Shown here one piece after another: positions 1-64,000 of a stretch of 64,000 nucleotides of DNA. The DNA is from a virus. The position numbers and the translations under genes were made by a program. Positions within the stretch are counted from its first letter, which is position 1, and each line of letters starts with the position of its first letter. The stretch lies in the IMG/VR virus record IMGVR_UViG_3300028581_001382, positions 62,001 through 126,000 of that record; one strand, given 5' to 3'. Under the pieces are notes generated by a model that saw only the letters and a program-made list of their open reading frames with translations, did not search any database and was not told the DNA's origin.

Positions 1-1868
1 GTGACTTGTTTACTCACGCTGATACCTGAATTATTAACCAAATTATCTTGTATAGCACTATAAACTACTTCATAAATCACATTTCCAGTTGCGGGATCTA
101 TGGCTTGAGCTGTTTTAATTTCGCCTAGTATTAAGTTTTTCCAGTAATGATTTTCAATCAAACTACTGATATACAGTTCATAAGTCGAACTGGTCAACCC
201 AAAGCAATGATCATAAATTACTGAAGTTGCTATCCCAAAGTTAGGATCTTGAGATCTAAATATCTTGTCTGGTGGAAATATATCTGAATTTTGAATCAAA
301 CTGTTGATCAATGCACGATTTGAATATGGTGGCATTGCTTTGATATAGAGATTTTCGTACGGCTCGTTGTACACTCGTAACACTTTTACTGTGAATGTTT
401 TGAACACAGATATTTGTCCGTCGGAGGAAAATGCATTTACTGTGAATGTGAATTGACTATCAAATGTGGTCTCTTGTGGAGATTGAATTAGATTGGTGCG
501 TAATTCTTTATCAAAAGTAGTAGTTCCTAGATCCAACGCAAAAGTATTAAAACTCACACGGCCGGCAATTTCTCCTGATGGCAATAATGATAATCCCTGT
601 GGCAACTTATTGTAAAATCCTGGCACGTAATCAGTAGGAGGAATTGCACCCGGACGTAGTCGATACTGCAATGAACGTCCACCAGTGTTAACTGCTTGAA
701 CTTGTAATAAACTAGTTGATCCGTTGATTATACTACCAAGATCTGAATCTGTGAGCCATATTACTTGTGTTTCTACCTGGCCAGTTATGGTCACACTGAA
801 ATAGTATGGATCAGAATTTATCACTGGGTCGGCTGTATCTATTAGATAGATAGCAAAGTTATATGTGATTTCTGTAATGCCCAAATCTGGCAGATATCCA
901 TACAACCAACCAGTGAATGGATCAAGTGTAGTACCCGGCGGTAATTGTAATCCAACGCCTGGATATTCCAAGTATTCAATTGTATAAGGACCAAATGTTA
1001 ATCCTTTGAATTGATATGCCCAGAAGTTGTCTGAACGAACTACACCAAGATCGCTTGGTGTGGCATTGGTCAAGAATGGCGAATAATTAGGAGTCTGTGA
1101 TGCATCAACAAAAGTGTCATCTGAGGTGATGTCTGTGGTGGATGCTTGCAGAGTAGTTCTACTGTATACATAAATTTGATAATTTCTCAAATCACTACTT
1201 TTACCATCAGTTACACGTAATGTGAATTGGTAATTGGTATTGGGACTTTGTCTAACAAAGTCAAACGGAAACATATCAAAGTTTTGTTGAAATCTATCAA
1301 ACCCGCCAGTTTCGTTAATGGGATTAACTGGAATAATATATCCAGTAATGAGCCCTTGAGTGCTGATAGATAGTCCTGGTGGTAATGTGCCTGCTGCCAC
1401 AGTTATAATTGTGGTATCGCCGGGGTCTGGGTCAGAAATTTGTATTTGTATAGGATCAATAGGAGTTCCATCATAGAAGGTTCCTACATTGCCAGTGGGG
1501 GTGATAAATTGAGGAGGGTTTTGTCCAGTCACTGTGAGACTGAATGTGCGATCCGCCAGTCGATCAATTACCACCTGTCCCAATACTGTTTTTTTAGTGT
1601 AGGCACGTATAGCAAACACACTTGTGGTATCTGAATTCACCGGCAACGGAACTCCTTGAATGTTAGCAACAGCTTGTGGTGTTCCAGAAATTACGCCAGA
1701 TGAATTGCATTGTATACCGGGCGGCAGTTGCCCTGCTAGCAAAACATAAAATACTTCGTTACCTGATGGGTCCGCTGGGTCATATGCCACCAATGGTACC
1801 TGATAAAAAATACCTTCTGGTATGGTACCTAAACTTCCGGTATCAGTGACCCAAACTGGTTGTGCCAT
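1..1868 (-). CDS. Virion structural/adhesion protein with Ig-like repeats (partial, C-terminus outside window)
   Basis: Open reading frame from an ATG at 1868 that runs without a stop to base 1, so at least 622 residues. It starts MAQPVWVTDTGSLGTIPEG. Several segments match the putative-Ig (He_PIG, cadherin-like) signature in which a LPPG motif is followed by an ISG or ITG turn: LPPGIQCNSSGVISGTP near residue 50, LPPGLSISTQGLITG near 165, LPQGLSLLPSGEIAGRV near 425. Such repeats are typical of phage tail and host-contact proteins. It is followed four bases later by the next fibre gene on the same strand. Exact virion location cannot be told from sequence. Confidence 0.85.
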   Translation of the reverse strand, partial: MAQPVWVTDTGSLGTIPEGIFYQVPLVAYDPADPSGNEVFYVLLAGQLPPGIQCNSSGVISGTPQAVANIQGVPLPVNSDTTSVFAIRAYTKKTVLGQVVIDRLADRTFSLTVTGQNPPQFITPTGNVGTFYDGTPIDPIQIQISDPDPGDTTIITVAAGTLPPGLSISTQGLITGYIIPVNPINETGGFDRFQQNFDMFPFDFVRQSPNTNYQFTLRVTDGKSSDLRNYQIYVYSRTTLQASTTDITSDDTFVDASQTPNYSPFLTNATPSDLGVVRSDNFWAYQFKGLTFGPYTIEYLEYPGVGLQLPPGTTLDPFTGWLYGYLPDLGITEITYNFAIYLIDTADPVINSDPYYFSVTITGQVETQVIWLTDSDLGSIINGSTSLLQVQAVNTGGRSLQYRLRPGAIPPTDYVPGFYNKLPQGLSLLPSGEIAGRVSFNTFALDLGTTTFDKELRTNLIQSPQETTFDSQFTFTVNAFSSDGQISVFKTFTVKVLRVYNEPYENLYIKAMPPYSNRALINSLIQNSDIFPPDKIFRSQDPNFGIATSVIYDHCFGLTSSTYELYISSLIENHYWKNLILGEIKTAQAIDPATGNVIYEVVYSAIQDNLVNNSGISVSKQV

Positions 1869-1872
1869 GATT

Positions 1873-2646
1873 TTACATTCTTCCTACAACAATTTCTATT
1901 TTGCCATTCTTGCCATTAAAATTTTCTAATGCTTTACCAATCACTGTGCCCATTGTCGGCGTAGAACAGGCTTGAGCGTATCCGTTGCCAGCAGATACCA
2001 TCATGTCTCCCTTGACCACCGGACCATGCACCAACGTGGGAACACGACCAGTTAATGCCACTATGGCTCTGTGGTCAGCAGTGAGTCCGTTATTCATCAA
2101 GTAACTGGGATTTTCAGATATCACCCCAGCTACTCTAGGATCTCCTGACTTCTGAGTTAATGTGACTTCTTTGTCACCGCCAAATACCACCACAGTACCA
2201 GGTGAATAGTCTGCATCCGCTTCGTAAACTTCGGCCAGGTCAGCATACAATGCTGTGGTTGCTTGTGCAAATACTCGATTGAAATATGAACTGGTTGATC
2301 CAATGTTGCCCACAGAATTGGCAGCACCATTTACAATGGCTGTGGCTTGGGCACCACCGCTATTCACAGTAAGTGCAGTGGTCATTGCCACACTGGACCC
2401 AGAGATACCGCCAGTGACTGATACTGTAGTTCCTGCAATAGTGCCGGCACTCACAGTACCAGTTGTACTTAAATTTCCACCAGTGACTGTGCCTGTTGCA
2501 GATACTGTGGTAGCATTCTGAGTTATAAAAGCACCCAACGTGGTGACTGATACCTTATAGGTGCTACCAGAAAAATCAACTGGGGCTACAGTGGCTCCGT
2601 CAATGGTTACCGTTTCTGTTAATCCAGATATGCTTGTGGTTGCCAT
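1873..2646 (-). CDS. Tail-fibre-like protein with conserved C-terminal adhesion module
   Basis: 257 aa. The N-terminal half is a low-complexity beta-rich run (repeated GTVSAGTIAGTTVSVTGG-like steps), and the last ~125 residues (from [20 protein letters not shown]) form a compact module ending KIEIVVGRM. The same module ends the large collagen-like gene at 2808-7376 and I recall it from many T4-like phage fibre proteins, where it resembles an autoproteolytic/chaperone-type tip domain. AAGGAAATACGC precedes the ATG. It is probably a fibre or fibre tip; the exact role is inferred. Confidence 0.8.
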   Translation of the reverse strand: MATTSISGLTETVTIDGATVAPVDFSGSTYKVSVTTLGAFITQNATTVSATGTVTGGNLSTTGTVSAGTIAGTTVSVTGGISGSSVAMTTALTVNSGGAQATAIVNGAANSVGNIGSTSSYFNRVFAQATTALYADLAEVYEADADYSPGTVVVFGGDKEVTLTQKSGDPRVAGVISENPSYLMNNGLTADHRAIVALTGRVPTLVHGPVVKGDMMVSAGNGYAQACSTPTMGTVIGKALENFNGKNGKIEIVVGRM

Positions 2647-2656
2647 GCGTATTTCC

Positions 2657-2797
2657 TTAAATGGTGATCAACAAGTCACCAGACAGAGTGGTAATATTTA
2701 ACCCACTGATGGTGACAATTTCTGTTCCAGGTGGCGGCCCACCTTGTATACTCCATCCACTGGCTATTCTCCATCCTCTTCCTATGTTTATACCCAT
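2657..2797 (-). CDS. Very small structural-region protein (46 aa)
   Basis: A 46-residue frame, MGINIGRGWRIASGWSI then a GGPPPGTE turn, ending GDLLITI. It fills the gap between two fibre genes on the same strand and has an AAGGAAAATAAA ribosome site directly before the ATG. Glycine- and beta-rich like its neighbours, it could be a small fibre accessory. No family was recognised with certainty. Confidence 0.6.
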   Translation of the reverse strand: MGINIGRGWRIASGWSIQGGPPPGTEIVTISGLNITTLSGDLLITI

Positions 2798-2807
2798 TTT
2801 ATTTTCC

Positions 2808-5800
2808 TTATAATCTTCCTACTACAATTTCTATCATACCTTCAAGGCCTGTGAAATCTTCCAATGACTTACCAATGATAGATCCTGACAATGGATTTTC
2901 TTCTGCACGAGCTCGGCCATTGCCAGCAGATACCATCATGTCTCCTTTGGATACATTTCCAACTACCAGAGTTAGCACACGACCAGTTAATGCTACTATG
3001 GCTCTGTGGTCAGCAGTGAGTCCGTTATTCATCAAATAACTGGGATTTTCAGATATCACCCCAGCCACACGACGACTTGAATCAACGGTGCTTATTGTAA
3101 CTTCTTTGTTGCCGCCAAATACCATCACAGTACCTGGTGAATAATCTGCATCAGCTTCGTATACCTCAGCCAAGTCAGCATACAATGCGGTGGCTGCTTG
3201 TGCAAATACTCGATTGAAATATCCAGTTGCGGAGCCAATATTTCCTACAAGATTTCCAGCAGCATTTACAATTCCAATTGCACCACCACTAGAATTTACA
3301 CTCAATGCTCCTGTAAGACTAAAGTTACCGCCGTTATCAAGAATAGCTTTTGCATTTGCAGTAGTTGCACGGCTAGCAGTTCCTAAGTATAGTATATTTG
3401 TGTTGCCAAGTAGCCATGGGCCACTAGACTGAAATCTCACCTCGTTGTTGGCAGCAGACAAAATCATAGGACCATCAACTGACAGTTTAAATCCTGCTGT
3501 TGCTGATCCAACTATTATATTACCACTGCCAGTGATGTTACCTGTTGATGATATACCGCCACCAGTTATAGTACCTGTGCCTGAAATTGCACCGCCGGCA
3601 CCAGTTGTAACAATACCAGCGGATGTAAGATTTCCAGTTACAGATACTGCACTACCCAGTAGACTTGTTCCAGTAACATTACTAGCTGCTGATATAAGTC
3701 CACTAGATATTAAATTACCACCTGTAATATTACCCGTAGCTGATATAGTAGTAGCAGCTGACACAGCCCCAGTTGCACTAATAAATCCTCCGAGTACCAA
3801 TCCTCCAGTGCTGAACACAGCAATATTACCAACACCACCAATTGTGATATTTGCATTGCCGCCCGGCGTACCAATATTGACCTCGGATGTACCATTGACA
3901 ATTTTGACACTAACACCTTGTGTACCTTGAGCACCAATCACACCCTGCGTACCTTGAGCACCAGTTGTGCCCTGTGCTCCTATACCGGCAAAAGACCCTG
4001 ATATGCCTTGTACGCCTTGTACACCTTGCCCAGCAAATTGACCATCACGACCTTGTACACCTTGTACACCTTGCCCGGCAAACAAACCAGATGTACCTTG
4101 AGCACCAGTTACGCCTTGTACACCTTGACCGGCAAATTGACCATCAAGACCTTGTACGCCTTGTACACCTTGCCCAGCAAACAAACCAGATGTACCTTGC
4201 ACACCTTGCACACCTTGACCGGCAAATTGACCATCACGACCTTGTACACCTTGTACACCTTGCCCAGCAAACAAACCAGATGTACCTTGAGCGCCAGTTA
4301 CACCTTGAACACCTTGACCGGCAAATTGACCATCAAGACCTTGTACGCCTTGTACACCTTGCCCAGCAAACAAACCAGATGTACCTTGAACGCCTTGTAC
4401 GCCTTGAACACCTTGCCCAGCAAATTGACCATCACGACCTTGCACACCTTGTACGCCTTGTACGCCTTGTACACCTTGACCGGCAAATTGACCATCACGA
4501 CCTTGTACGCCTTGTACACCTTGTCCGGCAAACAAACCATCTGTACCTTGCACACCTTGCACACCCTGAGCACCAGTTGTACCTTGAGCACCAATTAAAC
4601 CTTGTGAACCTTGAACACCTTGTACGCCTTGTACACCTTGACCGGCAAATTGACCATCAAGACCTTGTACGCCTTGAACACCTTGTCCGGCAAACAAACC
4701 AGATAAACCTTGTGTGCCTTGTGCAGCTTGTACGCCTTGTACGCCTTGTGTACCCTGAGCACCAATTAAACCTTGTGAACCTTGAACACCTTGTACGCCT
4801 TGTACACCTTGACCGGCAAATTGACCATCAAGACCTTGTACGCCTTGAACACCTTGTCCGGCGAACAAACCAGATATACCTTGCACACCTTGCACACCTT
4901 GCACACCTTGCACGCCTTGTGTACCTTGAGCACCAATTAAGCCTTGCACACCTTGTGTACCTTGCGCAGCTTGTACACCCTGTACACCCTGTACACCTTG
5001 AACACCCTGAACGCCTTGGCTGCCTTGTACGCCTTGAACACCTTGACCGGCAAATTGACCATCAAGACCTTGTACGCCTTGTACACCTTGACCAGCAAAC
5101 AAACCAGATATACCTTGCACACCCTGTACGCCTTGCACACCCTGGAGACCCTGTACGCCTTGTGTACCCTGAACGCCTTGTACACCTTGTGTGCCTTGCG
5201 CAGCTTGTACGCCTTGCACACCCTGTACGCCTTGGAGACCTTCAACACCTTGTACACCTTGCACCCCTTGTGTACCTTGCGCAGCTTGCACACCTTGTAC
5301 ACCTTGAACACCCTGAACGCCTTGGCTGCCTTGTACGCCTTGTACACCTTGACCGGCAAATTGACCATCAAGACCTTGTACGCCTTGTACACCTTGCCCA
5401 GCGAACAAACCATCAAGACCTTGCACACCTTGCACACCTTGCACACCTTGTATGCCTTGTACGCCCTGAACGCCTTGTACACCTTGTGTGCCTTGCGCAG
5501 CTTGTACACCTTGTACTCCTTGTACTCCCTGTACGCCTTGTACGCCTTGTGTGCCTTGTACACCCTGTACACCTTGTGCTCCAGATCCTGCTACTGCTGC
5601 ACCATTGGCATAGGTAAATCCAGCTGCTTGCACATTTCCCACAGCAGTTATTACTCCACCAGTAGTGATATTGCCAGTAGCAGTTATTTGTGCAGCACTT
5701 TGGATGTTACCCACGGCTGTAACTAATCCGTTAGTTCGTAAGTTATCACCTTGAATATTACCTGTAGCTGAGATATTACCAGCCAAGATATTACCAGCAC

Positions 5801-7376
5801 TGGTGATGTTTCCTGAAACTGATATCAACGTACCAGTTAAACTAGTTGCGTTGAATAAAGTTGTTACATTGATATTATTAGCATTGACATTGCCCAGTAA
5901 ACTAACACCAGTAGAGGTGAATGTGGCAACGGGGATAATTCCAGCTACGCTTACTACAACATTACCATTTGCACTAGGGATGGTGACATTACTATTGCCA
6001 TTTATAATCTGGGTACCAGTGGCAATGGTAAGATTAGTAAGTAGGCTGCCGTCTCCAATAAAATACGCACCAGTGTTGGCTGTGATGTTTCCAGTGACAC
6101 TTACTATACCACCTGTAAAGCTGGCAGCATTAGCACGATTAGCGGCTATAATATTGTTGGCGGTGACGTTACCAGAGACTGAAACTAACCCACCTGTGAA
6201 GCTGGCCACATTCACAATATTAGTAAACATGCCATTGTTGGCAATTGCATTGCCGGTTACTGATAATGTGGTACCAGTTAGACTAGGAGCATTAAAATTA
6301 GCCACAACACTGATATTGTTAGCAGTGACATTTCCTGATACTGAAACTAACCCACCTGTGAAGCTGGCTGCGTTGGCTCGAGTGGTTGCAAAAATATTGT
6401 TGGCAAAGATATTGCCCGAAGTTGACACTAATCCTGCGGTATTTAAATTACCACCAGTAACATTGCCCGATACTGAAACTAGTCCACCTGTGAAGCTGGC
6501 AGCATTGGCTTGAGTGGTTGCAAAAATATTTCCACCGTTGATATTGGCACCTGTGACATTGCCGGAGACACTTACTAGTCCACCTGTGAAGCTGGCAGCA
6601 TTGGATCGAGTGGTTGCAAAAATATTGTTGGCGGTAACATTGCCGGTGATCTCAACCCCATCTATGGTGAATACAGCCACATTGGGCACACCGGTCACAG
6701 CCACAGAAACATTTGAATTTGCAGCCACAACAATATTACTGTTACCGTTAACTATTTGAGTACCGCCAGGTATCGCAAGATTGGTAATCAGGCCGCCGTC
6801 ACCTAAAAAGAATCCACCAGTAGAGATGTTGCCCGATGCTGAAATTATATTACTATTGACAGTTCCTGTGACATTGGCTATATTGGTAGCAGAATCAAAT
6901 GTAAATCCTGCCGAAGCGCCGGCATTGCCTGAATTGTTAAACAACACCTGTGTATTAGACCCAGGGACTGTGAGATTACCTGCTATGTTACCTGCAAAAG
7001 TCCCAATGAAATAACCATCTGTGTTGATGTTACCTGTAGCAAAAACCTGGCCACCAGTGTTGAGATTGCCGCCCCGGACGTTGCCTGTGGCTGAGATATT
7101 ACCAGCTGAGATATTACCAGCACTGGTAACAATCAAAGAATTTCCAATCAGCACATTGGCAGTGACATTGCCAGATGCTGTGACAGATACTAGACTAATT
7201 GCATTGGTCCATACTCTGACTCCATCAGTTCCTAGTCTAAGAACATCATTGGCGTTGGTGCCATTGCCAAGATTTGGCTCAGCTTGATTTAATCCTAAGA
7301 ATTGATAACGATCGGCTGTGAGATTGCCCAGATCTGTTACTGGAACACGCCCACTGATAAGTCTAGTTGAATTCAT
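2808..7376 (-). CDS. Large collagen-like tail fibre protein
   Basis: 1522 aa in three zones. Residues 1 to ~600 are beta-rich repeats built on [19 protein letters not shown] steps. Residues ~600 to ~1160 are a Gly-X-Y collagen-like tract dominated by [15 protein letters not shown] and GLFAGQ units. The rest returns to beta-rich sequence and ends in the same ~125-residue module ([18 protein letters not shown] to IEIVVGRL) as the gene at 1873-2646. The Gly-X-Y phase breaks regularly at VQAAQ, where Ala replaces Gly. Collagen-like tracts are known in phage fibres and form trimeric stalks; this one is unusually long. The strongly repeated DNA creates a long antisense open frame that I regard as a shadow. 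Confidence 0.9.
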
Positions 7377-7383
7377 TCTGGCT

Positions 7384-7719
7384 TTATCCTGTTGATGTTT
7401 CTAGCACGCTCAATGTCAATTGCGAAGCAGAATTTACATTAGCACCCACTGCAAAACTGTCACCAGTTTGTAATATCAATCTACCGCCCACAAGGTTTAT
7501 TGCATCGTTTGGCGGCAATAGCGCACTTTGTACCAAGGCCACATTATTCCCAGTTATTTTATATATATTTCCACTCACTGCGATAGTGTTACCAGTGATA
7601 TTACTGACCTGAGCCAACAGCACTACCGCGCTGTATCCGCTAGGGCAAGTATACACATTGCCAATGACATCGGTCACGGTTGCTGTTACTGTTTTAAATG
7701 CATTTAATACTGTTGCCAT
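7384..7719 (-). CDS. Small virion-associated protein
   Basis: 111 aa, starting [20 protein letters not shown]. Beta-rich, without membrane segment or catalytic motif. It sits between the collagen-like fibre and the beta-helix structural gene, same strand, with AAGGAATCAAC before the ATG. Small proteins of this kind, often in several copies, occur in structural operons of T4-like marine phages (recollection, not searched). Probable virion decoration or fibre accessory. Confidence 0.65.
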
Positions 7720-7739
7720 GTTGATTCCTTAACTGTTAC

Positions 7740-10079
7740 TTATGGCACTTCTTGCAAGGCCAATATGTAAGGGGTCATGATTGCAAACAATGATCGGTAG
7801 AAGTCATCTCCACTCACGGTTCCTGTTGCTTGATTCACTGTGAACCCTTTGCCTACTCTAAAGTTACCCTTCTGGTCTGTGCTAGTAAATGTAACTACAC
7901 CACCATTCACTGTGCGCACCTCGTTTTCAGGTATTGGTATTCCGCCGTACTGTGGCAATGCTGTGGCTGGAACAGTTCCGGCTCCTACATATTCAAATGT
8001 GTGTGCGCTGGCAATAATAGCACTGCGGGTGTAGAATTCTAAATTGGTGCCAGGCACCAGATTGGCTGAAAATGTTTCTTGTATGAGTACAGTGGCATTG
8101 CCTGCCGATGGAGTATTGGGCTGTATAGTGTCAATAGTGTAATATGTTATGGGGAACAGATTTACGTCCCATGCACTGTATGTGCCCGACCCGTTGGTGC
8201 CAGTCACATCCACAATCAAGTCACCTGTGAGTGTATCATATGATTGTACTTCACCAGTCATGAAATTGATCGAATCATATGCTATGATTACATCTTGCCC
8301 TACCGAATATGATAATCCTGTTCCTATGATCAACGAAGCCACCTGGATTGCAATAGTAAGTGTAGTGCTGCTGGTAGTAACGTAGTCAAAATCATTTATA
8401 ACCATCACGGTATTCACGTGAGGTTGTCCATTGCTTAACCCTTCAATCACAAAAGTTCCAGCGGTGCTGTAACCCACGGTGTTGCCCGAAGTTTGTAGTG
8501 GGCCTATCCCTTCAGATACCAAACCGTAGTTACCAATCGAGCAATCCGATCCGTTAAGTGTCACAAACGAACCGCTACGTGTTCTTAGGCCAATATCAGC
8601 AGCAATGGTGTAGATGTTAACTGCTTGACTGTATGCGCTGTTGAGTAGATCGACACCAATACCACCACGATTGATAATGGTATAGAAACCCAAAATCATG
8701 GCCTTGGTGCTAATACCGCTAACAAGACTGCCGTCAATCCGGCAACCAGTTCCTGTAGTAGTAGTCGATGTGATATTCTGTATGTAAGGACTCACAAACA
8801 CATTCTGCCCTGGTGTAGCAGGATCATATGCAAATGCTGCACCCAAGTAATCTCTCACCGAGATCCCCCATACATAGGTGCCATTGGTCATGTAAAACAA
8901 GTCAGTGGCTGGATCAGCTGGTTTAATTGTGACTGTGCGTAGGTTATCCCCCATGAGTGCTGTGTTACGAGGAATTGTGATAGGAGTCTGTTCAACATAT
9001 GTGCCCGACGATACACGGATAGCAACGTTGCCGTTCAGTGCAGTTGCTGCGGTACAGGCCTGTTTGATAGTACGGAATGGAGTATTCAATCCACCGTCGT
9101 TTGAGTCGCTGCCGTTTGTGGCCACATAGAATGTGTTAGAAACTGATGGAATAGGTCCTAACACATTGCCACTGGCACTAAGGATGCTGGTGTTGATACG
9201 TTGGGCTAGGATTGTGCTGACATCTAGTTCGTTGTCTATGGTCACCGTGGCCGAGAACCGGGTGTCCGGTGTGACTACAATTTGACTGCTGTCCGGAGAA
9301 TCAATCAAGGTGGTAAAAATGTTACCATATACTCCCTGATTACCTATGATAGTATTGCCCTGAACTGTGTTGATACCTATAACATTGTTACCAATCACAT
9401 TGCCCACAGCCGACACGTAATTTAGACTGCTGACAGTATTGCCAATAACACTTCCAGTAACACTGACTGCGCCAGTTACACTTAGACCAGTTGTGGTGAA
9501 TACGGCCACATTTGATGTGCCTGCAATGGTAACATTGGCATTGCCGTTTGCTGTAAAAAATCCCAACTCACTGCTGCCAAAAGCTATGGCGTTTCTAGTG
9601 ATATTACCTGCAATTGTAGCGTTACCTGTAATGTTAAGATCGCCGTAAACAGTTACCAAACGATCAGCAACTTCCAATGTTAAATTTCCATTGGCCACGG
9701 TGTTTACATTGCCATTTGTGACAGGAATGCTTACATTGCTGGTGCCATTGGTCAGGGAACTGGCGCTGGAAATATCAGTAAGATAATATCCATTACCTAC
9801 AAAATTAGTTTGTGCAACTACATTGCCGGTTGCTGTTAAATTGCTACTAGTCACTCCATTGAAAGCTATAGTCATTACATTGGGCACATCTCCTACCATT
9901 GCATAGATAGCACCACCTGCAGCGGGGATATTTATATTGCTAGTGCCATTGGAGATTTTGGTAGTGCCAAACTGTTGCAGTTGGGCAAAATTGTTGTTTA
10001 TTTTTATATACGCCGTGCGTAATGGGTCACCGGTTCCGTCATCGGGCTGGGCACCAACATCCACATATTCATAGGTCAT
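7740..10079 (-). CDS. Beta-helix (pectin-lyase-like) virion structural protein
   Basis: 779 aa. The start MTYEYVDVGAQPDDGTGDPL followed by a run to FAQLQQFG is an attachment segment I recall from T4-like marine phage structural proteins. Residues ~310-520 carry the beta-helix entry motif FYVATNGSDSNDGGLNTPF, then RTIKQACTAA and RVSSGTYVEQTPI, as in pectin-lyase-fold tail proteins. The C-terminus (GGVVTFTSTDQKGNFRVG to ILALQEVP) also recurs in phage structural genes. A short leader with a GAGG ribosome site and a TAAATA element lies upstream. Role: tail or baseplate-linked host-contact protein; no enzyme residues can be asserted. Confidence 0.85.
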   Translation of the reverse strand: MTYEYVDVGAQPDDGTGDPLRTAYIKINNNFAQLQQFGTTKISNGTSNINIPAAGGAIYAMVGDVPNVMTIAFNGVTSSNLTATGNVVAQTNFVGNGYYLTDISSASSLTNGTSNVSIPVTNGNVNTVANGNLTLEVADRLVTVYGDLNITGNATIAGNITRNAIAFGSSELGFFTANGNANVTIAGTSNVAVFTTTGLSVTGAVSVTGSVIGNTVSSLNYVSAVGNVIGNNVIGINTVQGNTIIGNQGVYGNIFTTLIDSPDSSQIVVTPDTRFSATVTIDNELDVSTILAQRINTSILSASGNVLGPIPSVSNTFYVATNGSDSNDGGLNTPFRTIKQACTAATALNGNVAIRVSSGTYVEQTPITIPRNTALMGDNLRTVTIKPADPATDLFYMTNGTYVWGISVRDYLGAAFAYDPATPGQNVFVSPYIQNITSTTTTGTGCRIDGSLVSGISTKAMILGFYTIINRGGIGVDLLNSAYSQAVNIYTIAADIGLRTRSGSFVTLNGSDCSIGNYGLVSEGIGPLQTSGNTVGYSTAGTFVIEGLSNGQPHVNTVMVINDFDYVTTSSTTLTIAIQVASLIIGTGLSYSVGQDVIIAYDSINFMTGEVQSYDTLTGDLIVDVTGTNGSGTYSAWDVNLFPITYYTIDTIQPNTPSAGNATVLIQETFSANLVPGTNLEFYTRSAIIASAHTFEYVGAGTVPATALPQYGGIPIPENEVRTVNGGVVTFTSTDQKGNFRVGKGFTVNQATGTVSGDDFYRSLFAIMTPYILALQEVP

Positions 10080-10090
10080 AGATACATATC

Positions 10091-10110
10091 CTCTGGTGTA
10101 TTTACCAGAG
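10091..10110. other. Perfect 7-bp inverted repeat enclosing a TAAATA element
   Basis: CTCTGGT and ACCAGAG arms flank a 6-base loop; on the minus strand the loop and arm read GGTAAATACACC. It lies 11 bases upstream of the start of the structural gene at 10079. It may be the late promoter of that gene with symmetry imposed by a binding factor, or the weak terminator of erpA; it has no T-run, which argues against termination. Confidence 0.4.
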
Positions 10111-10132
10111 CTGCGTATCTATGTCTAACAGA

Positions 10133-10453
10133 CTAAACGGAGAAGCTTGATCCGCATCCGCAGGTGCTGACCGCGACGGGATTGTTGATTACAAAGCTGG
10201 AACCCATGACGTCCTCACGAAAATCAATGGTAGAACCTTGTAAATATTGCATGCTCATGGCATCTACTATTACATGTACTTCTTCATAATTGAAGTCAAA
10301 ATCGTCTTCATTTTGCTCTTCATCAAAGGTAAATCCATAACTGAATCCTGAACATCCGCCACCTTGTACAAACACTCGTAGCTTGATTGCAGGGTTGGCC
10401 TCTTCGGCAATGAGTTCTCGCAGTTTTGTGACTGCTCCTAGTTCTAGTTTCAT
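10133..10453 (-). CDS. erpA: Iron-sulfur cluster insertion protein, ErpA/IscA type
   Basis: 106 aa A-type Fe-S carrier. The three cysteines of the family are present: C34 in [12 protein letters not shown] and C98, C100 in the C-terminal STCGCGSSF. Length and spacing match ErpA/IscA. It would pass Fe-S clusters to apoproteins in the host cytoplasm. It lies 12 bases downstream of a superoxide dismutase gene, suggesting protection or repair of Fe-S or iron enzymes during infection. The family assignment is firm; ErpA rather than IscA is a guess. Confidence 0.93.
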
Positions 10454-10465
10454 AATGTGTTTAGT

Positions 10466-11008
10466 TTATAGTCTATCTGAGCACACATCCCAGTTGATGA
10501 TACGCCAGATGTTGTTGAGATATTTTTCTTTTTCCCACTGATAGTCAGTGGCCCAAACATGCTCCCACCAGTCAATAAGTACACATATATCTGTACGTAC
10601 AGCATGATTTTTGATGGTTTTGATCTCTCCACCGGTGCTCAAGTAAACCCAACCCGATCCCTGGATTTTCATTGCTGTTTCTTTCACAGCGTCTTGAAAT
10701 GCTTCGTAACTTTTGAACTTGCGTTCAATCAGTTCCAATACAGCGCCTCTAGGTCGATTTGTGCCTCGGGGCGGTTGTAATTGTGGGAAGAATTTGTTGT
10801 GCAAAAAGCTACCTGCACGATTAAAATCAGCATCACCTTCGCCGGCATTGTAGCGTTTGGCATAGCCTTTGGCCAGATGCTCGTAGTGATAGTTGATACT
10901 GTCTGCACTCAGCACAGGTGCTAACTCGTCAGTAGCATAAGGCAGAGGTGTAGTTTCCAGTTTGGCTGGTCTTGTGCTGGCTTCTAATAGATCAATATGT
11001 TCACGCAT
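10466..11008 (-). CDS. sodB: Fe/Mn superoxide dismutase
   Basis: 180 aa, close to the usual ~193. The four metal ligands are in place: H41 (SINYHYEHL), H70 (FLHNKFF), D146 and H150 (LIDWWEHVW), plus the family motif GSGW at 117-120 and LPYATDELAPVLSA near the N-terminus. It dismutates superoxide in the cytoplasm. The only ATG is preceded not by a ribosome site but by GCTAAATA exactly five bases upstream, a late-promoter-like element. Downstream are erpA and upstream infA. The metal (Fe or Mn) cannot be decided from sequence alone. Confidence 0.95.
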   Translation of the reverse strand: MREHIDLLEASTRPAKLETTPLPYATDELAPVLSADSINYHYEHLAKGYAKRYNAGEGDADFNRAGSFLHNKFFPQLQPPRGTNRPRGAVLELIERKFKSYEAFQDAVKETAMKIQGSGWVYLSTGGEIKTIKNHAVRTDICVLIDWWEHVWATDYQWEKEKYLNNIWRIINWDVCSDRL

Positions 11009-11013
11009 GCAAG

Positions 11014-11021
11014 TATTTAGC
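11014..11021 (-). promoter_or_regulatory. Late-promoter-like GCTAAATA five bases before sod start
   Basis: T4-type late promoters have TATAAATA about six bases before +1. Here that puts +1 at the A of the sod ATG, so the transcript would have no leader. The same spacing occurs at several other genes in the window. Confidence 0.55.
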
Positions 11022-11235
11022 GCCGACGGGTAATACGCCCTTTGGTGAGATCATACGGTGAAAATTCAATCAACACCCTATCACCCAGTAAGATCTTGAT
11101 ATCATGCTTGCGCATACGGCCTGAGATATAGCCGATAACTGGGTTTTTTACACCATCTAACTGTATACGGAACATGGTATTTGGTAGGACTTCTAGTACC
11201 TTGCCTTCTAATTCTATGTTTTCTTCTTTTGCCAT
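11017..11235 (-). CDS. infA: Translation initiation factor IF-1
   Basis: 72 aa, the exact usual length of IF-1, with the OB-fold signature: [39 protein letters not shown] and the tail [10 protein letters not shown]. Host IF-1 binds the 30S A site during initiation. A phage-borne copy could tune initiation towards phage mRNAs, for example those without a normal leader (inference). It precedes sod on the same strand with a 9-base gap and follows a small SH3-fold gene. Confidence 0.95.
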
Positions 11236-11246
11236 TGACCTATTAC

Positions 11247-11648
11247 TTAGCTAAAGTTGATTTCTGCTGTGATCTTTTGCAGACGGTCAAAACGGAAACT
11301 ACGCCATTCATTTTTCTCCAGGTCAAATACTCGTAGACTGTGCGGATCTGGTTCTTTACGTGATTTCTTGCTTTTGACCAGCCCGTCCACATTTGCTGTG
11401 CTGGTGCTGAAAATTGCAGCATCAGGTTGTGCAGGCATCCGGCTGCTGTCTAGGGTACAAAGCATGTCACGTACAGAGCCATCGGCTTTGACAAAGGTCA
11501 CAGTGATTGGGTTCTTTTGTAACAGACTGCGCACCCAGTCTCGGATTACAGTTTTTTCTGTGTCTGTGGATTCTTGATATTGTGTGCCCGGTGCTTTTTT
11601 GAGCAGTCGAAACACTTCACTCTTTTCCCAATCCATTATTGTATCCAT
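11247..11648 (-). CDS. SH3-fold (WYL_2-like) phage protein
   Basis: 133 aa. Residues ~48-65 ([19 protein letters not shown]) and the end ([19 protein letters not shown]) match the small WYL_2/Sm-like SH3 beta-barrel family that recurs in T4-like phages. Ribosome site AAAGGAGATAGT precedes the ATG, giving MDTIMDWEK. Function unknown, possibly nucleic-acid binding. It follows the FxLRW gene array. Confidence 0.75.
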
Positions 11649-11669
11649 ACTATCTCCTTTTAAAAATTT

Positions 11670-11906
11670 CTACGACCACTTCAACGCAAACCAAGTTGCC
11701 AACTTTGGATCCTTGACTGTGATAGTTGGTATGTATTCAACTGTGGCGTCGCCCAATGGTTGTGGATTTATTTCCTTTTCAACACGCTCATAGAACCAGT
11801 CATAATCAGTGCCGTCTTTGGGTTTGTTCAAATTGCCTCTGCCCACATTTTTCCACAACCATTCTGTACATCCTGATGGCACACCTTGCCGAAACTCTAA
11901 TGTCAT
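11670..11906 (-). CDS. Small FxLRW-family protein, array member 5
   Basis: 78 aa from the ATG at 11906, which overlaps the previous stop as ATGA. It ends KDPKLATWFALKWS. The last codons read TTGAAGTGGTCGTAG, so the AGGTGG ribosome site found in the other members is degraded to AAGTGG. The following gene has its own AAAGGAG. This last member keeps the protein motif while losing the translational signal. Function unknown. Confidence 0.7.
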   Translation of the reverse strand: MTLEFRQGVPSGCTEWLWKNVGRGNLNKPKDGTDYDWFYERVEKEINPQPLGDATVEYIPTITVKDPKLATWFALKWS

Positions 11907-12151
11907 GACCACCTCAACAAGAATAACGTAGCATCTTTACTTTCCTCAAAAGCAACCTCTCCGCCCCACCATAACTGGTATTCTCCGCAGTGTGTGTTTA
12001 TCCAGTTTATTACATCCTGGCTATCATGGTGCAAGAATAAATTTGGTACCTGGACAATGGTCCATCCCCGAGCTTTGCACAGCACTTGTGCATCAATAGT
12101 ATCAGACAAGTTTTTTGCAATTTTATCAATATATTCTTGTTGTAAATTCAT
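11903..12151 (-). CDS. Small FxLRW-family protein, array member 4
   Basis: 82 aa starting MNLQQEYIDKIAKNLSD and ending KDATLFLLRWS. Start chosen at the ATG that overlaps the upstream stop as TAATG, with AGGTGG just before it inside the previous gene. Its own end, TTGAGGTGGTCATGA, encodes LRWS-stop and at the same time supplies the ribosome site and start overlap of the next gene. Function unknown. Confidence 0.72.
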   Translation of the reverse strand: MNLQQEYIDKIAKNLSDTIDAQVLCKARGWTIVQVPNLFLHHDSQDVINWINTHCGEYQLWWGGEVAFEESKDATLFLLRWS

Positions 12152-12540
12152 TATGACCACCTTAATGCCGCCATTGTAGCATACTTGGCATATTTCTGTC
12201 TAATCTTTATTGATAGACGATTTGCAGCCACATCATTATTGGCCATACCCCAGTTCCAATCCCACCCTTGCCGACCAACATGCTGTTCCATCCAAGGACG
12301 ATAATGATCGTTTGGGTCAGCACTGTCAACATATTCAAAGCATTCGCCTATACCCGACCATCCATCTCTATGACTGGGTCCAACTTTTACCGGTCCCTTT
12401 GGCCACGCTACATTGACCACAACCCCGGGCATGAATCTCCACCAAAGTTTGTCATAAAAATTAAGACCGCAAGGCGTCCACCTGCTGAGTCCATTCAAGT
12501 TTTTCCAACAGAACAATCCTTTGATTTCACTCTTGCTCAT
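12151..12540 (-). CDS. FxLRW-family protein, array member 3
   Basis: 129 aa from the ATG at 12540 (MSKSEIKGLFCWKNLNG), overlapping the previous stop as ATGA. Tryptophan-rich, with VGRQGWDWNWGMANNDV near residue 90, and ending YATMAALRWS. The final codons carry AGGTGG before the next gene. The C-terminus is a divergent form of the family (MAALRWS in place of WFALRWS). Function unknown. Confidence 0.72.
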   Translation of the reverse strand: MSKSEIKGLFCWKNLNGLSRWTPCGLNFYDKLWWRFMPGVVVNVAWPKGPVKVGPSHRDGWSGIGECFEYVDSADPNDHYRPWMEQHVGRQGWDWNWGMANNDVAANRLSIKIRQKYAKYATMAALRWS

Positions 12541-12737
12541 GCCCACCTCAATGCAAACCACATGGCATCTTTACCCTCGCCAAAATAATACACGATACTA
12601 GAGTCATTTACCCAACCACCGGGCACCGACTTTAGTCTTGTAGTATTAACAGACTCATTGGTAATATAACTAGGACAATTTTCTTTAGCCCATGCTAATG
12701 CAGTCCAATCTGGATCGTAGGGTAGTGTAACTGTCAT
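12537..12737 (-). CDS. Small FxLRW-family protein, array member 2
   Basis: 66 aa from the ATG at 12737 (MTVTLPYDPDWTALAWAKE), ending FGEGKDAMWFALRWA. The start overlaps the upstream stop as ATGA. The end TTGAGGTGGGCATGA again encodes LRWA-stop and a GAGGTGG ribosome site. Function unknown. Confidence 0.72.
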   Translation of the reverse strand: MTVTLPYDPDWTALAWAKENCPSYITNESVNTTRLKSVPGGWVNDSSIVYYFGEGKDAMWFALRWA

Positions 12738-12964
12738 GACCACCTCAGTATAAACCAAGTACGATCTGCTTCTTCACGGAACCAATACTTTTGATTACTG
12801 CCCACCCAACGAGCATTTTCTGTAAACCAATTATTTTGACCCATTATATCCAGCAGCCATTTATTCATATCATACCACTCTTGTTCATTATAGTTGTATG
12901 GTCGAATCCAATAGGGCCATTTGGGTTGATTGTCAGCATAACCAGTTTCAAGGCGTTTTGTCAT
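12734..12964 (-). CDS. Small FxLRW-family protein, array member 1
   Basis: 76 aa from the ATG at 12964 (MTKRLETGYADNQPKWPYW), overlapping the previous stop as ATGA; a longer in-frame extension exists but lies inside the upstream gene. It ends FREEADRTWFILRWS, encoded by CTGAGGTGGTCATGA, which is also the next gene's start signal. Rich in Trp and Tyr. Function unknown. Confidence 0.72.
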   Translation of the reverse strand: MTKRLETGYADNQPKWPYWIRPYNYNEQEWYDMNKWLLDIMGQNNWFTENARWVGSNQKYWFREEADRTWFILRWS

Positions 12965-13350
12965 CGACGCATATGTGCAGAATCTTCTGCTGCCTGCCGA
13001 TTGAACACTGGCTGCAAACAACTCTTGTGCATCACAGCAATGCCAATGATCTCAGTACCTGTATACACTTTGACGTTGGAACTAGTATCATGCCCTTGGG
13101 TCACGCGGCTAGGAATATGATGTGTGTTAGTACGACCCACTGGCGTGTTTAGTTTATACACCAGTGGGTCTGCTGCCATTGCCCGTTTACGCTTGCGTTC
13201 TTCAGCTTCCACACCCTGGCGTTTCAACAGTTCTTTCCAGCTTGAATCTAGCTCACGGGCACGAGCAGCTTCGGCAGCATTGCGAAACTTGACCTTGCCC
13301 CGCTTTTTGCCACTCATACTGAGACTGGGGTGTGCTAAATGCATTGTCAT
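12961..13350 (-). CDS. Conserved phage protein, basic, GKKRGK motif
   Basis: 129 aa from the ATG at 13350, chosen because GGAGATACAT lies directly before it. Residues ~12-25 (SGKKRGKVKFRNAAEAARA) and the end (CLQPVFNRQAAEDSAHMRR) match a small protein family I recall from many T4-like marine phages. Very basic middle (EERKRKRAMA). First gene of the array driven by the promoter at 13374-13402. Function unknown. Confidence 0.75.
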   Translation of the reverse strand: MTMHLAHPSLSMSGKKRGKVKFRNAAEAARARELDSSWKELLKRQGVEAEERKRKRAMAADPLVYKLNTPVGRTNTHHIPSRVTQGHDTSSNVKVYTGTEIIGIAVMHKSCLQPVFNRQAAEDSAHMRR

Positions 13351-13373
13351 ATGTATCTCCAAGTAATGCTGTT

Positions 13374-13402
13374 ATTATAGCATATACAGGATTATTGGTC
13401 AA
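13374..13402 (-). promoter_or_regulatory. Early-type sigma70-like promoter
   Basis: Minus-strand TTGACC, 17-base spacer, TATAAT. It lies ~24 bases upstream of the gene starting at 13350 and should drive the FxLRW array. Confidence 0.75.
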
Positions 13403-13416
13403 GTAGTACTAGAGTA

Positions 13417-13725
13417 TTACCTGAACAGCAGCAGGGCCATGAGCACAGCTTGCACAATAAAGCCCAGGCCAATTGTGATGATGTTGAGCATGTCTTTGAG
13501 CACCACAGCACGTAGGAACATCAGTACCAGGCCTGCCCACATAAACAATACCATATCCAGCTGTGGGGCACGGTCGCTGAGTCCAGACATTAGAGCCAAC
13601 AAGGTGGGAATGGTAGCAGCGTGAATCACAATCACTGAAAGCCAACCCAGGGTCTCTGCTGAGATTTTTCCAAAGTGTTCAACAAAGAAGTTTCGAACTG
13701 CGGGCACAATGTTGTTGATGTTCAT
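13417..13725 (-). CDS. Small membrane protein, holin candidate
   Basis: 102 aa with three or four hydrophobic segments (LSVIVIHAATIPTLLALM, MVLFMWAGLVLMFLRAVV, IITIGLGFIVQAVLMALLLF). It starts MNINNIVPAVRNFFVEH and overlaps the lysin gene by ATGA, so the two are co-translated. Position next to a lysin and size suggest a holin or lysis regulator; this is inference from context only. Confidence 0.6.
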   Translation of the reverse strand: MNINNIVPAVRNFFVEHFGKISAETLGWLSVIVIHAATIPTLLALMSGLSDRAPQLDMVLFMWAGLVLMFLRAVVLKDMLNIITIGLGFIVQAVLMALLLFR

Positions 13726-14300
13726 GAGCGGTCTCCGTAAAAAATATGACGTCCAATTTTTTCAATCCGGGGCAGTTTCCACCCCGGGCTAACATAGTCA
13801 GCATGATAGTAAAGTGCATCTTCTAGACCAGGCAATCTAAATCCTTCCAGCAACACTTTTTTGGCCACAATCTCTGATTCATTCCACAAGGGTTTGTTAA
13901 TTGCACGAGTGGTATGGTTGCCTTCGCAGTACCAGCTAAACTGACAAACTACTTTTTCGTAGAATACATTTTTCTGATACACTACCCCGCAAACAGAATC
14001 GGGAAATTTTCCAGACTCCATTCGATTCAGGGTAACCTGCGCCACACCAACTTTGCCTTCAAACGGCTCACTGGCCGCCTCCCAGTAAATGTTGCGTGTC
14101 AAACATTCTAGCTCTTTGGTTCTTTGAGCTGCTGACACATAATTGTCAGACATGTTGTTGTTTGCTTGTCGTAGGTAATCGAGTTTTGTAGTGCTAGTCA
14201 CAAACACAGCAGCCAACACCACCCATAGTCCAAAGACTTTTAGTAGGCGTGAGCTCCAGGTTGCAACTTGCAAAGTGGTTGAGGTTACATTTGCGTTCAT
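13722..14300 (-). CDS. SleB-type cell-wall hydrolase (lysin) with N-terminal membrane anchor
   Basis: 192 aa. Residues ~72-190 are a Hydrolase_2/SleB domain: LTRNIYWEAASEPFEGKVGV with the conserved glutamate in YWEA, VTLNRMESGKFPDSVCGVV, FSWYCEGNH, and the YYHADYVSPGWK end. Residues ~20-37 (LKVFGLWVVLAAVFVTST) form one hydrophobic segment, as in signal-anchor lysins. The enzyme cleaves peptidoglycan in the periplasm. It overlaps a membrane protein gene downstream and is driven by the promoter at 14395-14423. Confidence 0.9.
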   Translation of the reverse strand: MNANVTSTTLQVATWSSRLLKVFGLWVVLAAVFVTSTTKLDYLRQANNNMSDNYVSAAQRTKELECLTRNIYWEAASEPFEGKVGVAQVTLNRMESGKFPDSVCGVVYQKNVFYEKVVCQFSWYCEGNHTTRAINKPLWNESEIVAKKVLLEGFRLPGLEDALYYHADYVSPGWKLPRIEKIGRHIFYGDRS

Positions 14301-14394
14301 AGGCTGTTACTTAGTAGGTAGTACCACATTGTGAAGCATAGCCCCACAAAATGGTACGTTTTGGCCAATAAGTGGGTAGTTATCCCACAATAGT

Positions 14395-14423
14395 ATTATA
14401 GCACAGTTTGACTTATTGGTCAA
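14395..14423 (-). promoter_or_regulatory. Early-type sigma70-like promoter before lysin
   Basis: Minus-strand TTGACC, 17-base spacer, TATAAT, overlapping the 3' end of nadE. It probably transcribes the lysin and membrane protein pair. Confidence 0.7.
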
Positions 14424-15213
14424 ACTTGCAAACCGGGATTGGTTGCATTTTGTGCATGTTTTTAGCACGAAGCTCTTGATAACGTTTTAGCTTTTTGCGA
14501 TCGTCTGCTGACAGCTTGGTACTGCCGGGCATGTCCGAGTCCACCGCCTTGACAAGTTTTAAGAAGTCCAAGGCCATCATGCGTTCTAGATCAGGGTAAG
14601 TCATGCCAATCTGATCTTCATCTGTACGACCATCTGCCCAAAGTCCATCAGTAGGAGCAGCATCGATGATCTCCGGTGCTACGCCAAGTTCGCGACCCAT
14701 GTCCCATACATGTGTTTTGAGACAGTCGCCAATGGGACTGAGGTCTACTCCACCGTCACCATATTTAGTAAAGAATCCCACTCCAAAATCCTCTACACGG
14801 TTACCTGTACCTACCACAATACCCTTCATGCTTTGTGCAATCTGATACAAAGTCATCATGCGCAATCTGGCTCTACTGTTGGCATACGCCAGTTCATTGT
14901 ATACACCATCTGCTGTGGCTTTTTCAAACTGTTTAAATGCAGCAGTAAGATCAATATTTTTGTGCAGCACAGTGTTGGGGAATTTCTCTAACAGCCAGGC
15001 TCCATGTGCCATGCTTAGACTGTGAGTGGCCTTGCTTTGACAAATGGGCATGCTCACCGCATGTACATTTAGTCCGGTCATAGCACACAAGGTACTGACC
15101 ACAGCAGAATCAATTCCGCCAGAGATTCCTATCACTAATGTGTCAATTTTGGCACTTCGGGCATATGCACGAATCCACTTGACAATTGTGTTGATACGTT
15201 GTTTTGGGGTCAT
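14413..15213 (-). CDS. nadE: NAD+ synthetase (ammonia-dependent type)
   Basis: 266 aa from the ATG at 15213, which overlaps the upstream stop as ATGA. The PP-loop SGGIDSA is at 31-37. Also visible are VVGTGNRVEDFGVGFFTKYG (NaAD/ATP site) and ADGRTDEDQIGMTY. NadE amidates nicotinic acid adenine dinucleotide to NAD+. The length is that of the synthetase domain alone, without a glutaminase domain. Phage NAD synthesis genes may refill NAD for replication or counter NAD-depleting defences (inference). Confidence 0.94.
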   Translation of the reverse strand: MTPKQRINTIVKWIRAYARSAKIDTLVIGISGGIDSAVVSTLCAMTGLNVHAVSMPICQSKATHSLSMAHGAWLLEKFPNTVLHKNIDLTAAFKQFEKATADGVYNELAYANSRARLRMMTLYQIAQSMKGIVVGTGNRVEDFGVGFFTKYGDGGVDLSPIGDCLKTHVWDMGRELGVAPEIIDAAPTDGLWADGRTDEDQIGMTYPDLERMMALDFLKLVKAVDSDMPGSTKLSADDRKKLKRYQELRAKNMHKMQPIPVCKFDQ

Positions 15214-15797
15214 AGTGTTGGCGGTTGCATTTTCTTGAGTGCTTCCCACATCTGACTTTTCTCTTGGCATTTCTTTTCCAGTTTTCTATATCGTTCGCCA
15301 AGTCGGCGTAGATCATCCCATTCTTTTTCCATGTCAGGATTAGGTGTGAGAATGTTGAGTCTTTGTTCTATCTTGTCCATCCAGGCACTCATGCTTTTGC
15401 CATTGATCTCAATGTCGGCGGTTTGGCCCTTTAGACTCATTTTGCCGCTTTGATCAATGTTTGCTAAAGAAATATTACCCGGACTCCATGAGGTTGCCCC
15501 AGTGGCATTGGTGGTATAGATGTACGGTCCTACAGTACCAGAGGAGAGTCCTACAGTACCAGAGGAGAGTCCTACAGTACCAGAGGAGAGTGATCCTGTA
15601 GCACCAGTAACTTGCATATCACTAGCACTATACCCTACATCCATTGATCCAGTGACTTTACTAGTAGTCCATGGATATGCATTGGCATTTTGAATTGTTT
15701 GATCGACTTGGTCTTGTGTTAGGATGTCAACAGAGTTCCAGATCTCGCGAATGTCGCGGAGGTTTTCAAGATCCAATGATGATAACTTGTGACTCAT
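15210..15797 (-). CDS. Conserved phage protein with internal 7-residue repeats
   Basis: 195 aa. The middle has three exact copies of LSSGTVG encoded by a 21-base tandem repeat. The C-terminal part (MEKEWDDLRRLGERYRKLE to MWEALKKM) is a coiled-coil motif I recall in T4-like phage proteins, some linked to virion assembly. It overlaps nadE by ATGA. Function unknown. Confidence 0.7.
   Translation of the reverse strand: MSHKLSSLDLENLRDIREIWNSVDILTQDQVDQTIQNANAYPWTTSKVTGSMDVGYSASDMQVTGATGSLSSGTVGLSSGTVGLSSGTVGPYIYTTNATGATSWSPGNISLANIDQSGKMSLKGQTADIEINGKSMSAWMDKIEQRLNILTPNPDMEKEWDDLRRLGERYRKLEKKCQEKSQMWEALKKMQPPTL
15529..15591. repeat. Three tandem copies of a 21-bp unit
   Basis: Three identical in-frame copies (unit CCTACAGTACCAGAGGAGAG plus T on the plus strand) inside the gene at 15210-15797, adding LSSGTVG each time. 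Copy number could vary by slippage. Confidence 0.9.
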
Positions 15798-15799
15798 GA

Positions 15800-15988
15800 T
15801 TATGCCTTGGCAGACAATGCTTCTTTTTCGGCAGTGATTTCTTTACGGCGTTCTTTGATGCCCTTGCTCATTTCCTGCAAGGCCTTGCGAGCGCGAGCTG
15901 CTGCGGCTTTTACACCTTTGGCTGTGAATTTTTCATTCTCTGCAATATAAGTTTGGTACGCGGCGACGATTTGGTCGTGATTGGTCAT
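15800..15988 (-). CDS. Small basic histone-H1-like phage protein
   Basis: 62 aa from the ATG at 15988 (AAAGGAACAAATATC precedes it). MTNHDQIVAAYQTYIAENEK, then the Ala/Arg/Lys-rich KAAAARARKALQEMSKGIKE, resembles the Hc1/H1-like small proteins found in many phages. A helical, DNA-binding role is plausible but unproven. Confidence 0.7.
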   Translation of the reverse strand: MTNHDQIVAAYQTYIAENEKFTAKGVKAAAARARKALQEMSKGIKERRKEITAEKEALSAKA

Positions 15989-16034
15989 GATATTTGTTCC
16001 TTTGTTAATGACTGGATGTTGTGTCCATGTCAAT

Positions 16035-16063
16035 AGTATATACTCTTGTTGACCGGAAGTCAA
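16035..16063 (-). promoter_or_regulatory. Early-type sigma70-like promoter
   Basis: Minus-strand TTGACT, 17-base spacer, TATACT, ~45 bases upstream of the H1-like gene. Confidence 0.6.
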
Positions 16064-16065
16064 TA

Positions 16066-16281
16066 TTATTCTATTATAATATGGCGACGTTCCCATGAAT
16101 CCCATATCACCGTGAGCTTCCAATCACCAGACCAACTTAATTGGAATAGTTCCAACGCCCTATAGTCAGGCAAGTGCAAGCGATTGTCTTGTATGCGAGC
16201 ACGACCTCTAGGATTGTTTTTGATCCAGGACTTGAATTTAGCATCCGGCTCCTGGCCGCGATATAGTATTATGTATTGCAC
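16066..16281 (-). CDS. Hypothetical small protein
   Basis: 71 aa, from a GTG at 16281 (MQYIILYRGQEPDAKFKSW), rich in Trp, Arg and Ile, ending SWERRHIIIE. No ribosome site is evident. A late-promoter-like GATAAATA and a short 5' hairpin lie upstream at 16289-16318. No family recognised; it could start elsewhere. Confidence 0.5.
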   Translation of the reverse strand: MQYIILYRGQEPDAKFKSWIKNNPRGRARIQDNRLHLPDYRALELFQLSWSGDWKLTVIWDSWERRHIIIE

Positions 16282-16288
16282 AGAATTA

Positions 16289-16318
16289 GCATGAACTTGT
16301 GTTCATGAAATATTTATC
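16289..16318 (-). promoter_or_regulatory. Late-promoter-like element followed by a 5' stem-loop
   Basis: GATAAATA at 16311-16318 is followed after four bases by CATGAAC-ACAA-GTTCATG, a perfect 7-bp stem. The predicted transcript would begin at or inside this hairpin, a position known to protect mRNA 5' ends. A 6-codon frame, MNTSSC-stop, begins there. Confidence 0.4.
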
Positions 16319-16325
16319 CAAAAGG

Positions 16326-16346
16326 AAAGGCCCTGTACGGGCCTTT
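16326..16346 (-). terminator. Rho-independent terminator
   Basis: Minus-strand stem AAAGGCCC / GGGCCTTT with a 5-base loop, followed by CCTTTT. It lies just downstream of the gene at 16369-16716. Confidence 0.7.
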
Positions 16347-16368
16347 GGCGTGCGGAAGTTGCAGTTGA

Positions 16369-16716
16369 TTATACCGCTACCTTGTCACCATTGAGAGTGG
16401 TTTCAGTAGAAGTTGGCACTGCCACGGTCTTCACAGCCTTGACTTTGATTTCGCCCTTCTTGGCGATTTTGCTCTTTTCAGAGATCTTATTAGCCACAGC
16501 AAAGCCAGCGTCGCCTGCTGTGATACCCAGACTCTGCAAGTGTTGCAGAGCTTCCAGCTTGGTCATTGCCCTGGGCAGTTCAACCAAGTTGATATCGGTG
16601 CAGTTGTTTTTGTTGAGAATCTTGATACGTGCTACCAAGTCGTTTGCAAAGCGGACCTTAACAGTGCCATCGGCATTGGTTGCAGTTCCTGCTACGGTAA
16701 AAGTTTTTTCAGTCAT
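16369..16716 (-). CDS. Conserved phage hypothetical protein
   Basis: 115 aa: MTEKTFTVAGTATNADGTVK, then LVELPRAMTKLEALQHLQ, then a Lys-rich tail. I recall similar small proteins from several aquatic T4-like phages. Single gene unit with its own promoter (16770-16798) and terminator (16326-16346), so probably well expressed. Function unknown. Confidence 0.7.
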   Translation of the reverse strand: MTEKTFTVAGTATNADGTVKVRFANDLVARIKILNKNNCTDINLVELPRAMTKLEALQHLQSLGITAGDAGFAVANKISEKSKIAKKGEIKVKAVKTVAVPTSTETTLNGDKVAV

Positions 16717-16769
16717 GATTTAAGTTGCCTTTTGAGTTGATTTAAATGCTGTTCCGCACAGCTGACCTA

Positions 16770-16798
16770 AGTATAACACAGAGATTGGTCAATGTCAA
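16770..16798 (-). promoter_or_regulatory. Early-type sigma70-like promoter
   Basis: Minus-strand TTGACA, 17-base spacer, TATACT, ~55 bases before the gene starting at 16716. Confidence 0.65.
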
Positions 16799-16827
16799 TC
16801 TTTTTGTTACATTAGATTGGGGATGAT

Positions 16828-17085
16828 TCACTTGGAACCAGTATTGGTGATTTGGCCTGTTTGCAGCATGCTTTCGAATGTGTCAAACAGTGTTTCAAAT
16901 TTGCGATGATACACCGTGGCCAGAGCAGTAAACTCATTGCCCAGTGCTCCTTGATCAGCAAACAGCTTGACATCATCTACCATGCTCCAACATTGCAGGA
17001 TTTGCTGTTCCAGATCAAAACGATCTACTTGAGTTGTTGGAACTATAGTCACGGATTCCGTGGATTTGTTTTTGCCTTTTTTCAT
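16828..17085 (-). CDS. Conserved small phage protein
   Basis: 85 aa. MKKGKNKSTESVTIVPTTQV, then RFDLEQQILQCWSMVDDVKL, a pattern I recall in T4-like phage proteins of this size. The start overlaps the end of the upstream gene, whose final GVEE codons contain GGAGTTGA as the ribosome site. Function unknown. Confidence 0.7.
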   Translation of the reverse strand: MKKGKNKSTESVTIVPTTQVDRFDLEQQILQCWSMVDDVKLFADQGALGNEFTALATVYHRKFETLFDTFESMLQTGQITNTGSK

Positions 17086-17369
17086 TCTTCAACTCCAGAT
17101 TTCTTTTTTGCTAATTCTTGTTCGCATTGAGTAATTGCGGCGTCAAGCATAGCAGTTGTAATTTCTTTGGGATTCATTCCAAAATGCAGTTTAATTAACT
17201 CTACACCCTGCCCGCGACTAATCATGTCACGCAACATGGGATTCAATGCTATGCAACATTCCCGCACAATCAACTCGGCAAATTTTTCAGCGTGATCAAC
17301 ACCCATCCATTTACCGCTGGTATCTGTTCCGGCCTGCTGCATCAGTTCTCGAATTCGTTCGTTCATCAT
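17082..17369 (-). CDS. MNERI/FAELIVREC-family small protein
   Basis: 95 aa: MMNERIRELMQQAGTDTSGK, then EKFAELIVRECCIAL, ending KKSGVEE. One of five copies in the window. The start overlaps the upstream stop, and its own last codons (TCTGGAGTTGAAGAATGA) contain the next gene's ribosome site. The family is common in aquatic phage contigs (recollection). Function unknown. Confidence 0.75.
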   Translation of the reverse strand: MMNERIRELMQQAGTDTSGKWMGVDHAEKFAELIVRECCIALNPMLRDMISRGQGVELIKLHFGMNPKEITTAMLDAAITQCEQELAKKKSGVEE

Positions 17370-17605
17370 TCAACTCCGAAATGTTCTTTAATCTCGTCCC
17401 TAATCTCTTTCAACGCATCATAAGTCCATTCGCAGGCCATTTCACCTGCGGCACTATTGCCAACTGGAATACGATATGTTTCAATCTTGTCAATACATTC
17501 CCGCACAATCAACTCGGCGAACTTTTCCTTACTGAAGACGAGTTCTCCATCGTATTCCACAAGACTTTGTGCGGCAAACCGTTCTAACATAGGTATTTTA
17601 TTCAT
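17366..17605 (-). CDS. FAELIVREC-family small protein
   Basis: 79 aa from the ATG at 17605 (MNKIPMLERFAAQSLVEYD), chosen because TAGGACT lies before it and it overlaps the previous stop. It contains KEKFAELIVRECIDKIETY and ends IKEHFGVE, whose codons hold GGAGTTGA for the next start. The N-terminus differs from the MNERI members. Function unknown. Confidence 0.72.
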   Translation of the reverse strand: MNKIPMLERFAAQSLVEYDGELVFSKEKFAELIVRECIDKIETYRIPVGNSAAGEMACEWTYDALKEIRDEIKEHFGVE

Positions 17606-17760
17606 AGTCCTACTTGCTTTCCAAATAAACAATAAACTTCGAACCACTTGGTAGGAGGATTCTCAATGAAATATGGATTCACACGGAATGTGATTTCCCA
17701 GTCTCTTGACCACTGAAAGTGTCGTGTTCCAAATCTAATATTAAACCAAAGATTGCTCAT
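17602..17760 (-). CDS. Very small aromatic-rich protein (52 aa)
   Basis: MSNLWFNIRFGTRHFQWSRD, then NPPTKWFEVYCLFGKQVGL. The start overlaps the upstream stop and its stop overlaps the downstream start (both ATGA), so it is locked into the chain of co-translated genes. No family is certain. Confidence 0.6.
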   Translation of the reverse strand: MSNLWFNIRFGTRHFQWSRDWEITFRVNPYFIENPPTKWFEVYCLFGKQVGL

Positions 17761-18068
17761 ACATTCCCCAATCCTATTCTACTATAACCCAACCGGCTCT
17801 TGATATCTTTACGGTCTTTGTTCTTCTCTGGTTTCCACGCTCTGGGATCAACTGTAGCACCTGTGAGTTCATATCTAAAATCTGGGTCATAAACCATATA
17901 GCCCAGTTTGTTCCATTTGATTGCTCCATCGTCAAACAAAAAGATACAACCACGACACATACAGAAACTGGCACCACGATCACTCATGACATTGCCATTG
18001 ACGGTGCCCACATACTTGACAACATTACCCTTGTGCATTTCTCTCAGGGCTTCCGAATAATCAATCAT
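17757..18068 (-). CDS. Hypothetical protein, possibly DUF2829/Tad2-like
   Basis: 103 aa: MIDYSEALREMHKGNVVKYV, a Cys-rich CMCRGCIFLF stretch, FDDGAIKWNKLGYMVYDPDF, and a basic tail. The opening (YSEAL, small hydrophobic helix, KGN) and overall layout faintly resemble DUF2829, the fold of the Thoeris inhibitor Tad2, but key residues are not clear. The start overlaps the previous stop, with GGAGTTGAAGA inside the upstream gene. Confidence 0.6.
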   Translation of the reverse strand: MIDYSEALREMHKGNVVKYVGTVNGNVMSDRGASFCMCRGCIFLFDDGAIKWNKLGYMVYDPDFRYELTGATVDPRAWKPEKNKDRKDIKSRLGYSRIGLGNV

Positions 18069-18292
18069 TCTTCAACTCCAAAATGTTGTTTTAGATTGGC
18101 AATAATAAAACTTTTAGATAAAATTAGTGTGCCTTCTTCGGTGGCAGGCGAGCCATCAATCCAACTTACACATTCCTGAACAATCAACTCGGCGAACTTT
18201 TCAACATCAAACTTGTTACCAATATAACAACCAGTTTCATCATAACAACGAGGTGTTGCTAACTTCTCCAGTTCTTTAATTCGTTCGTTCAT
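18065..18292 (-). CDS. MNERI/FAELIVREC-family small protein
   Basis: 75 aa: MNERIKELEKLATPRCYDET, VEKFAELIVQECVSWIDGS, ending LKQHFGVEE. Paralogue of the copies at 17082, 17366, 37948 and 38277. The final codons form GGAGTTGAAGA, the ribosome site of the next gene, and its stop overlaps that gene's ATG. Function unknown. Confidence 0.75.
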   Translation of the reverse strand: MNERIKELEKLATPRCYDETGCYIGNKFDVEKFAELIVQECVSWIDGSPATEEGTLILSKSFIIANLKQHFGVEE

Positions 18293-18390
18293 TTTGCCAT
18301 GATCCTTGCCAACACTTCACGAGCCGCAGACAGGTCTTCTACTGGCCAAGTTGAATAAGATTGTGTCCAAGCAACGGAATACATTTTCAT
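18289..18390 (-). CDS. Tiny protein (33 aa)
   Basis: MKMYSVAWTQSYSTWPVEDL, then SAAREVLARIMAK. TTGGAGGCCTAAA precedes the ATG, and that GGAGG is itself part of the LEA-stop end of the upstream gene. The stop overlaps the next ATG (ATGA). Real by context; function unknown. Confidence 0.6.
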   Translation of the reverse strand: MKMYSVAWTQSYSTWPVEDLSAAREVLARIMAK

Positions 18391-18391
18391 T

Positions 18392-18820
18392 TTAGGCCTC
18401 CAAGGCATAGGGCTTGTCCCATGTGCCAATGTTGATGTCAATGTAGTGTGAGCGATGAAAGTAATCAGTTTGGGCGTCGTCTTTGTTGAAGAAGTCCGGA
18501 CCTTCCATAGCAGCCTTCATCTCGGTAAGAAACGCTCGGGCCTTGCCGCTGTAGTGTTCATGGATCCAATAAGTGTTCACGTCCAGGCTACGATTCTTGC
18601 GGATGTAAGCCACTTGGTCCTCGCTCATCTTGTTACCGTAGTTCTTGGCAGCATCGGTTTGGATGTAGTTTTCAACAAAGTCAATGCTGCCTTGACGCAC
18701 ATTCAGCACCAGTGTTGAGTGATTGCGAACTGCAATACTTGCCTTGATGCCGTACTTTTTGCAAATTGCCTTGATAGTAGGGGCCAGTTTTGCTTTCATG
18801 TCCTGGGATACGTATGCCAT
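18392..18820 (-). CDS. Conserved phage protein (MAYVSQDMK family)
   Basis: 142 aa: MAYVSQDMKAKLAPTIKAI, SIAVRNHSTLVLNVRQG, VNTYWIHEHYSGKARAFLTE and DINIGTWDKPYALEA. The arrangement (conserved HST, a DVN-YWI-H-Y region, QTDYF) is that of a protein widespread in phages and prophages. No enzyme is known to me. First gene after the promoter at 18854-18882. Confidence 0.8.
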   Translation of the reverse strand: MAYVSQDMKAKLAPTIKAICKKYGIKASIAVRNHSTLVLNVRQGSIDFVENYIQTDAAKNYGNKMSEDQVAYIRKNRSLDVNTYWIHEHYSGKARAFLTEMKAAMEGPDFFNKDDAQTDYFHRSHYIDINIGTWDKPYALEA

Positions 18821-18853
18821 CTTTCACTCCTGTTTGTTGCTGTCTATGTGTAT

Positions 18854-18882
18854 ATTATAGCAAATTGAGAAATTCTGGTCAA
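18854..18882 (-). promoter_or_regulatory. Early-type sigma70-like promoter
   Basis: Minus-strand TTGACC, 17-base spacer, TATAAT. The downstream leader (TATACACATAGACAGCAACA then AACAGGAG) is nearly identical to those at 19198 and, in part, 19763 and 20376. Confidence 0.8.
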
Positions 18883-18924
18883 CCGTTTTTGCTACACAAA
18901 AAGTAGTACTAAAAAGTATTACTT

Positions 18925-19164
18925 TTAGGCCATGTTGAGTTGAACTTGCAGACCTTCCCAAGTGCCGCCAAGGCCTGTGGAACACATCTCAACACCGTCA
19001 CCTGAACGGTATGCTTCGAGTGCATTCAGAGCCTTTTGAGTAGCGGCATTACAGTTCACAAAGTCACCGACACCGTTGCGAATCTGTTTAGCGGTGGCAT
19101 AGAAACATGCATCACCAACAATCACGCGGAATTTTTGGCTGGTCCTAAAACGCTTCATGTTCAT
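18925..19164 (-). CDS. Small phage hypothetical protein
   Basis: 79 aa: MNMKRFRTSQKFRVIVGDAC, then GLGGTWEGLQVQLNMA. AGGAGCTCCAA precedes the ATG. A single gene between two strong early-type promoters. I recognise no family beyond a general resemblance to small early phage proteins. Confidence 0.65.
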   Translation of the reverse strand: MNMKRFRTSQKFRVIVGDACFYATAKQIRNGVGDFVNCNAATQKALNALEAYRSGDGVEMCSTGLGGTWEGLQVQLNMA

Positions 19165-19197
19165 TTGGAGCTCCTGTTTGTTGCTGTCTATGTGTAT

Positions 19198-19226
19198 ATT
19201 ATAGCAAATTGGGAATTATCGGGCAA
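19198..19226 (-). promoter_or_regulatory. Early-type sigma70-like promoter
   Basis: Minus-strand TTGCCC, 17-base spacer, TATAAT, with the conserved ACACATAGACAGCAACA leader, just upstream of the gene at 19164. Confidence 0.7.
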
Positions 19227-19249
19227 CCGAAATTTGTAATACTCAAGTA

Positions 19250-19732
19250 TTACATCGACCAATAAGATTCTGACGCAGGGTTGCACGACCAGGGAGTGTC
19301 ACGGTCAATTTCAATGTCCTGGCCAGTCATCAGGTTTTTAACTGTTTTCATTGTGGGAAAGAACTCAATGCGGAAGCCTTTGCTCACAGGCCAAAGTTCA
19401 TATTGCAGTTCACGGACTTCACGCTTCATTTCAGCTTCATCGCGATTGCGCCATACAGTAGTCGAAACCAATCGCTCACCACTCTTGGTGCGACGATCTG
19501 TTTTGTAAATGTACACGGTGTGATCTTGCTTGCTCATGAGATTCTTGCGAGTGACCATGCGCGGTTGATAAGTTTTGGTATCAACAATGTCCAGCTCGTC
19601 AATGCTCCAACCTGCTTTATTGCAAAGACGAGTACGAGTGGCGCGAGCGGCACCAAAAGTCTTGTATGCACGGGTTCTGTGGGGACCGTCTGTAACAATG
19701 TGCCCGGTACCTTTTGCGACAATGTAAAACAT
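19250..19732 (-). CDS. Conserved phage protein ending PASESYWSM
   Basis: 160 aa: MFYIVAKGTGHIVTDGPHRT, AYKTFGAARATRTRL, VVTRKN-like VTRKNLMSKQDHTVYIYK and the end DTPWSCNPASESYWSM. The PHRTxAYKTxGAA start, RKNLMSG and final SEAYWSM-like motif are familiar from T4-like phage hypotheticals. Driven by the promoter at 19763-19791. Function unknown. Confidence 0.75.
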   Translation of the reverse strand: MFYIVAKGTGHIVTDGPHRTRAYKTFGAARATRTRLCNKAGWSIDELDIVDTKTYQPRMVTRKNLMSKQDHTVYIYKTDRRTKSGERLVSTTVWRNRDEAEMKREVRELQYELWPVSKGFRIEFFPTMKTVKNLMTGQDIEIDRDTPWSCNPASESYWSM

Positions 19733-19762
19733 TCTAGCTCCTTTGTTGCTGTCTATGTGTAT

Positions 19763-19791
19763 ATTATAGCCGATCTAGCAATTCCGGTCTA
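19763..19791 (-). promoter_or_regulatory. Early-type sigma70-like promoter (duplicated copy)
   Basis: Minus-strand TAGACC, 17-base spacer, TATAAT; part of the 141-bp duplication. Confidence 0.65.
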
Positions 19792-19809
19792 CCGTTTTAC
19801 ACCATATTT

Positions 19810-19890
19810 TTACAAAAAAGAACTAGATTTTTGTGGGATTTTTGCAACAAAATTTTGTTGTTTTTTTGCAACATTATCCAGTTCTGCTTC
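19810..19890 (-). pseudogene. Relic of the 3' end of the cyclotransferase-like gene
   Basis: Encodes AELDNVAKKQQNFVAKIPQK then SSSFL-stop, matching the C-terminus of the gene at 20402-20884 (ALDNVAKKQQDFVAKIPQKS). The relic stops earlier because AAA became TAA. It has no start of its own and is explained by the duplication around the HNH insertion. Confidence 0.8.
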
Positions 19891-19943
19891 ATATCGATCT
19901 CCTTTGTTGCCATGGGTGTCTATAGCGCCCGTCGGCACCCTTG

Positions 19944-20348
19944 TCACGCCGCTCTGTAGTGTCTCCAGCTGTCGTGGTCGCCCGAGCGCTTGCCTTTTTC
20001 CTTGTGGCATACACTGCATAACTCTTGTAGATTCGCAGTGCGGTTGTCTGTGTTGTTGCCGTTCTTGTGATCTACTTCTGTGCTGAGTTTAAAGCCGGTG
20101 CTCTTTACCAGAGCCCAATTTATCACACAGGGGAACCCCAATCGGCTCTTGGTGTTGCTGCAACGATTCTTCTTAAATCGCGTGACACCTGGCGCCAAGG
20201 GATAGTCCATGTAGCTGTTCTTGTGGCAAGTGCCGCAGAACACTCGGTACCGCACGCCTTCTTTACCCACTTTGCCACGCATGGGAACGCAAAAACTGCC
20301 ACAGCCTAGATTGATACAAACGGGTCTAAAATGCAATACTTTTCCCAC
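19944..20348 (-). CDS. HNH endonuclease
   Basis: 134 aa from a GTG at 20348 with AGGAGCACATT before it. Two CxxC-type pairs occur near the N-terminus (CGSF, FCGTCHKNS). The HNH core is TEVDHKNGNNTDNRTANLQE, then LCSVCHKEKG, near residues 88-122. Typical free-standing phage HNH, a mobile gene that cuts DNA. It sits between two copies of a 141-bp direct repeat, which is strong evidence that it was inserted. Confidence 0.9.
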   Translation of the reverse strand: MGKVLHFRPVCINLGCGSFCVPMRGKVGKEGVRYRVFCGTCHKNSYMDYPLAPGVTRFKKNRCSNTKSRLGFPCVINWALVKSTGFKLSTEVDHKNGNNTDNRTANLQELCSVCHKEKGKRSGDHDSWRHYRAA

Positions 20349-20362
20349 AATGTGCTCCTTAG

Positions 20363-20503
20363 TGTCTATGTGTGTATTGTAGCCAATCTAGCAATTCTGG
20401 TCTACCGTTTTACATCATATTTTTTCAAAAAAGAACTAGATTTTTGTGGTATTTTTGCAACGAAATCTTGTTGTTTTTTTGCAACATTATCTAGTGCAGC
20501 TTC
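20363..20503. repeat. Right copy of 141-bp direct repeat flanking the HNH gene
   Basis: Contains the true 3' end of the cyclotransferase-like gene and the promoter at 20376-20404. Confidence 0.9.
20376..20404 (-). promoter_or_regulatory. Early-type promoter before the HNH gene
   Basis: Minus-strand TAGACC, 17-base spacer, TACAAT; a weaker relative of the other copies. Confidence 0.55.
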
Positions 20504-20884
20504 AATTTGATCCCAGGGCACACCGTGTTCCTTATACCCTTCTGATAGCATATTCAAGTATTCTTGACTGGGATAACCATCAGGATTATCGGGCTGCATA
20601 CGGTAACATTCTGCCATCACAATATTGCCTTGATATTGCACAGGCAATATGTCACGGCCGTAATAATACGGATATCCTTCCAGCTGATCCAACGATTTCA
20701 AATGATCCGTATCAATCAGCCACAGCACACCATCAACTGAAGAGTCAGCTGGCACTACATCAGCATGTCGCGCAAATCTAAACTCATGATCCAGCAGGGT
20801 GGCTGCACCCATGCTGATGGCACCAGGACAACGATGAGCCATCTGGGCGGTGTTTGTGTTCATGCCATATGCAAAATAAAACAT
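20402..20884 (-). CDS. Gamma-glutamylcyclotransferase-like protein
   Basis: 160 aa. YFAYGMNTNTAQMAHRCPGA at the N-terminus is the GGCT-fold phosphate-binding YGSN-type motif. VDGVLWLID and LDQLEGYPYYYGRD carry the glutamate expected for catalysis (in LEGYP). The C-terminal ~30 residues (LDNVAKKQQDFVAKIPQKSS) are an extra Lys-rich tail. Family members cleave gamma-glutamyl-amines or cyclise gamma-glutamyl peptides; the substrate is unknown here. The start abuts the upstream stop. Confidence 0.85.
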   Translation of the reverse strand: MFYFAYGMNTNTAQMAHRCPGAISMGAATLLDHEFRFARHADVVPADSSVDGVLWLIDTDHLKSLDQLEGYPYYYGRDILPVQYQGNIVMAECYRMQPDNPDGYPSQEYLNMLSEGYKEHGVPWDQIEAALDNVAKKQQDFVAKIPQKSSSFLKKYDVKR

Positions 20885-21444
20885 CAGTCGATAATCAAGT
20901 GTTTAAAATAGTCAAAGTGGCGTTCCAGTGTCCAAGTGTTTGGATCAACTGAAACTCCGTCATGGGTTTCAAATGTGGCCTCAAATACCTGACTGTAACG
21001 TCGGAATGGCAACCACATGTCCGGAGTGGCACTGGCCCACCCTGCATCTTTGAGTTGGACATGTTTTGCACGGCTCAACTTTACTGTAGGGGCATTCAGT
21101 GCCTGTTCAACTGTGATTGCCCCTGCCAGCAACAAATCTCGAATACGTTTTAGCGGAATTAAATGTTCAAAGTCTGTTTCTGTATCAGCACCTTGTTCGT
21201 GATAATGTGCAGCCATGTTGTCACGTTGTTTGATACAATACTCGTGATAACGACGAATTTGTTCATCAATATCAGTACGGATTTCTCGCAACAGTTGTTG
21301 ATCATTTTCCACAGCACGATATTCGTCGATGAATCGAGCCAGTTGTGTGTTACAGCGTGTTGCTACTGTTTTGTAAGTTTCCGCAGTGCGTTTGGTCTTA
21401 CTATACACTGGTGCTGTGAATTTTTCAAGAGATTCTTTAAGCAT
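20884..21444 (-). CDS. Hypothetical protein, helical
   Basis: 186 aa: MLKESLEKFTAPVYSKTKRT, a charged helical middle (VENDQQLLREIRTDIDEQIR), and a hydrophilic end FDYFKHLIID. The stretch QLKDAGWASATPDMWLPFRR suggests a small C-terminal domain. No family recognised. It shares one base with the next gene. Confidence 0.65.
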   Translation of the reverse strand: MLKESLEKFTAPVYSKTKRTAETYKTVATRCNTQLARFIDEYRAVENDQQLLREIRTDIDEQIRRYHEYCIKQRDNMAAHYHEQGADTETDFEHLIPLKRIRDLLLAGAITVEQALNAPTVKLSRAKHVQLKDAGWASATPDMWLPFRRYSQVFEATFETHDGVSVDPNTWTLERHFDYFKHLIID

Positions 21445-21446
21445 GA

Positions 21447-21974
21447 TTATTCAAACAATGTGTTCCAAGTTGATGTTGCTATGTAACTTTTTTTATCAAT
21501 GTAAGATTCATCCTTGATGTTGCCAATTGGGATGTGGCCATGCAATTCCAGATGTTCTTTAATTAATTGTCTTTCAAGTTGTTTTACGTGTAGAACAGGA
21601 TCATGAATACTAGGGCTTGGCACCTTGGTTAAATCATAAACCGTAAGTTTCATTCCAACACGATTTAGATTCTTTCCAGTTTTCTGAAAAAAATATTCGT
21701 CAATGGTACGCATATCACTGCCATTTGGCCCAGACAATCGATATTTCCACCCAAGTAAATGTCCAGCTTGTCGATATGTACGATCACCTGAGTTTGAGTT
21801 CTTATCTACACTAATCCCATGTTTGACTATCATTTCTTGATATTCAAATGTGTATACATAGTAGATTACATCTAAAGCCTTCATGATTGAAGAAATATCT
21901 GATGCCTGAGAAAGTGAAGCCAATTCAATTTCGTAAACTGGATACGGAGTAGTTTTTAATATTCGATAACTCAT
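21447..21974 (-). CDS. Conserved phage protein, possible GIY-YIG-like fold
   Basis: 175 aa from the ATG at 21974 (MSYRILKTTPYPVYEIELAS). AAGGAGATGTAAA before it lies in the PKEM-stop end of the ParB-like gene. YYVYTFEYQEMIVKHGISVD, then GDRTYRQAGHLLGWKYRLSG, looks like an uncommon GIY-YIG-type start (YVYTF...KHGIS), but catalytic residues are not certain. Pairing with the ParB-like gene may be functional. Confidence 0.65.
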   Translation of the reverse strand: MSYRILKTTPYPVYEIELASLSQASDISSIMKALDVIYYVYTFEYQEMIVKHGISVDKNSNSGDRTYRQAGHLLGWKYRLSGPNGSDMRTIDEYFFQKTGKNLNRVGMKLTVYDLTKVPSPSIHDPVLHVKQLERQLIKEHLELHGHIPIGNIKDESYIDKKSYIATSTWNTLFE

Positions 21975-21975
21975 T

Positions 21976-23022
21976 TTACATCTCCTTGGGGAACAATCCT
22001 TCAGCAACATTGCCTTCTTCAATACCCATCTTGGCTCCTTCGCCGTGATATGGCAGATTCAATGTGCCACCGTTCCGCATGTACAGTTCACGCAGGAAGT
22101 TGCTCATTGCACTTGGGGCACTCCAGGTACTACCTGGATTTACATGTTCCCATTGCACTTTGGCCTTGGCGTGAATCAAGTTGGAACTTTTAAAGGTATT
22201 CTTGACTAATTTAAGAACGTCTTGCATCCAACCGGCAGGCAACGGTGTAACAACTGCATTGATGCGATGCAGCTCGTACAATCCAATGTACACACCCTGA
22301 TCAATTTCTTCTTGCATAGGGAATACATCTTTGATTGCAGTTAGAATATTAAACAACACCTTTCCGCTGTCATCAACTTCAATGCCTTTTTGTGCATACT
22401 TAAAGTGACTGAAGAAATGATCGTTGTCGCCGCGCAGGTTGTCGCTGGCACGTGATCCTTTGTCTTGCAAGTCAATACCCACAGCATCAAATTGATCTTG
22501 CATAGTGCGAGCTCGTACCACTTTGATATCACGGCTTCCATTTTTGTAACGCACTAGGGCATTACGATGAAGGTCGCCAGGATTCAGTCGCTTGACGCCA
22601 GTATCATTGAGCATTTCAAATGCATAGCTGGCAAAGTTTGGGTCGTCAGTTTCAACCACAGCACAAGGAATTTCTGTAAATCCCAGAATACCAGCTGCAA
22701 TAGTACGATGCTGGGCATCATACAAATAGGTCTTGGGCAATCCATTCAGGCGACAGGCAGAACCTGGCGAACAGATACGAGGATCCCATTTGCGCATGAT
22801 GTTAATGATGTGCTTGTGAATAACATCACGTTGCACCTCATAGTCGATCCAGAGATCCTCAATCAAGATCATTGTGCTTACTGGAAATTTATGTGACATT
22901 GCACGAGCACGGGTTTTCCATGCGTCAATGTCTTTTTGTGTTACTCCGTAGTGTGCTTTGAGTTGAGTTTCAACCTCGGCAATAACATCCGTGAGTTTAC
23001 GTGTGAGGCGTTTAGCTGCCAT
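21976..23022 (-). CDS. ParB/DGQHR-like domain protein
   Basis: 348 aa. The central motif LYDAQHRTIAAGILGFTEIP is the ParB-like DGQHR signature with A in place of G, as in ParB-superfamily nucleases and DNA-modification partners. A helical N-terminus (RLTRKLTDVIAEVETQLKAH) precedes it, and WIDYEVQRDVIHKHIINIMR fits the ParB entry strand. Role (DNA binding, nuclease or nucleotide binding) is open. Driven by the promoter at 23074-23102. Confidence 0.8.
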   Translation of the reverse strand: MAAKRLTRKLTDVIAEVETQLKAHYGVTQKDIDAWKTRARAMSHKFPVSTMILIEDLWIDYEVQRDVIHKHIINIMRKWDPRICSPGSACRLNGLPKTYLYDAQHRTIAAGILGFTEIPCAVVETDDPNFASYAFEMLNDTGVKRLNPGDLHRNALVRYKNGSRDIKVVRARTMQDQFDAVGIDLQDKGSRASDNLRGDNDHFFSHFKYAQKGIEVDDSGKVLFNILTAIKDVFPMQEEIDQGVYIGLYELHRINAVVTPLPAGWMQDVLKLVKNTFKSSNLIHAKAKVQWEHVNPGSTWSAPSAMSNFLRELYMRNGGTLNLPYHGEGAKMGIEEGNVAEGLFPKEM

Positions 23023-23073
23023 TTGAGTTACCTTTCTTACCGGAACAATACCGGATTAGTTAATTAAGTGTGT

Positions 23074-23102
23074 AGTATAGCAGCACCTGCGATACTGGTC
23101 AA
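23074..23102 (-). promoter_or_regulatory. Early-type sigma70-like promoter
   Basis: Minus-strand TTGACC, 17-base spacer, TATACT, ~50 bases before the ParB-like gene. Confidence 0.7.
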
Positions 23103-23105
23103 CCT

Positions 23106-23462
23106 CTAAATAATTGCTATTTTTTCGTTGGCAGATCTGCGATCACTGTACAACTGCTCGCCCCTGGCTCGAATCAAATCAGCTGCCGATTGCGGATGTT
23201 GAGTGAACATTTCCACAAGATCTTCTCGGTCTATACTACCATCCACACCGATGGCATAGATTTCATAATGCCGTTGTGGATTAAACCTTGCGCGAAGTTT
23301 CCAGTGCTCGATGTTGAAATTCTCTTTAGGCACAGGTTTGTTGCCCAATATAGCCCAGGCTTTGAGAGCAGGATCGTAAACTTCGGCCACAGCTTCTAGT
23401 CCGTTGCAATCCCACATCACAACAAACGTTCGTGGGCGCGGTTCTTGATCGTCTTGAATCAT
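23106..23462 (-). CDS. Conserved phage hypothetical protein
   Basis: 118 aa: RTFVVMWDCNGLEAVAEVYD, then WKLRARFNPQRHYEIYAIGV and DREDLVEMFTQHPQSAADLI. This order (short beta domain, RYNxQRHYEIY-type motif, helical end) is familiar from T4-like marine phages. Function unknown. The start overlaps the upstream gene by ATGA. Confidence 0.72.
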   Translation of the reverse strand: MIQDDQEPRPRTFVVMWDCNGLEAVAEVYDPALKAWAILGNKPVPKENFNIEHWKLRARFNPQRHYEIYAIGVDGSIDREDLVEMFTQHPQSAADLIRARGEQLYSDRRSANEKIAII

Positions 23463-23683
23463 AATTGAAATTGCTTTAGCACTTGTTTGGCTTGATTGAA
23501 ATTCTTGATGTCAAGCTCTATAGTCTCATATTCCAGTAGACACATCAACGTACTGGCTTGAACTTGGTCTTGTTCATTGAGATTTTCATACCAGGAGAGA
23601 AATTCATCACGTGTGGAACAACTCCAAATCTTATCCAACATGGCATATTGTGATCGGGTAAGGTTGTCAATTTTTATAAGCAT
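23459..23683 (-). CDS. Small phage protein, LTRSQYAMLDKIW family
   Basis: 74 aa: MLIKIDNLTRSQYAMLDKIW, ending NFNQAKQVLKQFQL. The end matches that of the gene at 26180-26341 (DFSEAKQVLDRIR), so the two are probably related. Conserved small phage protein by recollection; function unknown. Confidence 0.7.
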   Translation of the reverse strand: MLIKIDNLTRSQYAMLDKIWSCSTRDEFLSWYENLNEQDQVQASTLMCLLEYETIELDIKNFNQAKQVLKQFQL

Positions 23684-23688
23684 GGTTG

Positions 23689-23973
23689 TTACTTTTCTTC
23701 GTTGTTGATTAATCCGTTACTGCGTCGATCTGAAACATTATCTAGGTCTTGTTCCAATCGTCTTTCTTTGATTGATTTTATACCTAAAACTTTTTCTCCC
23801 GAGCAAAGCAAACATTTGGGATTGCCACAATCCAATGCATGGTGTTTCACAAACTTGTGAGGTTCTGTAACTGGAACTCTAAAAGTTTTGGCGATCTTGG
23901 TTTGCTTTTTCACAGCATTCTCATCTTTTTGAATGCGCTTGTTTTTTTTGATTTTGTCTTGTTCTGTGCTCAT
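23689..23973 (-). CDS. Small phage protein with Cys pair
   Basis: 94 aa from the ATG at 23973, overlapping the upstream stop as ATGA. Very basic N-terminus (QDKIKKNKRIQKDENAVKKQ), HHALDCGNPKCLLCSGEKVL giving a C-x4-C-x2-C metal-binding candidate, and ERRLEQDLDNVSDRRSNG. Similar proteins with a CGxxxCxxC motif occur in T4-like phages. Function unknown. Confidence 0.68.
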   Translation of the reverse strand: MSTEQDKIKKNKRIQKDENAVKKQTKIAKTFRVPVTEPHKFVKHHALDCGNPKCLLCSGEKVLGIKSIKERRLEQDLDNVSDRRSNGLINNEEK

Positions 23974-24203
23974 TGCCACCTCAGTAAAAATGCAAAATAA
24001 TCTCGCTCACTGTCGAAATAAAAAACATATCTACCTGGCTGTTGATAATTGCTCATCTCTACCAGTTGCCATCGCCAATCATGCACCAGTTCATCTTTGC
24101 ACCATTCGATCATCTGGTCCAGAATGCCTGTTTTCTTTCCAAGTTCATGCGAATGTCGAAAACTTTCCTTGTCGCGTACAGCATAATGATCTAAAATTTG
24201 CAT
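23970..24203 (-). CDS. Small FxLRW-family protein
   Basis: 77 aa: MQILDHYAVRDKESFRHSHE, then WCKDELVHDWRWQLVEMSNY, ending FDSERDYFAFLLRWQ. Paralogue of the 11.7-13 kb array. Its end CTGAGGTGGCAATGA encodes LRWQ-stop plus the ribosome site and start overlap of the next, unrelated gene. Function unknown. Confidence 0.72.
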   Translation of the reverse strand: MQILDHYAVRDKESFRHSHELGKKTGILDQMIEWCKDELVHDWRWQLVEMSNYQQPGRYVFYFDSERDYFAFLLRWQ

Positions 24204-24228
24204 GTATTATTATATATGTACTCGTCTT

Positions 24229-24420
24229 CTATCTCTGACACTTTAGACCATAGAAGGTGGTCATTGTTTGGTCCTGAAACATCAGCACCACAGATTTGGG
24301 ATTTGGAATATATTTCCAACAAAAGTCCTGGCCTTGCACAAGACCATCATTTCTCAATTGGTAACATATTTCTATACCACGAGCAGCACTGGTATTCTCA
24401 AACACAATTTCATACCACAT
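24229..24420 (-). CDS. Small protein, divergent FxLRW relative
   Basis: 63 aa: MWYEIVFENTSAARGIEICY, ending MFQDQTMTTFYGLKCQR. The end follows the same pattern (F..D....F.xLK) but without the terminal RW. It overlaps the upstream gene by 11 bases. Function unknown. Confidence 0.6.
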   Translation of the reverse strand: MWYEIVFENTSAARGIEICYQLRNDGLVQGQDFCWKYIPNPKSVVLMFQDQTMTTFYGLKCQR

Positions 24421-24643
24421 ACGATGCTCGTATGTATTGTTCTAGTTCAGGTGTATGCATGTCAAATAGCTGCAACACAGCATCGTATATCTCAAAATAC
24501 TGGCAAAAACTTAGACCATACTCGATGCCCTTTAACGCATCCCAGGTATAGAGCTTTTGCCAGTGTTCAAAGTCAGATTCTGAAATCTTGAGATCTCTAG
24601 CATTGAAACGAGCACTCAGTTGGTCTACCATATTTTTAAACAT
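24410..24643 (-). CDS. Hypothetical protein
   Basis: 77 aa, helical and acidic: MFKNMVDQLSARFNARDLKI, YEIYDAVLQLF-like FEIYDAVLQLFDMHTPE. Overlaps its neighbours at both ends. No family recognised. Confidence 0.6.
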   Translation of the reverse strand: MFKNMVDQLSARFNARDLKISESDFEHWQKLYTWDALKGIEYGLSFCQYFEIYDAVLQLFDMHTPELEQYIRASYVV

Positions 24644-25334
24644 TCTTGCTCAATCTAAAAGTTTTTAACAAAACATAATACTGGTCTTGCTCACCATAGA
24701 ATGGTTTCCAGCTTGCATTACGTCCAGCAACTGATATACTGCCACTATCAAATAAACTATCCATGACTCCGTACAAACTATTTGTATGCCCAACTGCAAC
24801 CATAACCGGGCAGTCCTGACAGTCACGAAACCAAAATTGAGTAGTATCGTGTGCCCGTCGATATTGCACTACACGTTCTACGCTATGCAAGTTCCAAACA
24901 AGTGGTCCAGGAGATTGTGTCCTCAGGCGTGCTGGTACTGGTTTTGTCAATTTCATCACGTTGGCCACAGCTTGGTCTTCATGATAAAAGTATGGCAAAC
25001 GATACAGCATACCAACTTCGGCTTTGGTCAGCTCGTGATTGCCCACAAGAAATGCACCCAACTTGGCTCGCCAGTCAGACACTTTTTGATCACGTAGTTT
25101 TGCCATGACCAACTGATCCAAAAAGTGTTTTCTCACAGCAGCACCACACACACGGTCTTCTTCAGTGACCTCTGTGATTTCTTCAAGATCTGTCCATAGT
25201 CCGTCTCCAGCATTGCCAATGCGCCAACTGGCACAACTCAGCACCACTGGATCGTCTTGAAACTTTAGTTTAGGACTGCTGGTATACGGATCTGGCAGGT
25301 TAACTTCTGTACTAGTATCAAACACAAATGTCAT
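24636..25334 (-). CDS. Conserved phage protein with Cys/His features
   Basis: 232 aa from the ATG at 25334, chosen because GGGATTGAT lies directly before it; an in-frame extension to 25400 lies inside the upstream gene. VVLSCASWRIGNAGDGLWTD near residue 30, GNHELTKAEVGMLYRL, and RDCQDCPVMVAVGHTN. Function unknown. Confidence 0.65.
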   Translation of the reverse strand: MTFVFDTSTEVNLPDPYTSSPKLKFQDDPVVLSCASWRIGNAGDGLWTDLEEITEVTEEDRVCGAAVRKHFLDQLVMAKLRDQKVSDWRAKLGAFLVGNHELTKAEVGMLYRLPYFYHEDQAVANVMKLTKPVPARLRTQSPGPLVWNLHSVERVVQYRRAHDTTQFWFRDCQDCPVMVAVGHTNSLYGVMDSLFDSGSISVAGRNASWKPFYGEQDQYYVLLKTFRLSKNV

Positions 25335-25335
25335 A

Positions 25336-26001
25336 TCAATCCCAAAGATTTTGATAATATCGGCCGAACAAACGAAATCCATTTTGGATTCTATTTTCAA
25401 CTACTTTCATTCCATCATAATCACATTTGTATGTGTTGTTAGGACCATCTTTCATTTGAAAAAACTTATGTTCACCTTTGGGCACTTCGTTACCATGCAC
25501 ATCAACTGGAACCCACAGCATATCAATTTCGCCTTCACGGAAAGCATCTTCCCAGGAGTTGTCAACTTTGCACTCAAATGCAAAGATCATTTCGTTTATG
25601 ACCCACTCCCAACGAGCAAAGTGGTTGCTGTCAGTGTCATACTCATTTTCTTTGGGGGCTGCTTCGGTGCTGCGTAGGCCAAGGCCTTCGGGCAGATCTG
25701 AATCATCTACAAAGCCAGCGCCGTGTTGTTTTTCTTTCAGTTGTTTCAGCATGGGCAGGATGATGTGGGCCAGGGTATAATCCATGCTCCAAGTGTCATA
25801 GCGATCAATCTTCACATACTCAATCTTGGGATGCACAAAATCCAAGAACCGTTGTGCAGCCACACACAGTGGATTCAGTCGATTCTTCCACCGTTCAATC
25901 ACAGGCTCGTCGTACTCAATCTCACGCCAGAAAAACACTTTTTCTAGTATGGTATACGGACTCAGCCAATGGTCACGATAACCAGATAGATATACTTTCA
26001 T
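25336..26001 (-). CDS. Widely conserved T4-like phage protein
   Basis: 221 aa: YRDHWLSPYTILEKVFFWRE, PKIEYVKIDRYDTWSMDYTL, KENEYDTDSNHFARWEWVIN, ending RIQNGFRLFGRYYQNLWD. This pattern (WLSPYTxLEKVFFW, KIDxWDTWxMDxTLA, NGFRLFGKYYxxLWD) is one I know from a great many myoviruses, always uncharacterised. The four-base downstream spacing suggests one operon. Confidence 0.8.
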   Translation of the reverse strand: MKVYLSGYRDHWLSPYTILEKVFFWREIEYDEPVIERWKNRLNPLCVAAQRFLDFVHPKIEYVKIDRYDTWSMDYTLAHIILPMLKQLKEKQHGAGFVDDSDLPEGLGLRSTEAAPKENEYDTDSNHFARWEWVINEMIFAFECKVDNSWEDAFREGEIDMLWVPVDVHGNEVPKGEHKFFQMKDGPNNTYKCDYDGMKVVENRIQNGFRLFGRYYQNLWD

Positions 26002-26183
26002 TTTTCAACCTTTTGAATTTCCCAAGTGCCATCGTTACGGTCAATCCATTTTAGATTGTCGCCGGTGTTCCATCCTGCTTCATCCAACATGTCTTTGGGA
26101 AATGGCAACACAAGATCACCACTGCCGTCTTCGGCTTGTTCCAATGTAACTGTCCAAATTTTGCAATTTTCTGTAGTCATCAT
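25998..26183 (-). CDS. AbrB/SpoVT-like small protein
   Basis: 61 aa: WTVTLEQAEDGSGDLVLPFP, then KDMLDEAGWNTGDNLKWIDR. The GDLVLPFP..L...GW..GD.L pattern is that of the phage AbrB-like swapped-hairpin family, usually DNA-binding. It begins ATGATG overlapping the previous stop; AGGAGC in the upstream RSK-stop codons is the ribosome site. Confidence 0.72.
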   Translation of the reverse strand: MMTTENCKIWTVTLEQAEDGSGDLVLPFPKDMLDEAGWNTGDNLKWIDRNDGTWEIQKVEK

Positions 26184-26341
26184 TTGCTCCTGATACGATC
26201 AAGCACCTGTTTAGCTTCACTGAAGTCACTGTGCTCTATTAGAGATTCTTCCAGCTGTTCTTGTAGTTTACAAATAGTTGCCTCCACTGGATACGGTTGT
26301 GACCAACGCACTGTGTATGATACCAGTTTGTAATCATTCAT
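26180..26341 (-). CDS. Small phage protein, EAKQVLDRI end
   Basis: 53 aa from the ATG at 26341 (MNDYKLVSYTVRWSQPYPVE). GAGGTATAAT before it is the FEV-stop end of the phosphatase gene. It ends DFSEAKQVLDRIRSK, like the gene at 23459. Function unknown. Confidence 0.65.
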   Translation of the reverse strand: MNDYKLVSYTVRWSQPYPVEATICKLQEQLEESLIEHSDFSEAKQVLDRIRSK

Positions 26342-26342
26342 A

Positions 26343-27236
26343 TTATACCTCAAACGTTTGCAAAGTCCAAACGTCAGCCTGGTGTTCGTAACCAATGTAT
26401 CCACGTGGGTTACATACCACACGACATGAACCAATCATGTAATCAAAGTTATGATGGGTATGTCCATGTGTCCATAACTTGATCTGCGGATGATTCAACA
26501 TCAACTCACTCAAGTCCGAACTATATGCGCCATTCATCATGACATCATCCTGGTACTGTGGTTTGGTACTGAGCTTGCTAGGAGAATGATGTCCTACCAC
26601 TACAAACTTCCCTGCGGGATTCTCTGCCACTGCTGCACGAATAACTGTGAGCATGGCTTTGTGATCTTCCACAGAATCCTCTGGTGTGAACGTAGCCGGC
26701 CGTTCGTGAAATGTCACAATCTCTCGATCGGGATCATCAGGAAACTTTGGATTAGGCTGGTAACCTTTGAATGTGATCATTCTAAGACTATTTTTGATGC
26801 AACGGTAATCATTCATCATTTTACGAATACTATACAAAGTATGTGGATCTTCTTGATTCATATCAGTCCACAGTGTACCGCACACAAAGGTCACATCACC
26901 CAGTGTGATGGTTTCTTTTTCCAGCACATGAAGGTTCTTCAAGTAGGCCAGTTTTTCACGAAGGTGGGATATTGTGGTACCGTAGTCACCATGATAATGT
27001 TCATGGTTGCCCACGATGTAAATCACGTGCTTGAACTGTGCTGCACAGTTTTCAAAAAATTCGTGATACTTATGGCTCTTGGTATGTTCGCCCAGGAGAT
27101 TGTGAACGTCACGATCAGCTAGATCACGTGCCACACAGATATCGCCGCTGAGAATCAATACATCGGCACCTTCGGTGTTGTGCAGTTCAAGTGGTCCAAA
27201 TTCCAAGTGTACATCAGATGCTAGTGCTATTTTCAT
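26343..27236 (-). CDS. Calcineurin-like metallophosphoesterase
   Basis: 297 aa with all metal motifs in order: SDVH (8-11), SGD (30-32), GNHEHY (~96-101), GHHS (~219), and THGHTHHN near 261. Such enzymes hydrolyse phosphodiesters or nucleotides with two metals. It belongs to a cytoplasmic group without signal peptide; substrate unknown. It overlaps the upstream membrane-protein gene by 23 bases. Confidence 0.88.
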   Translation of the reverse strand: MKIALASDVHLEFGPLELHNTEGADVLILSGDICVARDLADRDVHNLLGEHTKSHKYHEFFENCAAQFKHVIYIVGNHEHYHGDYGTTISHLREKLAYLKNLHVLEKETITLGDVTFVCGTLWTDMNQEDPHTLYSIRKMMNDYRCIKNSLRMITFKGYQPNPKFPDDPDREIVTFHERPATFTPEDSVEDHKAMLTVIRAAVAENPAGKFVVVGHHSPSKLSTKPQYQDDVMMNGAYSSDLSELMLNHPQIKLWTHGHTHHNFDYMIGSCRVVCNPRGYIGYEHQADVWTLQTFEV

Positions 27237-27579
27237 GTAATACTTTCAATTGCTGTTTCAATATGCTTAATGCAGCAGGGTCACCTTTGGCCACTGCTGC
27301 TTCTTTGTCTGGATACCGTTGTTCGAATCGATCTCGGATTTCTTCAATATTTCGTCCGGTACACACAAATTCTTTTGTAAAGTAATTATAACACAGAAAT
27401 TGGTCATTTACAGGTTCAACTTCTAAAATAACCAAAGTTTTGTTGGCCACTCTTGTCAATATATCTTGTGCTTCGGGCGTGATCTCAACTGCTGGGTTTA
27501 CTCGTACAGCTTGAAACAAAGAAACTATTACCCATCCAACAAGTATGCTTATCACAACTGGAAGTAAAAAGTCTAACAT
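27214..27579 (-). CDS. Small membrane-anchored protein
   Basis: 121 aa. One N-terminal membrane segment (LLPVVISILVGWVIVSLF), then a soluble part containing DQFLCYNYFTKEFVCTGRNI and RFEQRYPDKEAAVAKGDPAA. No catalytic motif. Function unknown. Confidence 0.65.
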   Translation of the reverse strand: MLDFLLPVVISILVGWVIVSLFQAVRVNPAVEITPEAQDILTRVANKTLVILEVEPVNDQFLCYNYFTKEFVCTGRNIEEIRDRFEQRYPDKEAAVAKGDPAALSILKQQLKVLHENSTSI

Positions 27580-27586
27580 ACAGTAA

Positions 27587-27895
27587 TTACCCCTGACGAA
27601 TTGATTCTAGTGTGATCATTTTGCCCAATTCACGCTCAAAGTCCAGATCATCTGGAATCACATAGTGACGGAATTGATTGTCATCCTTGCGTCGATCGTA
27701 GTGTCGAAATGTTATAATCTTGCCACCTATAGCTGGCATCACAGTGATGTTCAAGCCTGTATGGCTATCAATATTGTCACTGTTACTACGAACAGCGGTA
27801 AATGTGTCAGGACTGGACAACCCGTATTTTTCTTGCTGGTCACAGTACTGATCTTCTTGTGCCCAACGAACGATCATGCGTTTAAACCATTTCAT
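27587..27895 (-). CDS. Hypothetical protein
   Basis: 102 aa from the ATG at 27895 (MKWFKRMIVRWAQEDQYCDQ); AGGAAAGCAGC before it is the RKAA-stop end of the cupin gene, and the starts overlap (ATGA). Contains GLNITVMPAIGGKIITFRHY and DRRKDDNQFRHYVI, a short beta domain. Family unknown. Confidence 0.65.
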   Translation of the reverse strand: MKWFKRMIVRWAQEDQYCDQQEKYGLSSPDTFTAVRSNSDNIDSHTGLNITVMPAIGGKIITFRHYDRRKDDNQFRHYVIPDDLDFERELGKMITLESIRQG

Positions 27896-28344
27896 GCTGC
27901 TTTCCTTTGTGTCAAATATTGTTCCCACTGTACCCATTTATTCTTGACCAAGAATCCCCAATCACGTTGTTTGATACCTGGCATGAACAAGGTCCAGCAT
28001 TGAATATCTGGATCCAGTTCAATCCTGTGATAGGTATTGGCCTTGGCTATACGGAAACTGCCTGCACCGCACCAACGAGCAATTTCACCCATTTTGCGAC
28101 CTTGATTATCAAACTGTGGTTGCCATTCCCAATAGCCACCTTTCAAAATTAGTGTGGCAAAGGGCCATGGATGATCATGTACATCGTCCGGATCTGATTT
28201 CAAGAACTTATGCACAAAGATATTAAATGGAAACCAGTTGCGATCTTTGAGAAACACATAGTAGCGTTCCAAATAAGGCTCGTTGTCTACGCGATCTTGA
28301 ATAACACGATGCCGACCCAGTTTTTGAAAAATTTTCTTAATCAT
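27892..28344 (-). CDS. Cupin-fold protein
   Basis: 150 aa. The motif DPDDVHDHPWPFATLILKGG gives the cupin-1 histidines; YWEW and ANTYHRIELDPDIQCWTLFM give the second motif. Small single-domain cupin, probably metal binding, of the type found in aquatic phages. Substrate unknown. Driven by the promoter at 28367-28395. Confidence 0.8.
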   Translation of the reverse strand: MIKKIFQKLGRHRVIQDRVDNEPYLERYYVFLKDRNWFPFNIFVHKFLKSDPDDVHDHPWPFATLILKGGYWEWQPQFDNQGRKMGEIARWCGAGSFRIAKANTYHRIELDPDIQCWTLFMPGIKQRDWGFLVKNKWVQWEQYLTQRKAA

Positions 28345-28366
28345 TGATCAATTCCTTCATGATTGT

Positions 28367-28395
28367 ATTATACATGAACTGTGGTTATTGGGCAA
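28367..28395 (-). promoter_or_regulatory. Early-type sigma70-like promoter
   Basis: Minus-strand TTGCCC, 17-base spacer, TATAAT, starting immediately after the terminator at 28398-28424. Confidence 0.7.
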
Positions 28396-28397
28396 GA

Positions 28398-28424
28398 AAA
28401 AACCCTGCATTGAGCAGGGTTTTT
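28398..28424 (-). terminator. Rho-independent terminator
   Basis: Minus-strand stem AAAAACCCTGC / GCAGGGTTTTT with a short loop and T-rich tail, downstream of the gene at 28448-28714. Confidence 0.8.
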
Positions 28425-28447
28425 GGTGTGGAACCTAGTTAATAGGA

Positions 28448-28714
28448 TTAGACCAAACCAAGTGCCATTGCTCGGTAACCAGCAGCCACCAACTTGCGGC
28501 TGGGCTTGCCAATCACGTACTCAGTGACTTGCACACCATTGCCAGCTTTACGGTTGTTGGCATATACTGCAAATCCGGCTTGACGAACGCGGCTAACTTC
28601 GGCGCTCATGTTCTTGATGCCAAAACGCTTTTCAGCAGCAGCAGGGGTCACTGCTTCGCCATTTTGCAAGGCGGTGAACAGTTTAAAAGTTTTGGTGTTT
28701 TCGCTAATACGCAT
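28448..28714 (-). CDS. Small winged-helix-like phage protein
   Basis: 88 aa from the ATG at 28714 (AGGAGATTAAAAAC before it): MRISENTKTFKLFTALQNGE, VTPAAAEKRFGIKNMSAEVS, RVRQAGFAVYANNRK. The helix-turn-helix-wing layout suggests a DNA-binding protein. It is transcribed alone, between its own promoter and terminator, so may be an abundant regulator. Confidence 0.75.
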   Translation of the reverse strand: MRISENTKTFKLFTALQNGEAVTPAAAEKRFGIKNMSAEVSRVRQAGFAVYANNRKAGNGVQVTEYVIGKPSRKLVAAGYRAMALGLV

Positions 28715-28758
28715 GTTTTTAATCTCCTGTAAAGTTGCTGTTGCCACAGCATGATCTT

Positions 28759-28787
28759 AGTATAAGCGATCTGTCATATCAATGCAA
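28759..28787 (-). promoter_or_regulatory. Early-type sigma70-like promoter
   Basis: Minus-strand TTGCAT, 17-base spacer, TATACT, ~45 bases before the winged-helix-like gene. Confidence 0.6.
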
Positions 28788-28790
28788 CAT

Positions 28791-28814
28791 TTTTGGCAAT
28801 CAATTTTGCCAAAA
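28791..28814. other. 8-bp inverted repeat between divergent genes
   Basis: TTTTGGCA and TGCCAAAA arms with an 8-base spacer, directly upstream of the minus-strand promoter and before the plus-strand late-promoter-like CATAAATA near 28835. An operator for the winged-helix-like product is possible. Confidence 0.35.
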
Positions 28815-28864
28815 TGTTTAGAAATAAACGGCGCACATAAATAACAATGTAACCGGAGGCACCC

Positions 28865-29296
28865 ATGTTACACACCATAACACAACCCAACGAATATCTA
28901 CTGTCTTTGATAAAAGATGATCCTGTACGTCCAGAAATTCCTCTCAGCGACCGTGTGAATCACAACAGTCGAATTTATGTCTGGATGAATGGTGACGAAA
29001 CTGCTGCTGTGACTTGTGTAAAGTTTCTAGAGTCAGTTCCTGCTGCTGTGGAAGATATGGCCAACATGGTCGAGAGTGCCACCACAGCGGTATTTTATAC
29101 CATCTGGAGTTATGCTGCCGGTGCTGGTCGTGTGTTGATCCAAGAAGCTCAAAAGAGCATAGAGACTGAATTTCCGGGCATACAGACCTATGTGACCTTG
29201 AGTCCCAAAACCGAAATGGCTCGGCGTTTTCATCTCAAAAATGGTGCTCGAGAACTACGCGAAAATCTCAACACCATCAACTACATTTATAAGTGA
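28865..29296 (+). CDS. GNAT-like acetyltransferase
   Basis: 143 aa, GGAGGCACCC before the ATG. FYTIWSYAAGAGRVLIQEAQ contains the acetyl-CoA loop-like GAGR, and YVTLSPKTEMARRFHLKNGA is the C-terminal signature of a small GNAT group I recall from marine phages. Substrate unknown. First of two plus-strand genes, with a CATAAATA element upstream. Confidence 0.72.
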   Translation: MLHTITQPNEYLLSLIKDDPVRPEIPLSDRVNHNSRIYVWMNGDETAAVTCVKFLESVPAAVEDMANMVESATTAVFYTIWSYAAGAGRVLIQEAQKSIETEFPGIQTYVTLSPKTEMARRFHLKNGARELRENLNTINYIYK

Positions 29297-29362
29297 TTAG
29301 ATAAATAAAATACACACACATCACACACACTTTCTATATTCCACAAACTAATAGGAGGGTGT

Positions 29363-29884
29363 ATGTACCAGGAATATCTAATTTATTGGATCCATAGCGA
29401 TCAAGAAACCAGCATAGAAACACAAGGCTATGTTGGTATTACTAAAGACCTAACTCGCAGACTTAAAGAACACAGAAGAAAACACAACTTTCTGGACAAC
29501 AGAACGGTAGATGTTTTTCTTTATGGTGATAAACTCTATTGTAAACAAATAGAAAAATCATTGCGGCCTAAACGCAATGTTGGGCTAAACATTGCCGAAG
29601 GCGGTGGGCTCCCCCCAAATGTGAAGGGTATTAAACGGAGCATGGAAACCAGGGCCAAAATAAAAGCCAGCATGGTTGGGTTTAAGGGCCAAACACATTC
29701 GGAAGAAACCAAAGCAAAGATGAGATCAGTAAAAAGAACTCCACATTTACATACAGAAGAAACTAAAAAACGGTTATCAGAGATTGCCAAAAATCGAACA
29801 ACGCCCAATTCTATGTTAGGTAAAAAACATTCCCCTGAAACAATAGAAAAAATAAGGGCCAAGGCCAAAGCTCGATGGACATAA
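29363..29884 (+). CDS. GIY-YIG endonuclease with NUMOD3-type repeats
   Basis: 173 aa. GYVGITKDLTRRLKEHRRKH (residues ~24-43) is the GIY-YIG core (tyrosine, glycine, arginine and histidine visible), followed by LYCKQIEKSLRPKR with the expected glutamate. The C-terminal half has repeated DNA-binding steps, HSEETKAKMRSVKR and HSPETIEKIRAKAK, typical of NUMOD3. A free-standing homing-type mobile gene. Upstream is AGATAAATA, and a terminator follows. Confidence 0.88.
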   Translation: MYQEYLIYWIHSDQETSIETQGYVGITKDLTRRLKEHRRKHNFLDNRTVDVFLYGDKLYCKQIEKSLRPKRNVGLNIAEGGGLPPNVKGIKRSMETRAKIKASMVGFKGQTHSEETKAKMRSVKRTPHLHTEETKKRLSEIAKNRTTPNSMLGKKHSPETIEKIRAKAKARWT

Positions 29885-29888
29885 AAAT

Positions 29889-29910
29889 GAAAGCCCCGCA
29901 AGGGGCTTTC
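29889..29910. terminator. Bidirectional terminator between convergent genes
   Basis: GAAAGCCCC / GGGGCTTTC perfect 9-bp stem with a GCAA loop. T-rich on the plus side and A-rich (thus T-rich in reverse) on the other, so it can serve both the GIY-YIG gene and the SWIM gene. Confidence 0.8.
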
Positions 29911-30249
29911 TTATACTTGCTTGATATGTCTGCAATCACCGCGGAAACGAAATCCTGAGCAGGTACAACTATAGCTGCCATCAAGTTCTGTGACTTTGTA
30001 CTCATCGCCTTTGCTACCTTTTACAGTCCAGGTACGGCCTTCGGGTTCTTTCAAACCAGTCGCAAACTGCACTGGATTCACCACAAACTTGCGACCACGG
30101 GTATCAATACGGATAAAGTTTTTAAACGTTTTGATGTCGTCTGTGACGCGGGGCCGGAACGCATACATCTTGGTCTTGCTATCATCCAGCAAGTAGATGC
30201 CGTTGGGAACAGAGTCCTTGTAGTCGGTTGTTTCGGCAAACCATTTCAT
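29911..30249 (-). CDS. SWIM zinc-finger-like phage protein
   Basis: 112 aa. The C-terminus YSCTCSGFRFRGDCRHIKQV is a SWIM motif (CxC...CxH). WTVKGSKGDEYKVTELDGS precedes it. The first part (AETTDYKDSVPNGIYLLDDS) is a small beta domain. SWIM fingers bind DNA or protein; role unknown. Ribosome site AAGGAATCAAA. Confidence 0.8.
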   Translation of the reverse strand: MKWFAETTDYKDSVPNGIYLLDDSKTKMYAFRPRVTDDIKTFKNFIRIDTRGRKFVVNPVQFATGLKEPEGRTWTVKGSKGDEYKVTELDGSYSCTCSGFRFRGDCRHIKQV

Positions 30250-30258
30250 TTTGATTCC

Positions 30259-30426
30259 TTAGCTGAGTCTACGGGCATTACGTTGATATTGATATTCACG
30301 TCTAAGCCACCATTTGTATCGAACAAAGTATTCTTTAAAAGTATGGCGAGGTTGGCCGTATCCATCCAGCTCGTCGCAGTTTTCACGCCATAACTCAACC
30401 AACCAATGTCGAAATGACTGATTCAT
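30259..30426 (-). CDS. Small basic phage protein (55 aa)
   Basis: MNQSFRHWLVELWRENCDEL, then GYGQPRHTFKEYFVRYKWWL and a basic end RNARRLS. The pattern (short helix LWxxNCxE, QPR, basic WxL end) recurs in T4-like phages by recollection. It fills the gap between two minus-strand genes. Confidence 0.65.
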   Translation of the reverse strand: MNQSFRHWLVELWRENCDELDGYGQPRHTFKEYFVRYKWWLRREYQYQRNARRLS

Positions 30427-30428
30427 GT

Positions 30429-30650
30429 TTAGTTCCCGCCTTTAGTAGAGATACTAGTGTTAACCAACAGATTGAACAGGAACTGTAGACCCCACGCCTG
30501 AAGCCACGTGATCTCGTTGACGCCATTGATGGCACCAACCAAGCACCCGTTCCACAGCATCCAAACAGGCCAACTCAACAGGAAGGACAGCAAAAACAGG
30601 CCTGCAATCACAGTAACGATTGTTCCAATGGTCTCAGAAATTTTTATCAT
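30429..30650 (-). CDS. Small two-segment membrane protein
   Basis: 73 aa. ISETIGTIVTVIAGLFLLSF and PVWMLWNGCLVGAINGVNEI, then TWLQAWGLQFLFNLLVN. The WNGCLV and WLQAWGL motifs are familiar from small phage membrane proteins. Function unknown. Confidence 0.7.
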   Translation of the reverse strand: MIKISETIGTIVTVIAGLFLLSFLLSWPVWMLWNGCLVGAINGVNEITWLQAWGLQFLFNLLVNTSISTKGGN

Positions 30651-30671
30651 GATATTTTACTTTATGATTAA

Positions 30672-30944
30672 TTAAGCAACAGACAGCATGTTAGCAGGCA
30701 CACGCCACAAGCCCTGCGGTGTACGCACGGTGACAAACTTGATAGCAATCTTGTCCACGGTGCCAACAAAAGTCAGACCATTTTTGGTGCTGGTGAATTT
30801 AACTGTGGCACCCAGCATGAGACTACGCTTGGTTTTTTGTGTGAGTTGAGCCCGAGCATATTTCACAGCGTCGATGATACTGGTCAATTGGTCGTTAGTA
30901 AAATTACCATGCAGGATTGCGGTGTTGATTGCTTTGATATCCAT
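30672..30944 (-). CDS. Small phage protein with SH3/KOW-like end
   Basis: 90 aa from the ATG at 30944 (AAAAGGAGTCTGTG before it). MDIKAINTAILHGNFTNDQL is a helix, then LGATVKFTSTKNGLTFVGTV and KFVTVRTPQGLWRVPANML, a small beta barrel. A nucleic-acid-binding role is plausible. Function unknown. Confidence 0.7.
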   Translation of the reverse strand: MDIKAINTAILHGNFTNDQLTSIIDAVKYARAQLTQKTKRSLMLGATVKFTSTKNGLTFVGTVDKIAIKFVTVRTPQGLWRVPANMLSVA

Positions 30945-30974
30945 CACAGACTCCTTTTTGCTGAACATGTGTAT

Positions 30975-31003
30975 ATTATAGCCGATCTTGTGTTTCTGGT
31001 CAA
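30975..31003 (-). promoter_or_regulatory. Early-type sigma70-like promoter
   Basis: Minus-strand TTGACC, 17-base spacer, TATAAT, 30 bases upstream of the gene starting at 30944. Confidence 0.78.
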
Positions 31004-31098
31004 CTAAAAAAGTTGTGGTTTTTTACAACAAAAATGAAGTTTTTAGCTGAAAATTTGTCTTTTTGTTATTTTGCTGACAACTTTAGTTGTAATTGGTG

Positions 31099-31491
31099 CT
31101 ATTGATATAACCAACCTAAGTTGAGTTTTTGGTGCATCCAGGTAAACACTGGCACTGAAAACTCTAACTGCCAAATCCCATTCCAGCCTAGATAGTGTTG
31201 GCCGGGCAATTCGCTAGGTCCAGTTAAGTGTGCTGGGTAATCTGGCCTATACACTCCGGCCCACACAAATCGTGGATCAGTGATGCCAAAAAAACTCACG
31301 CTCACAATTTCTACGGCTGTGGTGGGATCAGAATCCAATTTATCAACATGATGCACTTTTATTACCGTTTGATCAGTTGCAATAAAATCAAACTCAAAAT
31401 CTTGAGTATGTGTTAACATTTGATCAACACTCTTACCGCCCGCAGTTATCACCACCCTTGGCCGATTTATCGGGCGCAATCTCAAACTCAT
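31099..31491 (-). CDS. Conserved phage protein, beta-rich
   Basis: 130 aa from the ATG at 31491 (TCAGGTCATA before it); an earlier ATG at 31515 overlapping the radical SAM gene is an alternative. DPTTAVEIVSVSFFGITDPR, FVWAGVYRPDYPAHL and GQHYLGWNGIWQLEFSVPVF, ending LNLGWLYQ. I recall this protein next to sugar-transfer and radical SAM genes in marine phages. Possible carbohydrate-linked role; unproven. Confidence 0.65.
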   Translation of the reverse strand: MSLRLRPINRPRVVITAGGKSVDQMLTHTQDFEFDFIATDQTVIKVHHVDKLDSDPTTAVEIVSVSFFGITDPRFVWAGVYRPDYPAHLTGPSELPGQHYLGWNGIWQLEFSVPVFTWMHQKLNLGWLYQ

Positions 31492-31504
31492 TATGACCTG
31501 ATAA

Positions 31505-32794
31505 TCAATAGCCATGCTTATCCCAGACTGCTTCAAGTTCTGGGTACAATAATCTAGCATTGTAGCCATATAGTGAATCCCATTTACGGCAATGATCTAC
31601 CATGTGTGCCAGCAAGGCATCTGCTTGTTCAGGTTGGGGTGTAGACAAAATGTTCATGCACATCTGCGCCTGCTCTTTCACAATCAATGCATGATTGTTC
31701 AGATCACTTGCATTGTAATCAACAGGCACTTTTATTTCTGCCAACTGATCTAGAAAGTGTTGATATTGATTGACATACTGTTTTTTTACATGATCTGGCA
31801 ACAACACTGCATTTAAAAATGCTGGGCGGGTAACTGACAAACTTTTGACTATGAGATTTTTTTCCAAGCAATGTTGCAATAGTCCAACAAAATAACCAAT
31901 GGTTAACAAACTTATTGCAGGCCGCACTGTTAGTGTAATGTTATGATTGTTACAAAATGCTTGATAATTGTCAATATTTTTTAATACCTGTTGAGTGTCT
32001 GTGCCTTGGCGTTGATAAGCATTGTGCTCGTCTACCGTTTCTATGCTGACTTCAATTCCTACTCTCCTGAACAATTTTAATTTGTTTATCAACTGAGTAT
32101 TAAACACTGTGCCATTGGTTACAAAACTTAAATTTAAATCCAGCCGATCATGCGCAATCATGTAGTCAACAAAATCTTCAAATCGTTTGGTTAGCAAAGT
32201 TTCGCCACCCATGAAATGTATGTTGTTTAGTTTGGGGATTGCAAGAAGTTGTTGCAGAAAGCTGTGCCAAACTTGTTCATCCTGAGTCCAGTCTGTACCA
32301 AGGTAAGGCCTAGAAGATTCAATGCCCCACTTTATCTGCTGACTGGCAATTTTACTTGATGCATTCGGACCGCACATTTTGCAAGCAAGATTGCAAAAGT
32401 TACCAAGGTCTATATGTATGTCAATTGGATGAGTATCAGTAATGCCAGATTGATTGAAATGTTTGAATCCTGGGCTTTGTACCACGCTCTGGACAAAGCT
32501 CTGTTTAAAAATTGCACTCTTTTGATTGCTCTTGATACGTCTGCTGTTACCACCAACTTGCTCTTCTCGATAACAAGTAGAGCATGCACTAACCGGATAA
32601 TCTCCCAACACCTGCTGTCTAAATTGCTTGACCGGCTCACTATTAAACCAGTCTGATATGGTCATAGTGGCAATGTTGTAATTGCCAGAACTGTATAACT
32701 TGTGTGATTCCTGGCAACAAATACCCAAGCTACCATCCCAATAGATGTGTAGCTCATACCACGGGGTATTACAAAAAATATTTTTATTGATCAC
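31505..32794 (-). CDS. Twitch-type radical SAM protein
   Basis: 429 aa. The cluster-binding motif is [15 protein letters not shown] near residue 130 (CxxxCxxC). [20 protein letters not shown] fits the SAM-binding GGE step. N-terminal [20 protein letters not shown], then CC and CSTCYREEQ, carry extra cysteines that may bind auxiliary clusters (SPASM/twitch-like). Substrate unknown. It sits with two glycosyltransferase-like genes and ClpP. Confidence 0.85.
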
Positions 32795-33374
32795 GATTGG
32801 CTAGAATTTTATCAGCTAATCCGTATGCCACAGCTTGATCAGCTGTCATAAAGAAGTCACGTTCCATGTCTGACTCTAGCTCAGCATAAGATTTTCCAGT
32901 ATGCTTGACATAGATATCAGTTAATACTTTTTTCCAACGTAGCAATTCACGTGCCTGGATTTCTACATCAGTGGCTTGCCCTGAGGCTCCTCCCAATGGC
33001 TGATGAATCATATGACGTGCATTAGGTAAGATATACCGTTTTCCTGGTGCGCCAGCTGTTGCCAGCAATGATCCCATACTTGCTCCTTGCCCCATCACAA
33101 TAGTTGCAACATCAGGTTTGATAAACTGCATGGTGTCATAGATGGCCATGCCTGCGGTTACACTTCCGCCTGGTGAATTGATATACAAGCTGATTTCTTT
33201 GTCTGGATTGTCTGCTTCAAGAAATAACAACTGGGCACAGATCAAGCTGGAACTGTGTCCGTTGACTTCGCCGTCCAGCATGACCACACGATCACGTAAC
33301 AGTCGACTGTAGATATCATAACTGCGTTCGCCTTTGGAGGTTTGCTCGAGAACTATGGGTACTAGACTTGACAT
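32784..33374 (-). CDS. clpP: ATP-dependent Clp protease proteolytic subunit
   Basis: 196 aa from the ATG at 33374 (AAGGAATACC before it). The full catalytic triad is present: S99 in GQGASMGS, H124 in HMIHQPLG, D173 in [24 protein letters not shown] is the substrate-binding strand, and the N-terminal [20 protein letters not shown] matches the axial-loop region. Length and motifs match cellular ClpP. It overlaps the upstream glycosyltransferase-like gene by 13 bases and the radical SAM gene by 11. Likely partner of the ClpX at 62032-63234. Confidence 0.97.
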
Positions 33375-34354
33375 GGTATTCCTTGTTTGATTTTTATCCA
33401 CTGACCTTGTACATAATCAGTGAAGTGATGTTTATTGTATAGGATTTTTTCCTGCAAAGCAAGATATTTGGCTTGCCAATATTTAGGAGTTTGCTCACAT
33501 AACACTGCTAAAAAGTTTGCAATGTTATCCGGATTTGTTAAATCCAACTGTGTGATGTCTGTGAAATCTTGAATGTAAGATTCAAATCCACGGTCTTGTA
33601 ACCATTGAGTACCACCATCAGGATCGTATACCAAGAATGGTCTACATCCTACTATGGGTTTGTAAATCTTTTCACTCACAAATCCTGAACGATTTATGTC
33701 GTATATAGTTTCGGTAACAATGTTGACCAAATGCCGTTGCCAATTTTTAATATGTCCCAGACTCGCAATGTCATTGGGCGGCCCGTAGTGTTCTCGTCCT
33801 GGGTTAGGTGCTAACGTATCTGGTTCTCGATCAGTATCAAGTAGAATCTCTGCTTGACCGTTGACTCCTCCCATGCTTACTATTCCATGTTTGACAATAT
33901 CCATTGATTCCAACTGTTTGTACAGTTTGCGCCTGTGCAAATGTGGTTTGCGATTCAAACACATATAGGCTGTGTTGATTTGAGTTGCGTCTAGTAATAT
34001 GTCTTGGGCAGGTGGATTTAAATAATGTTCTACAAACAATGCACAGAAATCCACAGCATGTTTGCCTGGATAGTACCCCACTGTTAAAATCTCACAGTCA
34101 AACTCATTGTACCATGATTGTTGTGGTATAGCTTGATCCAGCATAGCTACCAGTATAATTCTATCTACTGGATTAGATTTCAGCCAAGCCAACACTTGCT
34201 GATGATACTCATTGGTGTACCACACTGAGTTTATAACCACAGTTTGACTCAAGTCTATTGCAATATGTTGTAACAAACTATCAACTATACTTTGTTCAAA
34301 TTGTTTAAGAGGCAAATGATTACCCCACCCATTGTCAAATTTTTGTATAATCAT
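33362..34354 (-). CDS. Glycosyltransferase-like phage protein A
   Basis: 330 aa. [20 protein letters not shown], then [20 protein letters not shown], follows the C-terminal pattern (T-EK-x-x-P, PF-L-V, L-x-x-RGF) of fucosyltransferase-like phage proteins; the same pattern is in the genes at 34335 and 58429. The N-terminal half ([20 protein letters not shown]) is a variable Rossmann-like domain. Probably transfers or recognises sugars; donor unknown. Overlaps gene B by 20 bases. Confidence 0.65.
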
Positions 34355-35372
34355 GTGTTGTTAAATTAATTTGATGATTGCAAATTTTTGAAAGATGTTG
34401 TCTATTGTGCATGGCAATTTTGTGGGCCTGTGTTAAAACTTCAAGTTGGTCACTACGGCTGCATTCTAATAGTCTATTCATGCTTTTACGCATGAGTTCC
34501 CAACGTGCTGGACCTTGATATAGGTCATAACTTTCGTCCCAAATTTCACTGTAGGTACGGAATCCTAAACTGCGTAATCTTGCAAGATAATATTGTGGCC
34601 CGTACACCAGGATGGGTTTAGCAGCCATGAGTGGACGGATGGTTTTTTCTGTGGGAAAAAAAGTATTGCCTTGCGTAAAAGTTTCACATACAATCTCAAC
34701 AGCAAACCGATTGTAATATTGTAACAGACTGGTATTGGTATCTACCCAGCCCATTGGATTGCTAAATTGATCTCTTACTGATTTAGAGTCAACACTGGTT
34801 ATATGATTTCCGTTAAACCAATCAAACAAGTCCACTTGTTTATGCAACGGGAACCAGCTAGATATGATCTCAAGATTATGCTGATGCTGATCTGGGACTC
34901 TCCATGGAAATTCTTGCATAAGGCTGGCAAAAATTTGTCCGCTAATAGAACCTGTGCCAGCCCGCATTAAATTATAAAGTATTGCAGCACGACTCATGGT
35001 CAACCGCCCAATGAATATACCAAATGGTTGTTGATATTGTAATTGTTGTTCTAGTGTAGGTTCGGTGTGTTGCCAATACTCACGCACCATGGTAAAAAAA
35101 TGACTTATCTTGCTGCATCTAACACGCTGATATGGCACAAATTCAACAGGATTGCACCATCTCAGTATCTGTACAGTGTACGGTGATTGTTGCCTATTTT
35201 TGAGCCAATCATTTACTACTGCGGTAACACCAAACAATTCCAAGCTAGGACCTTCGCTATGCAGGTCTAATACCAAAGGTTCTCCTTGCGGATGTTGATT
35301 CAATTGCTGTTGAAATTGCACTGGATTGGTCCACCAATCACCAATGAATTCCACTGATATGGGTTTTGTCAT
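34335..35372 (-). CDS. Glycosyltransferase-like phage protein B
   Basis: 345 aa. FFPTEKTIRPLMAAKPILVY, GPQYYLARLRSLGFRTYSEI and WDESYDLYQGPARWELM give the shared C-terminal pattern. Paralogue of the genes at 33362-34354 and 58429-59769. The start lies 29 bases from the divergent gene at 35402. The activity is inferred from family resemblance. Confidence 0.65.
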   Translation of the reverse strand: MTKPISVEFIGDWWTNPVQFQQQLNQHPQGEPLVLDLHSEGPSLELFGVTAVVNDWLKNRQQSPYTVQILRWCNPVEFVPYQRVRCSKISHFFTMVREYWQHTEPTLEQQLQYQQPFGIFIGRLTMSRAAILYNLMRAGTGSISGQIFASLMQEFPWRVPDQHQHNLEIISSWFPLHKQVDLFDWFNGNHITSVDSKSVRDQFSNPMGWVDTNTSLLQYYNRFAVEIVCETFTQGNTFFPTEKTIRPLMAAKPILVYGPQYYLARLRSLGFRTYSEIWDESYDLYQGPARWELMRKSMNRLLECSRSDQLEVLTQAHKIAMHNRQHLSKICNHQINLTTHDYTKI

Positions 35373-35389
35373 CTTAATACTTATGTTCC

Positions 35390-35397
35390 ACTAAATA
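35390..35397 (+). promoter_or_regulatory. Late-promoter-like ACTAAATA four bases before a start codon
   Basis: Lies four bases upstream of the ATG of the 531-aa gene; no ribosome site is present. Confidence 0.45.
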
Positions 35398-35401
35398 CCA
35401 C

Positions 35402-36997
35402 ATGAGATATTTACTAGACCGATTAGACAGATTAGTATTACCACTTGCCGAAGGTGTGGGCCTGGCCAATCGTAAACCTGGCGAAAAATTCAAAAATTCT
35501 GTAGGTGACATTATTACCTTCCAAAACTTAGAATTTTATCCTACCTCGGGACGATTCAACACTCCTGACGAATTGCAAGCCGGTGTAGATGCCATGTTGG
35601 CAGATAAACAAGTTCCAGCTACTCAAATACATTGGGTCAATCAACCAACCAAAAGTGCAGGTGCATTCAGTATTGCTACTTTCGCTGGTGAAGATGGTAC
35701 TCCTTACTACCTAGGCCGATGGGCTGGTGCAACTAGTGCAAATCGTACACAAAACAAATTTGCACACGACGACATTCCTGGTGGTTTTAAATATCAAAGC
35801 CGCGCAGGACAAAAAGAAAACTCTGGACTCAAACCCAGCGAATGGTTGACACAGTTTCAGGACAATACTCCCGACTCTATACTGTCACAAGTTCAACAAC
35901 ATTTTGGTGCTGATAGCGATGAAGCTAATGCACTTGAGATCTTTATCAACTCAGATATTCCATGTACAGTGCCGCGTGGCAATATGAATCCCGATGCTTT
36001 CCGTGATTACTTTGCTGAAGTGCTACAACCTATTGCTCTAGTAACAGGCAAACGAGTAGGCGGCAATGCTGAAGAAGCTGCTGATATATTCTTTGGTGAA
36101 GGTGGTTACAGTGAATGTACCATCAGCTTCAACAGCAATACCATTGGCGGATTATACGACAGCTTGTTGGTCAATCCTGAAGGTAAACAAATCAAACTCA
36201 GTAGCAAGGGCAAAGACGGCGCTTCGGCGTCGGTCACAAACTTGTTGAAATCTGTAAATGAACTATCAGTCACGCCCAAGGGTCAAAAACTATTGACCAC
36301 ACACAAAGATGCCATAGAACTGTTAAACATCATCCAGCAGGACGGTCACTTTGGTGCACCGCTGACTCTGGGTGTAAAATATGGCATCATTACTCCTGAA
36401 GAAGCTGCACAAATTCCACAACTTAAGAAACTTGGACCAACTGACGATATCGTTGGTACAGGCATCCTGAGTCCTCACTTGGAAGAACTGTACAGTCGAC
36501 GCAAAAGCAAAGATCCCAAACGTGTGATTCCCCTGGAGCATATGACCGCCAGTATTGCTTACAATGTGGCCAACTACGTGAACAAAAATACTAACTTTGG
36601 TAAAGCTGCTTCGGAGATCCTAAACAATGCAGCCTTGGTGCAGATGTACACTTATACTTCTCACACTGACCAAACTATCACCATCAGCAAGTCGGAAGCA
36701 AAATACCCTAGCGACACAGTGAATGGTGTATTGTTGGATGCCAGCAAAGTTTATTTTAGCACAGGCGGCAAAGGTAACTTTACTTTTACCATTCTCAAGA
36801 ACGGTGCCACAGAGAAAGATGTTAATCCAATAGATGCTGTGGACAGTCTAGATGATCAACCACCTGCTGCTACCAGTGCAGCTGATCTAGATGCCGAAGC
36901 TGAGAAACCCAGATTGGCCGGTCCTGGAGCAAAAGCAGCCAGAACCAGTCGCGAACCCAGAATGGATCGTGCCACCCTGGGTCGCGAACTTCGTTAA
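35402..36997 (+). CDS. Large uncharacterised protein (531 aa)
   Basis: Begins MRYLLDRLDRLVLPLAEGVG. Notable stretches: TIGGLYDSLLVNPEGKQIKL, SSKGKDGASASVTNLLKSVN, HFGAPLTLGVKYGIITPEEA, and a disordered basic tail from ~480 (PRLAGPGAKAARTSREPRMD). The ESS/SSKG-type stretch loosely recalls phage nuclease or DNA-associated proteins, but I cannot assign a family. Expressed alone on the plus strand among minus genes, with a late-promoter-like site four bases before the ATG. Confidence 0.8.
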   Translation: MRYLLDRLDRLVLPLAEGVGLANRKPGEKFKNSVGDIITFQNLEFYPTSGRFNTPDELQAGVDAMLADKQVPATQIHWVNQPTKSAGAFSIATFAGEDGTPYYLGRWAGATSANRTQNKFAHDDIPGGFKYQSRAGQKENSGLKPSEWLTQFQDNTPDSILSQVQQHFGADSDEANALEIFINSDIPCTVPRGNMNPDAFRDYFAEVLQPIALVTGKRVGGNAEEAADIFFGEGGYSECTISFNSNTIGGLYDSLLVNPEGKQIKLSSKGKDGASASVTNLLKSVNELSVTPKGQKLLTTHKDAIELLNIIQQDGHFGAPLTLGVKYGIITPEEAAQIPQLKKLGPTDDIVGTGILSPHLEELYSRRKSKDPKRVIPLEHMTASIAYNVANYVNKNTNFGKAASEILNNAALVQMYTYTSHTDQTITISKSEAKYPSDTVNGVLLDASKVYFSTGGKGNFTFTILKNGATEKDVNPIDAVDSLDDQPPAATSAADLDAEAEKPRLAGPGAKAARTSREPRMDRATLGRELR

Positions 36998-37572
36998 CGT
37001 TGAAATTCAGATATTGAATCGCAGATGTTTAGTTTCAATGCATCATGGGCATCTAGCCAAACATCGTGTGGCGGCAATAGTTTGGATTTAATCACTGCGT
37101 CAGTTAGCCCTGTACAATCTTTGTAGTGCTGAATCATGCGTTTTTGCGTGAGCTCAAATTCACGTATGGTTGCAAACAATTCGTGTGCTTTGCCGTCACT
37201 GCCCCAACTGAACTGATGACTTAAGATACTGGTGTTAGGTGTGAGTGTGCGTCGTCCCGGTGTTCCTGCTAGAAATATCAACAATCCAGCTGATGCAATC
37301 TGTCCCAATCCTACTGTTTTTATACTCAACTTGGAACTACGCATGACGTCGATCAGTGCAAAGGCTGAGCTCATGTCACCGCCTTCACTGCAAATACTTA
37401 AAACTAGTTCTTTACGTCTCTGGGTTCTTACAAAGTTTTCATGCAGTATCCATTCAATCGCTGGCTTTACAGTATCAGTGTCAATTGGCCCCATCAACAC
37501 AAATATGCCAGCGGCATGCAAGTGTTGTGAGTGCGTCCAAGTGCTGGTATCCGTTGTTGCCGTTGTTGCCAT
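36994..37572 (-). CDS. Second ClpP-like serine protease
   Basis: 192 aa. Triad by alignment to ClpP: S94 in GLGQIASAGLLIF, H119 in SILSHQFSWG, D170 in LPPHDVWLDAH; oxyanion GG at 64-65 in LSICSEGGDMSSAFALID. It lacks the classical N-terminal axial loop and IHQP motif (SHQF instead), so it is a divergent paralogue of the ClpP at 32784. It could form mixed rings, as with cyanobacterial ClpR/ClpP, or act on other substrates. Convergent with the 531-aa gene, sharing the stop palindrome. Confidence 0.9.
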   Translation of the reverse strand: MATTATTDTSTWTHSQHLHAAGIFVLMGPIDTDTVKPAIEWILHENFVRTQRRKELVLSICSEGGDMSSAFALIDVMRSSKLSIKTVGLGQIASAGLLIFLAGTPGRRTLTPNTSILSHQFSWGSDGKAHELFATIREFELTQKRMIQHYKDCTGLTDAVIKSKLLPPHDVWLDAHDALKLNICDSISEFQR

Positions 37573-37581
37573 ATCACATAC

Positions 37582-37728
37582 TTATTTGATAGTAAGCTGA
37601 TCAAGATATTCACGTAGAATATTTTCAATCAACTGATTCAAAGTAATATCTTGTTCATGTGCCCGCAGCATTAGCTGATACAACAGTTCTTCTTCAATTT
37701 CAATTTCAATGTTTTCACGTTTGCTCAT
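37582..37728 (-). CDS. Ribbon-helix-helix-like small protein (48 aa)
   Basis: From the ATG at 37728: MSKRENIEIEIEEELLYQLM, LRAHEQDITLNQLIENILRE, YLDQLTIK. The short strand and two helices with T-L-NQLIE are typical of Arc/CopG repressors. The ribosome site GGAGGTTAAT is inside the FGG-stop end of the upstream gene. Probable regulator. Confidence 0.75.
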   Translation of the reverse strand: MSKRENIEIEIEEELLYQLMLRAHEQDITLNQLIENILREYLDQLTIK

Positions 37729-37729
37729 A

Positions 37730-37948
37730 TTAACCTCCAAAATATTTAATGACCACATCCAAGGCTGCAATAGTTTGAGTATTGCCGACCACATCTTCAG
37801 GATGTAGCCAATAGCCGTCGGGATTAGTATCAGACCTGGGATTCTTTTTCCATTGTGCTAGTTCTTTTTTAAGATACGCACGGCAGTCTTTGAGATTGCA
37901 CAGTGTAATACCGTCAGCAACTTCTGCATCTAATTCAATTTTTTTCAT
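37730..37948 (-). CDS. Small phage protein (GYWLHPEDV family)
   Basis: 72 aa: MKKIELDAEVADGITLCNLK, then SDTNPDGYWLHPEDVVGNTQ and AALDVVIKYFGG. WLHPEDxxxN is a recurring motif in small phage proteins. The end TTTGGAGGTTAATATG encodes FGG-stop and the next ribosome site. The start uses GGAGTCGA in the upstream FGVE end. Function unknown. Confidence 0.72.
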   Translation of the reverse strand: MKKIELDAEVADGITLCNLKDCRAYLKKELAQWKKNPRSDTNPDGYWLHPEDVVGNTQTIAALDVVIKYFGG

Positions 37949-38166
37949 TATTCGACTCCGAAATGTTCTCTAATCAAATTGTATGCTTGACCACGGCTAA
38001 CCATATCACGCAACATAGGACTTAGTGCTACACTACATTCCCGCACAATCAACTCGGCAAACTTTTCTCTATCAAATTTGGCATAACTGCTGGCATAACC
38101 TTGTGGACCTACCATTTCTACAATCGATGTAGCCTGTTCAGCAAGTTCTCGAATTCGTTCGTTCAT
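37948..38166 (-). CDS. MNERI/FAELIVREC-family small protein
   Basis: 72 aa: MNERIRELAEQATSIVEMVG, DREKFAELIVRECSVALSPM, LRDMVSRGQAYNLIREHFGV and E. Very similar to 17082-17369 (ALNPMLRDMISRGQ there), so a recent duplicate. Stop and next start overlap, with GGAGTCGA as ribosome site. Function unknown. Confidence 0.75.
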   Translation of the reverse strand: MNERIRELAEQATSIVEMVGPQGYASSYAKFDREKFAELIVRECSVALSPMLRDMVSRGQAYNLIREHFGVE

Positions 38167-38273
38167 TACATATAATCCTGAGGGTGTTCATCTTTTGACT
38201 GTGTGTCTAAGTATTGAAAGAATTTTACAAGACCATAAACACCAACCACAAACCAAAATAATTCAACAATCAT
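38166..38273 (-). CDS. Tiny membrane protein (35 aa)
   Basis: MIVELFWFVVGVYGLVKFFQ, then YLDTQSKDEHPQDYM. One membrane segment and an acidic tail. AAGGAGTAAAGT before the ATG comes from the FKE-stop end of the upstream gene; the stop overlaps the next ATG (TAATG). Function unknown. Confidence 0.62.
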   Translation of the reverse strand: MIVELFWFVVGVYGLVKFFQYLDTQSKDEHPQDYM

Positions 38274-38276
38274 ACT

Positions 38277-38477
38277 TTACTCCTTGAAGTGTTCTATCAC
38301 TGCATCAGCAACATCAAGGTAAGTGTTTTGCGGTAGATTGTTGGCCACAACCTGCATGGTTTCCCGAACAATCAACTCGGCGAATTTTTCTTTGTCAAAA
38401 GTTTCAAACCCGCCAACGCATTCAGAAAAGTGACGATCAGTACATTCTTCAATAAGTTCTCGAATTCGTTCGTTCAT
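38277..38477 (-). CDS. MNERI/FAELIVREC-family small protein
   Basis: 66 aa: MNERIRELIEECTDRHFSEC, DKEKFAELIVRETMQVVANN, ending DAVIEHFKE. The C-terminus is FKE, not FGVE, but AAGGAG still falls in these codons and serves the next gene. Function unknown. Confidence 0.72.
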   Translation of the reverse strand: MNERIRELIEECTDRHFSECVGGFETFDKEKFAELIVRETMQVVANNLPQNTYLDVADAVIEHFKE

Positions 38478-38701
38478 TTTGGTTCGTCCAAAGGATGCAT
38501 CACCCCTGGTGATCGTTGGGTGTAAAATTTTTCATCAGGTACTGCAATCACCATAACTTCATCTATAGTATTGCAATATGGGTCCAATGGGTTTGCGTAT
38601 TTTACAATAGCACATTGAGTTTCTTGCCCTTGCTCAAATCGATCCAGCTTGCTCAGCAAGGTCAATAGATTGCGCCGAGATAGATAAATTCGTTCGTTCA
38701 T
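38474..38701 (-). CDS. Phage protein with borrowed MNERI start
   Basis: 75 aa: MNERIYLSRRNLLTLLSKLD, CAIVKYANPLDPYCNTIDEV, FYTQRSPGVMHPLDEPK. The body (YLSRRNLLTLLSKLD to the acidic PLDEPK end) is a separate conserved phage family, but its first 15 bases (ATGAACGAACGAATT) equal those of the MNERI genes, suggesting recombination at the start. Function unknown. Confidence 0.7.
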   Translation of the reverse strand: MNERIYLSRRNLLTLLSKLDRFEQGQETQCAIVKYANPLDPYCNTIDEVMVIAVPDEKFYTQRSPGVMHPLDEPK

Positions 38702-38853
38702 TCTTCAGACCCTTTTTTCACATGTTTAGCACGACGACGATACTGCACCCGACTCTGCTCTGCACGATGACGAAATGGAGTGTCACGAGAGTACAGTTCC
38801 ACAGCACGACGGCGCTGTCGAGGTAGTTCAATTTGAAAGCTCAAGGTACGCAT
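38698..38853 (-). CDS. Small arginine-rich protein (51 aa)
   Basis: From the ATG at 38853 (GGAGATACGA before it): MRTLSFQIELPRQRRRAVEL, YSRDTPFRHRAEQSRVQYRR, RAKHVKKGSEE. The DTPFRxR and RRAKH motifs recur in phage small basic proteins. Possibly DNA- or RNA-binding. First gene of the second small-gene cluster. Confidence 0.7.
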   Translation of the reverse strand: MRTLSFQIELPRQRRRAVELYSRDTPFRHRAEQSRVQYRRRAKHVKKGSEE

Positions 38854-38886
38854 TCGTATCTCCGTAAAAAATCCGGTATATGCTGT

Positions 38887-38915
38887 ATTATAGCACACCC
38901 CGGATTAGTGGTCAA
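38887..38915 (-). promoter_or_regulatory. Early-type sigma70-like promoter
   Basis: Minus-strand TTGACC, 17-base spacer, TATAAT, ~33 bases before the gene starting at 38853. Confidence 0.75.
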
Positions 38916-38934
38916 CTGCTTTTACGCAATCAGT

Positions 38935-39210
38935 TTAGGTATTTTTCTGCGTGTTCTGATATGCTTTCATGATACCTTCGCCAAACTTAGTATAGTCAAA
39001 TTTGGAACCTGCTTGAGCCAATTTGATTGATTCCTGCATGATGGTAGTGGATGCATCTGTAGAGGCTTTGAAAGCCTTTTTGGTATAATCAGCTTGTGTG
39101 TCAATGAATTGATTCATTGACTCAGCAATGGTGCTGTTGGTGACAAAAGTCTTAACGAATTGTTTTTTACCATTTTGAATGGTGTCGATCATGGCGTCTG
39201 CTGTAAACAT
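38935..39210 (-). CDS. Small helical, phasin-like protein
   Basis: 91 aa: MFTADAMIDTIQNGKKQFVK, IAESMNQFIDTQADYTKKAF, STDASTTIMQESIKLAQAGS. Amphipathic helices resemble phasins, and I recall similar short proteins in marine phages. TTAGGAGAAACAT precedes the ATG. Function unknown. Confidence 0.65.
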   Translation of the reverse strand: MFTADAMIDTIQNGKKQFVKTFVTNSTIAESMNQFIDTQADYTKKAFKASTDASTTIMQESIKLAQAGSKFDYTKFGEGIMKAYQNTQKNT

Positions 39211-39376
39211 ATGTTTCTCCTAATTTAAGCAAGTAGATTATAGAACCCGCCCTATGCAGCATCCTATACACTATTATATATGATAAAATGCTGCGACCGC
39301 ACATTTTTAGGCAAAATTCAGAAGAAAAATACGCAGGTATATGTAGTCACTAATAAATAAAACATAGGAGACAATC

Positions 39377-39694
39377 ATGTTCAAGAAAATCGTAGAATTC
39401 TTTACTGGAAAGAAAACCGAAAGCAACTTTGCTCATCCCCTGGATGCAGTTACCGCCCCCAATGTGCCACAAGCACCATACAAGGTTCCTGAACCTGTTG
39501 CCACAAAACCAATTCCGGTTGTTGAGCAGCCTACTACTGTTGAAAAAGTTGTAGCAGAGCCAGCTCAGACTGAAAAGAAACCTGCGGTGAAGAAACCTGC
39601 TGCGACGAAGCCTGTTGTGAAGAAACCTGCGGTGAAGAAGCCCGCTGTGAAGAAGCCAGCTGCGCCTCGCAAGCCTCGCACCCCCAAACAATAA
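39377..39694 (+). CDS. Lysine/proline/alanine-rich basic protein
   Basis: 105 aa. N-terminal MFKKIVEFFTGKKTESNFAH, a proline-rich linker (VPQAPYKVPEPVATKPIPVV), and a basic tail of repeated VKKPA steps (residues ~70-97), histone-H1-like. Probably binds nucleic acid or forms a flexible linker. Upstream AATAAATA and AGGAG signals. The tail repeats are in-frame DNA repeats. Confidence 0.72.
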   Translation: MFKKIVEFFTGKKTESNFAHPLDAVTAPNVPQAPYKVPEPVATKPIPVVEQPTTVEKVVAEPAQTEKKPAVKKPAATKPVVKKPAVKKPAVKKPAAPRKPRTPKQ

Positions 39695-39727
39695 TCTTAC
39701 ACTATATCATAGATCCAGTCCCATGTA

Positions 39728-39735
39728 AATACTAC
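39728..39735 (+). promoter_or_regulatory. Late-promoter-like TGTAAATA before the curli-like operon
   Basis: Found ~14 bases before the csgF-like ATG, with a GGGGGGG ribosome site between. The whole plus-strand run to 44107 could be read from it. Confidence 0.5.
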
Positions 39736-39748
39736 GTGGGGGGGTTCT

Positions 39749-40189
39749 ATGAAAATAAAAATAATAACAATAGCCTTGCTTGTAGTAACAATACAGGTCA
39801 GGGCTGCCGAACTGGTACATCAGTTCAATTCATCTGCATTCAACGGTGTTGGATACAGCAGTCATGTTCTCACAATTGAACAACTAGAATCACAACGTCG
39901 AAAAGCCTTGGCCGATGCTGCCAAATCCGCTGCTGACCAAGCCATTAGAGATGCCAAGAATACCAATCTGGCCAAATTCTTAGTCAATGTTGAAAGTCGT
40001 ATCTATGCCCAACTCTCAAAACAGTTAGCCGATGCTATGTTTTCTGAAGGCGGTGAATCTGGCCAACTGAATTTTCAAGGTACCAACATCTCCTGGCTGA
40101 AAACTGCCACCGAAGTCACACTAACCATTATGGAAAATTCAGGCAATCGCACTGAAATCACTGTACCCATCGGGAGTTTTGCATTTTGA
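39749..40189 (+). CDS. csgF: CsgF-like curli assembly protein
   Basis: 146 aa with signal peptide (MKIKIITIALLVVTIQVRAA). The mature start ELVHQFNSSAFNGVGYSSHV matches the CsgF N-terminus (ELVY-P-N-F-G), which plugs the CsgG pore. The remaining part is a short helix plus a beta end (NRTEITVPIGSFAF). CsgF controls curli subunit export at the outer membrane. Its stop overlaps the next gene's start by TTGA. Confidence 0.82.
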   Translation: MKIKIITIALLVVTIQVRAAELVHQFNSSAFNGVGYSSHVLTIEQLESQRRKALADAAKSAADQAIRDAKNTNLAKFLVNVESRIYAQLSKQLADAMFSEGGESGQLNFQGTNISWLKTATEVTLTIMENSGNRTEITVPIGSFAF

Positions 40190-41001
40190 TCCGAACTGTG
40201 CTATCACTGTTGTTGGCTACTGTACTCACTGGTTGTGCCGCAGTGCTGTGGGACACTGAACGTGAAGAGCCTCGTGTGATCCCCAGGGTAAGGCTGTTGG
40301 ATTCTATACCTGCATTGGATGGCCCTCCTATGCCTATTGCTGTGTATGGATTTTTAGACAAAACTGGTCAAATGAAATCCAATGATCGACTAGCCCTATT
40401 TTCCAAAGCAGTAACCCAAGGTGCCGAAGTGTTTCTGATCAAGGCTCTGCAAGACACAGGCCGTTGGTTTACTGTAGTGGAACGAGTGGGGTTAGACAAT
40501 CTCATCAAAGAACGCCAACTCATACGTAATCAACGCGAAGTGTATGAAGGCAAAGATGCCAAACCCTTGCGGCCCATGCTGGTGGCTGGTATTATGATTG
40601 AAGGTGGCATTGTGGGTTACGATACCAATTTACGTTCAGGTGGCGCCGGAGCCAGAATCATGGGAATTGGCAATTCCGTGCAATATCGAGTGGACGAAGT
40701 GGTTGTGGCCTTGAGGTTTGTGTCGGTGCATACAGGCGAAGTGTTAATCAATACTGCTGTGAGTAAGACCATTTACAGCACTGCTCAAAATGCAGGCATG
40801 CTGAGGTTTGTGGATGTGGGCACACGAGCTGTGGAATTAGAAGCTGGTGCTGCACTCAACGAACCTACAACCTACGCTGTTCGAGTGGCTATTGAACAGG
40901 CTGTGTATGAAACTATCATCACAGGTGAACGTCGAGGACTATGGCGTTTTAAAACTACAATGAGCGTGTCTGGGGAAAACTCGGGCATAGATAAAAAATG
41001 A
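40186..41001 (+). CDS. csgG: CsgG-like outer-membrane secretion channel lipoprotein
   Basis: 271 aa from a TTG at 40186 with GGGAG before it. Lipobox LLLATVLTGCAAV gives a lipidated cysteine at ~17. CsgG-family motifs: PIAVYGFLDKTGQMK, FTVVERVGLDNLIKERQLIR, GGIVGYDTNLRSGGAGARIM, VVALRFVSVHTGEVLINTAV. CsgG forms a nonameric pore for export of curli subunits. CsgG-like genes have been reported in marine T4-like phages, with unknown role. Confidence 0.9.
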   Translation: MIRTVLSLLLATVLTGCAAVLWDTEREEPRVIPRVRLLDSIPALDGPPMPIAVYGFLDKTGQMKSNDRLALFSKAVTQGAEVFLIKALQDTGRWFTVVERVGLDNLIKERQLIRNQREVYEGKDAKPLRPMLVAGIMIEGGIVGYDTNLRSGGAGARIMGIGNSVQYRVDEVVVALRFVSVHTGEVLINTAVSKTIYSTAQNAGMLRFVDVGTRAVELEAGAALNEPTTYAVRVAIEQAVYETIITGERRGLWRFKTTMSVSGENSGIDKK

Positions 41002-41597
41002 TAACAAAAACTCTCAAAAGTGTAATATTATTGGCAGTTATGCTGTGGTCCACAGCATGGGCCAATGAACTGTATATGGAACAAAGTGATGACTCGTCCA
41101 CCATAACCATCACACAGGACGGTGCCAGCAATGAAATTGGCACACAACTGTCTCCGGTGTTTATTGGTGGAGGCTCAAATACTGTAAATATTGAACAAAT
41201 TGGTGCCGGCAACCAACTACAGTTTACAGTAAATGGTGCCACCACTGCTATGACCATTGAACAACACGGTAGCAACAATATCGGTACAGTGACTTGCGGT
41301 ACCACTGCCAATGCCAGTTGCAGTGGCAGTACCATTTGGCAATTTATCACTGGTGATGACAACAACATCAGTCAGCTTCTAGGTGCCGGCGGAAATCATA
41401 CCAGCAAGATCACTGTGACTGGGGACACCAACACAGTGAGTCATACCAGTACCAACACAGGCGCTGTGAGTATGCAATACCTAGTAACTGGGAACAGTAA
41501 TTCAATTTCAGTGACCACTGCAGGTACCACAGCCAAGACTCTCAATGCAACTACTACTGGCAATAGCAATACTGTTACTATCGTTCAGACCAACTGA
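40998..41597 (+). CDS. Curlin-like amyloid subunit (CsgA/B type)
   Basis: 199 aa. Signal peptide VILLAVMLWSTAWANE, then curlin-type repeats: ITITQDGASNEIG, VNIEQIGAGNQLQ, MTIEQHGSNNIG, WQFITGDDNNISQL, VTGNSNSISVTTAG, NSNTVTIVQTN. The S/N-x5-Q-x-G-x-x-N register is visible in the N-terminal half and degenerates later. Such repeats form beta-helical amyloid. Its C-terminus is overlapped by the next gene in another frame. It would be the natural cargo of the CsgG/CsgF pair. Confidence 0.85.
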   Translation: MITKTLKSVILLAVMLWSTAWANELYMEQSDDSSTITITQDGASNEIGTQLSPVFIGGGSNTVNIEQIGAGNQLQFTVNGATTAMTIEQHGSNNIGTVTCGTTANASCSGSTIWQFITGDDNNISQLLGAGGNHTSKITVTGDTNTVSHTSTNTGAVSMQYLVTGNSNSISVTTAGTTAKTLNATTTGNSNTVTIVQTN

Positions 41598-42618
41598 TGC
41601 AGTAGCTTCTGTCGGAACAATTACTTCCTTGACAGGACCCACTGAAATAGTAAGAAAGCGACAAAGCATGCCTAGTCAGGCTGGCTCGGCCATTGAGATG
41701 AATGACACAGTGGTCACTGCTCGCGCTCGAGCAGAACTGACTTTTGTAGACCGGACTCAGGTCAAAATCACTGAACAGTCAAAACTGATCATAGATGACT
41801 TTGTGTATGATTCCAATCAAGGTACAGGTAAACTGGCATTGAAAATGGCGCTGGGTACTGCTAGATATGCGTCAGGACAGATTGCCAAGAACTCACCGCA
41901 AAATGTAGCTGTGCAAACTCCTACGGCCACAGTGGCTGTGCGTGGCACAGATTTCTCAATGACTGTGGACGAACTGGGTCGCAGTATGATTGTATTACTA
42001 CCCAGTTGCGATCAAAACAGTTGTGTCACCGGAGTGATTGAAGTGTTCAACGAAGCTGGTCGTGTGATGCTTACCCAGGCCTATCAAGCCACACTGGTCA
42101 CAAGTTTGAGTACTCCGCCCAGTCAACCTACAATGATCACTGTGGATATCAATAACATAAACAATTTGCTGATCATTAGCCCACCTGTTGAACTGCGCAG
42201 AGAAGAATTTCAAAATAGCCGCCAAGAACAAGAATTCAATCTGCTAAATGTAGATTTCTTACGATACGATGAGCTGGAAAAAAACTATCTAGACAACAGA
42301 TTTTTGGATGTTGATTTTTTAGAAAACACGTTTTTGAGTAATGAATTGGATGCAGTTGGAATAAATGTCTGGGCAGCAACTGCTTATTTGTTGGATAATG
42401 GCATGATGCCAGGATATGATCCCGCTAGTTTATTGCGATACACTGTGGATGATCAAGATCGCTTGTTTCTCATACGCAAAGTCAACAATCACTACACTGA
42501 ACTCATTGTGAGCAAAGAAGCCAATCTAGTAGTAGATATTCGGCAAGACGGCATTCCTGTATGGCAGAGGGTAAATCGCGGAGGATCTACCACAGTTACA
42601 ATTGTGCAAAGGCAATAA
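41545..42618 (+). CDS. Secreted FecR-domain protein
   Basis: 357 aa. Signal peptide MQLLLAIAILLLSFRPTDAV, then a FecR domain (residues ~24-160): VGTITSLTGPTEIVRKRQSM, LTFVDRTQVKITEQSKLIID, VQTPTATVAVRGTDFSMTVD. No anti-sigma N-terminus, so a periplasmic or surface beta-sandwich rather than a signalling protein. A repeated FLDVDFLENTF stretch follows at ~265. It overlaps the curlin gene by 53 bases in a different frame. Probably part of the curli-like system. Confidence 0.82.
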   Translation: MQLLLAIAILLLSFRPTDAVASVGTITSLTGPTEIVRKRQSMPSQAGSAIEMNDTVVTARARAELTFVDRTQVKITEQSKLIIDDFVYDSNQGTGKLALKMALGTARYASGQIAKNSPQNVAVQTPTATVAVRGTDFSMTVDELGRSMIVLLPSCDQNSCVTGVIEVFNEAGRVMLTQAYQATLVTSLSTPPSQPTMITVDINNINNLLIISPPVELRREEFQNSRQEQEFNLLNVDFLRYDELEKNYLDNRFLDVDFLENTFLSNELDAVGINVWAATAYLLDNGMMPGYDPASLLRYTVDDQDRLFLIRKVNNHYTELIVSKEANLVVDIRQDGIPVWQRVNRGGSTTVTIVQRQ

Positions 42619-42621
42619 ATA
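42614..42621 (+). promoter_or_regulatory. Late-promoter-like AATAAATA four bases before a start codon
   Basis: Four bases separate it from the ATG at 42626; there is no ribosome site, so a leaderless start is predicted. Confidence 0.5.
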
Positions 42622-42625
42622 CTGT

Positions 42626-42907
42626 ATGGGTGATTATTTCAAACTTGTGGCCGAAGTAGGCTTTCCAATAGCAGCAGCCATAGCTGGCGGTTACTTTGTG
42701 TTTTTAACACTGAAGTTTATTCTAGCTGGGGTAACCAGCTCTGTGAATGGAATCAAAGGTATAATCAGTGCTTTAGATAATCGTGTAAAAACCATGAACC
42801 ATGATGTCATACGCATAGATACTGTGGTTTCGAATGCGTTAGGTCTTGTACCTGATGTGGACCGTGTGACTCGTGCTGATGGCAAAAACGATGCTCGACG
42901 TGACTGA
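42626..42907 (+). CDS. Small membrane protein of the holin-like phage group
   Basis: 93 aa from the ATG at 42626 (MGDYFKLVAEVGFPIAAAIA); the longer frame from 42602 lies inside the FecR gene. One membrane segment (GFPIAAAIAGGYFVFLTLKF), then a helix (NRVKTMNHDVIRIDTVVSN). Paralogue of the gene at 43068. Such GFPI...GYF proteins are often called holin or UviB-like in phage annotations; no proof. Confidence 0.65.
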   Translation: MGDYFKLVAEVGFPIAAAIAGGYFVFLTLKFILAGVTSSVNGIKGIISALDNRVKTMNHDVIRIDTVVSNALGLVPDVDRVTRADGKNDARRD

Positions 42908-42916
42908 AAGACAATT

Positions 42917-43081
42917 ATGCTATTTGTTGACTACACACTTCGCACTGCCGACAATGGCAACATTATTCTCGACGAAGAACTCAAAGCTCAAAGTTTGGGC
43001 GTAGCAGAGGGTGATACCTTTGTGGTTCGTATTGTAAACAATCAAATTATATTAGAAAAACAACAACATGGACCTAGCTGA
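42917..43081 (+). CDS. Very small AbrB-like protein (54 aa)
   Basis: MLFVDYTLRTADNGNIILDE, ELKAQSLGVAEGDTFVVRIV, NNQIILEKQQHGPS. The layout (strand, LDEELxAxSLGVxEGDxFxV) resembles the AbrB/SpoVT swapped hairpin. Its end overlaps the next gene (ATG at 43068). Function unknown. Confidence 0.6.
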   Translation: MLFVDYTLRTADNGNIILDEELKAQSLGVAEGDTFVVRIVNNQIILEKQQHGPS

Positions 43082-43406
43082 ACTTATCAACAAATACGGT
43101 TTCCCCATTGTGGCTGCTGGAGGGCTTGGGTATCTCATATATTACGTATGGGTATGGGCTACCAAAGAAATCAAGCCTGTGCTGAGTGAAGCCAATAGCA
43201 CACTGATTGCGTTGATCGATCGTATCCGTATGCTTGACAACGATCTTATTAGACTGCAACAAAAAGTCAATGTCACACTGCAATTGCGTGGCAAAGTCAT
43301 TGAAAGCGAACGTGTGCTAGCACAACAGAAATTTGATTCCGAAGCTGAAACAAAATTCAAGAAGGCAGCGGCGGAAGACTCCGACACTGCTGCTGGCAAA
43401 AGTTAA
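43068..43406 (+). CDS. Small membrane protein with coiled-coil tail
   Basis: 112 aa: MDLAELINKYGFPIVAAGGL, then membrane segment GYLIYYVWVWAT, a helical stretch STLIALIDRIRMLDNDLIRL, and a Lys/Ala-rich end. Paralogue of 42626-42907. Overlaps the desaturase start by one base. Function unknown, possibly membrane remodelling. Confidence 0.68.
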   Translation: MDLAELINKYGFPIVAAGGLGYLIYYVWVWATKEIKPVLSEANSTLIALIDRIRMLDNDLIRLQQKVNVTLQLRGKVIESERVLAQQKFDSEAETKFKKAAAEDSDTAAGKS

Positions 43407-44107
43407 TGACATTACTCATAGCCACGCTGTTGATGACACATGCTACTATAGTTTGTGTTACACTTTATCTACACCGCAGTCAAACTCATAGATCAGTAGA
43501 ATTCCATCCGCTTGTGGCGCATGGCATGCGCCTTTGGCTGTGGCTGTCAACTGGTATGGTCACACGCCAATGGGTTGCTATACATCGTTCTCATCATCGG
43601 CACAGTGATCAATCTGACGATCCGCACTCGCCCCATGTGTGGGGTATTTGGCGTGTGCTGTTTGGTGGTGCGTGGCTTTATAATCAAGCTGCTCAAGATA
43701 GTGCATTAGTTAAGCAATACGGAGTAGGCACTCCCGACGACTGGATTGAACGTAACCTGTATACTGCACATAGCCGCCTTGGTATTCTTTTGATGCTGAT
43801 TATAGATTTATTGTTATTTGGGCCTTGGGGACTTATGGTGTGGGTCGTACAAATGCTATGGGTACCTTTTCACGCCGCCGGAGTTATTAATGGATTAGCA
43901 CATTGGTGGGGTTATAAAAATGGTCCCACCAAGGATCAAAGTCGTAACATCAGTCCCTGGGGAATATGGATTGGTGGCGAGGAATTGCATTCTAATCATC
44001 ACCAAGAACCAGCTAGTGCTAAATTAAGTCGCAAGTGGTTTGAATTTGACGAAGGTTGGATGTGGATCTGTATTTTACGTTTTTTTAAACTTGCCAAAGT
44101 TCGTTAA
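43406..44107 (+). CDS. Fatty-acid desaturase (delta-9 acyl type)
   Basis: 233 aa. Three histidine boxes: H23-RSQT-H28 (HRSQTH), H60-RSHH (HRSHH), H195-SNHH (HSNHH), plus AGVINGLAHWWGY at 158-170. Four hydrophobic segments flank the boxes. The family inserts a double bond into saturated acyl chains with a di-iron centre, in the membrane. It would raise membrane fluidity. Shorter than most (~300 aa) but all boxes are intact. Confidence 0.9.
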   Translation: MTLLIATLLMTHATIVCVTLYLHRSQTHRSVEFHPLVAHGMRLWLWLSTGMVTRQWVAIHRSHHRHSDQSDDPHSPHVWGIWRVLFGGAWLYNQAAQDSALVKQYGVGTPDDWIERNLYTAHSRLGILLMLIIDLLLFGPWGLMVWVVQMLWVPFHAAGVINGLAHWWGYKNGPTKDQSRNISPWGIWIGGEELHSNHHQEPASAKLSRKWFEFDEGWMWICILRFFKLAKVR

Positions 44108-46156
44108 TTATTTTTCGGTCGCTATCCATTCACCATTCCAATTGGACGGTAAGGCTTGCCGCTTCATAAAGTCGCAACGTTCCGTCCATATCTTATAATA
44201 CTTGTCCATCTGTCCGCCAAAGTTTCCCTTTAGATCTGCACACATTACAGCAGCTTCGTCAAACTTTTTCTGTCGATACAAGGCATGCATCGCTTCGTGT
44301 TGTGCTTTGTCTTTAGAGTAATCTGTGCCTTTGGTGCGTAGAGCTGTATAGATCAAGTCTGCTACAGTTTTACCCTTTGGTTGTAAGTTATCTAGCAACA
44401 AATACAAGAAGTCATCTTTGGTTCTATTATATGTTTCGGCACCAATAATACATAGCACACCATATGCTTTGCAACGTGCTTCCAAACGTGCAGCGGTGCT
44501 CACCATGTCACCCAAGATGTCATAGCTGTGTCTTTCTGTTGATCCCATTTCACCAATAAAGCCAATACCACTGTTACAACCCCAACCCATTGCAGCAGGT
44601 GGTAATCCCTGTGCTTCCATAACTTTGGTATACTCGTCTACCTTGTCTAGCATTTCAAGTCCTACCTTAACAATTGTTCGTGCGTGGTCAGGATCTTCAA
44701 TAGGAGCACCGTGTATGTGCATTGATGCATCGCCCACATACTTGATGACCATACCTTGGTTGTCTAGCATTGGCTGACTAATGGCATCCATATAACCGTT
44801 CATGTACTTGCCAAGTCCGGCAACGTCATCGCCATAGTATTCACCAATAGGAGTAAATCCACGCAAGTCGCTGAACATAACTGATACGTCTTTACGCACA
44901 CCTCGCTTGATTAAGTCTGGATCTTTTTGTAGTAACTCTACTACTTCTTTGGAGCAGTAACCGGCAAACTGTTTCTTTATGGCTTGCTTTTGCAAGAACT
45001 CGCTTAGAAACTTGATACCATAGGCATGCAGAGCGACCAAAGTTGTGCCAACTGCAAAGGCAGTAGCATCGAATAAGAATAAAAAATTGCTGTAAGCAAG
45101 AATGCTGCCAGCAATACCGCCGCCCACAATAACCAAAACTGTCGCCATACCTGCATAAGTATACCTCGTCAAAAACAACAATGTTAGGCCAGCCAGAGCC
45201 ATGGCCAATATCTCAGCACCGTCGGCCCAATCAGGCCGCACAATGCGACGTTCTGAAGTCAGGGTATCTAGTACAGCGGCCTGCAGATAATGCGGGAAGA
45301 CCTCACCTCTTGCAGTGGCCACTGGGTTGTTGAGTCCCCGGGCGGATAAGCCCACAATGACGATTCCACCTTGGAAATCTTTTGGCAAACTAGCCAAGGA
45401 GTGTTCTTGCGGTCGGGATGACCAATCCACCCAGATTCTACCAAGACTGTCTGTTGGGATTTTTCCAAACTGTGGAATTCTAACTGCTTCAATAATTCCT
45501 GAGTTGACTCGAACTTGGAAAGAGGGGTCGCCTGCTGCAACTCGTAGGGTTTCAAGACTGATAGAGGGGTAGATCTGTTGTCCAACACTGACGACCATGG
45601 GGATTCTGCGAACGACACCGTCCAGTTCGGGCACAGTGTTAACAATACCAATACCAGCTGCTGTTTCATTGATCTTCCTTTCGTTGGGTTGAATTGCCCG
45701 GTATGGTATGCCCGGTTCACCTGAACCAATCACGCTTACACCAGGTCTAAATGGCACAGTGTTGGTGCGCACTGGGTCATTGGTTGCGGTGTGTGGCAAC
45801 ACCACAGGATATTTTTGTAAGAGTTGCGCCAATTGCTGATCTTGACCTGCACGATCTGCGTCGGGCATGAACACATTAAACACCACAAGACCTGCATTAC
45901 GCTGATAGAGATCTTGAATTATTTGGGCGTATTGGCCCCGGGGAAAAGGAAACTGTCCACGCTGCTCAATGGCCTGATCATCAATGTTCACTAGATGTAC
46001 GCCAGAGCTGGCCGTGGTTGGTGTGCTGGTTATCACTGTGTCAAAGTAACGCAGCCTAACACTTTCTACTAAGGCTGGATCTGCGATTCTAATGCCAACC
46101 ATTATGGCTAGAGTTAGCAGCGCAGTCCAAGGGGATAACAGTAATTTTTTTACCAC
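44108..46156 (-). CDS. CHASE2-domain adenylate cyclase (class III)
   Basis: About 682 aa from the GTG at 46156 (a TTG lies one codon upstream). One membrane segment at 11-24, a CHASE2 sensor domain (~50-305), three more segments (~315-385), then the cyclase domain (~425-560). Catalytic residues, numbered from the TTG: metal Asps D431 (FSDLRGF) and D477 (KYVGDASM), adenine-specifying K473 and D547, transition-state R558 (AARLE). The conserved Asn of VNxAARLE is Ser554. It may make cAMP from host ATP after sensing a periplasmic signal. Confidence 0.88.
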   Translation of the reverse strand: MVKKLLLSPWTALLTLAIMVGIRIADPALVESVRLRYFDTVITSTPTTASSGVHLVNIDDQAIEQRGQFPFPRGQYAQIIQDLYQRNAGLVVFNVFMPDADRAGQDQQLAQLLQKYPVVLPHTATNDPVRTNTVPFRPGVSVIGSGEPGIPYRAIQPNERKINETAAGIGIVNTVPELDGVVRRIPMVVSVGQQIYPSISLETLRVAAGDPSFQVRVNSGIIEAVRIPQFGKIPTDSLGRIWVDWSSRPQEHSLASLPKDFQGGIVIVGLSARGLNNPVATARGEVFPHYLQAAVLDTLTSERRIVRPDWADGAEILAMALAGLTLLFLTRYTYAGMATVLVIVGGGIAGSILAYSNFLFLFDATAFAVGTTLVALHAYGIKFLSEFLQKQAIKKQFAGYCSKEVVELLQKDPDLIKRGVRKDVSVMFSDLRGFTPIGEYYGDDVAGLGKYMNGYMDAISQPMLDNQGMVIKYVGDASMHIHGAPIEDPDHARTIVKVGLEMLDKVDEYTKVMEAQGLPPAAMGWGCNSGIGFIGEMGSTERHSYDILGDMVSTAARLEARCKAYGVLCIIGAETYNRTKDDFLYLLLDNLQPKGKTVADLIYTALRTKGTDYSKDKAQHEAMHALYRQKKFDEAAVMCADLKGNFGGQMDKYYKIWTERCDFMKRQALPSNWNGEWIATEK

Positions 46157-46160
46157 CAAA

Positions 46161-46168
46161 TATTTATC
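46161..46168 (-). promoter_or_regulatory. Late-promoter-like GATAAATA four bases before cyclase GTG
   Basis: Overlaps the glyA stop codon. No ribosome site before the cyclase start. Confidence 0.45.
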
Positions 46169-47318
46169 GTGGCAGGCCTCTTAAAATATCTATCATACGA
46201 TGAGCTAAATTGCGAAACCATTTCTCATCGTGTCCACGGGTTGTTTCTGCGGCCACACCAATACGTACACCTGATGTTTCAGCAAAGCTACGAGTTTCGC
46301 CTGGTACACCATTTTTGTTTACGGTGATTCCTTGTGCTTCTAATTTATCAGCATACTCGCGACCACTCATGGCATGATTACGCAGATCTACAGTGAACAT
46401 ATGACATTGTGTGCTGCCACTCACGATGTCAACTCCTGCATCTAGAAACGTTTGTGCCATGGCATGTGCGTTGATGCGAATACGTTTGGCATACAGTTTG
46501 AATTCTGGTTGTAGTGCTTCATAAAAGCACTGTGCCTTGCCAGCAATGATGTGCATGAGCGGACCACCCTGGGTTCCAGGAAACACTGCACCATTAATTT
46601 TCTTGCTAAGTTCATCGTCATTCCACATGATCATACCACCACGAGGACCGCGTAAAGTCTTATGTGTAGTTGTGGTTACAACGTGAGCATGAGGGAATGG
46701 ACTTGGATATTCGCCGCCAGCAATCAATCCTGAATAGTGGCTGATATCTGCTAGTAAGACGGCACCAACAGAGTCTGCAATTTCACGAAATCTCTTCCAA
46801 TCAATCACTTGACTGTATGCACTAGCTCCAGCAATGATCATCTTAGGACGATTCCACTCGGCTAGTTTTTTGACTTCTTGATAGTTAATAAAACCATTTT
46901 CGCCTACACCATAACTAACAGGATCAAACCATGCGCCGCTGACATTTACGTTGGCACCGTGGCTCAAATGCCCGCCACTGGCAAGATCCATTCCAAGAAC
47001 GCAGTCACCTGGAGTCAATAATGCCTTGAACACTGCTAGGTTGGCATTAGCGCCTGAGTGTGGTTGCACATTGGCAAATGAACAGCCAAACAACTTGGTA
47101 GCATATTCAATGGCAATGTTTTCAATCTTGTCAACATTGGCACATCCATTGTAGTATCGCTTGCCCGGCAAGCCTTCTGCATACTTGTTGGTTAAAATAC
47201 TACCACACAATTCCATAACTGCATCACTAGTGTAGTTTTCACTGGCAATAAGTTCAATTGTATTTTCTTGTCTGATTGCTTCGTTGTTTAAAGCAATGTG
47301 AATTCTTGGATCTATCAT
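46164..47318 (-). CDS. glyA: Serine hydroxymethyltransferase
   Basis: 384 aa. PLP lysine K220 in TTTTHKTLRGPRGGMIMW, LIASENYTSDAVMELCGSIL, DISHYSGLIAGGEYPSPFP, SGVRIGVAAETTRG. It interconverts serine and glycine, making 5,10-methylene-THF, which feeds thymidylate and purine synthesis for DNA replication. About 30 residues shorter than bacterial GlyA (~415), missing C-terminal sequence. Middle of an operon running from ahpC to the cyclase. Confidence 0.95.
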   Translation of the reverse strand: MIDPRIHIALNNEAIRQENTIELIASENYTSDAVMELCGSILTNKYAEGLPGKRYYNGCANVDKIENIAIEYATKLFGCSFANVQPHSGANANLAVFKALLTPGDCVLGMDLASGGHLSHGANVNVSGAWFDPVSYGVGENGFINYQEVKKLAEWNRPKMIIAGASAYSQVIDWKRFREIADSVGAVLLADISHYSGLIAGGEYPSPFPHAHVVTTTTHKTLRGPRGGMIMWNDDELSKKINGAVFPGTQGGPLMHIIAGKAQCFYEALQPEFKLYAKRIRINAHAMAQTFLDAGVDIVSGSTQCHMFTVDLRNHAMSGREYADKLEAQGITVNKNGVPGETRSFAETSGVRIGVAAETTRGHDEKWFRNLAHRMIDILRGLPR

Positions 47319-47322
47319 ACTT

Positions 47323-47829
47323 TTAACTATTTAAAACCTTGGCAACACTATTCATCACACTAGCAATTCGACCAATGTCACGAAGTTGTTCGACAGTATA
47401 ACCTTCTGTCTTCAATGTTTCGTAATGTGCTTTTACACAGAAGTGGCATTTACCAACAATACTGGCCGCTAGACTGAATGCTTCAAAGTTCGACTTGGTA
47501 GTTCCGCCATGGCTTGCGATAGCGTTCATTCTGAGTTGTGCCGGTAACCCCTTGAGAGCAGGATCATCTGCCATTTCGACGAATGGGTAAAAAATATTGT
47601 TCTGTGCCATAATACTAGCGGCTGTCATGGCAGCATCTGCATGAACAGGTGCGTCTGCTAGCATAACTGCAAGTACCTTACCGTTGCCAGTTGCAGCAAG
47701 TGCAGCCACCGCACAACCCATGGCCACATCTGCATCTAATGTACTACGTAGTAGCACAGCATCCAGATTTAACTTGGTGTCCTTGGCATAGTCTGGCAAT
47801 GCGCCTTTTACTGATTCAATAAAACTCAT
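47323..47829 (-). CDS. ahpD: AhpD-like alkylhydroperoxidase
   Basis: 168 aa. The CxxC active site with its downstream histidine is in SIVGKCHFCVKAHYETLKTE (C131, C134, H138). The alpha-helical fold and NAIASHGG turn match AhpD. In bacteria AhpD is the reductant partner of AhpC; here ahpC lies 2 kb upstream in the same operon. Start overlaps the previous stop by ATGA. Confidence 0.9.
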   Translation of the reverse strand: MSFIESVKGALPDYAKDTKLNLDAVLLRSTLDADVAMGCAVAALAATGNGKVLAVMLADAPVHADAAMTAASIMAQNNIFYPFVEMADDPALKGLPAQLRMNAIASHGGTTKSNFEAFSLAASIVGKCHFCVKAHYETLKTEGYTVEQLRDIGRIASVMNSVAKVLNS

Positions 47830-48461
47830 TCTTTTCTTCCTTCAATGGTATAAAACCAATCATCTCCAGCCGACCACTTGCGTGTACCATCAACTGTGAA
47901 TATTGTCTGTGCGGCTTTAAAGTCTGGAAACTTAACATTACCCGAAATCAAACTTTGATCGTACCACAAACATCGATTGTTGGGTTGGCAGGCAAACTGA
48001 CCATTTTCTAATTTAATAAAATTAAACGATTTGTGTTCTTCGGCAACTTCAGTAAAGCCTGTGTCTACATCCATGCCGTCGGCACAAAAATCCACAGTAA
48101 ACAAATAAGTCCCGTGATGCCATTCCTTGTCTTTGCCCAAGAACTTAACACCTAAATTACGCAGACCTATTTTTTCAATAATAGTAAAGCGGTAGCCCAT
48201 GCAGTCCCAAAGCTGTAGGGTATCTATGGGCAAATTACCTGTGTAATTCTCTTGCCACACATACGCATGAATAGGTAGCTTGTCGTACAGTGCTCCATAA
48301 TTGGGTAACAGTGATTCAATTCGAAACACCTGTCCCCTAAGAGCTTTGAGACTGACCCATATTGCAGGTTCTAATTCACCGTGACCTTTTTCAAAGTTGT
48401 AAAGAAATTCACGTTTTATAAAACATTTAATCGGCGGCAAAGATCCTACAATATAACTCAT
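47826..48461 (-). CDS. Conserved large-phage hypothetical protein
   Basis: 211 aa: MSYIVGSLPPIKCFIKREFL, WVSLKALRGQVFRIESLLPN, YGALYDKLPIHAYVWQENYT, LQLWDCMGYRFTIIEKIGL. I recall proteins starting this way in many large aquatic phages, never characterised. It ends WSAGDDWFYTIEGRKE. Co-translated with neighbours through ATGA overlaps. Function unknown. Confidence 0.72.
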   Translation of the reverse strand: MSYIVGSLPPIKCFIKREFLYNFEKGHGELEPAIWVSLKALRGQVFRIESLLPNYGALYDKLPIHAYVWQENYTGNLPIDTLQLWDCMGYRFTIIEKIGLRNLGVKFLGKDKEWHHGTYLFTVDFCADGMDVDTGFTEVAEEHKSFNFIKLENGQFACQPNNRCLWYDQSLISGNVKFPDFKAAQTIFTVDGTRKWSAGDDWFYTIEGRKE

Positions 48462-49150
48462 TCTTTTCTATCGCCAAATAATTGTAACAAGTTAATAAAC
48501 AAGTTGATGAAGTCCATGTACAGAGTCAATGCACCACGCACTTCTGCGCTATCACTGGTCTCAGTACTAAGTTCCTCACGAATCTTTTGTGTGTCATAGG
48601 CAGTTAGGCCAAGAAAGATAACGATAGCCAATGCTGAAATTACCATCTGCATCACAGTTGAGCCAATAAAAATATTAACAATACTAGCAATAACAATAGC
48701 AATCAATCCAACAATCATAAACTTACCCATGCTGTCTAGGCTTTGTTTAGTAAAGTAGCCGTAACCACTCATGACACCAAACAAGATAGCTGCACCCATA
48801 AATGAGCTTACAATGCTACCCATATTGAATACAGCAAAAATTGTAGCAAAGCTCAATCCCATTAGGGCCGCAAAGCCATGTAAGCATAACTGTGCCACGC
48901 CTTTACTGGGATTATTGCCTAGCACATAGCTGACACCAAAGATTGCCGCTAGTGGAGCAAAAATAACAACCCATTTTAACACACCTGTAAAAAAGAATTG
49001 TAGTAACTCTGGGCTAGAACCCACAAAATAGCTCACAAACATTGATACAATCACAGCAAGGCTCATGTGTCCGTAGACCCGACACATTGCTGAGTTGATT
49101 TCGCTTGCAGAACGATATGATCTTTCGTTTTCATAAGTTGTTTCAAACAT
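48458..49150 (-). CDS. Bax-inhibitor-1/YccA-family membrane protein
   Basis: 230 aa with seven hydrophobic segments (SLAVIVSMFVSYFVGSSPEL, VVIFAPLAAIFGVSYVLG, LCLHGFAALMGLSFATIF, and the AIVIFLGLTAYDTQKIREEL end). LTAYDTQKI is the family signature carrying the pore aspartate. Bacterial members act as pH-gated calcium leak channels or modulate FtsH. In a phage it may damp stress or lysis timing (inference). AAGGAGAAACTT precedes the ATG. Confidence 0.9.
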   Translation of the reverse strand: MFETTYENERSYRSASEINSAMCRVYGHMSLAVIVSMFVSYFVGSSPELLQFFFTGVLKWVVIFAPLAAIFGVSYVLGNNPSKGVAQLCLHGFAALMGLSFATIFAVFNMGSIVSSFMGAAILFGVMSGYGYFTKQSLDSMGKFMIVGLIAIVIASIVNIFIGSTVMQMVISALAIVIFLGLTAYDTQKIREELSTETSDSAEVRGALTLYMDFINLFINLLQLFGDRKE

Positions 49151-49160
49151 AAGTTTCTCC

Positions 49161-49781
49161 TTAAAATTTACCAGATGCTAATACGATTTGACAAATATGT
49201 TCTAATCGTTCAATGTGTTCAAACGCACGCCATGGGCTGGTATCGATTGCAACAACACCGTGACCTTTGATACCCACAATGTCATAGGCAATATTACCAC
49301 GGTCATCTAATTCCAACCGATAATGGCACTGATCAGCAAGTTCTTGGCTGATTGGTTTCACGTCACCTACATTAGGTGCTACCTTGGTATAACGACTAAG
49401 TTCAGGAAAGTCATCAACAATAGTACTCAGATCAATGCCGGCATGCATAGCCGCAACACAATAGGTAGGATGCAAGTGAACTACTACTCGAACATCATTG
49501 CTATGTTGACCCATTGCTCTCTGTAATCCAAAATGTAATGGAAGTTCTCCACTGGGATTTAGATTAGCACTAATGTCAGTGTAGAAATCTTCTTGCCATA
49601 ACAGCCCATGAATACTGATCTTTTTAAATTGGTCAGGTTGTAGTGTCTGTTTACGGACGCCACTGGGTGTGATATAAAAGTGATCACGGTCGTGATGACG
49701 AATACTTACATTACCATCACGACTAGTAATCCAATTGCGTTTATATGCCTCGACTAGAGTATCACAAATAGTTTCTAACAT
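49161..49781 (-). CDS. Class II aldolase/adducin-family protein
   Basis: 206 aa from the ATG at 49781 (MLETICDTLVEAYKRNWITS). Zn-binding and active-site motifs: RDGNVSIR, SGELPLHFGLQRAMGQ (Ser-x-Glu-x-Pro-x-His), VVVHLHPTYCVAAMHAG (HxHP), GIKGHGVVAIDTS (His). Family members are fuculose- or rhamnulose-phosphate aldolases, ribulose-5-P epimerase and MtnB. The exact reaction is unclear; length fits MtnB-like enzymes of methionine salvage. Confidence 0.85.
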   Translation of the reverse strand: MLETICDTLVEAYKRNWITSRDGNVSIRHHDRDHFYITPSGVRKQTLQPDQFKKISIHGLLWQEDFYTDISANLNPSGELPLHFGLQRAMGQHSNDVRVVVHLHPTYCVAAMHAGIDLSTIVDDFPELSRYTKVAPNVGDVKPISQELADQCHYRLELDDRGNIAYDIVGIKGHGVVAIDTSPWRAFEHIERLEHICQIVLASGKF

Positions 49782-49977
49782 AATTATTTTCCGTATTGTT
49801 TTTTGGCAAATCATTTGCCAGGGCATCCTCGTAAGTCAGTGATGGATCGTTCCAGATGTTACAATTATTCCACTCACGAATCCTGGCCAATCTCTCCGCG
49901 TCAGTCAGTTCATAACATCTAGGGTTACGATCTGGCTGACGAAGTGTATCAATGCCTCTACTTAGAAGCCTGAACAT
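49762..49977 (-). CDS. Small protein between ahpC and aldolase
   Basis: 71 aa: MFRLLSRGIDTLRQPDRNPR, CYELTDAERLARIREWNNCN, IWNDPSLTYEDALANDLPKN. No family recognised. The stop lies 20 bases inside the next gene, so co-translation is likely. Confidence 0.6.
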   Translation of the reverse strand: MFRLLSRGIDTLRQPDRNPRCYELTDAERLARIREWNNCNIWNDPSLTYEDALANDLPKNNTENNYVRNYL

Positions 49978-50517
49978 TTAGAGAGTCTCGCCGCCCACTG
50001 TACGGTTACAGGCACACAGTTCGCCAGTTTGTAGCGCATCTAATACACGAAGTGTTTCGTCCGGACTACGACCAACATTCAAGTTGTTCACAGTAACGTG
50101 TTGGATAACGTTGTCTGGGTCAACAATGAATGTGGCGCGAAGTGCGGCACCTGCTGGAGCATAGAATACGCCGAGTTGTTCAATCAAGCTCAACTCACCA
50201 CGCTGTGTGTCTGCGAATTGTGTGTGGGTGATTTTCTTTAGATCTGCGTGAGCATTTTGCCAGCTAACTTTACAGAACTCATTGTCTGTTGAACCTGTTA
50301 GCAATACTGCGTCACGGTCAGCAAAATCGCTAGCCAACTTGTCATACGCAACAATCTCTGTAGGACATACAAAAGTAAAGTCCTTGGGATAGTATACGAT
50401 AATTTTCCACTTGCCTTCAAAGCTTTTCTCCGAGATATCGAAAAATGCATCTTCTGGTTGCCCGGGACGAACGCCGGTGACTACGAATGCATCAAGTTTA
50501 TCGCCAACTGTTTTCAT
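49978..50517 (-). CDS. ahpC: Alkyl hydroperoxide reductase AhpC (2-Cys peroxiredoxin)
   Basis: 179 aa. Peroxidatic C51 in DFTFVCPTEIVAY, resolving Cys in GELCACNRTVG (C168 or C170), and LGVFYAPAGAALRATFIVDP. It reduces peroxides in the cytoplasm. The resolving region has two cysteines (CAC). Own promoter and AAGGAGAAAAT ribosome site; first gene of the operon that also holds AhpD. Confidence 0.95.
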   Translation of the reverse strand: MKTVGDKLDAFVVTGVRPGQPEDAFFDISEKSFEGKWKIIVYYPKDFTFVCPTEIVAYDKLASDFADRDAVLLTGSTDNEFCKVSWQNAHADLKKITHTQFADTQRGELSLIEQLGVFYAPAGAALRATFIVDPDNVIQHVTVNNLNVGRSPDETLRVLDALQTGELCACNRTVGGETL

Positions 50518-50554
50518 ATTTTCTCCTTAATTTAAAAATGAATTCCAATTAAGT

Positions 50555-50582
50555 ATTATACACTTACAATAGTAATTATCAA
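50555..50582 (-). promoter_or_regulatory. Sigma70-like promoter before ahpC
   Basis: Minus-strand TTGATA, 16-base spacer, TATAAT, ~40 bases before the ahpC ATG. Confidence 0.55.
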
Positions 50583-50631
50583 AAGATTCTGGCAAAATTG
50601 TTAAATTTTTATGACTTGGCAACTATGGCAT

Positions 50632-50904
50632 TTACCAACCAGATTTTTCTCGGGCCTCAATTTCAAGAGGATTAGCGTGATAGCCAAATCGCAGATTATA
50701 CCAAAGATACACTAAAGTGAATTTTACTGCGCCTAGCCGTTGAATTTGTTCAATGTGTACAGCTTCGTGATCTAAAAGTTTTTGATACTGTGGACCCACT
50801 CGATCTGGACGAAGATACACAGTTTGCCAAGGCATGGTTATAGCACCATAATCAAATGTTTCTAGAAACCAACGAATTGGACCTGTTGCTGTTTTTGTTT
50901 TCAT
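50632..50904 (-). CDS. Small HExxH metalloprotein
   Basis: 90 aa from the ATG at 50904; a start at 50925 (overlapping the upstream stop as ATGA) is the alternative. QKLLDHEAVHIEQIQRLGAV contains HEAVH, the zincin motif, followed by NPLEIEAREKSGW, which may give the third ligand. Similar mini-zincins are seen in aquatic phages. A TATAAATA-like site five bases before the ATG predicts a leaderless transcript. Confidence 0.7.
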   Translation of the reverse strand: MKTKTATGPIRWFLETFDYGAITMPWQTVYLRPDRVGPQYQKLLDHEAVHIEQIQRLGAVKFTLVYLWYNLRFGYHANPLEIEAREKSGW

Positions 50905-50909
50905 AAAAA

Positions 50910-50917
50910 TATTTATC
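50910..50917 (-). promoter_or_regulatory. Late-promoter-like GATAAATA five bases before a start codon
   Basis: Exactly five bases separate it from the ATG at 50904. Confidence 0.5.
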
Positions 50918-50921
50918 GTGA

Positions 50922-51119
50922 TCATTCAAAAGAAAACTTACTACTGCATCCCAAATCCTGTTCAGAGTTTTTGTCAATATCTTTAGAGATAATGTCATAC
51001 ACTTGTGTGTATGTGTGGGTAATTTTGTCTAGCTGTTGTTCGGTAACCAAATTATTATCTTCCAAAATAGCTAAGTCTTTAGCTAAGTTTTCTTGTAATT
51101 TTTTTAGTTGGTTGACCAT
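50922..51119 (-). CDS. Small coiled-coil protein
   Basis: 65 aa: MVNQLKKLQENLAKDLAILE, DNNLVTEQQLDKITHTYTQV, YDIISKDIDKNSEQDLGCSS. Heptad-like leucine and isoleucine spacing over residues 5-50. The late-promoter consensus TATAAATA lies five bases before the ATG. Function unknown. Confidence 0.65.
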   Translation of the reverse strand: MVNQLKKLQENLAKDLAILEDNNLVTEQQLDKITHTYTQVYDIISKDIDKNSEQDLGCSSKFSFE

Positions 51120-51124
51120 GTATA

Positions 51125-51132
51125 TATTTATA
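51125..51132 (-). promoter_or_regulatory. Late promoter TATAAATA five bases before a start codon
   Basis: Perfect T4 late consensus in the 3' end of the glycosyltransferase gene, five bases before the ATG at 51119. Confidence 0.6.
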
Positions 51133-52129
51133 CAGGATTTTTGTCAACCAAATTGTCGCGGAATATTTCCCAAGCTCGTTGCCATGACCATTTTTGGCTA
51201 CCTTCTAATACTCGTTCTCTATTCAATACAATACAGCGATGAACCGCAGTGGCTAAATCTTCTTCCAAGTATCCAGTCACTCCCTGCTCAACCACATCCT
51301 CGGGACCTTGCACAGGATATGCTGCAACCGGTGTGCCACAGGCCATTGCTTCAATCATTACAATACCAAATGTTTCCCACTGACTAGGGAATACAAACAC
51401 ATCGGCCTGTCTATAGTAGTCGGCCAATTCTTTACCAGTTTTATATCCTACAAATTCAACATCAGGGTACTGGTGTCGATATGTTTCCAACATAGGTCCA
51501 TCACCCACCATGACTTTACAATAACCTGGGTAGTCTAGCTTAAAGAAATCTTCTAAGTTTTTTTCTTTAGAAACTCTACTAACACACAACAGAGTGCCAG
51601 TGTTAGTATAAGAATTGCTAGGATAGAAAATATCTCTATCAACACCTCTTGTCCAAGATATAATATCTCCATCAAATCCATGATCACGCAACTCCTTTAC
51701 CATTGAGTCTGTAGTGGTCAGCACTTTACCACTGTGTTTGTGAAACCAACGCACTAAAGGCCAAGTAAGGACCTCAGGTATTCCAAACAGCTTCTTAATT
51801 CCTTCTGGAAATTTAGTATGATAAGCAGTATTGTAGCAATAACCGTGTTTGTCAAGATATTGTCTAGCACACAGACCCACAGGACCTTCGGTGGCGATGT
51901 GGATATGATCCGGATTGATCTCCTCAAGTATCTGGCCCATCTTCCAGGGAAAGGCAATCTTGACTTCGTTGTAGCCAGGGCAATCAACATAGCGGAACCG
52001 CCCGGGATCAAGATATACAACACGATAGTTGTCGCGAATCGCACACGTCTCAATATTTTTGTAGGTCGTGGCCACACCATTGATCTGCTCCGGTAAATTA
52101 TCTGTGACTATCAGTATTGTTTTTGACAT
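51128..52129 (-). CDS. GT4 glycosyltransferase, Agt-like (lipid glycosylation candidate)
   Basis: 333 aa, two Rossmann domains. Acceptor domain starts LIVTDNLPEQINGVATTYKN; donor domain has LLCVSRVSKEKNLEDFFKLD, VGDGPMLETYRHQYPDVEFV and FGIVMIEAMACGTPVAAYPV with the E-x7-E region. It resembles SQD2/MgtA-type enzymes that glycosylate diacylglycerol. It directly follows a PlcP-like gene, the arrangement known for plcP-agt lipid remodelling in proteobacteria. The donor sugar is not predictable. Confidence 0.82.
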   Translation of the reverse strand: MSKTILIVTDNLPEQINGVATTYKNIETCAIRDNYRVVYLDPGRFRYVDCPGYNEVKIAFPWKMGQILEEINPDHIHIATEGPVGLCARQYLDKHGYCYNTAYHTKFPEGIKKLFGIPEVLTWPLVRWFHKHSGKVLTTTDSMVKELRDHGFDGDIISWTRGVDRDIFYPSNSYTNTGTLLCVSRVSKEKNLEDFFKLDYPGYCKVMVGDGPMLETYRHQYPDVEFVGYKTGKELADYYRQADVFVFPSQWETFGIVMIEAMACGTPVAAYPVQGPEDVVEQGVTGYLEEDLATAVHRCIVLNRERVLEGSQKWSWQRAWEIFRDNLVDKNPV

Positions 52130-52150
52130 TTGCCTTCTACCTTAAAACTT

Positions 52151-53038
52151 TCAAACTTTAACTGCCACTTCATTGTGGCCAGTGCTTGTTCGCATATGTG
52201 TTGACTGGGAAATTGTAGTTCTATTCTCCCTGGAGTGTCTTTGGGATTGTTTATGTGAACTGCTATCAATATCATCAACCACATCATCTCGCTCCTTGGA
52301 CCAAGTTACTATTTCCCATTTACCATCATGATGTTCTACCAATGCGGTACAACTTTCTACCCAGTCACCGTCGTTCATATAAATGATACCGTCTATGTCT
52401 TTGATCTCTGCGTGGTGTATGTGACCACAGATCACGCCATCAAACCCACGCTTTTTACAATAGCCTGCTAGATTCTTTTCAAATTGAAATATAAAATCCA
52501 CAGCTTTCTTTACTCTATGCTTTAGATACTTACTTAAACTCCAATAACCAAATCCCATCTTATGTCGGCCCCAGTTAAACTTACTGTTGAGATTGAGTAC
52601 AAAATCGTATAATTTGTCTCCCAAGAATCCCAGCCAAGGAGCTAGTCGTGTAATGCCATCGAACAAATCACCGTGAATCACTAAGTAGTGACGACCGTCT
52701 ACACCTATATGTTCAAATTGATTGTGTATTTCTACTAGACCAAAACTAAACCCATATGGTAACATAGGTCTAAGAAACTCATCATGGTTACCAGCTATGT
52801 AGATAACTCTAGTACCACGTTTAGCATGACCAAGTACTCTACGAACTACATTAGTATGACTTTGTTTCCAACGCCATTTGTTTTGCTGTATTCTCCAAGC
52901 ATCAATGATATCACCCACGAGATACAATGTATCGCAGGTGTTGTGCTTGAGGAAATTATTCAATGCTTCGGCTTTGCAATCTTTGGTGCCAAGATGTACA
53001 TCACTGATTGCTATGGTTCTATAAGTTTTGGTTGTCAT
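52151..53038 (-). CDS. plcP: PlcP-like metallophosphoesterase (LpxH-related)
   Basis: 295 aa from the ATG at 53038 (MTTKTYRTIAISDVHLGTKD). Metal motifs: SDVHLG (12-17), GDIIDAW (42-48), AGNHDEF (82-88), IHGDLFD (121-127), CGHIHHAEI (204-212). DGDWVESCTALVEHHDGKWE closely follows what I recall of PlcP, the phospholipase C that removes phosphate head groups in phosphate-starved proteobacteria; databases often name these UDP-2,3-diacylglucosamine hydrolases. A hydrophilic Ser/His tail (~255-295) is extra. Confidence 0.85.
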   Translation of the reverse strand: MTTKTYRTIAISDVHLGTKDCKAEALNNFLKHNTCDTLYLVGDIIDAWRIQQNKWRWKQSHTNVVRRVLGHAKRGTRVIYIAGNHDEFLRPMLPYGFSFGLVEIHNQFEHIGVDGRHYLVIHGDLFDGITRLAPWLGFLGDKLYDFVLNLNSKFNWGRHKMGFGYWSLSKYLKHRVKKAVDFIFQFEKNLAGYCKKRGFDGVICGHIHHAEIKDIDGIIYMNDGDWVESCTALVEHHDGKWEIVTWSKERDDVVDDIDSSSHKQSQRHSRENRTTISQSTHMRTSTGHNEVAVKV

Positions 53039-53082
53039 AGTTGTTGTATTTGTTATTATAATGCAAACCCACAAATTAAAAA

Positions 53083-53106
53083 CTAAAAAAGGACCAGTTG
53101 GTCCTT
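53083..53106 (-). terminator. Rho-independent terminator after pstS
   Basis: Minus-strand stem AAGGACCA / TGGTCCTT with a 2-base loop (perfect 8 bp) followed by TTTTAGTT. It separates pstS from plcP. Confidence 0.8.
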
Positions 53107-53150
53107 AGTACTGGTTACGAGTTCCAGCCACACTCTATCGTTGTGTGCGG

Positions 53151-54155
53151 TTATTTAATCTGTGTCCAAACTCGCTGACGAATCTGATCTTGCAACACTG
53201 TGGGCAAGTGTACATAATCCAATTCTTCACTCATGTTCTTGCCGTTCTTGAATGCCCAATCAAAGAATTTCAACGCTTCATCACTGGCGGCTTTGTTAGT
53301 AGGATTTTTGTACATGATAATAAAACTTGCTGAACTCACTGGCCAGGCGTTGAGATTCTTTTGATCCACAATGCTGAGTCCCATACCCGGAACTGAGAAC
53401 CAATCAGCACCGTCTGCCGCAGCGGCAAATGTTACGTCATCTGGACTTACATATCGTCCTGCGTTGTTCTGGAGTTGTAGAAATGTCATGTTGTTCTTTT
53501 TAACATACGCATATTCCACATAACCAATTGATCCTTTGATACGGTTTACATTAGCAGCAACTCCTTCGTTGCCTTTACCACCCACTGAACTGGCAGCAGG
53601 CCATTTAACAGCAGCACCTCGGCCCACACGCTGTAGCCACTCGGGACTTACAGTAGCAAGATAGTCTGTCCAATTAAAAGTTGTACCCGAACCATCAGCA
53701 CGGTGTACCACGGTGATTTCTGTATTAGGCAAGGTTTTACCTGGGTTCAATGCTGTTAATTTTGGGTCATTCCACTTAGTAATGTTACCCATGAACACTT
53801 CCGCCATAACTGGTCCAGTGATCTTTAGTTCTCCGGGCTTGATACCATCTAAGTTAACAATAGGCACAGTACCGCCAATGATGGCAGGGAATTGTATCTG
53901 TCTCTGTTTGTCTAGGTCTTCACCCTTAACTGGAGCATCGGTGGCACCAAAGTCTACAGTTTTGGCATTGATTTGTCTAATGCCACCTGAACTGCCAATT
54001 GATTGATAGTTCATGCCTTTACCAGTGGCCTTTTTATATGCTTCGGCCCATTTAGCATAGATTGGATATGGAAATGTAGCGCCAGCGCCGGTAATTTCCT
54101 GTGCTGTTGCAGAAAATGCAACAATTGCAAGTAGCATGGTAATGAGTTTTTTCAT
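53151..54155 (-). CDS. pstS: Phosphate-binding protein PstS
   Basis: 334 aa from the ATG at 54155 (AAAGGAAATTTTG before it). Signal peptide MKKLITMLLAIVAFSATAQE. Phosphate-binding motifs: GAGATFPYPIYAKWAEAYKK, SIGSSGGIRQINAKTVDFGA, RADGSGTTFNWTDYLA. Periplasmic capture of phosphate for host PstCAB. Known as an auxiliary metabolic gene in cyanophages. A Pho-box-like site is upstream and a terminator downstream. Confidence 0.95.
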   Translation of the reverse strand: MKKLITMLLAIVAFSATAQEITGAGATFPYPIYAKWAEAYKKATGKGMNYQSIGSSGGIRQINAKTVDFGATDAPVKGEDLDKQRQIQFPAIIGGTVPIVNLDGIKPGELKITGPVMAEVFMGNITKWNDPKLTALNPGKTLPNTEITVVHRADGSGTTFNWTDYLATVSPEWLQRVGRGAAVKWPAASSVGGKGNEGVAANVNRIKGSIGYVEYAYVKKNNMTFLQLQNNAGRYVSPDDVTFAAAADGADWFSVPGMGLSIVDQKNLNAWPVSSASFIIMYKNPTNKAASDEALKFFDWAFKNGKNMSEELDYVHLPTVLQDQIRQRVWTQIK

Positions 54156-54197
54156 CAAAATTTCCTTTAGTTGATACATTTATTTAAGCATACAAGT

Positions 54198-54215
54198 ATT
54201 ACAATTATGTTACAG
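54198..54215 (-). promoter_or_regulatory. Pho-box-like operator before pstS
   Basis: Minus strand CTGTAACATAATTGTAAT against the Pho-box consensus CTGTCAT-A/T4-CTGTCAT: 14 of 18 positions agree by my count. It overlaps the uvsE stop, ~43 bases before the pstS ATG; TTAAAT downstream could be a -10. Confidence 0.55.
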
Positions 54216-55232
54216 ACTTAGCCAATGTTGATGTAATTGGTTAGTGGCCAAGTTCTTACCTTTGGCTTCAACTTGCATGTCCCACTCTTTACTAAAGGTC
54301 AACGCCCATTCAGTCACAGCATGATTCCACAAGAAGTCACTATGAGCTCGCAGCTTCTGCTTGCGGTATCCAGAATTAAGAAGTTGTCCCAGGTCGGGAC
54401 GAACATTGGGATCGTGATCCACCAAAACGTCTTCACGACTAACACTGTAGTGCAAAGCAGGACGAGTACCACGCCAAGACTCCAACACGCGACGAGCACG
54501 AGGGTCGTTAGGAGTGATGTATTCGCCGGTGTTGATCCAGTGGTGGTGGATATCCAGCGTAAGAGCGCAATGCTCAGCCACAAGTAAAGTAACGTCGATC
54601 CCATTTGTCATCTCATCATTTTCAATAGCAATTAGATTCCTAGCTTCTGGAGTAAGTCGACCCAGGGTGCGAAGGAACTTTGTAGGGCCGCCTTTGCCCG
54701 ACAAATGTACATTGATCTTAAATCCATGATCATGCCATGAACTGCCATACCCCATCCAACGAGCCATGTCCGCATGGTACTCGAATTCCAAAATACTACG
54801 TTCCACAATCTCGTCTGCTTCACTGGCCAACACACAAAATTGGCCTGGGTGAAAACTGAGCCGCACACCAAGTCGACGTGCAGCTTCGCCCACAGGGGCA
54901 AAGATTTTTTTGCAATGCGCTTGGATGTCGGCCTGTTGCCACCAAGAAATCCAGCTGGGTTCAGTATAGCCTTGCAGCATTTCGCTGCCCAGCCGTACCA
55001 TGCGACGTTCAGGAGCCATTGCACCCACACGTTCCACCATCATCAATGCTGCACGAGCATTGTGATTCATAATATCCCACTGGCGTTGTTCGGCCTGGTC
55101 CTTGTGTTCACGTAACCAACGCATTGTGGTACTTCGTCCGTTGATGTCACGATCAATGGCGTTGACTTTCATTCCGCCAGTTTCATCTGGAGTGTTAAGC
55201 CATTTGCAGCAAAAACCAAATCGAGGATGCAT
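54210..55232 (-). CDS. uvsE: UV damage endonuclease (UvdE/UvsE)
   Basis: 340 aa TIM-barrel endonuclease: start MHPRFGFCCKWLNTPDETGG, VRLGSEMLQGYTEPSWISWW, LSFHPGQFCVLASEADEIVE, LIAIENDEMTNGIDVTLLVA, LTLDIHHHWINTGEYITPND. The metal-binding His and Glu positions are kept. It nicks 5' to UV photoproducts. Known in several aquatic phages. Confidence 0.92.
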   Translation of the reverse strand: MHPRFGFCCKWLNTPDETGGMKVNAIDRDINGRSTTMRWLREHKDQAEQRQWDIMNHNARAALMMVERVGAMAPERRMVRLGSEMLQGYTEPSWISWWQQADIQAHCKKIFAPVGEAARRLGVRLSFHPGQFCVLASEADEIVERSILEFEYHADMARWMGYGSSWHDHGFKINVHLSGKGGPTKFLRTLGRLTPEARNLIAIENDEMTNGIDVTLLVAEHCALTLDIHHHWINTGEYITPNDPRARRVLESWRGTRPALHYSVSREDVLVDHDPNVRPDLGQLLNSGYRKQKLRAHSDFLWNHAVTEWALTFSKEWDMQVEAKGKNLATNQLHQHWLSL

Positions 55233-55234
55233 AA

Positions 55235-55780
55235 TTACTCACCGTTGTTGTTACCCAGTAATTGTAACACATTTGGCAATAGATCTCTAGTGATATTGGC
55301 AAGTTTTTGGATGGGTTCGGCAAGATCGGTATGATGATCTACTATTACCCATTGTTTACCGCTGCTGCGTATGGCTTCAGCTAATAGTCCAACATAGTTG
55401 GTTCTACGTTCTGTTGATTTGGTTTCTAGATCAAATCCAATCATAAGAATCACATCAGCTACACTTGCTACCAAATGAGCAGCAATTATGTCGTCAACCG
55501 AATCTACAGAAAAATCAAACTCTCCACCAAATGCCCGCACACCTTTGGGTGCCTTTAACTGTTCATAAACTGTTTGTTGGATGTAAAGATTGCATATCTT
55601 TGCATATCCTTGTGCCACTAACTTGGCAGCTTGCTCGGTGTCCCAGCACACCACATTGTCGGTATTATATCCTCGTTGGGTTCGCCAGCTGCCCCAGATT
55701 GGTGCAAGATTTTTTATGGCCTGAACCGGTGTCGTGGGCGGCAACATGGTATTTTCGGCAAATAACCAGGCTATGTTCAT
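55235..55780 (-). CDS. Conserved phage protein
   Basis: 181 aa from the ATG at 55780 (overlapping the upstream stop as ATGA). MNIAWLFAENTMLPPTTPVQ, IKNLAPIWGSWRTQRGYNTD, NVVCWDTEQAAKLVAQGY, DVILMIGFDLETKS. Rossmann-like alternation and a conserved W-GSW-R motif. I recall it from marine phages in the same neighbourhood. Function unknown. Confidence 0.65.
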   Translation of the reverse strand: MNIAWLFAENTMLPPTTPVQAIKNLAPIWGSWRTQRGYNTDNVVCWDTEQAAKLVAQGYAKICNLYIQQTVYEQLKAPKGVRAFGGEFDFSVDSVDDIIAAHLVASVADVILMIGFDLETKSTERRTNYVGLLAEAIRSSGKQWVIVDHHTDLAEPIQKLANITRDLLPNVLQLLGNNNGE

Positions 55781-56694
55781 GACTCTCTGTGCAGGTCTAA
55801 GGTGACACAATGAAACCCGCCGCCTAATGTTCGACTATGGCGAAGTTGCATAGGTACAACTGTGAATTGATTCTTTTCCAGGAAATCAATTAACATGGGT
55901 TGATTCTGATCTACAACTACTGTGTATGGATTTACTACCAGCATATTCAATGCTATCCATTTAGATGCATATGGATATTGGAAGAACCCTTGTTCTTCCA
56001 CGTGATTGCAATAGATGACTTCCCAGTCTTTTAACACTCGTGGTAAGTTTCCTGGAGTGACTCTACTGCCGTTGACTAATACCAATCCTTCACGTAACGG
56101 AACTATGGTTGAATCAATATGTACTCCTGCGTAGAAATTAACCAATTCAATATCTACTGTTGGAAATTGATTACATAACCAATCATATGCAGCGCGATTG
56201 CCTGATGCAGATTCTAAGAAAATCCATTTGTCATTTAGTCGTGCTATGTTGGCAGCATCCAGAGTCATACCCACATGTCTGGGCATGAATAGATAATTAT
56301 CAGCAGCATCTGCTATATCACGATAGCATTCAATTTCCATATCTCTGCAAGGATACATCATGGCTGGATTCACAATGGTATTACCGTATACCAACAATCG
56401 ATCTCTAGGACAATAGTTATACATGCCATCGTGTTCTTGAAAATCAAGATCATCCGGGCGAAACACTTCTACATTCAATGATCGTAAAACCCCAGCTAAT
56501 GCATCAAGGTCTTCATTGGCTTCTTTAATGATCCAGTCTGGCACTGGTCCCGACGGTAATGGAGTTTCTTTCCATAACGTTCTTTCACTTTCGCTGCGGA
56601 ACACTGGATCTTTTGTTGGCCAATTGGCATGGTCAGCACGCCCTACTACTACGGATCGCAATGTATCCCATTCATTGAAACTGTGTATCTTCAT
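55777..56694 (-). CDS. Glycine amidinotransferase-like enzyme
   Basis: 305 aa, pentein fold. MKIHSFNEWDTLRSVVVGRA is the typical start, FQEHDGMYNYCPRDRLLVYG carries the Asp/Tyr region, NFYAGVHIDSTIVPLREGLV the catalytic His (GVHID), and the end SRTLGGGFHCVTLDL holds the nucleophile C296, as in the GGGFHC of vertebrate GATM. It should move amidino groups from arginine to an amine; the acceptor (glycine or an aminosugar) is unknown. Confidence 0.85.
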   Translation of the reverse strand: MKIHSFNEWDTLRSVVVGRADHANWPTKDPVFRSESERTLWKETPLPSGPVPDWIIKEANEDLDALAGVLRSLNVEVFRPDDLDFQEHDGMYNYCPRDRLLVYGNTIVNPAMMYPCRDMEIECYRDIADAADNYLFMPRHVGMTLDAANIARLNDKWIFLESASGNRAAYDWLCNQFPTVDIELVNFYAGVHIDSTIVPLREGLVLVNGSRVTPGNLPRVLKDWEVIYCNHVEEQGFFQYPYASKWIALNMLVVNPYTVVVDQNQPMLIDFLEKNQFTVVPMQLRHSRTLGGGFHCVTLDLHRES

Positions 56695-57212
56695 ACGGTT
56701 CCGGTAAGTTGTAATGTATATCTATCAGTTTGTCCCATGTTAGCTGCCAAGTGTAAAAAATCATCACGCCAGCTTACCCAATCACCGGCACGCCAGCCAG
56801 TAAACGGTTGTCCATTCATTTCCAAGTAATGCCCACTGGCCCAGTCCTCCATGAATACAATGGTGCGTACCACATTGTGGGTGGTTTCTAATCCATGTAT
56901 CAGCTTGAATCTATCATATGTATCTCTATGTGCAGGCAATACACTTCCTGGAGGCATACGATAAAAACTCCAACCAAATCGTTCAAATGGAAATATTGTT
57001 TGGAACGGTGTTATCCAGTCTGGTTCGACTTGTTTCATGTCATACATGTCACCGGTGAATCTAGTTTGTGTATAACCTAATCTGCGCCACTCACGCAATG
57101 CGTAAGTGTCATTGAACTGCTGGTTGATGTAGTTGAGATCGCGATGTCGTAGATCCCACCAAGGATCTACATGCCCTTGCGCCCAAGCATTATTTGTTGC
57201 GAGTGTTTCCAT
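56691..57212 (-). CDS. Aspartyl-hydroxylase/2OG-oxygenase-like protein
   Basis: 173 aa. PPGSVLPAHRDTYDRFKLIH gives an HxD metal pair, and GWRAGDWVSWRDDFLHLAAN the distal histidine, then RYTLQLTGTV carries the co-substrate arginine. The layout is that of a short cupin-type 2-oxoglutarate oxygenase. Substrate unknown. It overlaps the dehydrogenase gene by 23 bases. Confidence 0.75.
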   Translation of the reverse strand: METLATNNAWAQGHVDPWWDLRHRDLNYINQQFNDTYALREWRRLGYTQTRFTGDMYDMKQVEPDWITPFQTIFPFERFGWSFYRMPPGSVLPAHRDTYDRFKLIHGLETTHNVVRTIVFMEDWASGHYLEMNGQPFTGWRAGDWVSWRDDFLHLAANMGQTDRYTLQLTGTV

Positions 57213-58428
57213 AATGGACCACGGTTAGTCCTTCGACATTGGATAGTTTACGCCATGGATCAATGATCACTGATCCTTTGGGTATTTCACAATAAGGTTG
57301 TGTTTCAGGTTGATCACCGGTGTATTCATATGTGATTTTACGATTGTGTGCCCACAAAATAACAGCAGGGCCTGCTAGCTCTGAGATTACTTCTTTAGGA
57401 TCATCTGCCAATGGGTCAAGATACCTGACACTAAACCCTGCTTCTTTGATATAGTGACCAACCAATGTAGAATATGATCCAATACAATACGGAACATCGG
57501 GCTTGTATGCTTTACCATGAATCACTATGCTCATTCCAAGTTGTTTGGCATACTTTACTAAAAACAATGCCAGATTCTTTGCTTGAATTTCTCGAGCATG
57601 CATCACAGTATCAAACAAGTCGTATCCAATGTCATACTCCTTGGCCAACCAACGCAAAGCAATGTTGTCGCGTGGGTGGCAGGCACCTGCATCACCCATA
57701 CCTGCAGTCATGTATTTTGGCCCCATAATACGCATGGTGCTACGTGCTAATGCATTTGTAACAACGTCCACATTGATGTGACCAATTTTCATAGCAAAGT
57801 CTTGCACCATGTTTACCAATCCTACTTTGGCTGAAATAAATGTGTTGTAGAAGATCTTAACTGCTTCGCATTCGTCCCAGGTACCAATTTCGTAACGTGG
57901 ATCGTTTTGCATCACAGTGTCGTAGAGATCCTTAAGTTCACCCGCAATGCCATTCCAGTCACCGTCTTCAGTACCAATCATAATCATTTCAGGATTAACC
58001 ATATCCCACTTTACAGATCCCATGGCAATGAGATAAGGGTTGTAAAGGAACTGATGTATTGGATCTAGCAATGGCACAAAATTTCTACGTGTGGTTCCTG
58101 GTAACACTGTACTGATCAATACCACTTTCTTGGAACTACGGGCATGCTGGTTGATTTTGTGAATAGCATCAATCACTGCGTCGTGCCCAAAATCTCGAGG
58201 TTCCATATGGCTTGATGGCACAGAGCCATCATACCCATCAGCATGAGGAGTTGGTACAGCAATAAAAATCCATTCGCTTTCGTTGATCAATTCATCAATA
58301 TCGCAAACTTTTACTGAGTCACTGGTTCGTGGGTAAATATCATAGCCTCTGACTTCATGCTTCTCAGCCATGACTTCAGCGCAATCCAATCCCAGTTTTC
58401 CAATGCCAATAAAACCAATTTTCTTCAT
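57190..58428 (-). CDS. UDP-glucose/UDP-sugar 6-dehydrogenase family
   Basis: 412 aa. NAD-binding GFIGIGKLGLDCAEVMAEKH; VAVPTP-like IAVPTPHADGYDGSV; TVLPGTTRRNF; E188, K191 and N195 in ECEAVKIFYNTFISA; nucleophile C250 in GDAGACHPRDNIALRW. The usual GFGGxCFPKD is changed to GDAGACHPRD but keeps the Cys and Asp. Product would be a UDP-uronic acid. The start lies base-to-base against the divergent gene at 58429. Confidence 0.88.
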   Translation of the reverse strand: MKKIGFIGIGKLGLDCAEVMAEKHEVRGYDIYPRTSDSVKVCDIDELINESEWIFIAVPTPHADGYDGSVPSSHMEPRDFGHDAVIDAIHKINQHARSSKKVVLISTVLPGTTRRNFVPLLDPIHQFLYNPYLIAMGSVKWDMVNPEMIMIGTEDGDWNGIAGELKDLYDTVMQNDPRYEIGTWDECEAVKIFYNTFISAKVGLVNMVQDFAMKIGHINVDVVTNALARSTMRIMGPKYMTAGMGDAGACHPRDNIALRWLAKEYDIGYDLFDTVMHAREIQAKNLALFLVKYAKQLGMSIVIHGKAYKPDVPYCIGSYSTLVGHYIKEAGFSVRYLDPLADDPKEVISELAGPAVILWAHNRKITYEYTGDQPETQPYCEIPKGSVIIDPWRKLSNVEGLTVVHYGNTRNK

Positions 58429-59769
58429 ATGAATATTCCTTTAGATAATCTTTATCATTGGGTGCAAGGCCTAGTACAACATCCAATGATACTTTATGTA
58501 TTCCGTCCACATGGCAGCAAAGATATTTTTAATCTAACTCAGTTTGAAAACTATCCAGCCATAACATATCTATTAGACATAGCGCCAGTGGTTATCTGCC
58601 ATGACCAGGAACCATTAAATTTCAACGACCATAAATTTAATTTTGATCTTGATCGAATCAAACAGTTGTTATTACATAGAGGTCGTAACAGAAATGAGTT
58701 AAATATTCCAATAGAATTTTATTCTCATTTATCGTCATTTCCTAATTTTAATCCAAATTGGCTCAGAGCGGCCATTGGTCATAATGATTGGTTTATACTG
58801 TTACATAGTGAAAAGAATAGTTTGGATGTTGAGCAGTTTTCGCATGTGGGATTTGTTCCAGTTTACTATTGGAGTCATGCCATGATTGCCAGAGATTGGT
58901 ACAGATTTGCCCAACACGATAAGAGACTGACTCAGAAAAAAATACAAAAAACTTTTCTTGTGTATTGCAGAGACTGGATGCCACGTCGTGAATATAGATT
59001 AAAATTTCTTGATTTATTAGTAAACGCCGATTTAATCAATGACTGTAACATCAGCACTCAACACGTAAACAATCAAGGTGTGCATCTTAAAGATTATGTT
59101 GCCAAAGATTCAAGATTTGCCATTGATACAAAACGTCTTGAGATTATACCCGACAACAATGTCAGCTCAAACGCTAGTGCTGACTACGATGTAACTGACA
59201 TAAATGCCACTGCTATCAGTGTGGTGTTAGAAACAGTAGTAGATGATAAGATTCATCTGACAGAAAAGATATTCAGACCCATTGCCTGCGCACACCCGTT
59301 TGTGCTAGTAGCGGGCCCTGGATCACTGGCATATCTTAGAAGTTATGGATTTAAGACATTTGATTCTGTGTTTGATGAAAGTTATGATCAACAAACCGAT
59401 ACTGTTAAACGATTAGAAATGGTTGTTCAACTCATGCAAAACATACAACAACTGACTGAGGCAGATTGGAGAGAAATCAATGACATTGCTGCATATAATA
59501 AACAACATTTTTTCAGCGATTCATTTGTAAATCAAGTTAAGGTCGAATTACAAACAAATCTCAATGGCGCAGTAGAATTCTGTCTTGAAAACCGTGGTGA
59601 CACCTGGTGGAGATGGCGGAAGATTTTAAGACGCACAAGACAACTTTATCAACTTGCTATTTTTAAATCTGACTTAGATAAGAATACCATTCGCGAATTA
59701 AGAAAACATAGATTACGAAAATCGCAGAATAACCCCAGTCCAGTCGTCCCCAAGGGTTTGGGTCTTTAG
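58429..59769 (+). CDS. Glycosyltransferase-like phage protein C
   Basis: 446 aa from the ATG at 58429 (MNIPLDNLYHWVQGLVQHPM); an in-frame ATG at 58357 lies in the antisense of the dehydrogenase gene. VFRPHGSKDIFNL is the N-terminal signature; DDKIHLTEKIFRPIACAHPF, then VLVAGPGSLAYLRSYGFKTF and DESYDQQ, the shared C-terminal pattern of the genes at 33362 and 34335. The CATATG palindrome holds both divergent start codons. Activity inferred. Confidence 0.7.
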   Translation: MNIPLDNLYHWVQGLVQHPMILYVFRPHGSKDIFNLTQFENYPAITYLLDIAPVVICHDQEPLNFNDHKFNFDLDRIKQLLLHRGRNRNELNIPIEFYSHLSSFPNFNPNWLRAAIGHNDWFILLHSEKNSLDVEQFSHVGFVPVYYWSHAMIARDWYRFAQHDKRLTQKKIQKTFLVYCRDWMPRREYRLKFLDLLVNADLINDCNISTQHVNNQGVHLKDYVAKDSRFAIDTKRLEIIPDNNVSSNASADYDVTDINATAISVVLETVVDDKIHLTEKIFRPIACAHPFVLVAGPGSLAYLRSYGFKTFDSVFDESYDQQTDTVKRLEMVVQLMQNIQQLTEADWREINDIAAYNKQHFFSDSFVNQVKVELQTNLNGAVEFCLENRGDTWWRWRKILRRTRQLYQLAIFKSDLDKNTIRELRKHRLRKSQNNPSPVVPKGLGL

Positions 59770-60066
59770 ATCTTGAATACGTTCAATTAACACAGTATAA
59801 AAAGTGTCAAGTTCGCCATTCCATTTGCCTCGAAGATGCTCCACAGCATCTTCACAATATTTCCAATTGCGCTTGCGATACTCTTTTAATAGATTACTGT
59901 GCAATTCTTTGAATGTGTCCAAACTAAGCATTTCCATCAATGTTACTCGTTCAACCAGTGCGTAGGTAGTGGTCAGTTGTTGATCCACTTGAAATGTGTC
60001 TAGTTCTAATACTATGTATTTTTCTCGGGCTTGTTGTGCTGCCAGGTTGCCAAATATTATGTTCAT
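59713..60066 (-). CDS. Conserved T4-like phage hypothetical protein
   Basis: 117 aa: MNIIFGNLAAQQAREKYIVL, ELDTFQVDQQLTTTYALVER, YCEDAVEHLRGKWNGELDTF. I recall this protein from T4-like cyanophages and relatives. Its 3' end overlaps the convergent glycosyltransferase-like gene by 57 bases. Ribosome site AAGGATTACAC. Function unknown. Confidence 0.78.
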   Translation of the reverse strand: MNIIFGNLAAQQAREKYIVLELDTFQVDQQLTTTYALVERVTLMEMLSLDTFKELHSNLLKEYRKRNWKYCEDAVEHLRGKWNGELDTFYTVLIERIQDLKTQTLGDDWTGVILRFS

Positions 60067-60076
60067 GTGTAATCCT

Positions 60077-60084
60077 TTTAAATA
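60077..60084 (+). promoter_or_regulatory. Late-promoter-like TTTAAATA six bases before a start codon
   Basis: Six bases before the ATG at 60091, with no ribosome site between. Confidence 0.45.
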
Positions 60085-60090
60085 TGTATC

Positions 60091-60894
60091 ATGAGCATGA
60101 CATTTGATTTAATTTCAGATCTACATCTGGAAACATGGCCCGGGGAATTTGATTGGTCCGGGCAACCTACTAGCCCGGTGTGTGTAGTAGCTGGAGACAT
60201 AAGTTCAGATCCTAGAATAGTGAGAAACTGTTTGAAACATCTGGCCAATTGTTATGCGGCTGTGTTTTACATAGACGGTAATGACGAGCATACCTATAAC
60301 TATCACAGAATAGGTCAAAGCTATCAAGAATTAGCTCGCAGTATTAATCGATTACATCGAGTCACATATCTTCAAGACAATGTGGTTGTAATTGACGGTG
60401 TGGCTATATTGGGTACTAATGGATGGTGGGGATACGATCTAGATGAAAATATCAACAGAGACGATTGTAAACAACACATGACCGATTGGTACGCCAAGAA
60501 AATGCCTGGATTTAAAATAAATCCTGAAGAAATCAGTGACATGTCCAGACGTGATGTAGCTTATCTGGTCAACAGTGTGCAACGATTACAAACACACAAT
60601 GATGTAAAAAAGATTGTGATTGTAACACATACTGTGCCTGGTGCGCATTTGATACAACATGATATAGAATTAGCAAATACCACACAGTTTAATCACATGG
60701 GCAATAGACTCATGCATCTAGTGCATACCAATGATACTGAACGCAAAATAAACACCTGGTGCTTTGGCCACTATCATGGTAATGTGGACAAAACTATAGA
60801 AGGTATAAGATTTGTAAACAATTGCCGAGGGCGCGGCGACACATCTTATCGGCAAGATGTTTACTTTCCCAAACGCATAGAAATAAAAACTTAA
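60091..60894 (+). CDS. Calcineurin-like metallophosphoesterase
   Basis: 267 aa. SDLHLETWPGEFDW (DxH), VVAGDISSDPRIV (GD), YIDGNDEHTYNYH (GNxE with D in place of the usual H), VIVTHTVPGAH, CFGHYHGN (GHxH). The GNHE to GNDE change affects a catalytic histidine, so activity may be altered. Paralogous in fold to 26343-27236. Substrate unknown. Confidence 0.82.
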   Translation: MSMTFDLISDLHLETWPGEFDWSGQPTSPVCVVAGDISSDPRIVRNCLKHLANCYAAVFYIDGNDEHTYNYHRIGQSYQELARSINRLHRVTYLQDNVVVIDGVAILGTNGWWGYDLDENINRDDCKQHMTDWYAKKMPGFKINPEEISDMSRRDVAYLVNSVQRLQTHNDVKKIVIVTHTVPGAHLIQHDIELANTTQFNHMGNRLMHLVHTNDTERKINTWCFGHYHGNVDKTIEGIRFVNNCRGRGDTSYRQDVYFPKRIEIKT

Positions 60895-60895
60895 T

Positions 60896-61204
60896 TTATT
60901 TAGAATCAGGCTCTAGCTTGATTTGCAAAGGAAAATCTTGCTCACGTGCGCTTTCGTTTACTTCATACTTTTTTTGCTCAGCAATTTCAAACGGCAATAC
61001 TGCTACAATAGCTTGACCATTTTCATGTATGCTCACTGTCAACTGTGTAGCTGTTTCAATGGTATAGTCAAAAAACTCTACTAGACTTTCTACTACAAAT
61101 TCCATAGTAGTAGTGTTATCATTGATATAAATCACACGATAAAGAGGCGGCTCTTTGATGGCTTTTTTAGTTCGGATAATGGTTGCTGCTTCTGCGTTTG
61201 ACAT
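60896..61204 (-). CDS. clpS: ClpS, N-degron adaptor for Clp protease
   Basis: 102 aa. PPLYRVIYINDNTTTMEFVV then ESLVEFFDYTIETATQL follows E. coli ClpS nearly throughout. Pocket residues that bind the N-terminal amino acid are kept: N28, D29, M34 and H60 (SIHENGQAI). ClpS normally delivers N-degron substrates to ClpA. Its phage copy lies 0.8 kb from clpX with hsp20 between. An unusual hairpin precedes it. Confidence 0.95.
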   Translation of the reverse strand: MSNAEAATIIRTKKAIKEPPLYRVIYINDNTTTMEFVVESLVEFFDYTIETATQLTVSIHENGQAIVAVLPFEIAEQKKYEVNESAREQDFPLQIKLEPDSK

Positions 61205-61218
61205 ATGGTTCCTATTGG

Positions 61219-61242
61219 AGTGGTAGGATAATTCCTACCACT
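61219..61242. other. Perfect 10-bp hairpin in the clpS leader
   Basis: AGTGGTAGGA / TCCTACCACT with a TAAT loop and no T-run, just after a minus-strand TGTAAATA and 15 bases before the clpS start. More likely a leader element or mRNA 5' stabiliser than a terminator. Confidence 0.45.
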
Positions 61243-61259
61243 GTATTTACACAATTATA

Positions 61260-61706
61260 TTACACAGTGTATGTGATTGCAATGCTCTTCGGCTTGGCTG
61301 ATTCAGGAACTTTACGCTCCAAGTATACAGTCAAGATACCATCTTTGATGGCTGCACCATTGACTTCCACGTGTTCGGCAAGCGGAAATGTTTGCTTGAA
61401 CTCACGGCTAGAAATACCACGATGTAGATATTCATGCTCAACGCTGTCATTGCGCTTTTTATTACCAGTTACGGTAAGCAATCGCTTGTCCAAACTGATA
61501 TCAATTTCGCCTTCAGAAAATCCTGCCACTGCGACTTCAATTGTGACTGTGTCGTCACCAGTTTTAATCACATTGTGTGGAGGATAGTTGGTTGAGCTTT
61601 GAGTTTGTGTTACACGCATCAGATCGTCAAACAGATTGTCAAAACCAATTCCAAATTTGTTGAATGCGGGGATATCGAAACTACGAAGGTGTAGAGTTTT
61701 TGTCAT
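61260..61706 (-). CDS. Small heat-shock protein (Hsp20/IbpA type)
   Basis: 148 aa. Alpha-crystallin domain ~35-125: NYPPHNVIKTGDDTVTIEVA, VAGFSEGEIDISLDKRLLTV, and the classical AxxxNGVLxI region as VEVNGAAIKDGILTVYLERK; N-terminal GFDNLFDDLMRVTQTQSSTN as in IbpA. An ATP-independent holdase; Hsp20 genes are common in marine T4-like phages and are expressed with late proteins. Late promoter at 61774-61781. AAAGGAGAAACAAC before the ATG. Confidence 0.95.
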   Translation of the reverse strand: MTKTLHLRSFDIPAFNKFGIGFDNLFDDLMRVTQTQSSTNYPPHNVIKTGDDTVTIEVAVAGFSEGEIDISLDKRLLTVTGNKKRNDSVEHEYLHRGISSREFKQTFPLAEHVEVNGAAIKDGILTVYLERKVPESAKPKSIAITYTV

Positions 61707-61773
61707 GTTGTTTCTCCTTTAATAAGCAAGTATGACTGAATAATGTAGACCCCACCATGGGCATCTACAAATG

Positions 61774-61781
61774 TATTTATA
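61774..61781 (-). promoter_or_regulatory. Late promoter TATAAATA before hsp20
   Basis: Perfect consensus ~67 bases before the hsp20 start, so this transcript has a normal leader with ribosome site. Confidence 0.6.
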
Positions 61782-61790
61782 CAAGAAATC

Positions 61791-62027
61791 TCAGTGGCCG
61801 TCAAGTTTCATTGGCTCAATTACTCTATACTTTCTAAGATATTCATATGGTGGATTCCAGCTTAGAGCAAAAAAACTATAAAGTTCGTCGGATGCAAATA
61901 CCACACGGGTTACATTTTTGACTGTTTTGGTCTGATAAGGTATATCGTATTTTTCTTGCCACTTATCTAATGCATCTTGAATATCATTCAAGTGACGAAA
62001 GTTCACAAGATCAAATGCAATATACAT
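61791..62027 (-). CDS. Small protein, distant FxLxW relative
   Basis: 78 aa: MYIAFDLVNFRHLNDIQDAL, VTRVVFASDELYSFFALSWN, ending EPMKLDGH. The stretch VVFASDELYSFFALSW parallels the C-termini of the FxLRW proteins, but here it is followed by 21 more residues, so it shows the motif as a true structural strand rather than only a translation signal. Function unknown. Confidence 0.65.
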   Translation of the reverse strand: MYIAFDLVNFRHLNDIQDALDKWQEKYDIPYQTKTVKNVTRVVFASDELYSFFALSWNPPYEYLRKYRVIEPMKLDGH

Positions 62028-62031
62028 GACA

Positions 62032-63234
62032 TTAGTCTGTACCAGTTAGTGCAGTTGGTTTGTTCACTTGTGCAGGATCAATTTCCACACACTTGATACC
62101 TGTGTTGGCATAGCGACGTAGATTAAACATGTGCGGAATCAATGTACGTTCCAGTTCAGAATGCAGTCCACGAGCACCAGTTTTGTTGACCAGAGTGTGT
62201 TCAGCAATAAGATCCAAAGCAGGTTCTGTGAATGTTAACTCCACTCCATCTTCTTTGAACAACCAATGATACTGTTCAATGTAGTTGTTCTTGACTTCAG
62301 TGAGAATACGGATCAAGTCTGCTTTGCTGAGTTCTTTGAGACTAACCCAATTAGGAAAACGTCCAACAAACTCTGGAATCATTCCAAACTTTACTAGATC
62401 ATCAGGAGTGGTCATGGCTAGATCTGCGTCTATGTCTGTCTTTACTTGGGCATTGAATCCAATACTTGTGCCTTGCACACGGTTCTTTACAATGCCGTCT
62501 AGTCCTACAAATGCTCCACCTGCAATAAACAAGATATTCTTGGTGTCAATTTCAATCATTTCCCCACCAGGATGTTTCCGCCCGCCCGCAGCACTCACGC
62601 GACAGATAGTACCTTCGACCATCTTTAACAAGGCCTGCTGTACACCTTCGCCGGACACATCTCGTGTGATGCTGGTGCTTTCACCTTTGCGCGAAATTTT
62701 ATCAATTTCATCCACAAACACAATACCTTTCTGTGTTTTGGCTATATCATTTCCTGATGCTGCGTACAGTCTGCTGATCAAACTCTCTACATCGTCACCA
62801 ACATAACCTGCTTCTGTAATACTTGTGGCATCTGCAATAGCAAACGGTACATCAAGATATCGTGCTACACTTTTGGCCAGCAGGGTCTTGCCCGAGCCAG
62901 TGGGACCTAACATCAAGATGTTGGCTTTGTCTAGTTCTGGCTGTGTTGTGGTTTTATTGATGCGTTTGTAATGATTTACAATGGCCACCGCCAACATGAT
63001 TTTGGCAGCATTTTGTCCAATCACGTATTGGTCTAGATAATTCTTTAACGCAACAGGATCCATCTTGTCAGATGGTTGTGCCGGTGCCGCGGGCGCTTCT
63101 TCATCAGTGAGTAGATCTTGACAAAAATCCACACACTCGTTGCAGATACCTGCGTATTCCCCAACAATTAGTTTTTTCACTGAATCTTTGTTTTTGCCGC
63201 AAAAGCTGCAAGATGTATGTGTTTCTTTGGTCAT
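62032..63234 (-). CDS. clpX: ClpX AAA+ unfoldase
   Basis: 400 aa. N-terminal zinc domain C9, C12, C31, C34; Walker A GPTGSGKT at 110-117; pore loop GYVG at 143-146; Walker B VFVDEID at 172-178; RKH at 219-221; the ClpP-docking IGF at 258-260; arginine finger R292; sensor 2 R355 (GARGL). All features of a working ClpXP unfoldase are present. A Pro/Ala linker ([11 protein letters not shown]) joins the zinc domain. Phage ClpX with phage ClpP is rare. Confidence 0.97.
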
Positions 63235-63980
63235 TTGGTTTGTGTTATGCGTTGTTCAATTTGGTCACGTTCACTGTCACTGAGCTGATCGGGATCATAT
63301 AGTCCTTGTTCAATTTGTTTAATCAGATGATCAATGTAAGCTGTATCGTAAGTGTAGTTATTTTGCTGAGTGGTGTCAATTCCGATCCACGCAGATCCAT
63401 TATGTTTATATAGCCTATGTGGAATGCCAGAGGTGGATATAAATGTATCACCTTTGTTTCCTTTATCAGGCAATACTGAACCAAAACCTGACTCAGGAAC
63501 TTTGGGCAAATATTTCATCCAAGGCAGTTGATCTATTACGCCGACTTCTAGCAAACGTCGATGGCGTTTTAATGTGTCATTGGGATTATCCGCTTTCCAT
63601 TGTTCCTTGGCATTTTTAAGGTCAACGCTGTCGTTTTCATCATGGTCTTCATCAACTTGTGTTGTGGGCAGAATAACTTTGATCTGCACGGGTTCTTGAT
63701 CATCCAAAAACGGACCGTCAAGTACATCACACGCTCGGTTGGGGCAGAATGGCCCAATACCTGGGGCATGTACCATTGGCGTACCACATTTATAACAAGG
63801 GTCTAGTGTTGGATCACTAGCTTGGTGTTTTTGGATATCAACTGGTGATGTATCAGCAACTGTGGTGGGCCAAGATGTTTTGGGTATTTCTTCATCAATT
63901 TCTGTTGCTGTTGGTTTGCGAGCCCACTTGAGACTTTCTGTAGCAGCCAACAACATCATAATGGCCAATGGATCAAACAC
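63231..63980 (-). CDS. Conserved phage protein with zinc ribbon (start near window edge)
   Basis: At least 249 aa; a GTG at 63980 gives a start, but the frame stays open to the window edge and reads as a hydrophobic stretch, so the true N-terminus may lie outside. [20 protein letters not shown] then C is a zinc ribbon; the C-terminus ([52 protein letters not shown]) recurs in T4-like phages. Overlaps clpX by ATGA. Function unknown. Confidence 0.72.
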
Positions 63981-64000
63981 ACAAACTAGTAGTATGATCA

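Follow-up and report, generated by a model that had tools for sequence, protein, structure and literature searches.

Our study reports on a large, uncatalogued family of small phage proteins in which the codons of a conserved C-terminal motif appear to double as the ribosome-binding site (RBS) of the next gene. The reading that we favor, at a probability of roughly 85%, is that these hyper-variable proteins of predicted ββ-α-ββ-α fold keep the motif for the sake of the protein, that its codons have been co-opted as a Shine-Dalgarno (SD) sequence for the following gene, and that genes are swapped at the ATGA formed by stop and start. A simple codon rule tracks the presence of the next gene. This links two questions that are usually kept separate: by what means phages can acquire and rearrange small accessory genes with no need for fresh promoters, and what limits translation signals place on the ends of proteins. 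The family has hundreds of members in the loci fetched here and is absent from Pfam and PHROGs.

The window analyzed is a stretch of 64,000 nucleotides, bases 62001-126000 of a 153,873-bp (153.9-kb) IMG/VR phage record whose structural genes match phage tail-fibre and baseplate families. The cyclase gene of the window (44108-46159, minus strand), which encodes a CHASE2 and adenylate/guanylate cyclase protein, is closest to genes of Methylophilales phage Melnitz (45% identity) and Pelagibacter phage HTVC008M (35%). Flanked by a phrog_27048 gene (13353-12961) and a WYL_2 gene (11648-11247), the array is carried on the minus strand, and one further family member stands apart from it. The features, in window coordinates, are as follows.

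13374..13402, minus strand: sigma-70-like promoter match ahead of the array operon, TTGACC-17-TATAAT, 11/12, a consensus match only
12961..13353, minus strand: gene before the array, phrog_27048; ATGA overlap with P1, no AGG signal
12734..12964, minus strand: array gene P1, 76 aa, MTKRLETGYADNQ...FILRWS; orthologues in L106, L131 and others
12734..12748, minus strand: junction P1/P2 (J1), CTGAGGTGGTCATGA, read CTG AGG TGG TCA TGA; next ATG at 12737-12735
12537..12737, minus strand: array gene P2, 66 aa, MTVTLPYDPDW...FALRWA; about 100 relatives (phmmer); matched by the A1 profile
12537..12551, minus strand: junction P2/P3 (J2), TTGAGGTGGGCATGA, read TTG AGG TGG GCA TGA; encodes LRWA
12151..12540, minus strand: array gene P3, 129 aa, MSKSEIKG...AALRWS; the most divergent member
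12149..12165, minus strand: junction P3/P4 (J3), TTAAGGTGGTCATAATG, read TTA AGG TGG TCA TAA TG
11903..12151, minus strand: array gene P4, 82 aa, MNLQQEYID...FLLRWS; its L131 orthologue is the last array member there
11903..11917, minus strand: junction P4/P5 (J4), TTGAGGTGGTCATGA, read TTG AGG TGG TCA TGA
11670..11906, minus strand: array gene P5, 78 aa, MTLEFRQG...FALKWS; last member, without an overlapping follower
11654..11660, minus strand: AAAGGAG, the own SD of the gene after the array, read directly; the same tail lies behind the last member in L131
11247..11648, minus strand: gene after the array, 133 aa, Pfam WYL_2 (E 3e-12); outside the family
23970..24203, minus strand: sixth family member P6, 77 aa, ...AFLLRWQ, outside the array; A1 profile E 1.9e-6
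23970..23984, minus strand: P6 junction, CTGAGGTGGCAATGA, into an unrelated Lys-rich follower (23973-23689)

Downstream of the WYL_2 gene the phage carries its own copies of initiation factor IF-1 (11017-11235, minus strand; Pfam eIF-1a, E 1.9e-21), Fe/Mn superoxide dismutase (10466-11008) and an iron-sulphur cluster assembly protein (10133-10453), all in the same gene run on the minus strand. The presence of IF-1 two genes past an array built on translation initiation signals is suggestive. On the other side of the array lie a cell wall hydrolase (13722-14300) and, near it, an NAD synthase domain protein (14413-15270, minus strand; E 1.8e-50); an ORF at 15210-15797 contains a perfect 21-bp tandem repeat of 3.1 copies (15527-15591) that encodes SSGTVGL repeats.

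Read from the minus strand, the tandem junctions at 12734, 12537, 12151 and 11903 encode L-R-W-S/A-stop with GAGGTGG or AAGGTGG just ahead of the next ATG, in agreement with the original prediction. Its description of LRWS and GAGGTGG at every junction holds overall, with departures in the last residue of J2 (LRWA) and in both the signal and the overlap of J3, which has AAGG rather than GAGG, a TAA stop and a one-base overlap with the next ATG (TAATG) in place of ATGA. At J1 the motif codons, the SD and the overlapping ATG fall in one stretch. Every array-junction ATG is preceded by GAGG or AAGG, and the stop/start overlap (ATGA or TAATG) is present at all four array junctions and at P6, a gene not listed in the prediction, which ends LRWQ and overlaps an unrelated Lys-rich gene. 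The last member, said to keep the motif as LKWS with a decayed signal, does so: P5 ends TTG AAG TGG TCG TAG, and the gene behind it is preceded by an AAAGGAG of its own, while P5 orthologues in L090, L100, L104 and L125 end LRWS. The phrog_27048 gene serves as a built-in control; it overlaps P1 by ATGA, yet its end, CATATGCGTCGATGA, has no AGG, and the signal therefore goes with the gene ends of the family. Allowing up to two mismatches, TTGAGGTGGTCATGA occurs only at the four array sites in the whole 153.9-kb record. The pattern TTYNNNYTGAGGTGGKCATGA matched more than 120 IMG/VR stretches, many with 3-8 matches each, against about 14 expected from a base-count estimate; this recurrence is more than chance, and a near-identical seam of 12-15 bp is found again at many junctions.

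The array genes are real genes, as dN/dS between the window copies and their orthologues is about 0.15-0.42. Their proteins share a plan of a strand pair, a 'W.c..tFG' helix, an 'RW', a second strand pair with 'KFWFR' and a final helix 'D..wF.LRWS'. An AlphaFold2 model of P1, built with 50 aligned sequences, has the order ββ-α-ββ-α at a pLDDT of 94.5 and places the motif inside the last helix (65-75). The profile of P1 relatives (A1), in which the Trp and Phe of the motif are invariant, matches P1, P2, P4 and P6 in the window's own genome; P5 is more divergent and is tied to the family by phmmer, and P3 has its elements in the family order. The low-confidence model of P3 (pLDDT 63.5) shows the same last strand-helix elements and was dropped as evidence for the fold, being too poor for a sequence this divergent. 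The pattern F...[KE]DA..F.L.W, which is blind to everything after the motif Trp, is C-terminal in 138 of its 143 matches, and fetched contig stretches hold up to 20 family copies. Three genes (L127:5295-5615, L091:6392-6715 and L152:9286-9603) begin with a P4-like segment (MSDEID..VL) that runs into a P1-like C-terminal domain, fusions that by their sequences would amount to domain shuffling inside the family.

Pfam and PHROG give no credible match for P1-P5 or for the 50 members of A1, and a PDB fold search gives no significant match; the resemblance of its best match (E 0.7) to YciH is weak and was not trusted. The top BFVD matches are uncharacterized proteins of uncultured phages. Searching IMG/VR with the single protein P4, and cultured phages by tblastn with the same protein, returned no match, and a scan of bacterial genome contigs with the A2 profile found no relatives, leaving no sign of the family there at that sensitivity. 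The Melnitz phage, related through the cyclase gene, has no motif genes.

The central evidence comes from a codon-blind sample of 508 distinct members, pooled from three fetches that ignore the Arg codon: by neighboring gene, by the motif with the Arg codon free, and by a second motif lying inside the protein some 20 residues before it. A member counted as having a follower if a start codon lay 4-11 nt downstream of the first TGG base; an initial sample collected with an AGG-based pattern, biased for AGG, was excluded from all codon statistics. AGG makes up 232 of 302 Arg codons (77%) in members with a follower and 14 of 75 (19%) in those without (OR 14, P 1e-20), against a background of 57 of 734 Arg codons (8%) elsewhere in the same ORFs. 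Homologues without a downstream gene thus do not use AGG-TGG at the rate of the others, and the proposal that selection on translation of the next gene shapes gene-end codons is supported. The difference persists when each 50%-identity cluster contributes a single member per state (145/175 vs 8/39, P 1.6e-13) and under an earlier, stricter definition of a follower (115/150 vs 16/41). Synonymous choice shifts at the other positions as well: AAG accounts for 48 of 87 Lys codons with a follower and 8 of 44 without, and TTG or CTG (YTG) for 264 of 366 Leu codons against 32 of 106.

Closer comparisons mostly point the same way. Within the P1 subfamily, taken from the internal-motif sample, AGG is used for 26 of 43 Arg with a follower and for 1 of 23 without, and the nearest matched pairs divide 11:0 in the predicted direction. 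Among 50%-identity clusters that hold both states AGG goes up in 11, down in 3 and is equal in 3, and tree-based independent contrasts on well-supported branches give 2.3:0 among Arg, with none opposing, an underpowered comparison that does not reach significance. The rule has exceptions on both sides: the 14 copies that keep AGG without a follower, and the one-fifth or so of follower-bearing members that use Lys (AAA or AAG), a weak signal, from which it follows that the SD is not essential everywhere.

Analysis of the junctions as a class places the signal in the upstream gene. At the same loci, predicted anti-SD pairing ahead of overlapping ATGs has a median of -7.1 kcal/mol after family genes and -3.1 kcal/mol after others (P 1e-22). 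GAGG at -9 is found at 53% of family-to-family, 38% of family-to-non-family and 9% of non-family-to-family junctions, and at a fraction of 0.00 of 697 ATGA junctions between non-family genes; the signal therefore sits in the end of the upstream gene and is offered to any follower, including those outside the family.

Comparison of array orders reveals gene-by-gene turnover: P1-P2-P3-P4-P5 in the window, P1-A-B-P3-P4 in L131 and P1-A-B-P3-C-P4 in L132. P4, with P5 behind it in the window, ends TTG AGG TGG TCA TGA, and at the array end in L131 it ends CTA AAG TGG TCG TAG. Among pairs of family orthologues that are 60-90% identical, 17-40% still have homologous genes behind them, whereas other ATGA pairs do so in 54-58% of cases; the two classes hardly differ at 90-97% identity (65% and 60%). 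Across 45 swapped pairs, DNA identity drops from 0.86-0.90 ahead of and through the ATGA to 0.23 immediately behind it, a sharpness that is partly built in, the pairs having been chosen for homologous upstream and non-homologous downstream genes at loci that include AGG-selected ones. A change of follower leaves the RBS in place at the end of the upstream gene. Of the original proposal that each gene is a self-contained, transferable unit, the turnover of single genes at a sharp ATGA edge stands; the self-containment does not, for each unit provides the following gene with an RBS and relies on the upstream gene for its own. The array genes would accordingly form a relay in which each carries the RBS of its successor.

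The motif itself behaves differently from its codons. Of about 100 members identified through an internal motif that is blind to the C-terminus, 95 retain F-x-L-[RK]-W, with or without a follower, and at operon ends this C-terminal motif persists with AAA, AGA or CGN codons, sometimes right before terminator-like or promoter-like sequence. The sole effect of a follower on the amino acids is a modest preference for Arg over Lys (302/389 with a follower vs 75/119 without; OR 2.0, P 0.0013), and the P1 subfamily lacks it, with the same Arg/Lys ratio in both states. The idea that selection on translation shapes the protein ends thus applies to the codons and to this modest Arg preference, while the motif is retained in either case, which argues that translation tunes the codons more than it creates the motif. 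We consider the protein motif to be independent and the RBS a probable added use of its codons, a direction suggested by the predicted fold and the pattern of retention.

Three other explanations bear on these data. Were AGG-TGG a mere codon preference for the motif in these phages, with the start-codon overlap incidental, part of the signal would indeed come free, the motif being conserved and Trp having only TGG, and the original prediction was drawn from only five copies. This account has next to no chance of being right and is already contradicted by the rise of AGG from 8% of Arg codons elsewhere in the ORFs to 19% at the motif without a follower and 77% with one, and by the lack of GAGG at -9 in the 697 other overlapping junctions. 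The converse account, in which the nucleotide signal came first and the C-terminal LRWS is its by-product, an end without a role in the protein, draws on the fact that nearly all bases of TTGAGGTGGTCATGA are used by the RBS and the overlap, and on the tilt towards Arg when a follower is present. We regard it as very improbable: copies that lack a follower or use non-SD codons (AAA, AGA, CGN) still have the motif, and its Trp and Phe, invariant in A1, lie within a confidently predicted helix. A motif in the last helix of such a fold, kept without a follower, is therefore not simply a product of the RBS.

A stronger challenge, though still an unlikely one, is ordinary gene-by-gene exchange in which SD codons travel in 3'-end blocks through recombination at the shared 15-bp sequence, with little selection on single codons. 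Window P5 and the L131 orthologue of P4 share the tail TGGTCGTAGAAATTTTTAAAAGGAG, swapped pairs break at the ATGA, the near-identical seam recurs at many junctions, and tails swapped as blocks may inherit codon and follower state together without point selection. The association nevertheless holds with one member per state across 267 clusters at 50% identity, which are too diverse for one block, and the synonymous choices for Leu and Lys shift too.

Our preferred model, a protein motif whose codons were co-opted as an RBS, reads as follows. The last helix of the predicted fold ends in F-x-L-[RK]-W-[S/A], a motif that probably serves the protein, as this fold and the persistence of the motif in copies lacking a follower suggest. 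The codons YTG AGG TGG set GAGG at -9 from an ATG overlapping the stop (ATGA), and a ribosome ending one gene, or a new one binding GAGGTGG, could then start the next, as base pairing and the known behavior of ATGA pairs imply; translation is thus presumed to use the predicted SD at the seams. With no gene behind, the codons drift to AGA, CGN, AAA and non-YTG Leu, as the codon statistics show. The comparison of loci shows genes being gained, lost and swapped singly at the ATGA edge. An incoming gene with its ATG at that edge would receive a ready RBS, and a family member would supply one to whatever lands behind it. A relay of this kind, in which each gene end is the RBS of the next gene and the stop/start overlap aids coupling as it does in other systems (PMC6728339), is the most likely mode of action. 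With RBS-bearing gene ends, genes within a row may be exchangeable with their expression preserved, and the relay would promote array growth. The diversity of the proteins and their operon setting hint at a role in host takeover or counter-defence. A more ambitious proposal, to which we give somewhat less than even odds, is a plug-in expression system in coding DNA: helix codons would provide the RBS for any promoterless gene landing behind, each new member would re-create the landing site, and arrays of diversified host-takeover or anti-defence proteins could grow and reshuffle with expression assured.

Two phage systems resemble the array in part. The ORFanage of cyanophage S-PM2 (PMC4503421) is likewise a run of small orphan genes that overlap, with little conservation of synteny and an affinity to freshwater. 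It was rejected as the known home of the family, as among the ORFs read none ends F-x-L-R-W or has GAGGTGG at its seam. Many ORFanage proteins (Synechococcus phage S-PM2, record 5786-15739) owe a D-stop end to the following start codon, which falls within AATGACTGA or GATGACTGA, and this seems to be another case of an overlapping start setting protein ends. In Sinorhizobium phage Phosso, XYS97730.1 and its neighbors show weak similarity (E 0.08) and a like 'F.F....DA..F.LR' end in several adjacent small genes; unlike the array genes they have no LRWS end and no GAGGTGG at their junctions, and their homology to the family is a candidate only. This cultured jumbo phage possibly carries a remote and culturable branch of the family in which the RBS use is lacking.

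In the open-access literature we found no account of a shuffled gene family whose members use a conserved protein motif as an RBS. The individual elements are already known: intragenic SDs and constraint on gene-end codons (PMC2784483, PMC6728339), and, according to the account in PMC4503421, the shuffling of small genes at repeated PeSLs in T4-like phages. Translational coupling through termination-reinitiation at ATGA overlaps with an intragenic SD is general in prokaryotes (PMC6728339, PMC10666635). There the SD lies in unrelated genes, whereas in the phage array it occupies a fixed spot in a family-wide protein motif and recurs along the arrays. Synonymous choice at gene ends is constrained by an overlapping SD of the next gene (Eyre-Walker, 1996, as cited in PMC2784483); as cited there, that effect is a genome-wide average, whereas in this family one codon is AGG in about 20% of cases without a follower and in about 77% with one. 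In T4-type phages, repeated expression elements at gene borders, the mobile PeSL regulatory cassettes, accompany the shuffling of small accessory genes (Arbiol et al., 2010; Comeau et al., 2014; as summarized in PMC4503421). An early promoter and stem-loop terminator of the PeSL type, as outlined in that summary, was not found between the array genes, which leave no intergenic space and have terminator-like sites at chance level. As with the PeSLs so summarized, gene order in the array is shuffled at a repeated element, with follower turnover at an ATGA edge; PeSLs, by the same account, are promoter and stem-loop elements, whereas the element of the array is coding sequence that would act in translation.

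Follow-up and report, generated by a model that had tools for sequence, protein, structure and literature searches.

A plcP-glycosyltransferase gene pair of T4-like jumbo phages, predicted to remodel host membrane lipids in phosphate starvation

The auxiliary genes by which phages are known to acquire phosphorus serve its uptake (pstS, phoA); to our knowledge, none has been described for mining the phospholipids of the host membrane. The 64,000-base stretch of viral DNA analysed here (the window; bases 62001-126000 of a 153,873-base IMG/VR virus record) raises the question of whether such genes exist, since it holds pstS beside genes for a phosphoesterase and a glycosyltransferase (GT). The initial annotation had read this neighbourhood as a phage phosphate-starvation module built on PlcP and a GT, and that core is upheld by the phosphoesterase tree, by the position of the GT4 inside the Agt radiation, by cellular synteny, by the pairing of the two genes across viral contigs and by conserved Pho boxes. 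Two precedents frame the question and are already known: the cellular plcP-agt pair, linked to GADG/MGDG synthesis by Sebastian et al. (PMC4796936), and the control of cyanophage phosphorus-stress genes by host PhoBR, as with pstS in P-SSM2 and genes of S-PM2d (PMC10976474).

The adjacency and order first read from the window hold, with three intact open reading frames on the minus strand and the following features:

54181..54214, minus strand: Pho-box promoter of pstS (TGTAAC-N4-TTGTAAT, an 11-nt gap and a TAAATA -10-like element)
53151..54155, minus strand: pstS, periplasmic phosphate-binding protein (PRK10918, TIGR00975 and PDB PstS matches)
53089..53106, minus strand: intrinsic terminator 3' of pstS (AAGGACCAACTGGTCCTT then a T-rich tail)
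52151..53038, minus strand: plcP, PlcP-type metallophosphoesterase, predicted phospholipid head-group hydrolase (tree, cellular identity, metal-site residues)
51128..52129, minus strand: GT4 of the Agt/GTcp radiation, predicted diacylglycerol glycosyltransferase (cellular homologues, tree, residues)

The pstS frame, which can be extended to 54179, encodes a protein with a signal-peptide-like N terminus that matches NCBIfam PRK10918 (E 1.2e-116) and TIGR00975 (7e-110), both above cut-off, and PstS entries in the PDB (down to 1.5e-104). The other two products match Pfam Metallophos (6.5e-10) and Glycos_transf_1 (7e-26). Only 21 bp separate plcP from the GT4 gene, and 112 bp lie between pstS and plcP. 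The intrinsic terminator inside this longer interval, missing from the initial annotation, is conserved in position in alignment rows L003, L048, L099 and L008.

The record is that of a phage, as had been supposed: it carries a T4-type DNA polymerase, a clamp loader, both subunits of a class Ia ribonucleotide reductase and an exonuclease, and its polymerase has its nearest relatives in Sinorhizobium phage Phosso and Agrobacterium phage Atu_ph07, whose genomes both exceed 460 kb. The Gp23 capsid gene is absent from the 153,873 bases, and the record is therefore a fragment, in this case of a T4-like jumbo phage. Gp23 is found on seven other plcP-bearing IMG/VR records and on Pelagibacter phage Mosig, the T4-type polymerase is present on several plcP-bearing records, and relatives of 249-525 kb that bear plcP have both. 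The hosts of these phages are probably heterotrophic. Comparison of the window PstS with alpha-, beta- and gammaproteobacterial genomes gave best matches of 47-56% identity and so does not single out a host class. A Methylotenera MAG locus (L177) that groups inside the viral PlcP sequences was set aside as host evidence, given its long branch and phage-like neighbours.

LpxH (UDP-2,3-diacylglucosamine diphosphatase) belongs to the same calcineurin-like superfamily as the window phosphoesterase and is the usual automatic annotation for such proteins, yet the window protein scores 31 bits against the LpxH model TIGR01854, far under its curated cut-off of 190. Cellular PlcPs score 39-54 bits against the same model, whereas the true LpxH proteins of the same genomes reach 237-334. 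The phylogeny against LpxH that the initial annotation had called for gives the same answer. In a maximum-likelihood tree (LG+C20), four LpxH sequences are split from all viral and cellular PlcPs by a branch with 100/100 support, and the window protein and its viral relatives are nested among the PlcPs, rather than clustering with LpxH. The closest cellular PlcPs, from Hyphomonadaceae, Chromobacteriaceae, Pseudomonas, Acetobacteraceae and others, are 50-61% identical to it, and the metal site is intact, with D13, H15, D43, N84, H122, H206 and H208 invariant across viral PlcP. By homology and phylogeny, then, the window phosphoesterase is a PlcP, and an identity as LpxH is rejected. The enzyme is predicted to release the head groups of PC, PE and PG and so to yield diacylglycerol.

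Its neighbour is related to Agt, with an altered active site. Among 80 named cellular loci, about 60 have a gene homologous to the window GT4 (38-44% identical) directly after plcP, which is also the arrangement in phosphate-starved Pseudomonadota (SAR11 HTCC7211 PB7211_983/960, Erythrobacter; PMC4796936). All viral GT4s form a single clade (100/100) inside this plcP-linked cellular radiation, adjoining locus L255 with support of 93/88. A close reference is GTcp, the enzyme with which Ca. Pelagibacter HTCC7211 glycosylates lipids (PMC8231724) and which, like the window protein, is a GT-B enzyme of family GT4 with about 334 aa. An AlphaFold model of the window GT4 (pLDDT 93) has an ordinary GT-B fold, with BshA, the tetrahydrobiopterin glucosyltransferase and MshA as its nearest structures. 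The GRVAxEKN-like motif of GTcp reads SRVSKEKN in the window. GTcp needs His104, Thr162, Arg163 and Trp320 for diacylglycerol (PMC8231724), and the equivalent contact and catalytic-His residues (H104, T160, R161, W316) are present in all 79 viral GT4s. In contrast, the FPSxTDTFG motif has become FPSxWETFG, with the catalytic Asp256 replaced by Glu and its Thr neighbour by Trp in 76 of 79 viral sequences, the window included (Glu-252); the Asp is present in 59 of 60 cellular GT4s. Because the three viral sequences that retain the Asp (L059, L068, L080) form a basal viral branch, the change looks derived within the viruses.

These substitutions bear on donor specificity, which may differ from that of GTcp. 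The D256E mutation costs GTcp more than 90% of its activity (PMC8231724), so that a window enzyme with Glu at this position may use another donor or acceptor; and since the catalytic Asp and its neighbour are changed while the diacylglycerol-binding residues are kept, the sugar used by the viral GT4s probably differs from that of Agt. Of the Agt-like GT4 originally proposed, the placement inside the Agt radiation and the cellular plcP synteny stand, but the window enzyme departs from a typical Agt in having Glu for the catalytic Asp of TDTFG. We describe it as Agt-related and, judged by its residues, diacylglycerol-binding, and leave the sugar open; synthesis of MGlc- or MGlcA-diacylglycerol is a property of Agt and GTcp that for the window GT4 is at most predicted.

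The pair is widespread among viruses. Scans of IMG/VR found at least 592 contigs that encode PlcP and at least 406 with a GT4 relative; the loci that we examined are the best 80 of the former, the best 80 of the latter and the best 80 from a scan for the GT2 partner described below, which pooled to 127 viral plcP loci after non-redundancy at 95%. The gene directly after plcP encodes a GT in 121 of these 127 loci, a GT4 in 68 and a GT2 in 53; the remainder comprise four other genes and two contig ends, and in three of the four an ATP-grasp gene stands between plcP and GT4. Restricting the count to loci recovered with the plcP query leaves a GT partner in 51 of 55 representatives. The GT2 (238-241 aa, Pfam PF00535) is unrelated to GT4. 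NCBIfam and PDB searches gave it no specific function, a fold search returned generic GT-A matches only, and no close relatives were found at E 1e-20 among 369 gammaproteobacterial genomes. On the PlcP tree the two kinds of partner are interleaved, with at least three switches forced by well-supported branches. Two unrelated GT families thus alternate at a single position, which is good evidence for sugar transfer to the PlcP product being what matters, and diacylglycerol would then presumably be the acceptor of the GT2 as well.

The one cultured point of comparison is Pelagibacter phage Mosig EXVC030M (MT647606), a T4-type phage of SAR11, in which pstS and a plcP 48% identical to that of the window lie adjacent and divergent, the latter annotated 'UDP-2,3-diacylglucosamine hydrolase'. 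Unlike the window, Mosig has no glycosyltransferase adjoining plcP, and a Pho box of the window form was not seen in its pstS-plcP intergenic region. The announcement paper for Mosig is silent on both genes. An lpxH/K03269 entry in a table of Lake Baikal viral genes may likewise be a misnamed plcP. In the literature covered, mostly from outside the subscription journals, we found no report of a phage plcP or plcP-GT pair.

The promoters tie these genes to phosphate. A Pho-box-like site near pstS had been proposed, and the pattern TGTAAY-N4-YTGTAAY-N8..12-TTAAATA has exactly one match in the window, at 54181-54214 on the minus strand, with none in 100 shuffles. A loose Pho-box search shows by itself no excess over chance; the site is convincing because its -10-like element is correctly spaced and because it is conserved, TGT(A/C)A-N6-TGT(A/C)A preceding pstS in 26 of 28 non-redundant viral loci, in 24 of which TAAATA follows 10-14 nt beyond the box. 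The viral box consists of two 11-bp direct repeats, as does the E. coli Pho box. Binding of PhoB at 54181-54214 is predicted from this conservation. The cyanophage Pho box, PyTTAAPyPyT/A, differs from that of the plcP-GT phages, but cyanophage pstS is driven by host PhoB in phosphate starvation (PMC10976474) and the window pstS is predicted to behave alike.

The same box precedes many viral plcP genes, with exact matches in 63 of 122 upstream regions (0 of 610 shuffled) and matches with at most one mismatch in 98 of 122 (34 of 610 shuffled). At that tolerance, cellular plcP genes also exceed chance, at 29 of 77 against 6 of 385 shuffled. No box was found 5' of GT4 (0 of 64) or of GT2 (0 of 36), which fits their place as second genes of an operon, and several box-less viral plcP genes closely follow pstS. 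When IMG/VR was scanned for the promoter pattern only, using no protein query, most of the matches listed lay at phosphate genes: of 63 non-redundant sites, at least 33 precede pstS, at least two other PstS-like genes, at least 11 plcP and at least one a Na/Pi cotransporter gene. The window's own plcP has no Pho box (the best match has three mismatches), the box having decayed there. As this plcP also lies behind the terminator, its Pho control would need read-through from pstS.

Not everything near the pair belongs to it. The initial annotation had envisaged a full set of pstS, plcP and agt, of which the plcP-GT module stands and a constant pstS does not; pstS occurs in 5 of 15 plcP records tested, with none on four records of 347-525 kb, and we reject it as an obligatory part. 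The UDP-sugar dehydrogenase at 57190 had been proposed as a supplier of UDP-glucuronate. Of 12 records tested, three encode it, two of these having GT2 as the plcP partner, and a GT4 record of 367 kb lacks it; with no coupling to GT4, it is rejected as donor supplier. Since both genes are variably present, plcP-GT is the unit. In gene order, Pho-box control and sequence, this unit resembles the cellular plcP-agt pair; it differs from it in being borne by T4-like jumbo phages, in a GT4 of its own clade with the Glu/Trp catalytic motif, in the GT2 partner of about half of the viral pairs and in the pstS that joins some of them. It also sets these phages apart from the cyanophages, whose phosphorus-stress set is without lipid enzymes.

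We consider it likely that the locus represents a phage-borne membrane lipid remodelling module under the control of host PhoB. The strongest competing explanation is that the sugar lipid itself is the purpose, in superinfection exclusion, in a phage membrane compartment or in evading a membrane-active defence, and that phosphorus is not. The derived GT4 active site (WET for TDT) and the repeated replacement of GT2 and GT4 suggest selection on the head group, and pstS is often absent. We nevertheless think this account unlikely, since the Pho boxes would link expression to phosphate starvation and pstS is the commonest target in the query-independent scan, among the matches listed. Far less probable is a lipid A enzyme of the LpxH type working with an LPS-modifying GT, which would change the outer surface and might, for instance, keep out superinfecting phages. 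LPS-modifying GTs do occur in phages, pipelines annotate these proteins as UDP-2,3-diacylglucosamine hydrolase, and KEGG-based virome work lists lpxH; but the tree and the model score largely refute it, Pho-box control has no obvious reason in lipid A synthesis, and the orthologous cellular pair is plcP-agt. That these are recent hitch-hiker genes from a host, or products of metagenome mis-binning, with no phage function, is scarcely credible: IMG/VR contigs are uncultured and the record that holds the window covers, at 154 kb, part of a genome, but the viral GT4s form one deep clade (100/100) from dozens of contigs, capsid or T4-type polymerase genes share contigs with plcP, and the cultured phage Mosig has both pstS and plcP, which refutes this reading for the family.

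We suggest that the lipid remodelling module operates as follows. In a phosphate-starved infected cell, host PhoB would act at the Pho box to switch on pstS and raise phosphate uptake, and in most relatives would also switch on plcP-GT. PlcP would remove the phosphorylated head group of host glycerophospholipids to leave diacylglycerol, to which the co-transcribed GT (a GT4 in the window, a GT2 in roughly half of its relatives) would add a sugar. In this way the bilayer would be maintained while lipid phosphorus passes to the virocell, the glycolipid keeping the membrane intact until lysis. The product of PlcP is a phosphorylated head group and not free phosphate, so host enzymes must complete the release, and the phosphate thus freed could serve viral DNA. 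By our own arithmetic, a phage genome of 350-500 kb contains 0.7-1 million atoms of phosphorus, and the phospholipids of a small bacterium number a few million, which is of the same order as for its chromosome.

The two-gene set of these large lake-type phages very probably swaps the phosphate head groups of host lipids for sugars. The cassette occurs in hundreds of IMG/VR contigs, where it is easily masked by an LpxH annotation, and its promoter motif marks genes predicted to be PhoB-controlled in such phages. The two interchangeable GT families are candidates for new glycolipid activities. More tentatively, the change from TDT to WET in GT4 and the recurrent exchange with GT2 may point to a virus-specific pathway making glycolipids foreign to the host, a possibility that we rate somewhat below even. 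If it is true, the membrane of the infected cell would both yield phosphorus and gain a lipid head group specified by the phage.

Upstream of pstS on the minus strand lies a short run of genes, the hydroxylase-like member of which has a counterpart in the cultured Pelagibacter phage Mosig (EXVC030M), where an Asp_Arg_Hydrox gene adjoins pstS-plcP. The two ORFs that follow the UvdE-like gene in the window have no Pfam matches.

54210-57212, minus strand: UvdE-like UV endonuclease, then two ORFs, then an Asp/Arg hydroxylase-like gene

In relatives, predicted Pho boxes also precede other genes. An Ala/Val-rich conserved ORF of ~214-232 aa, starting MRFEDLAARL and without matches in Pfam, occurs in six fetched loci (L018, L069, L070, L077, L083 and L315), mostly downstream of the glycosyltransferase gene, and in several of them it has its own Pho box and -10 element. 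In three further loci (L391, L395 and L439), the Pho box is followed directly by a gene for a ~320-aa membrane protein with repeated ND/PVST-like motifs; this protein, also without Pfam matches, is possibly a phosphate permease. In L138, near 3029, a Pho box lies upstream of an outer-membrane-protein-like ORF.

The jumbo phage itself encodes a porin and, within the window, a curli-export-like gene pair. Its putative Clp and Hsp20 genes, together with putative ClpB/ClpA-like and DnaJ genes outside the window (locus L241), resemble a host-type proteostasis set, as judged, like their names, by eye.

40186-41597, plus strand: CsgG-domain protein (PF03783, 5e-50), then curlin-repeat protein (PF07012)
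133084-133992 of the record (L243:9084-9992): phage-encoded Gram-negative porin (PF13609)
44108-46159, minus strand: putative CHASE2 sensor with adenylate/guanylate cyclase, 683 aa, a resemblance noted by reading
32784-33401, 36994-37572, 60896-61204, 61260-61706 and 62032-63234: putative two ClpP, ClpS, Hsp20 and ClpX

The plcP-GT4 unit is interrupted in three loci (L027, L093 and L124), where a RimK-like ATP-grasp gene is inserted between the two genes. A viral-type plcP with phage-like neighbours is found on a contig of a Methylotenera MAG (L177), and this part of the bin is phage sequence or prophage.
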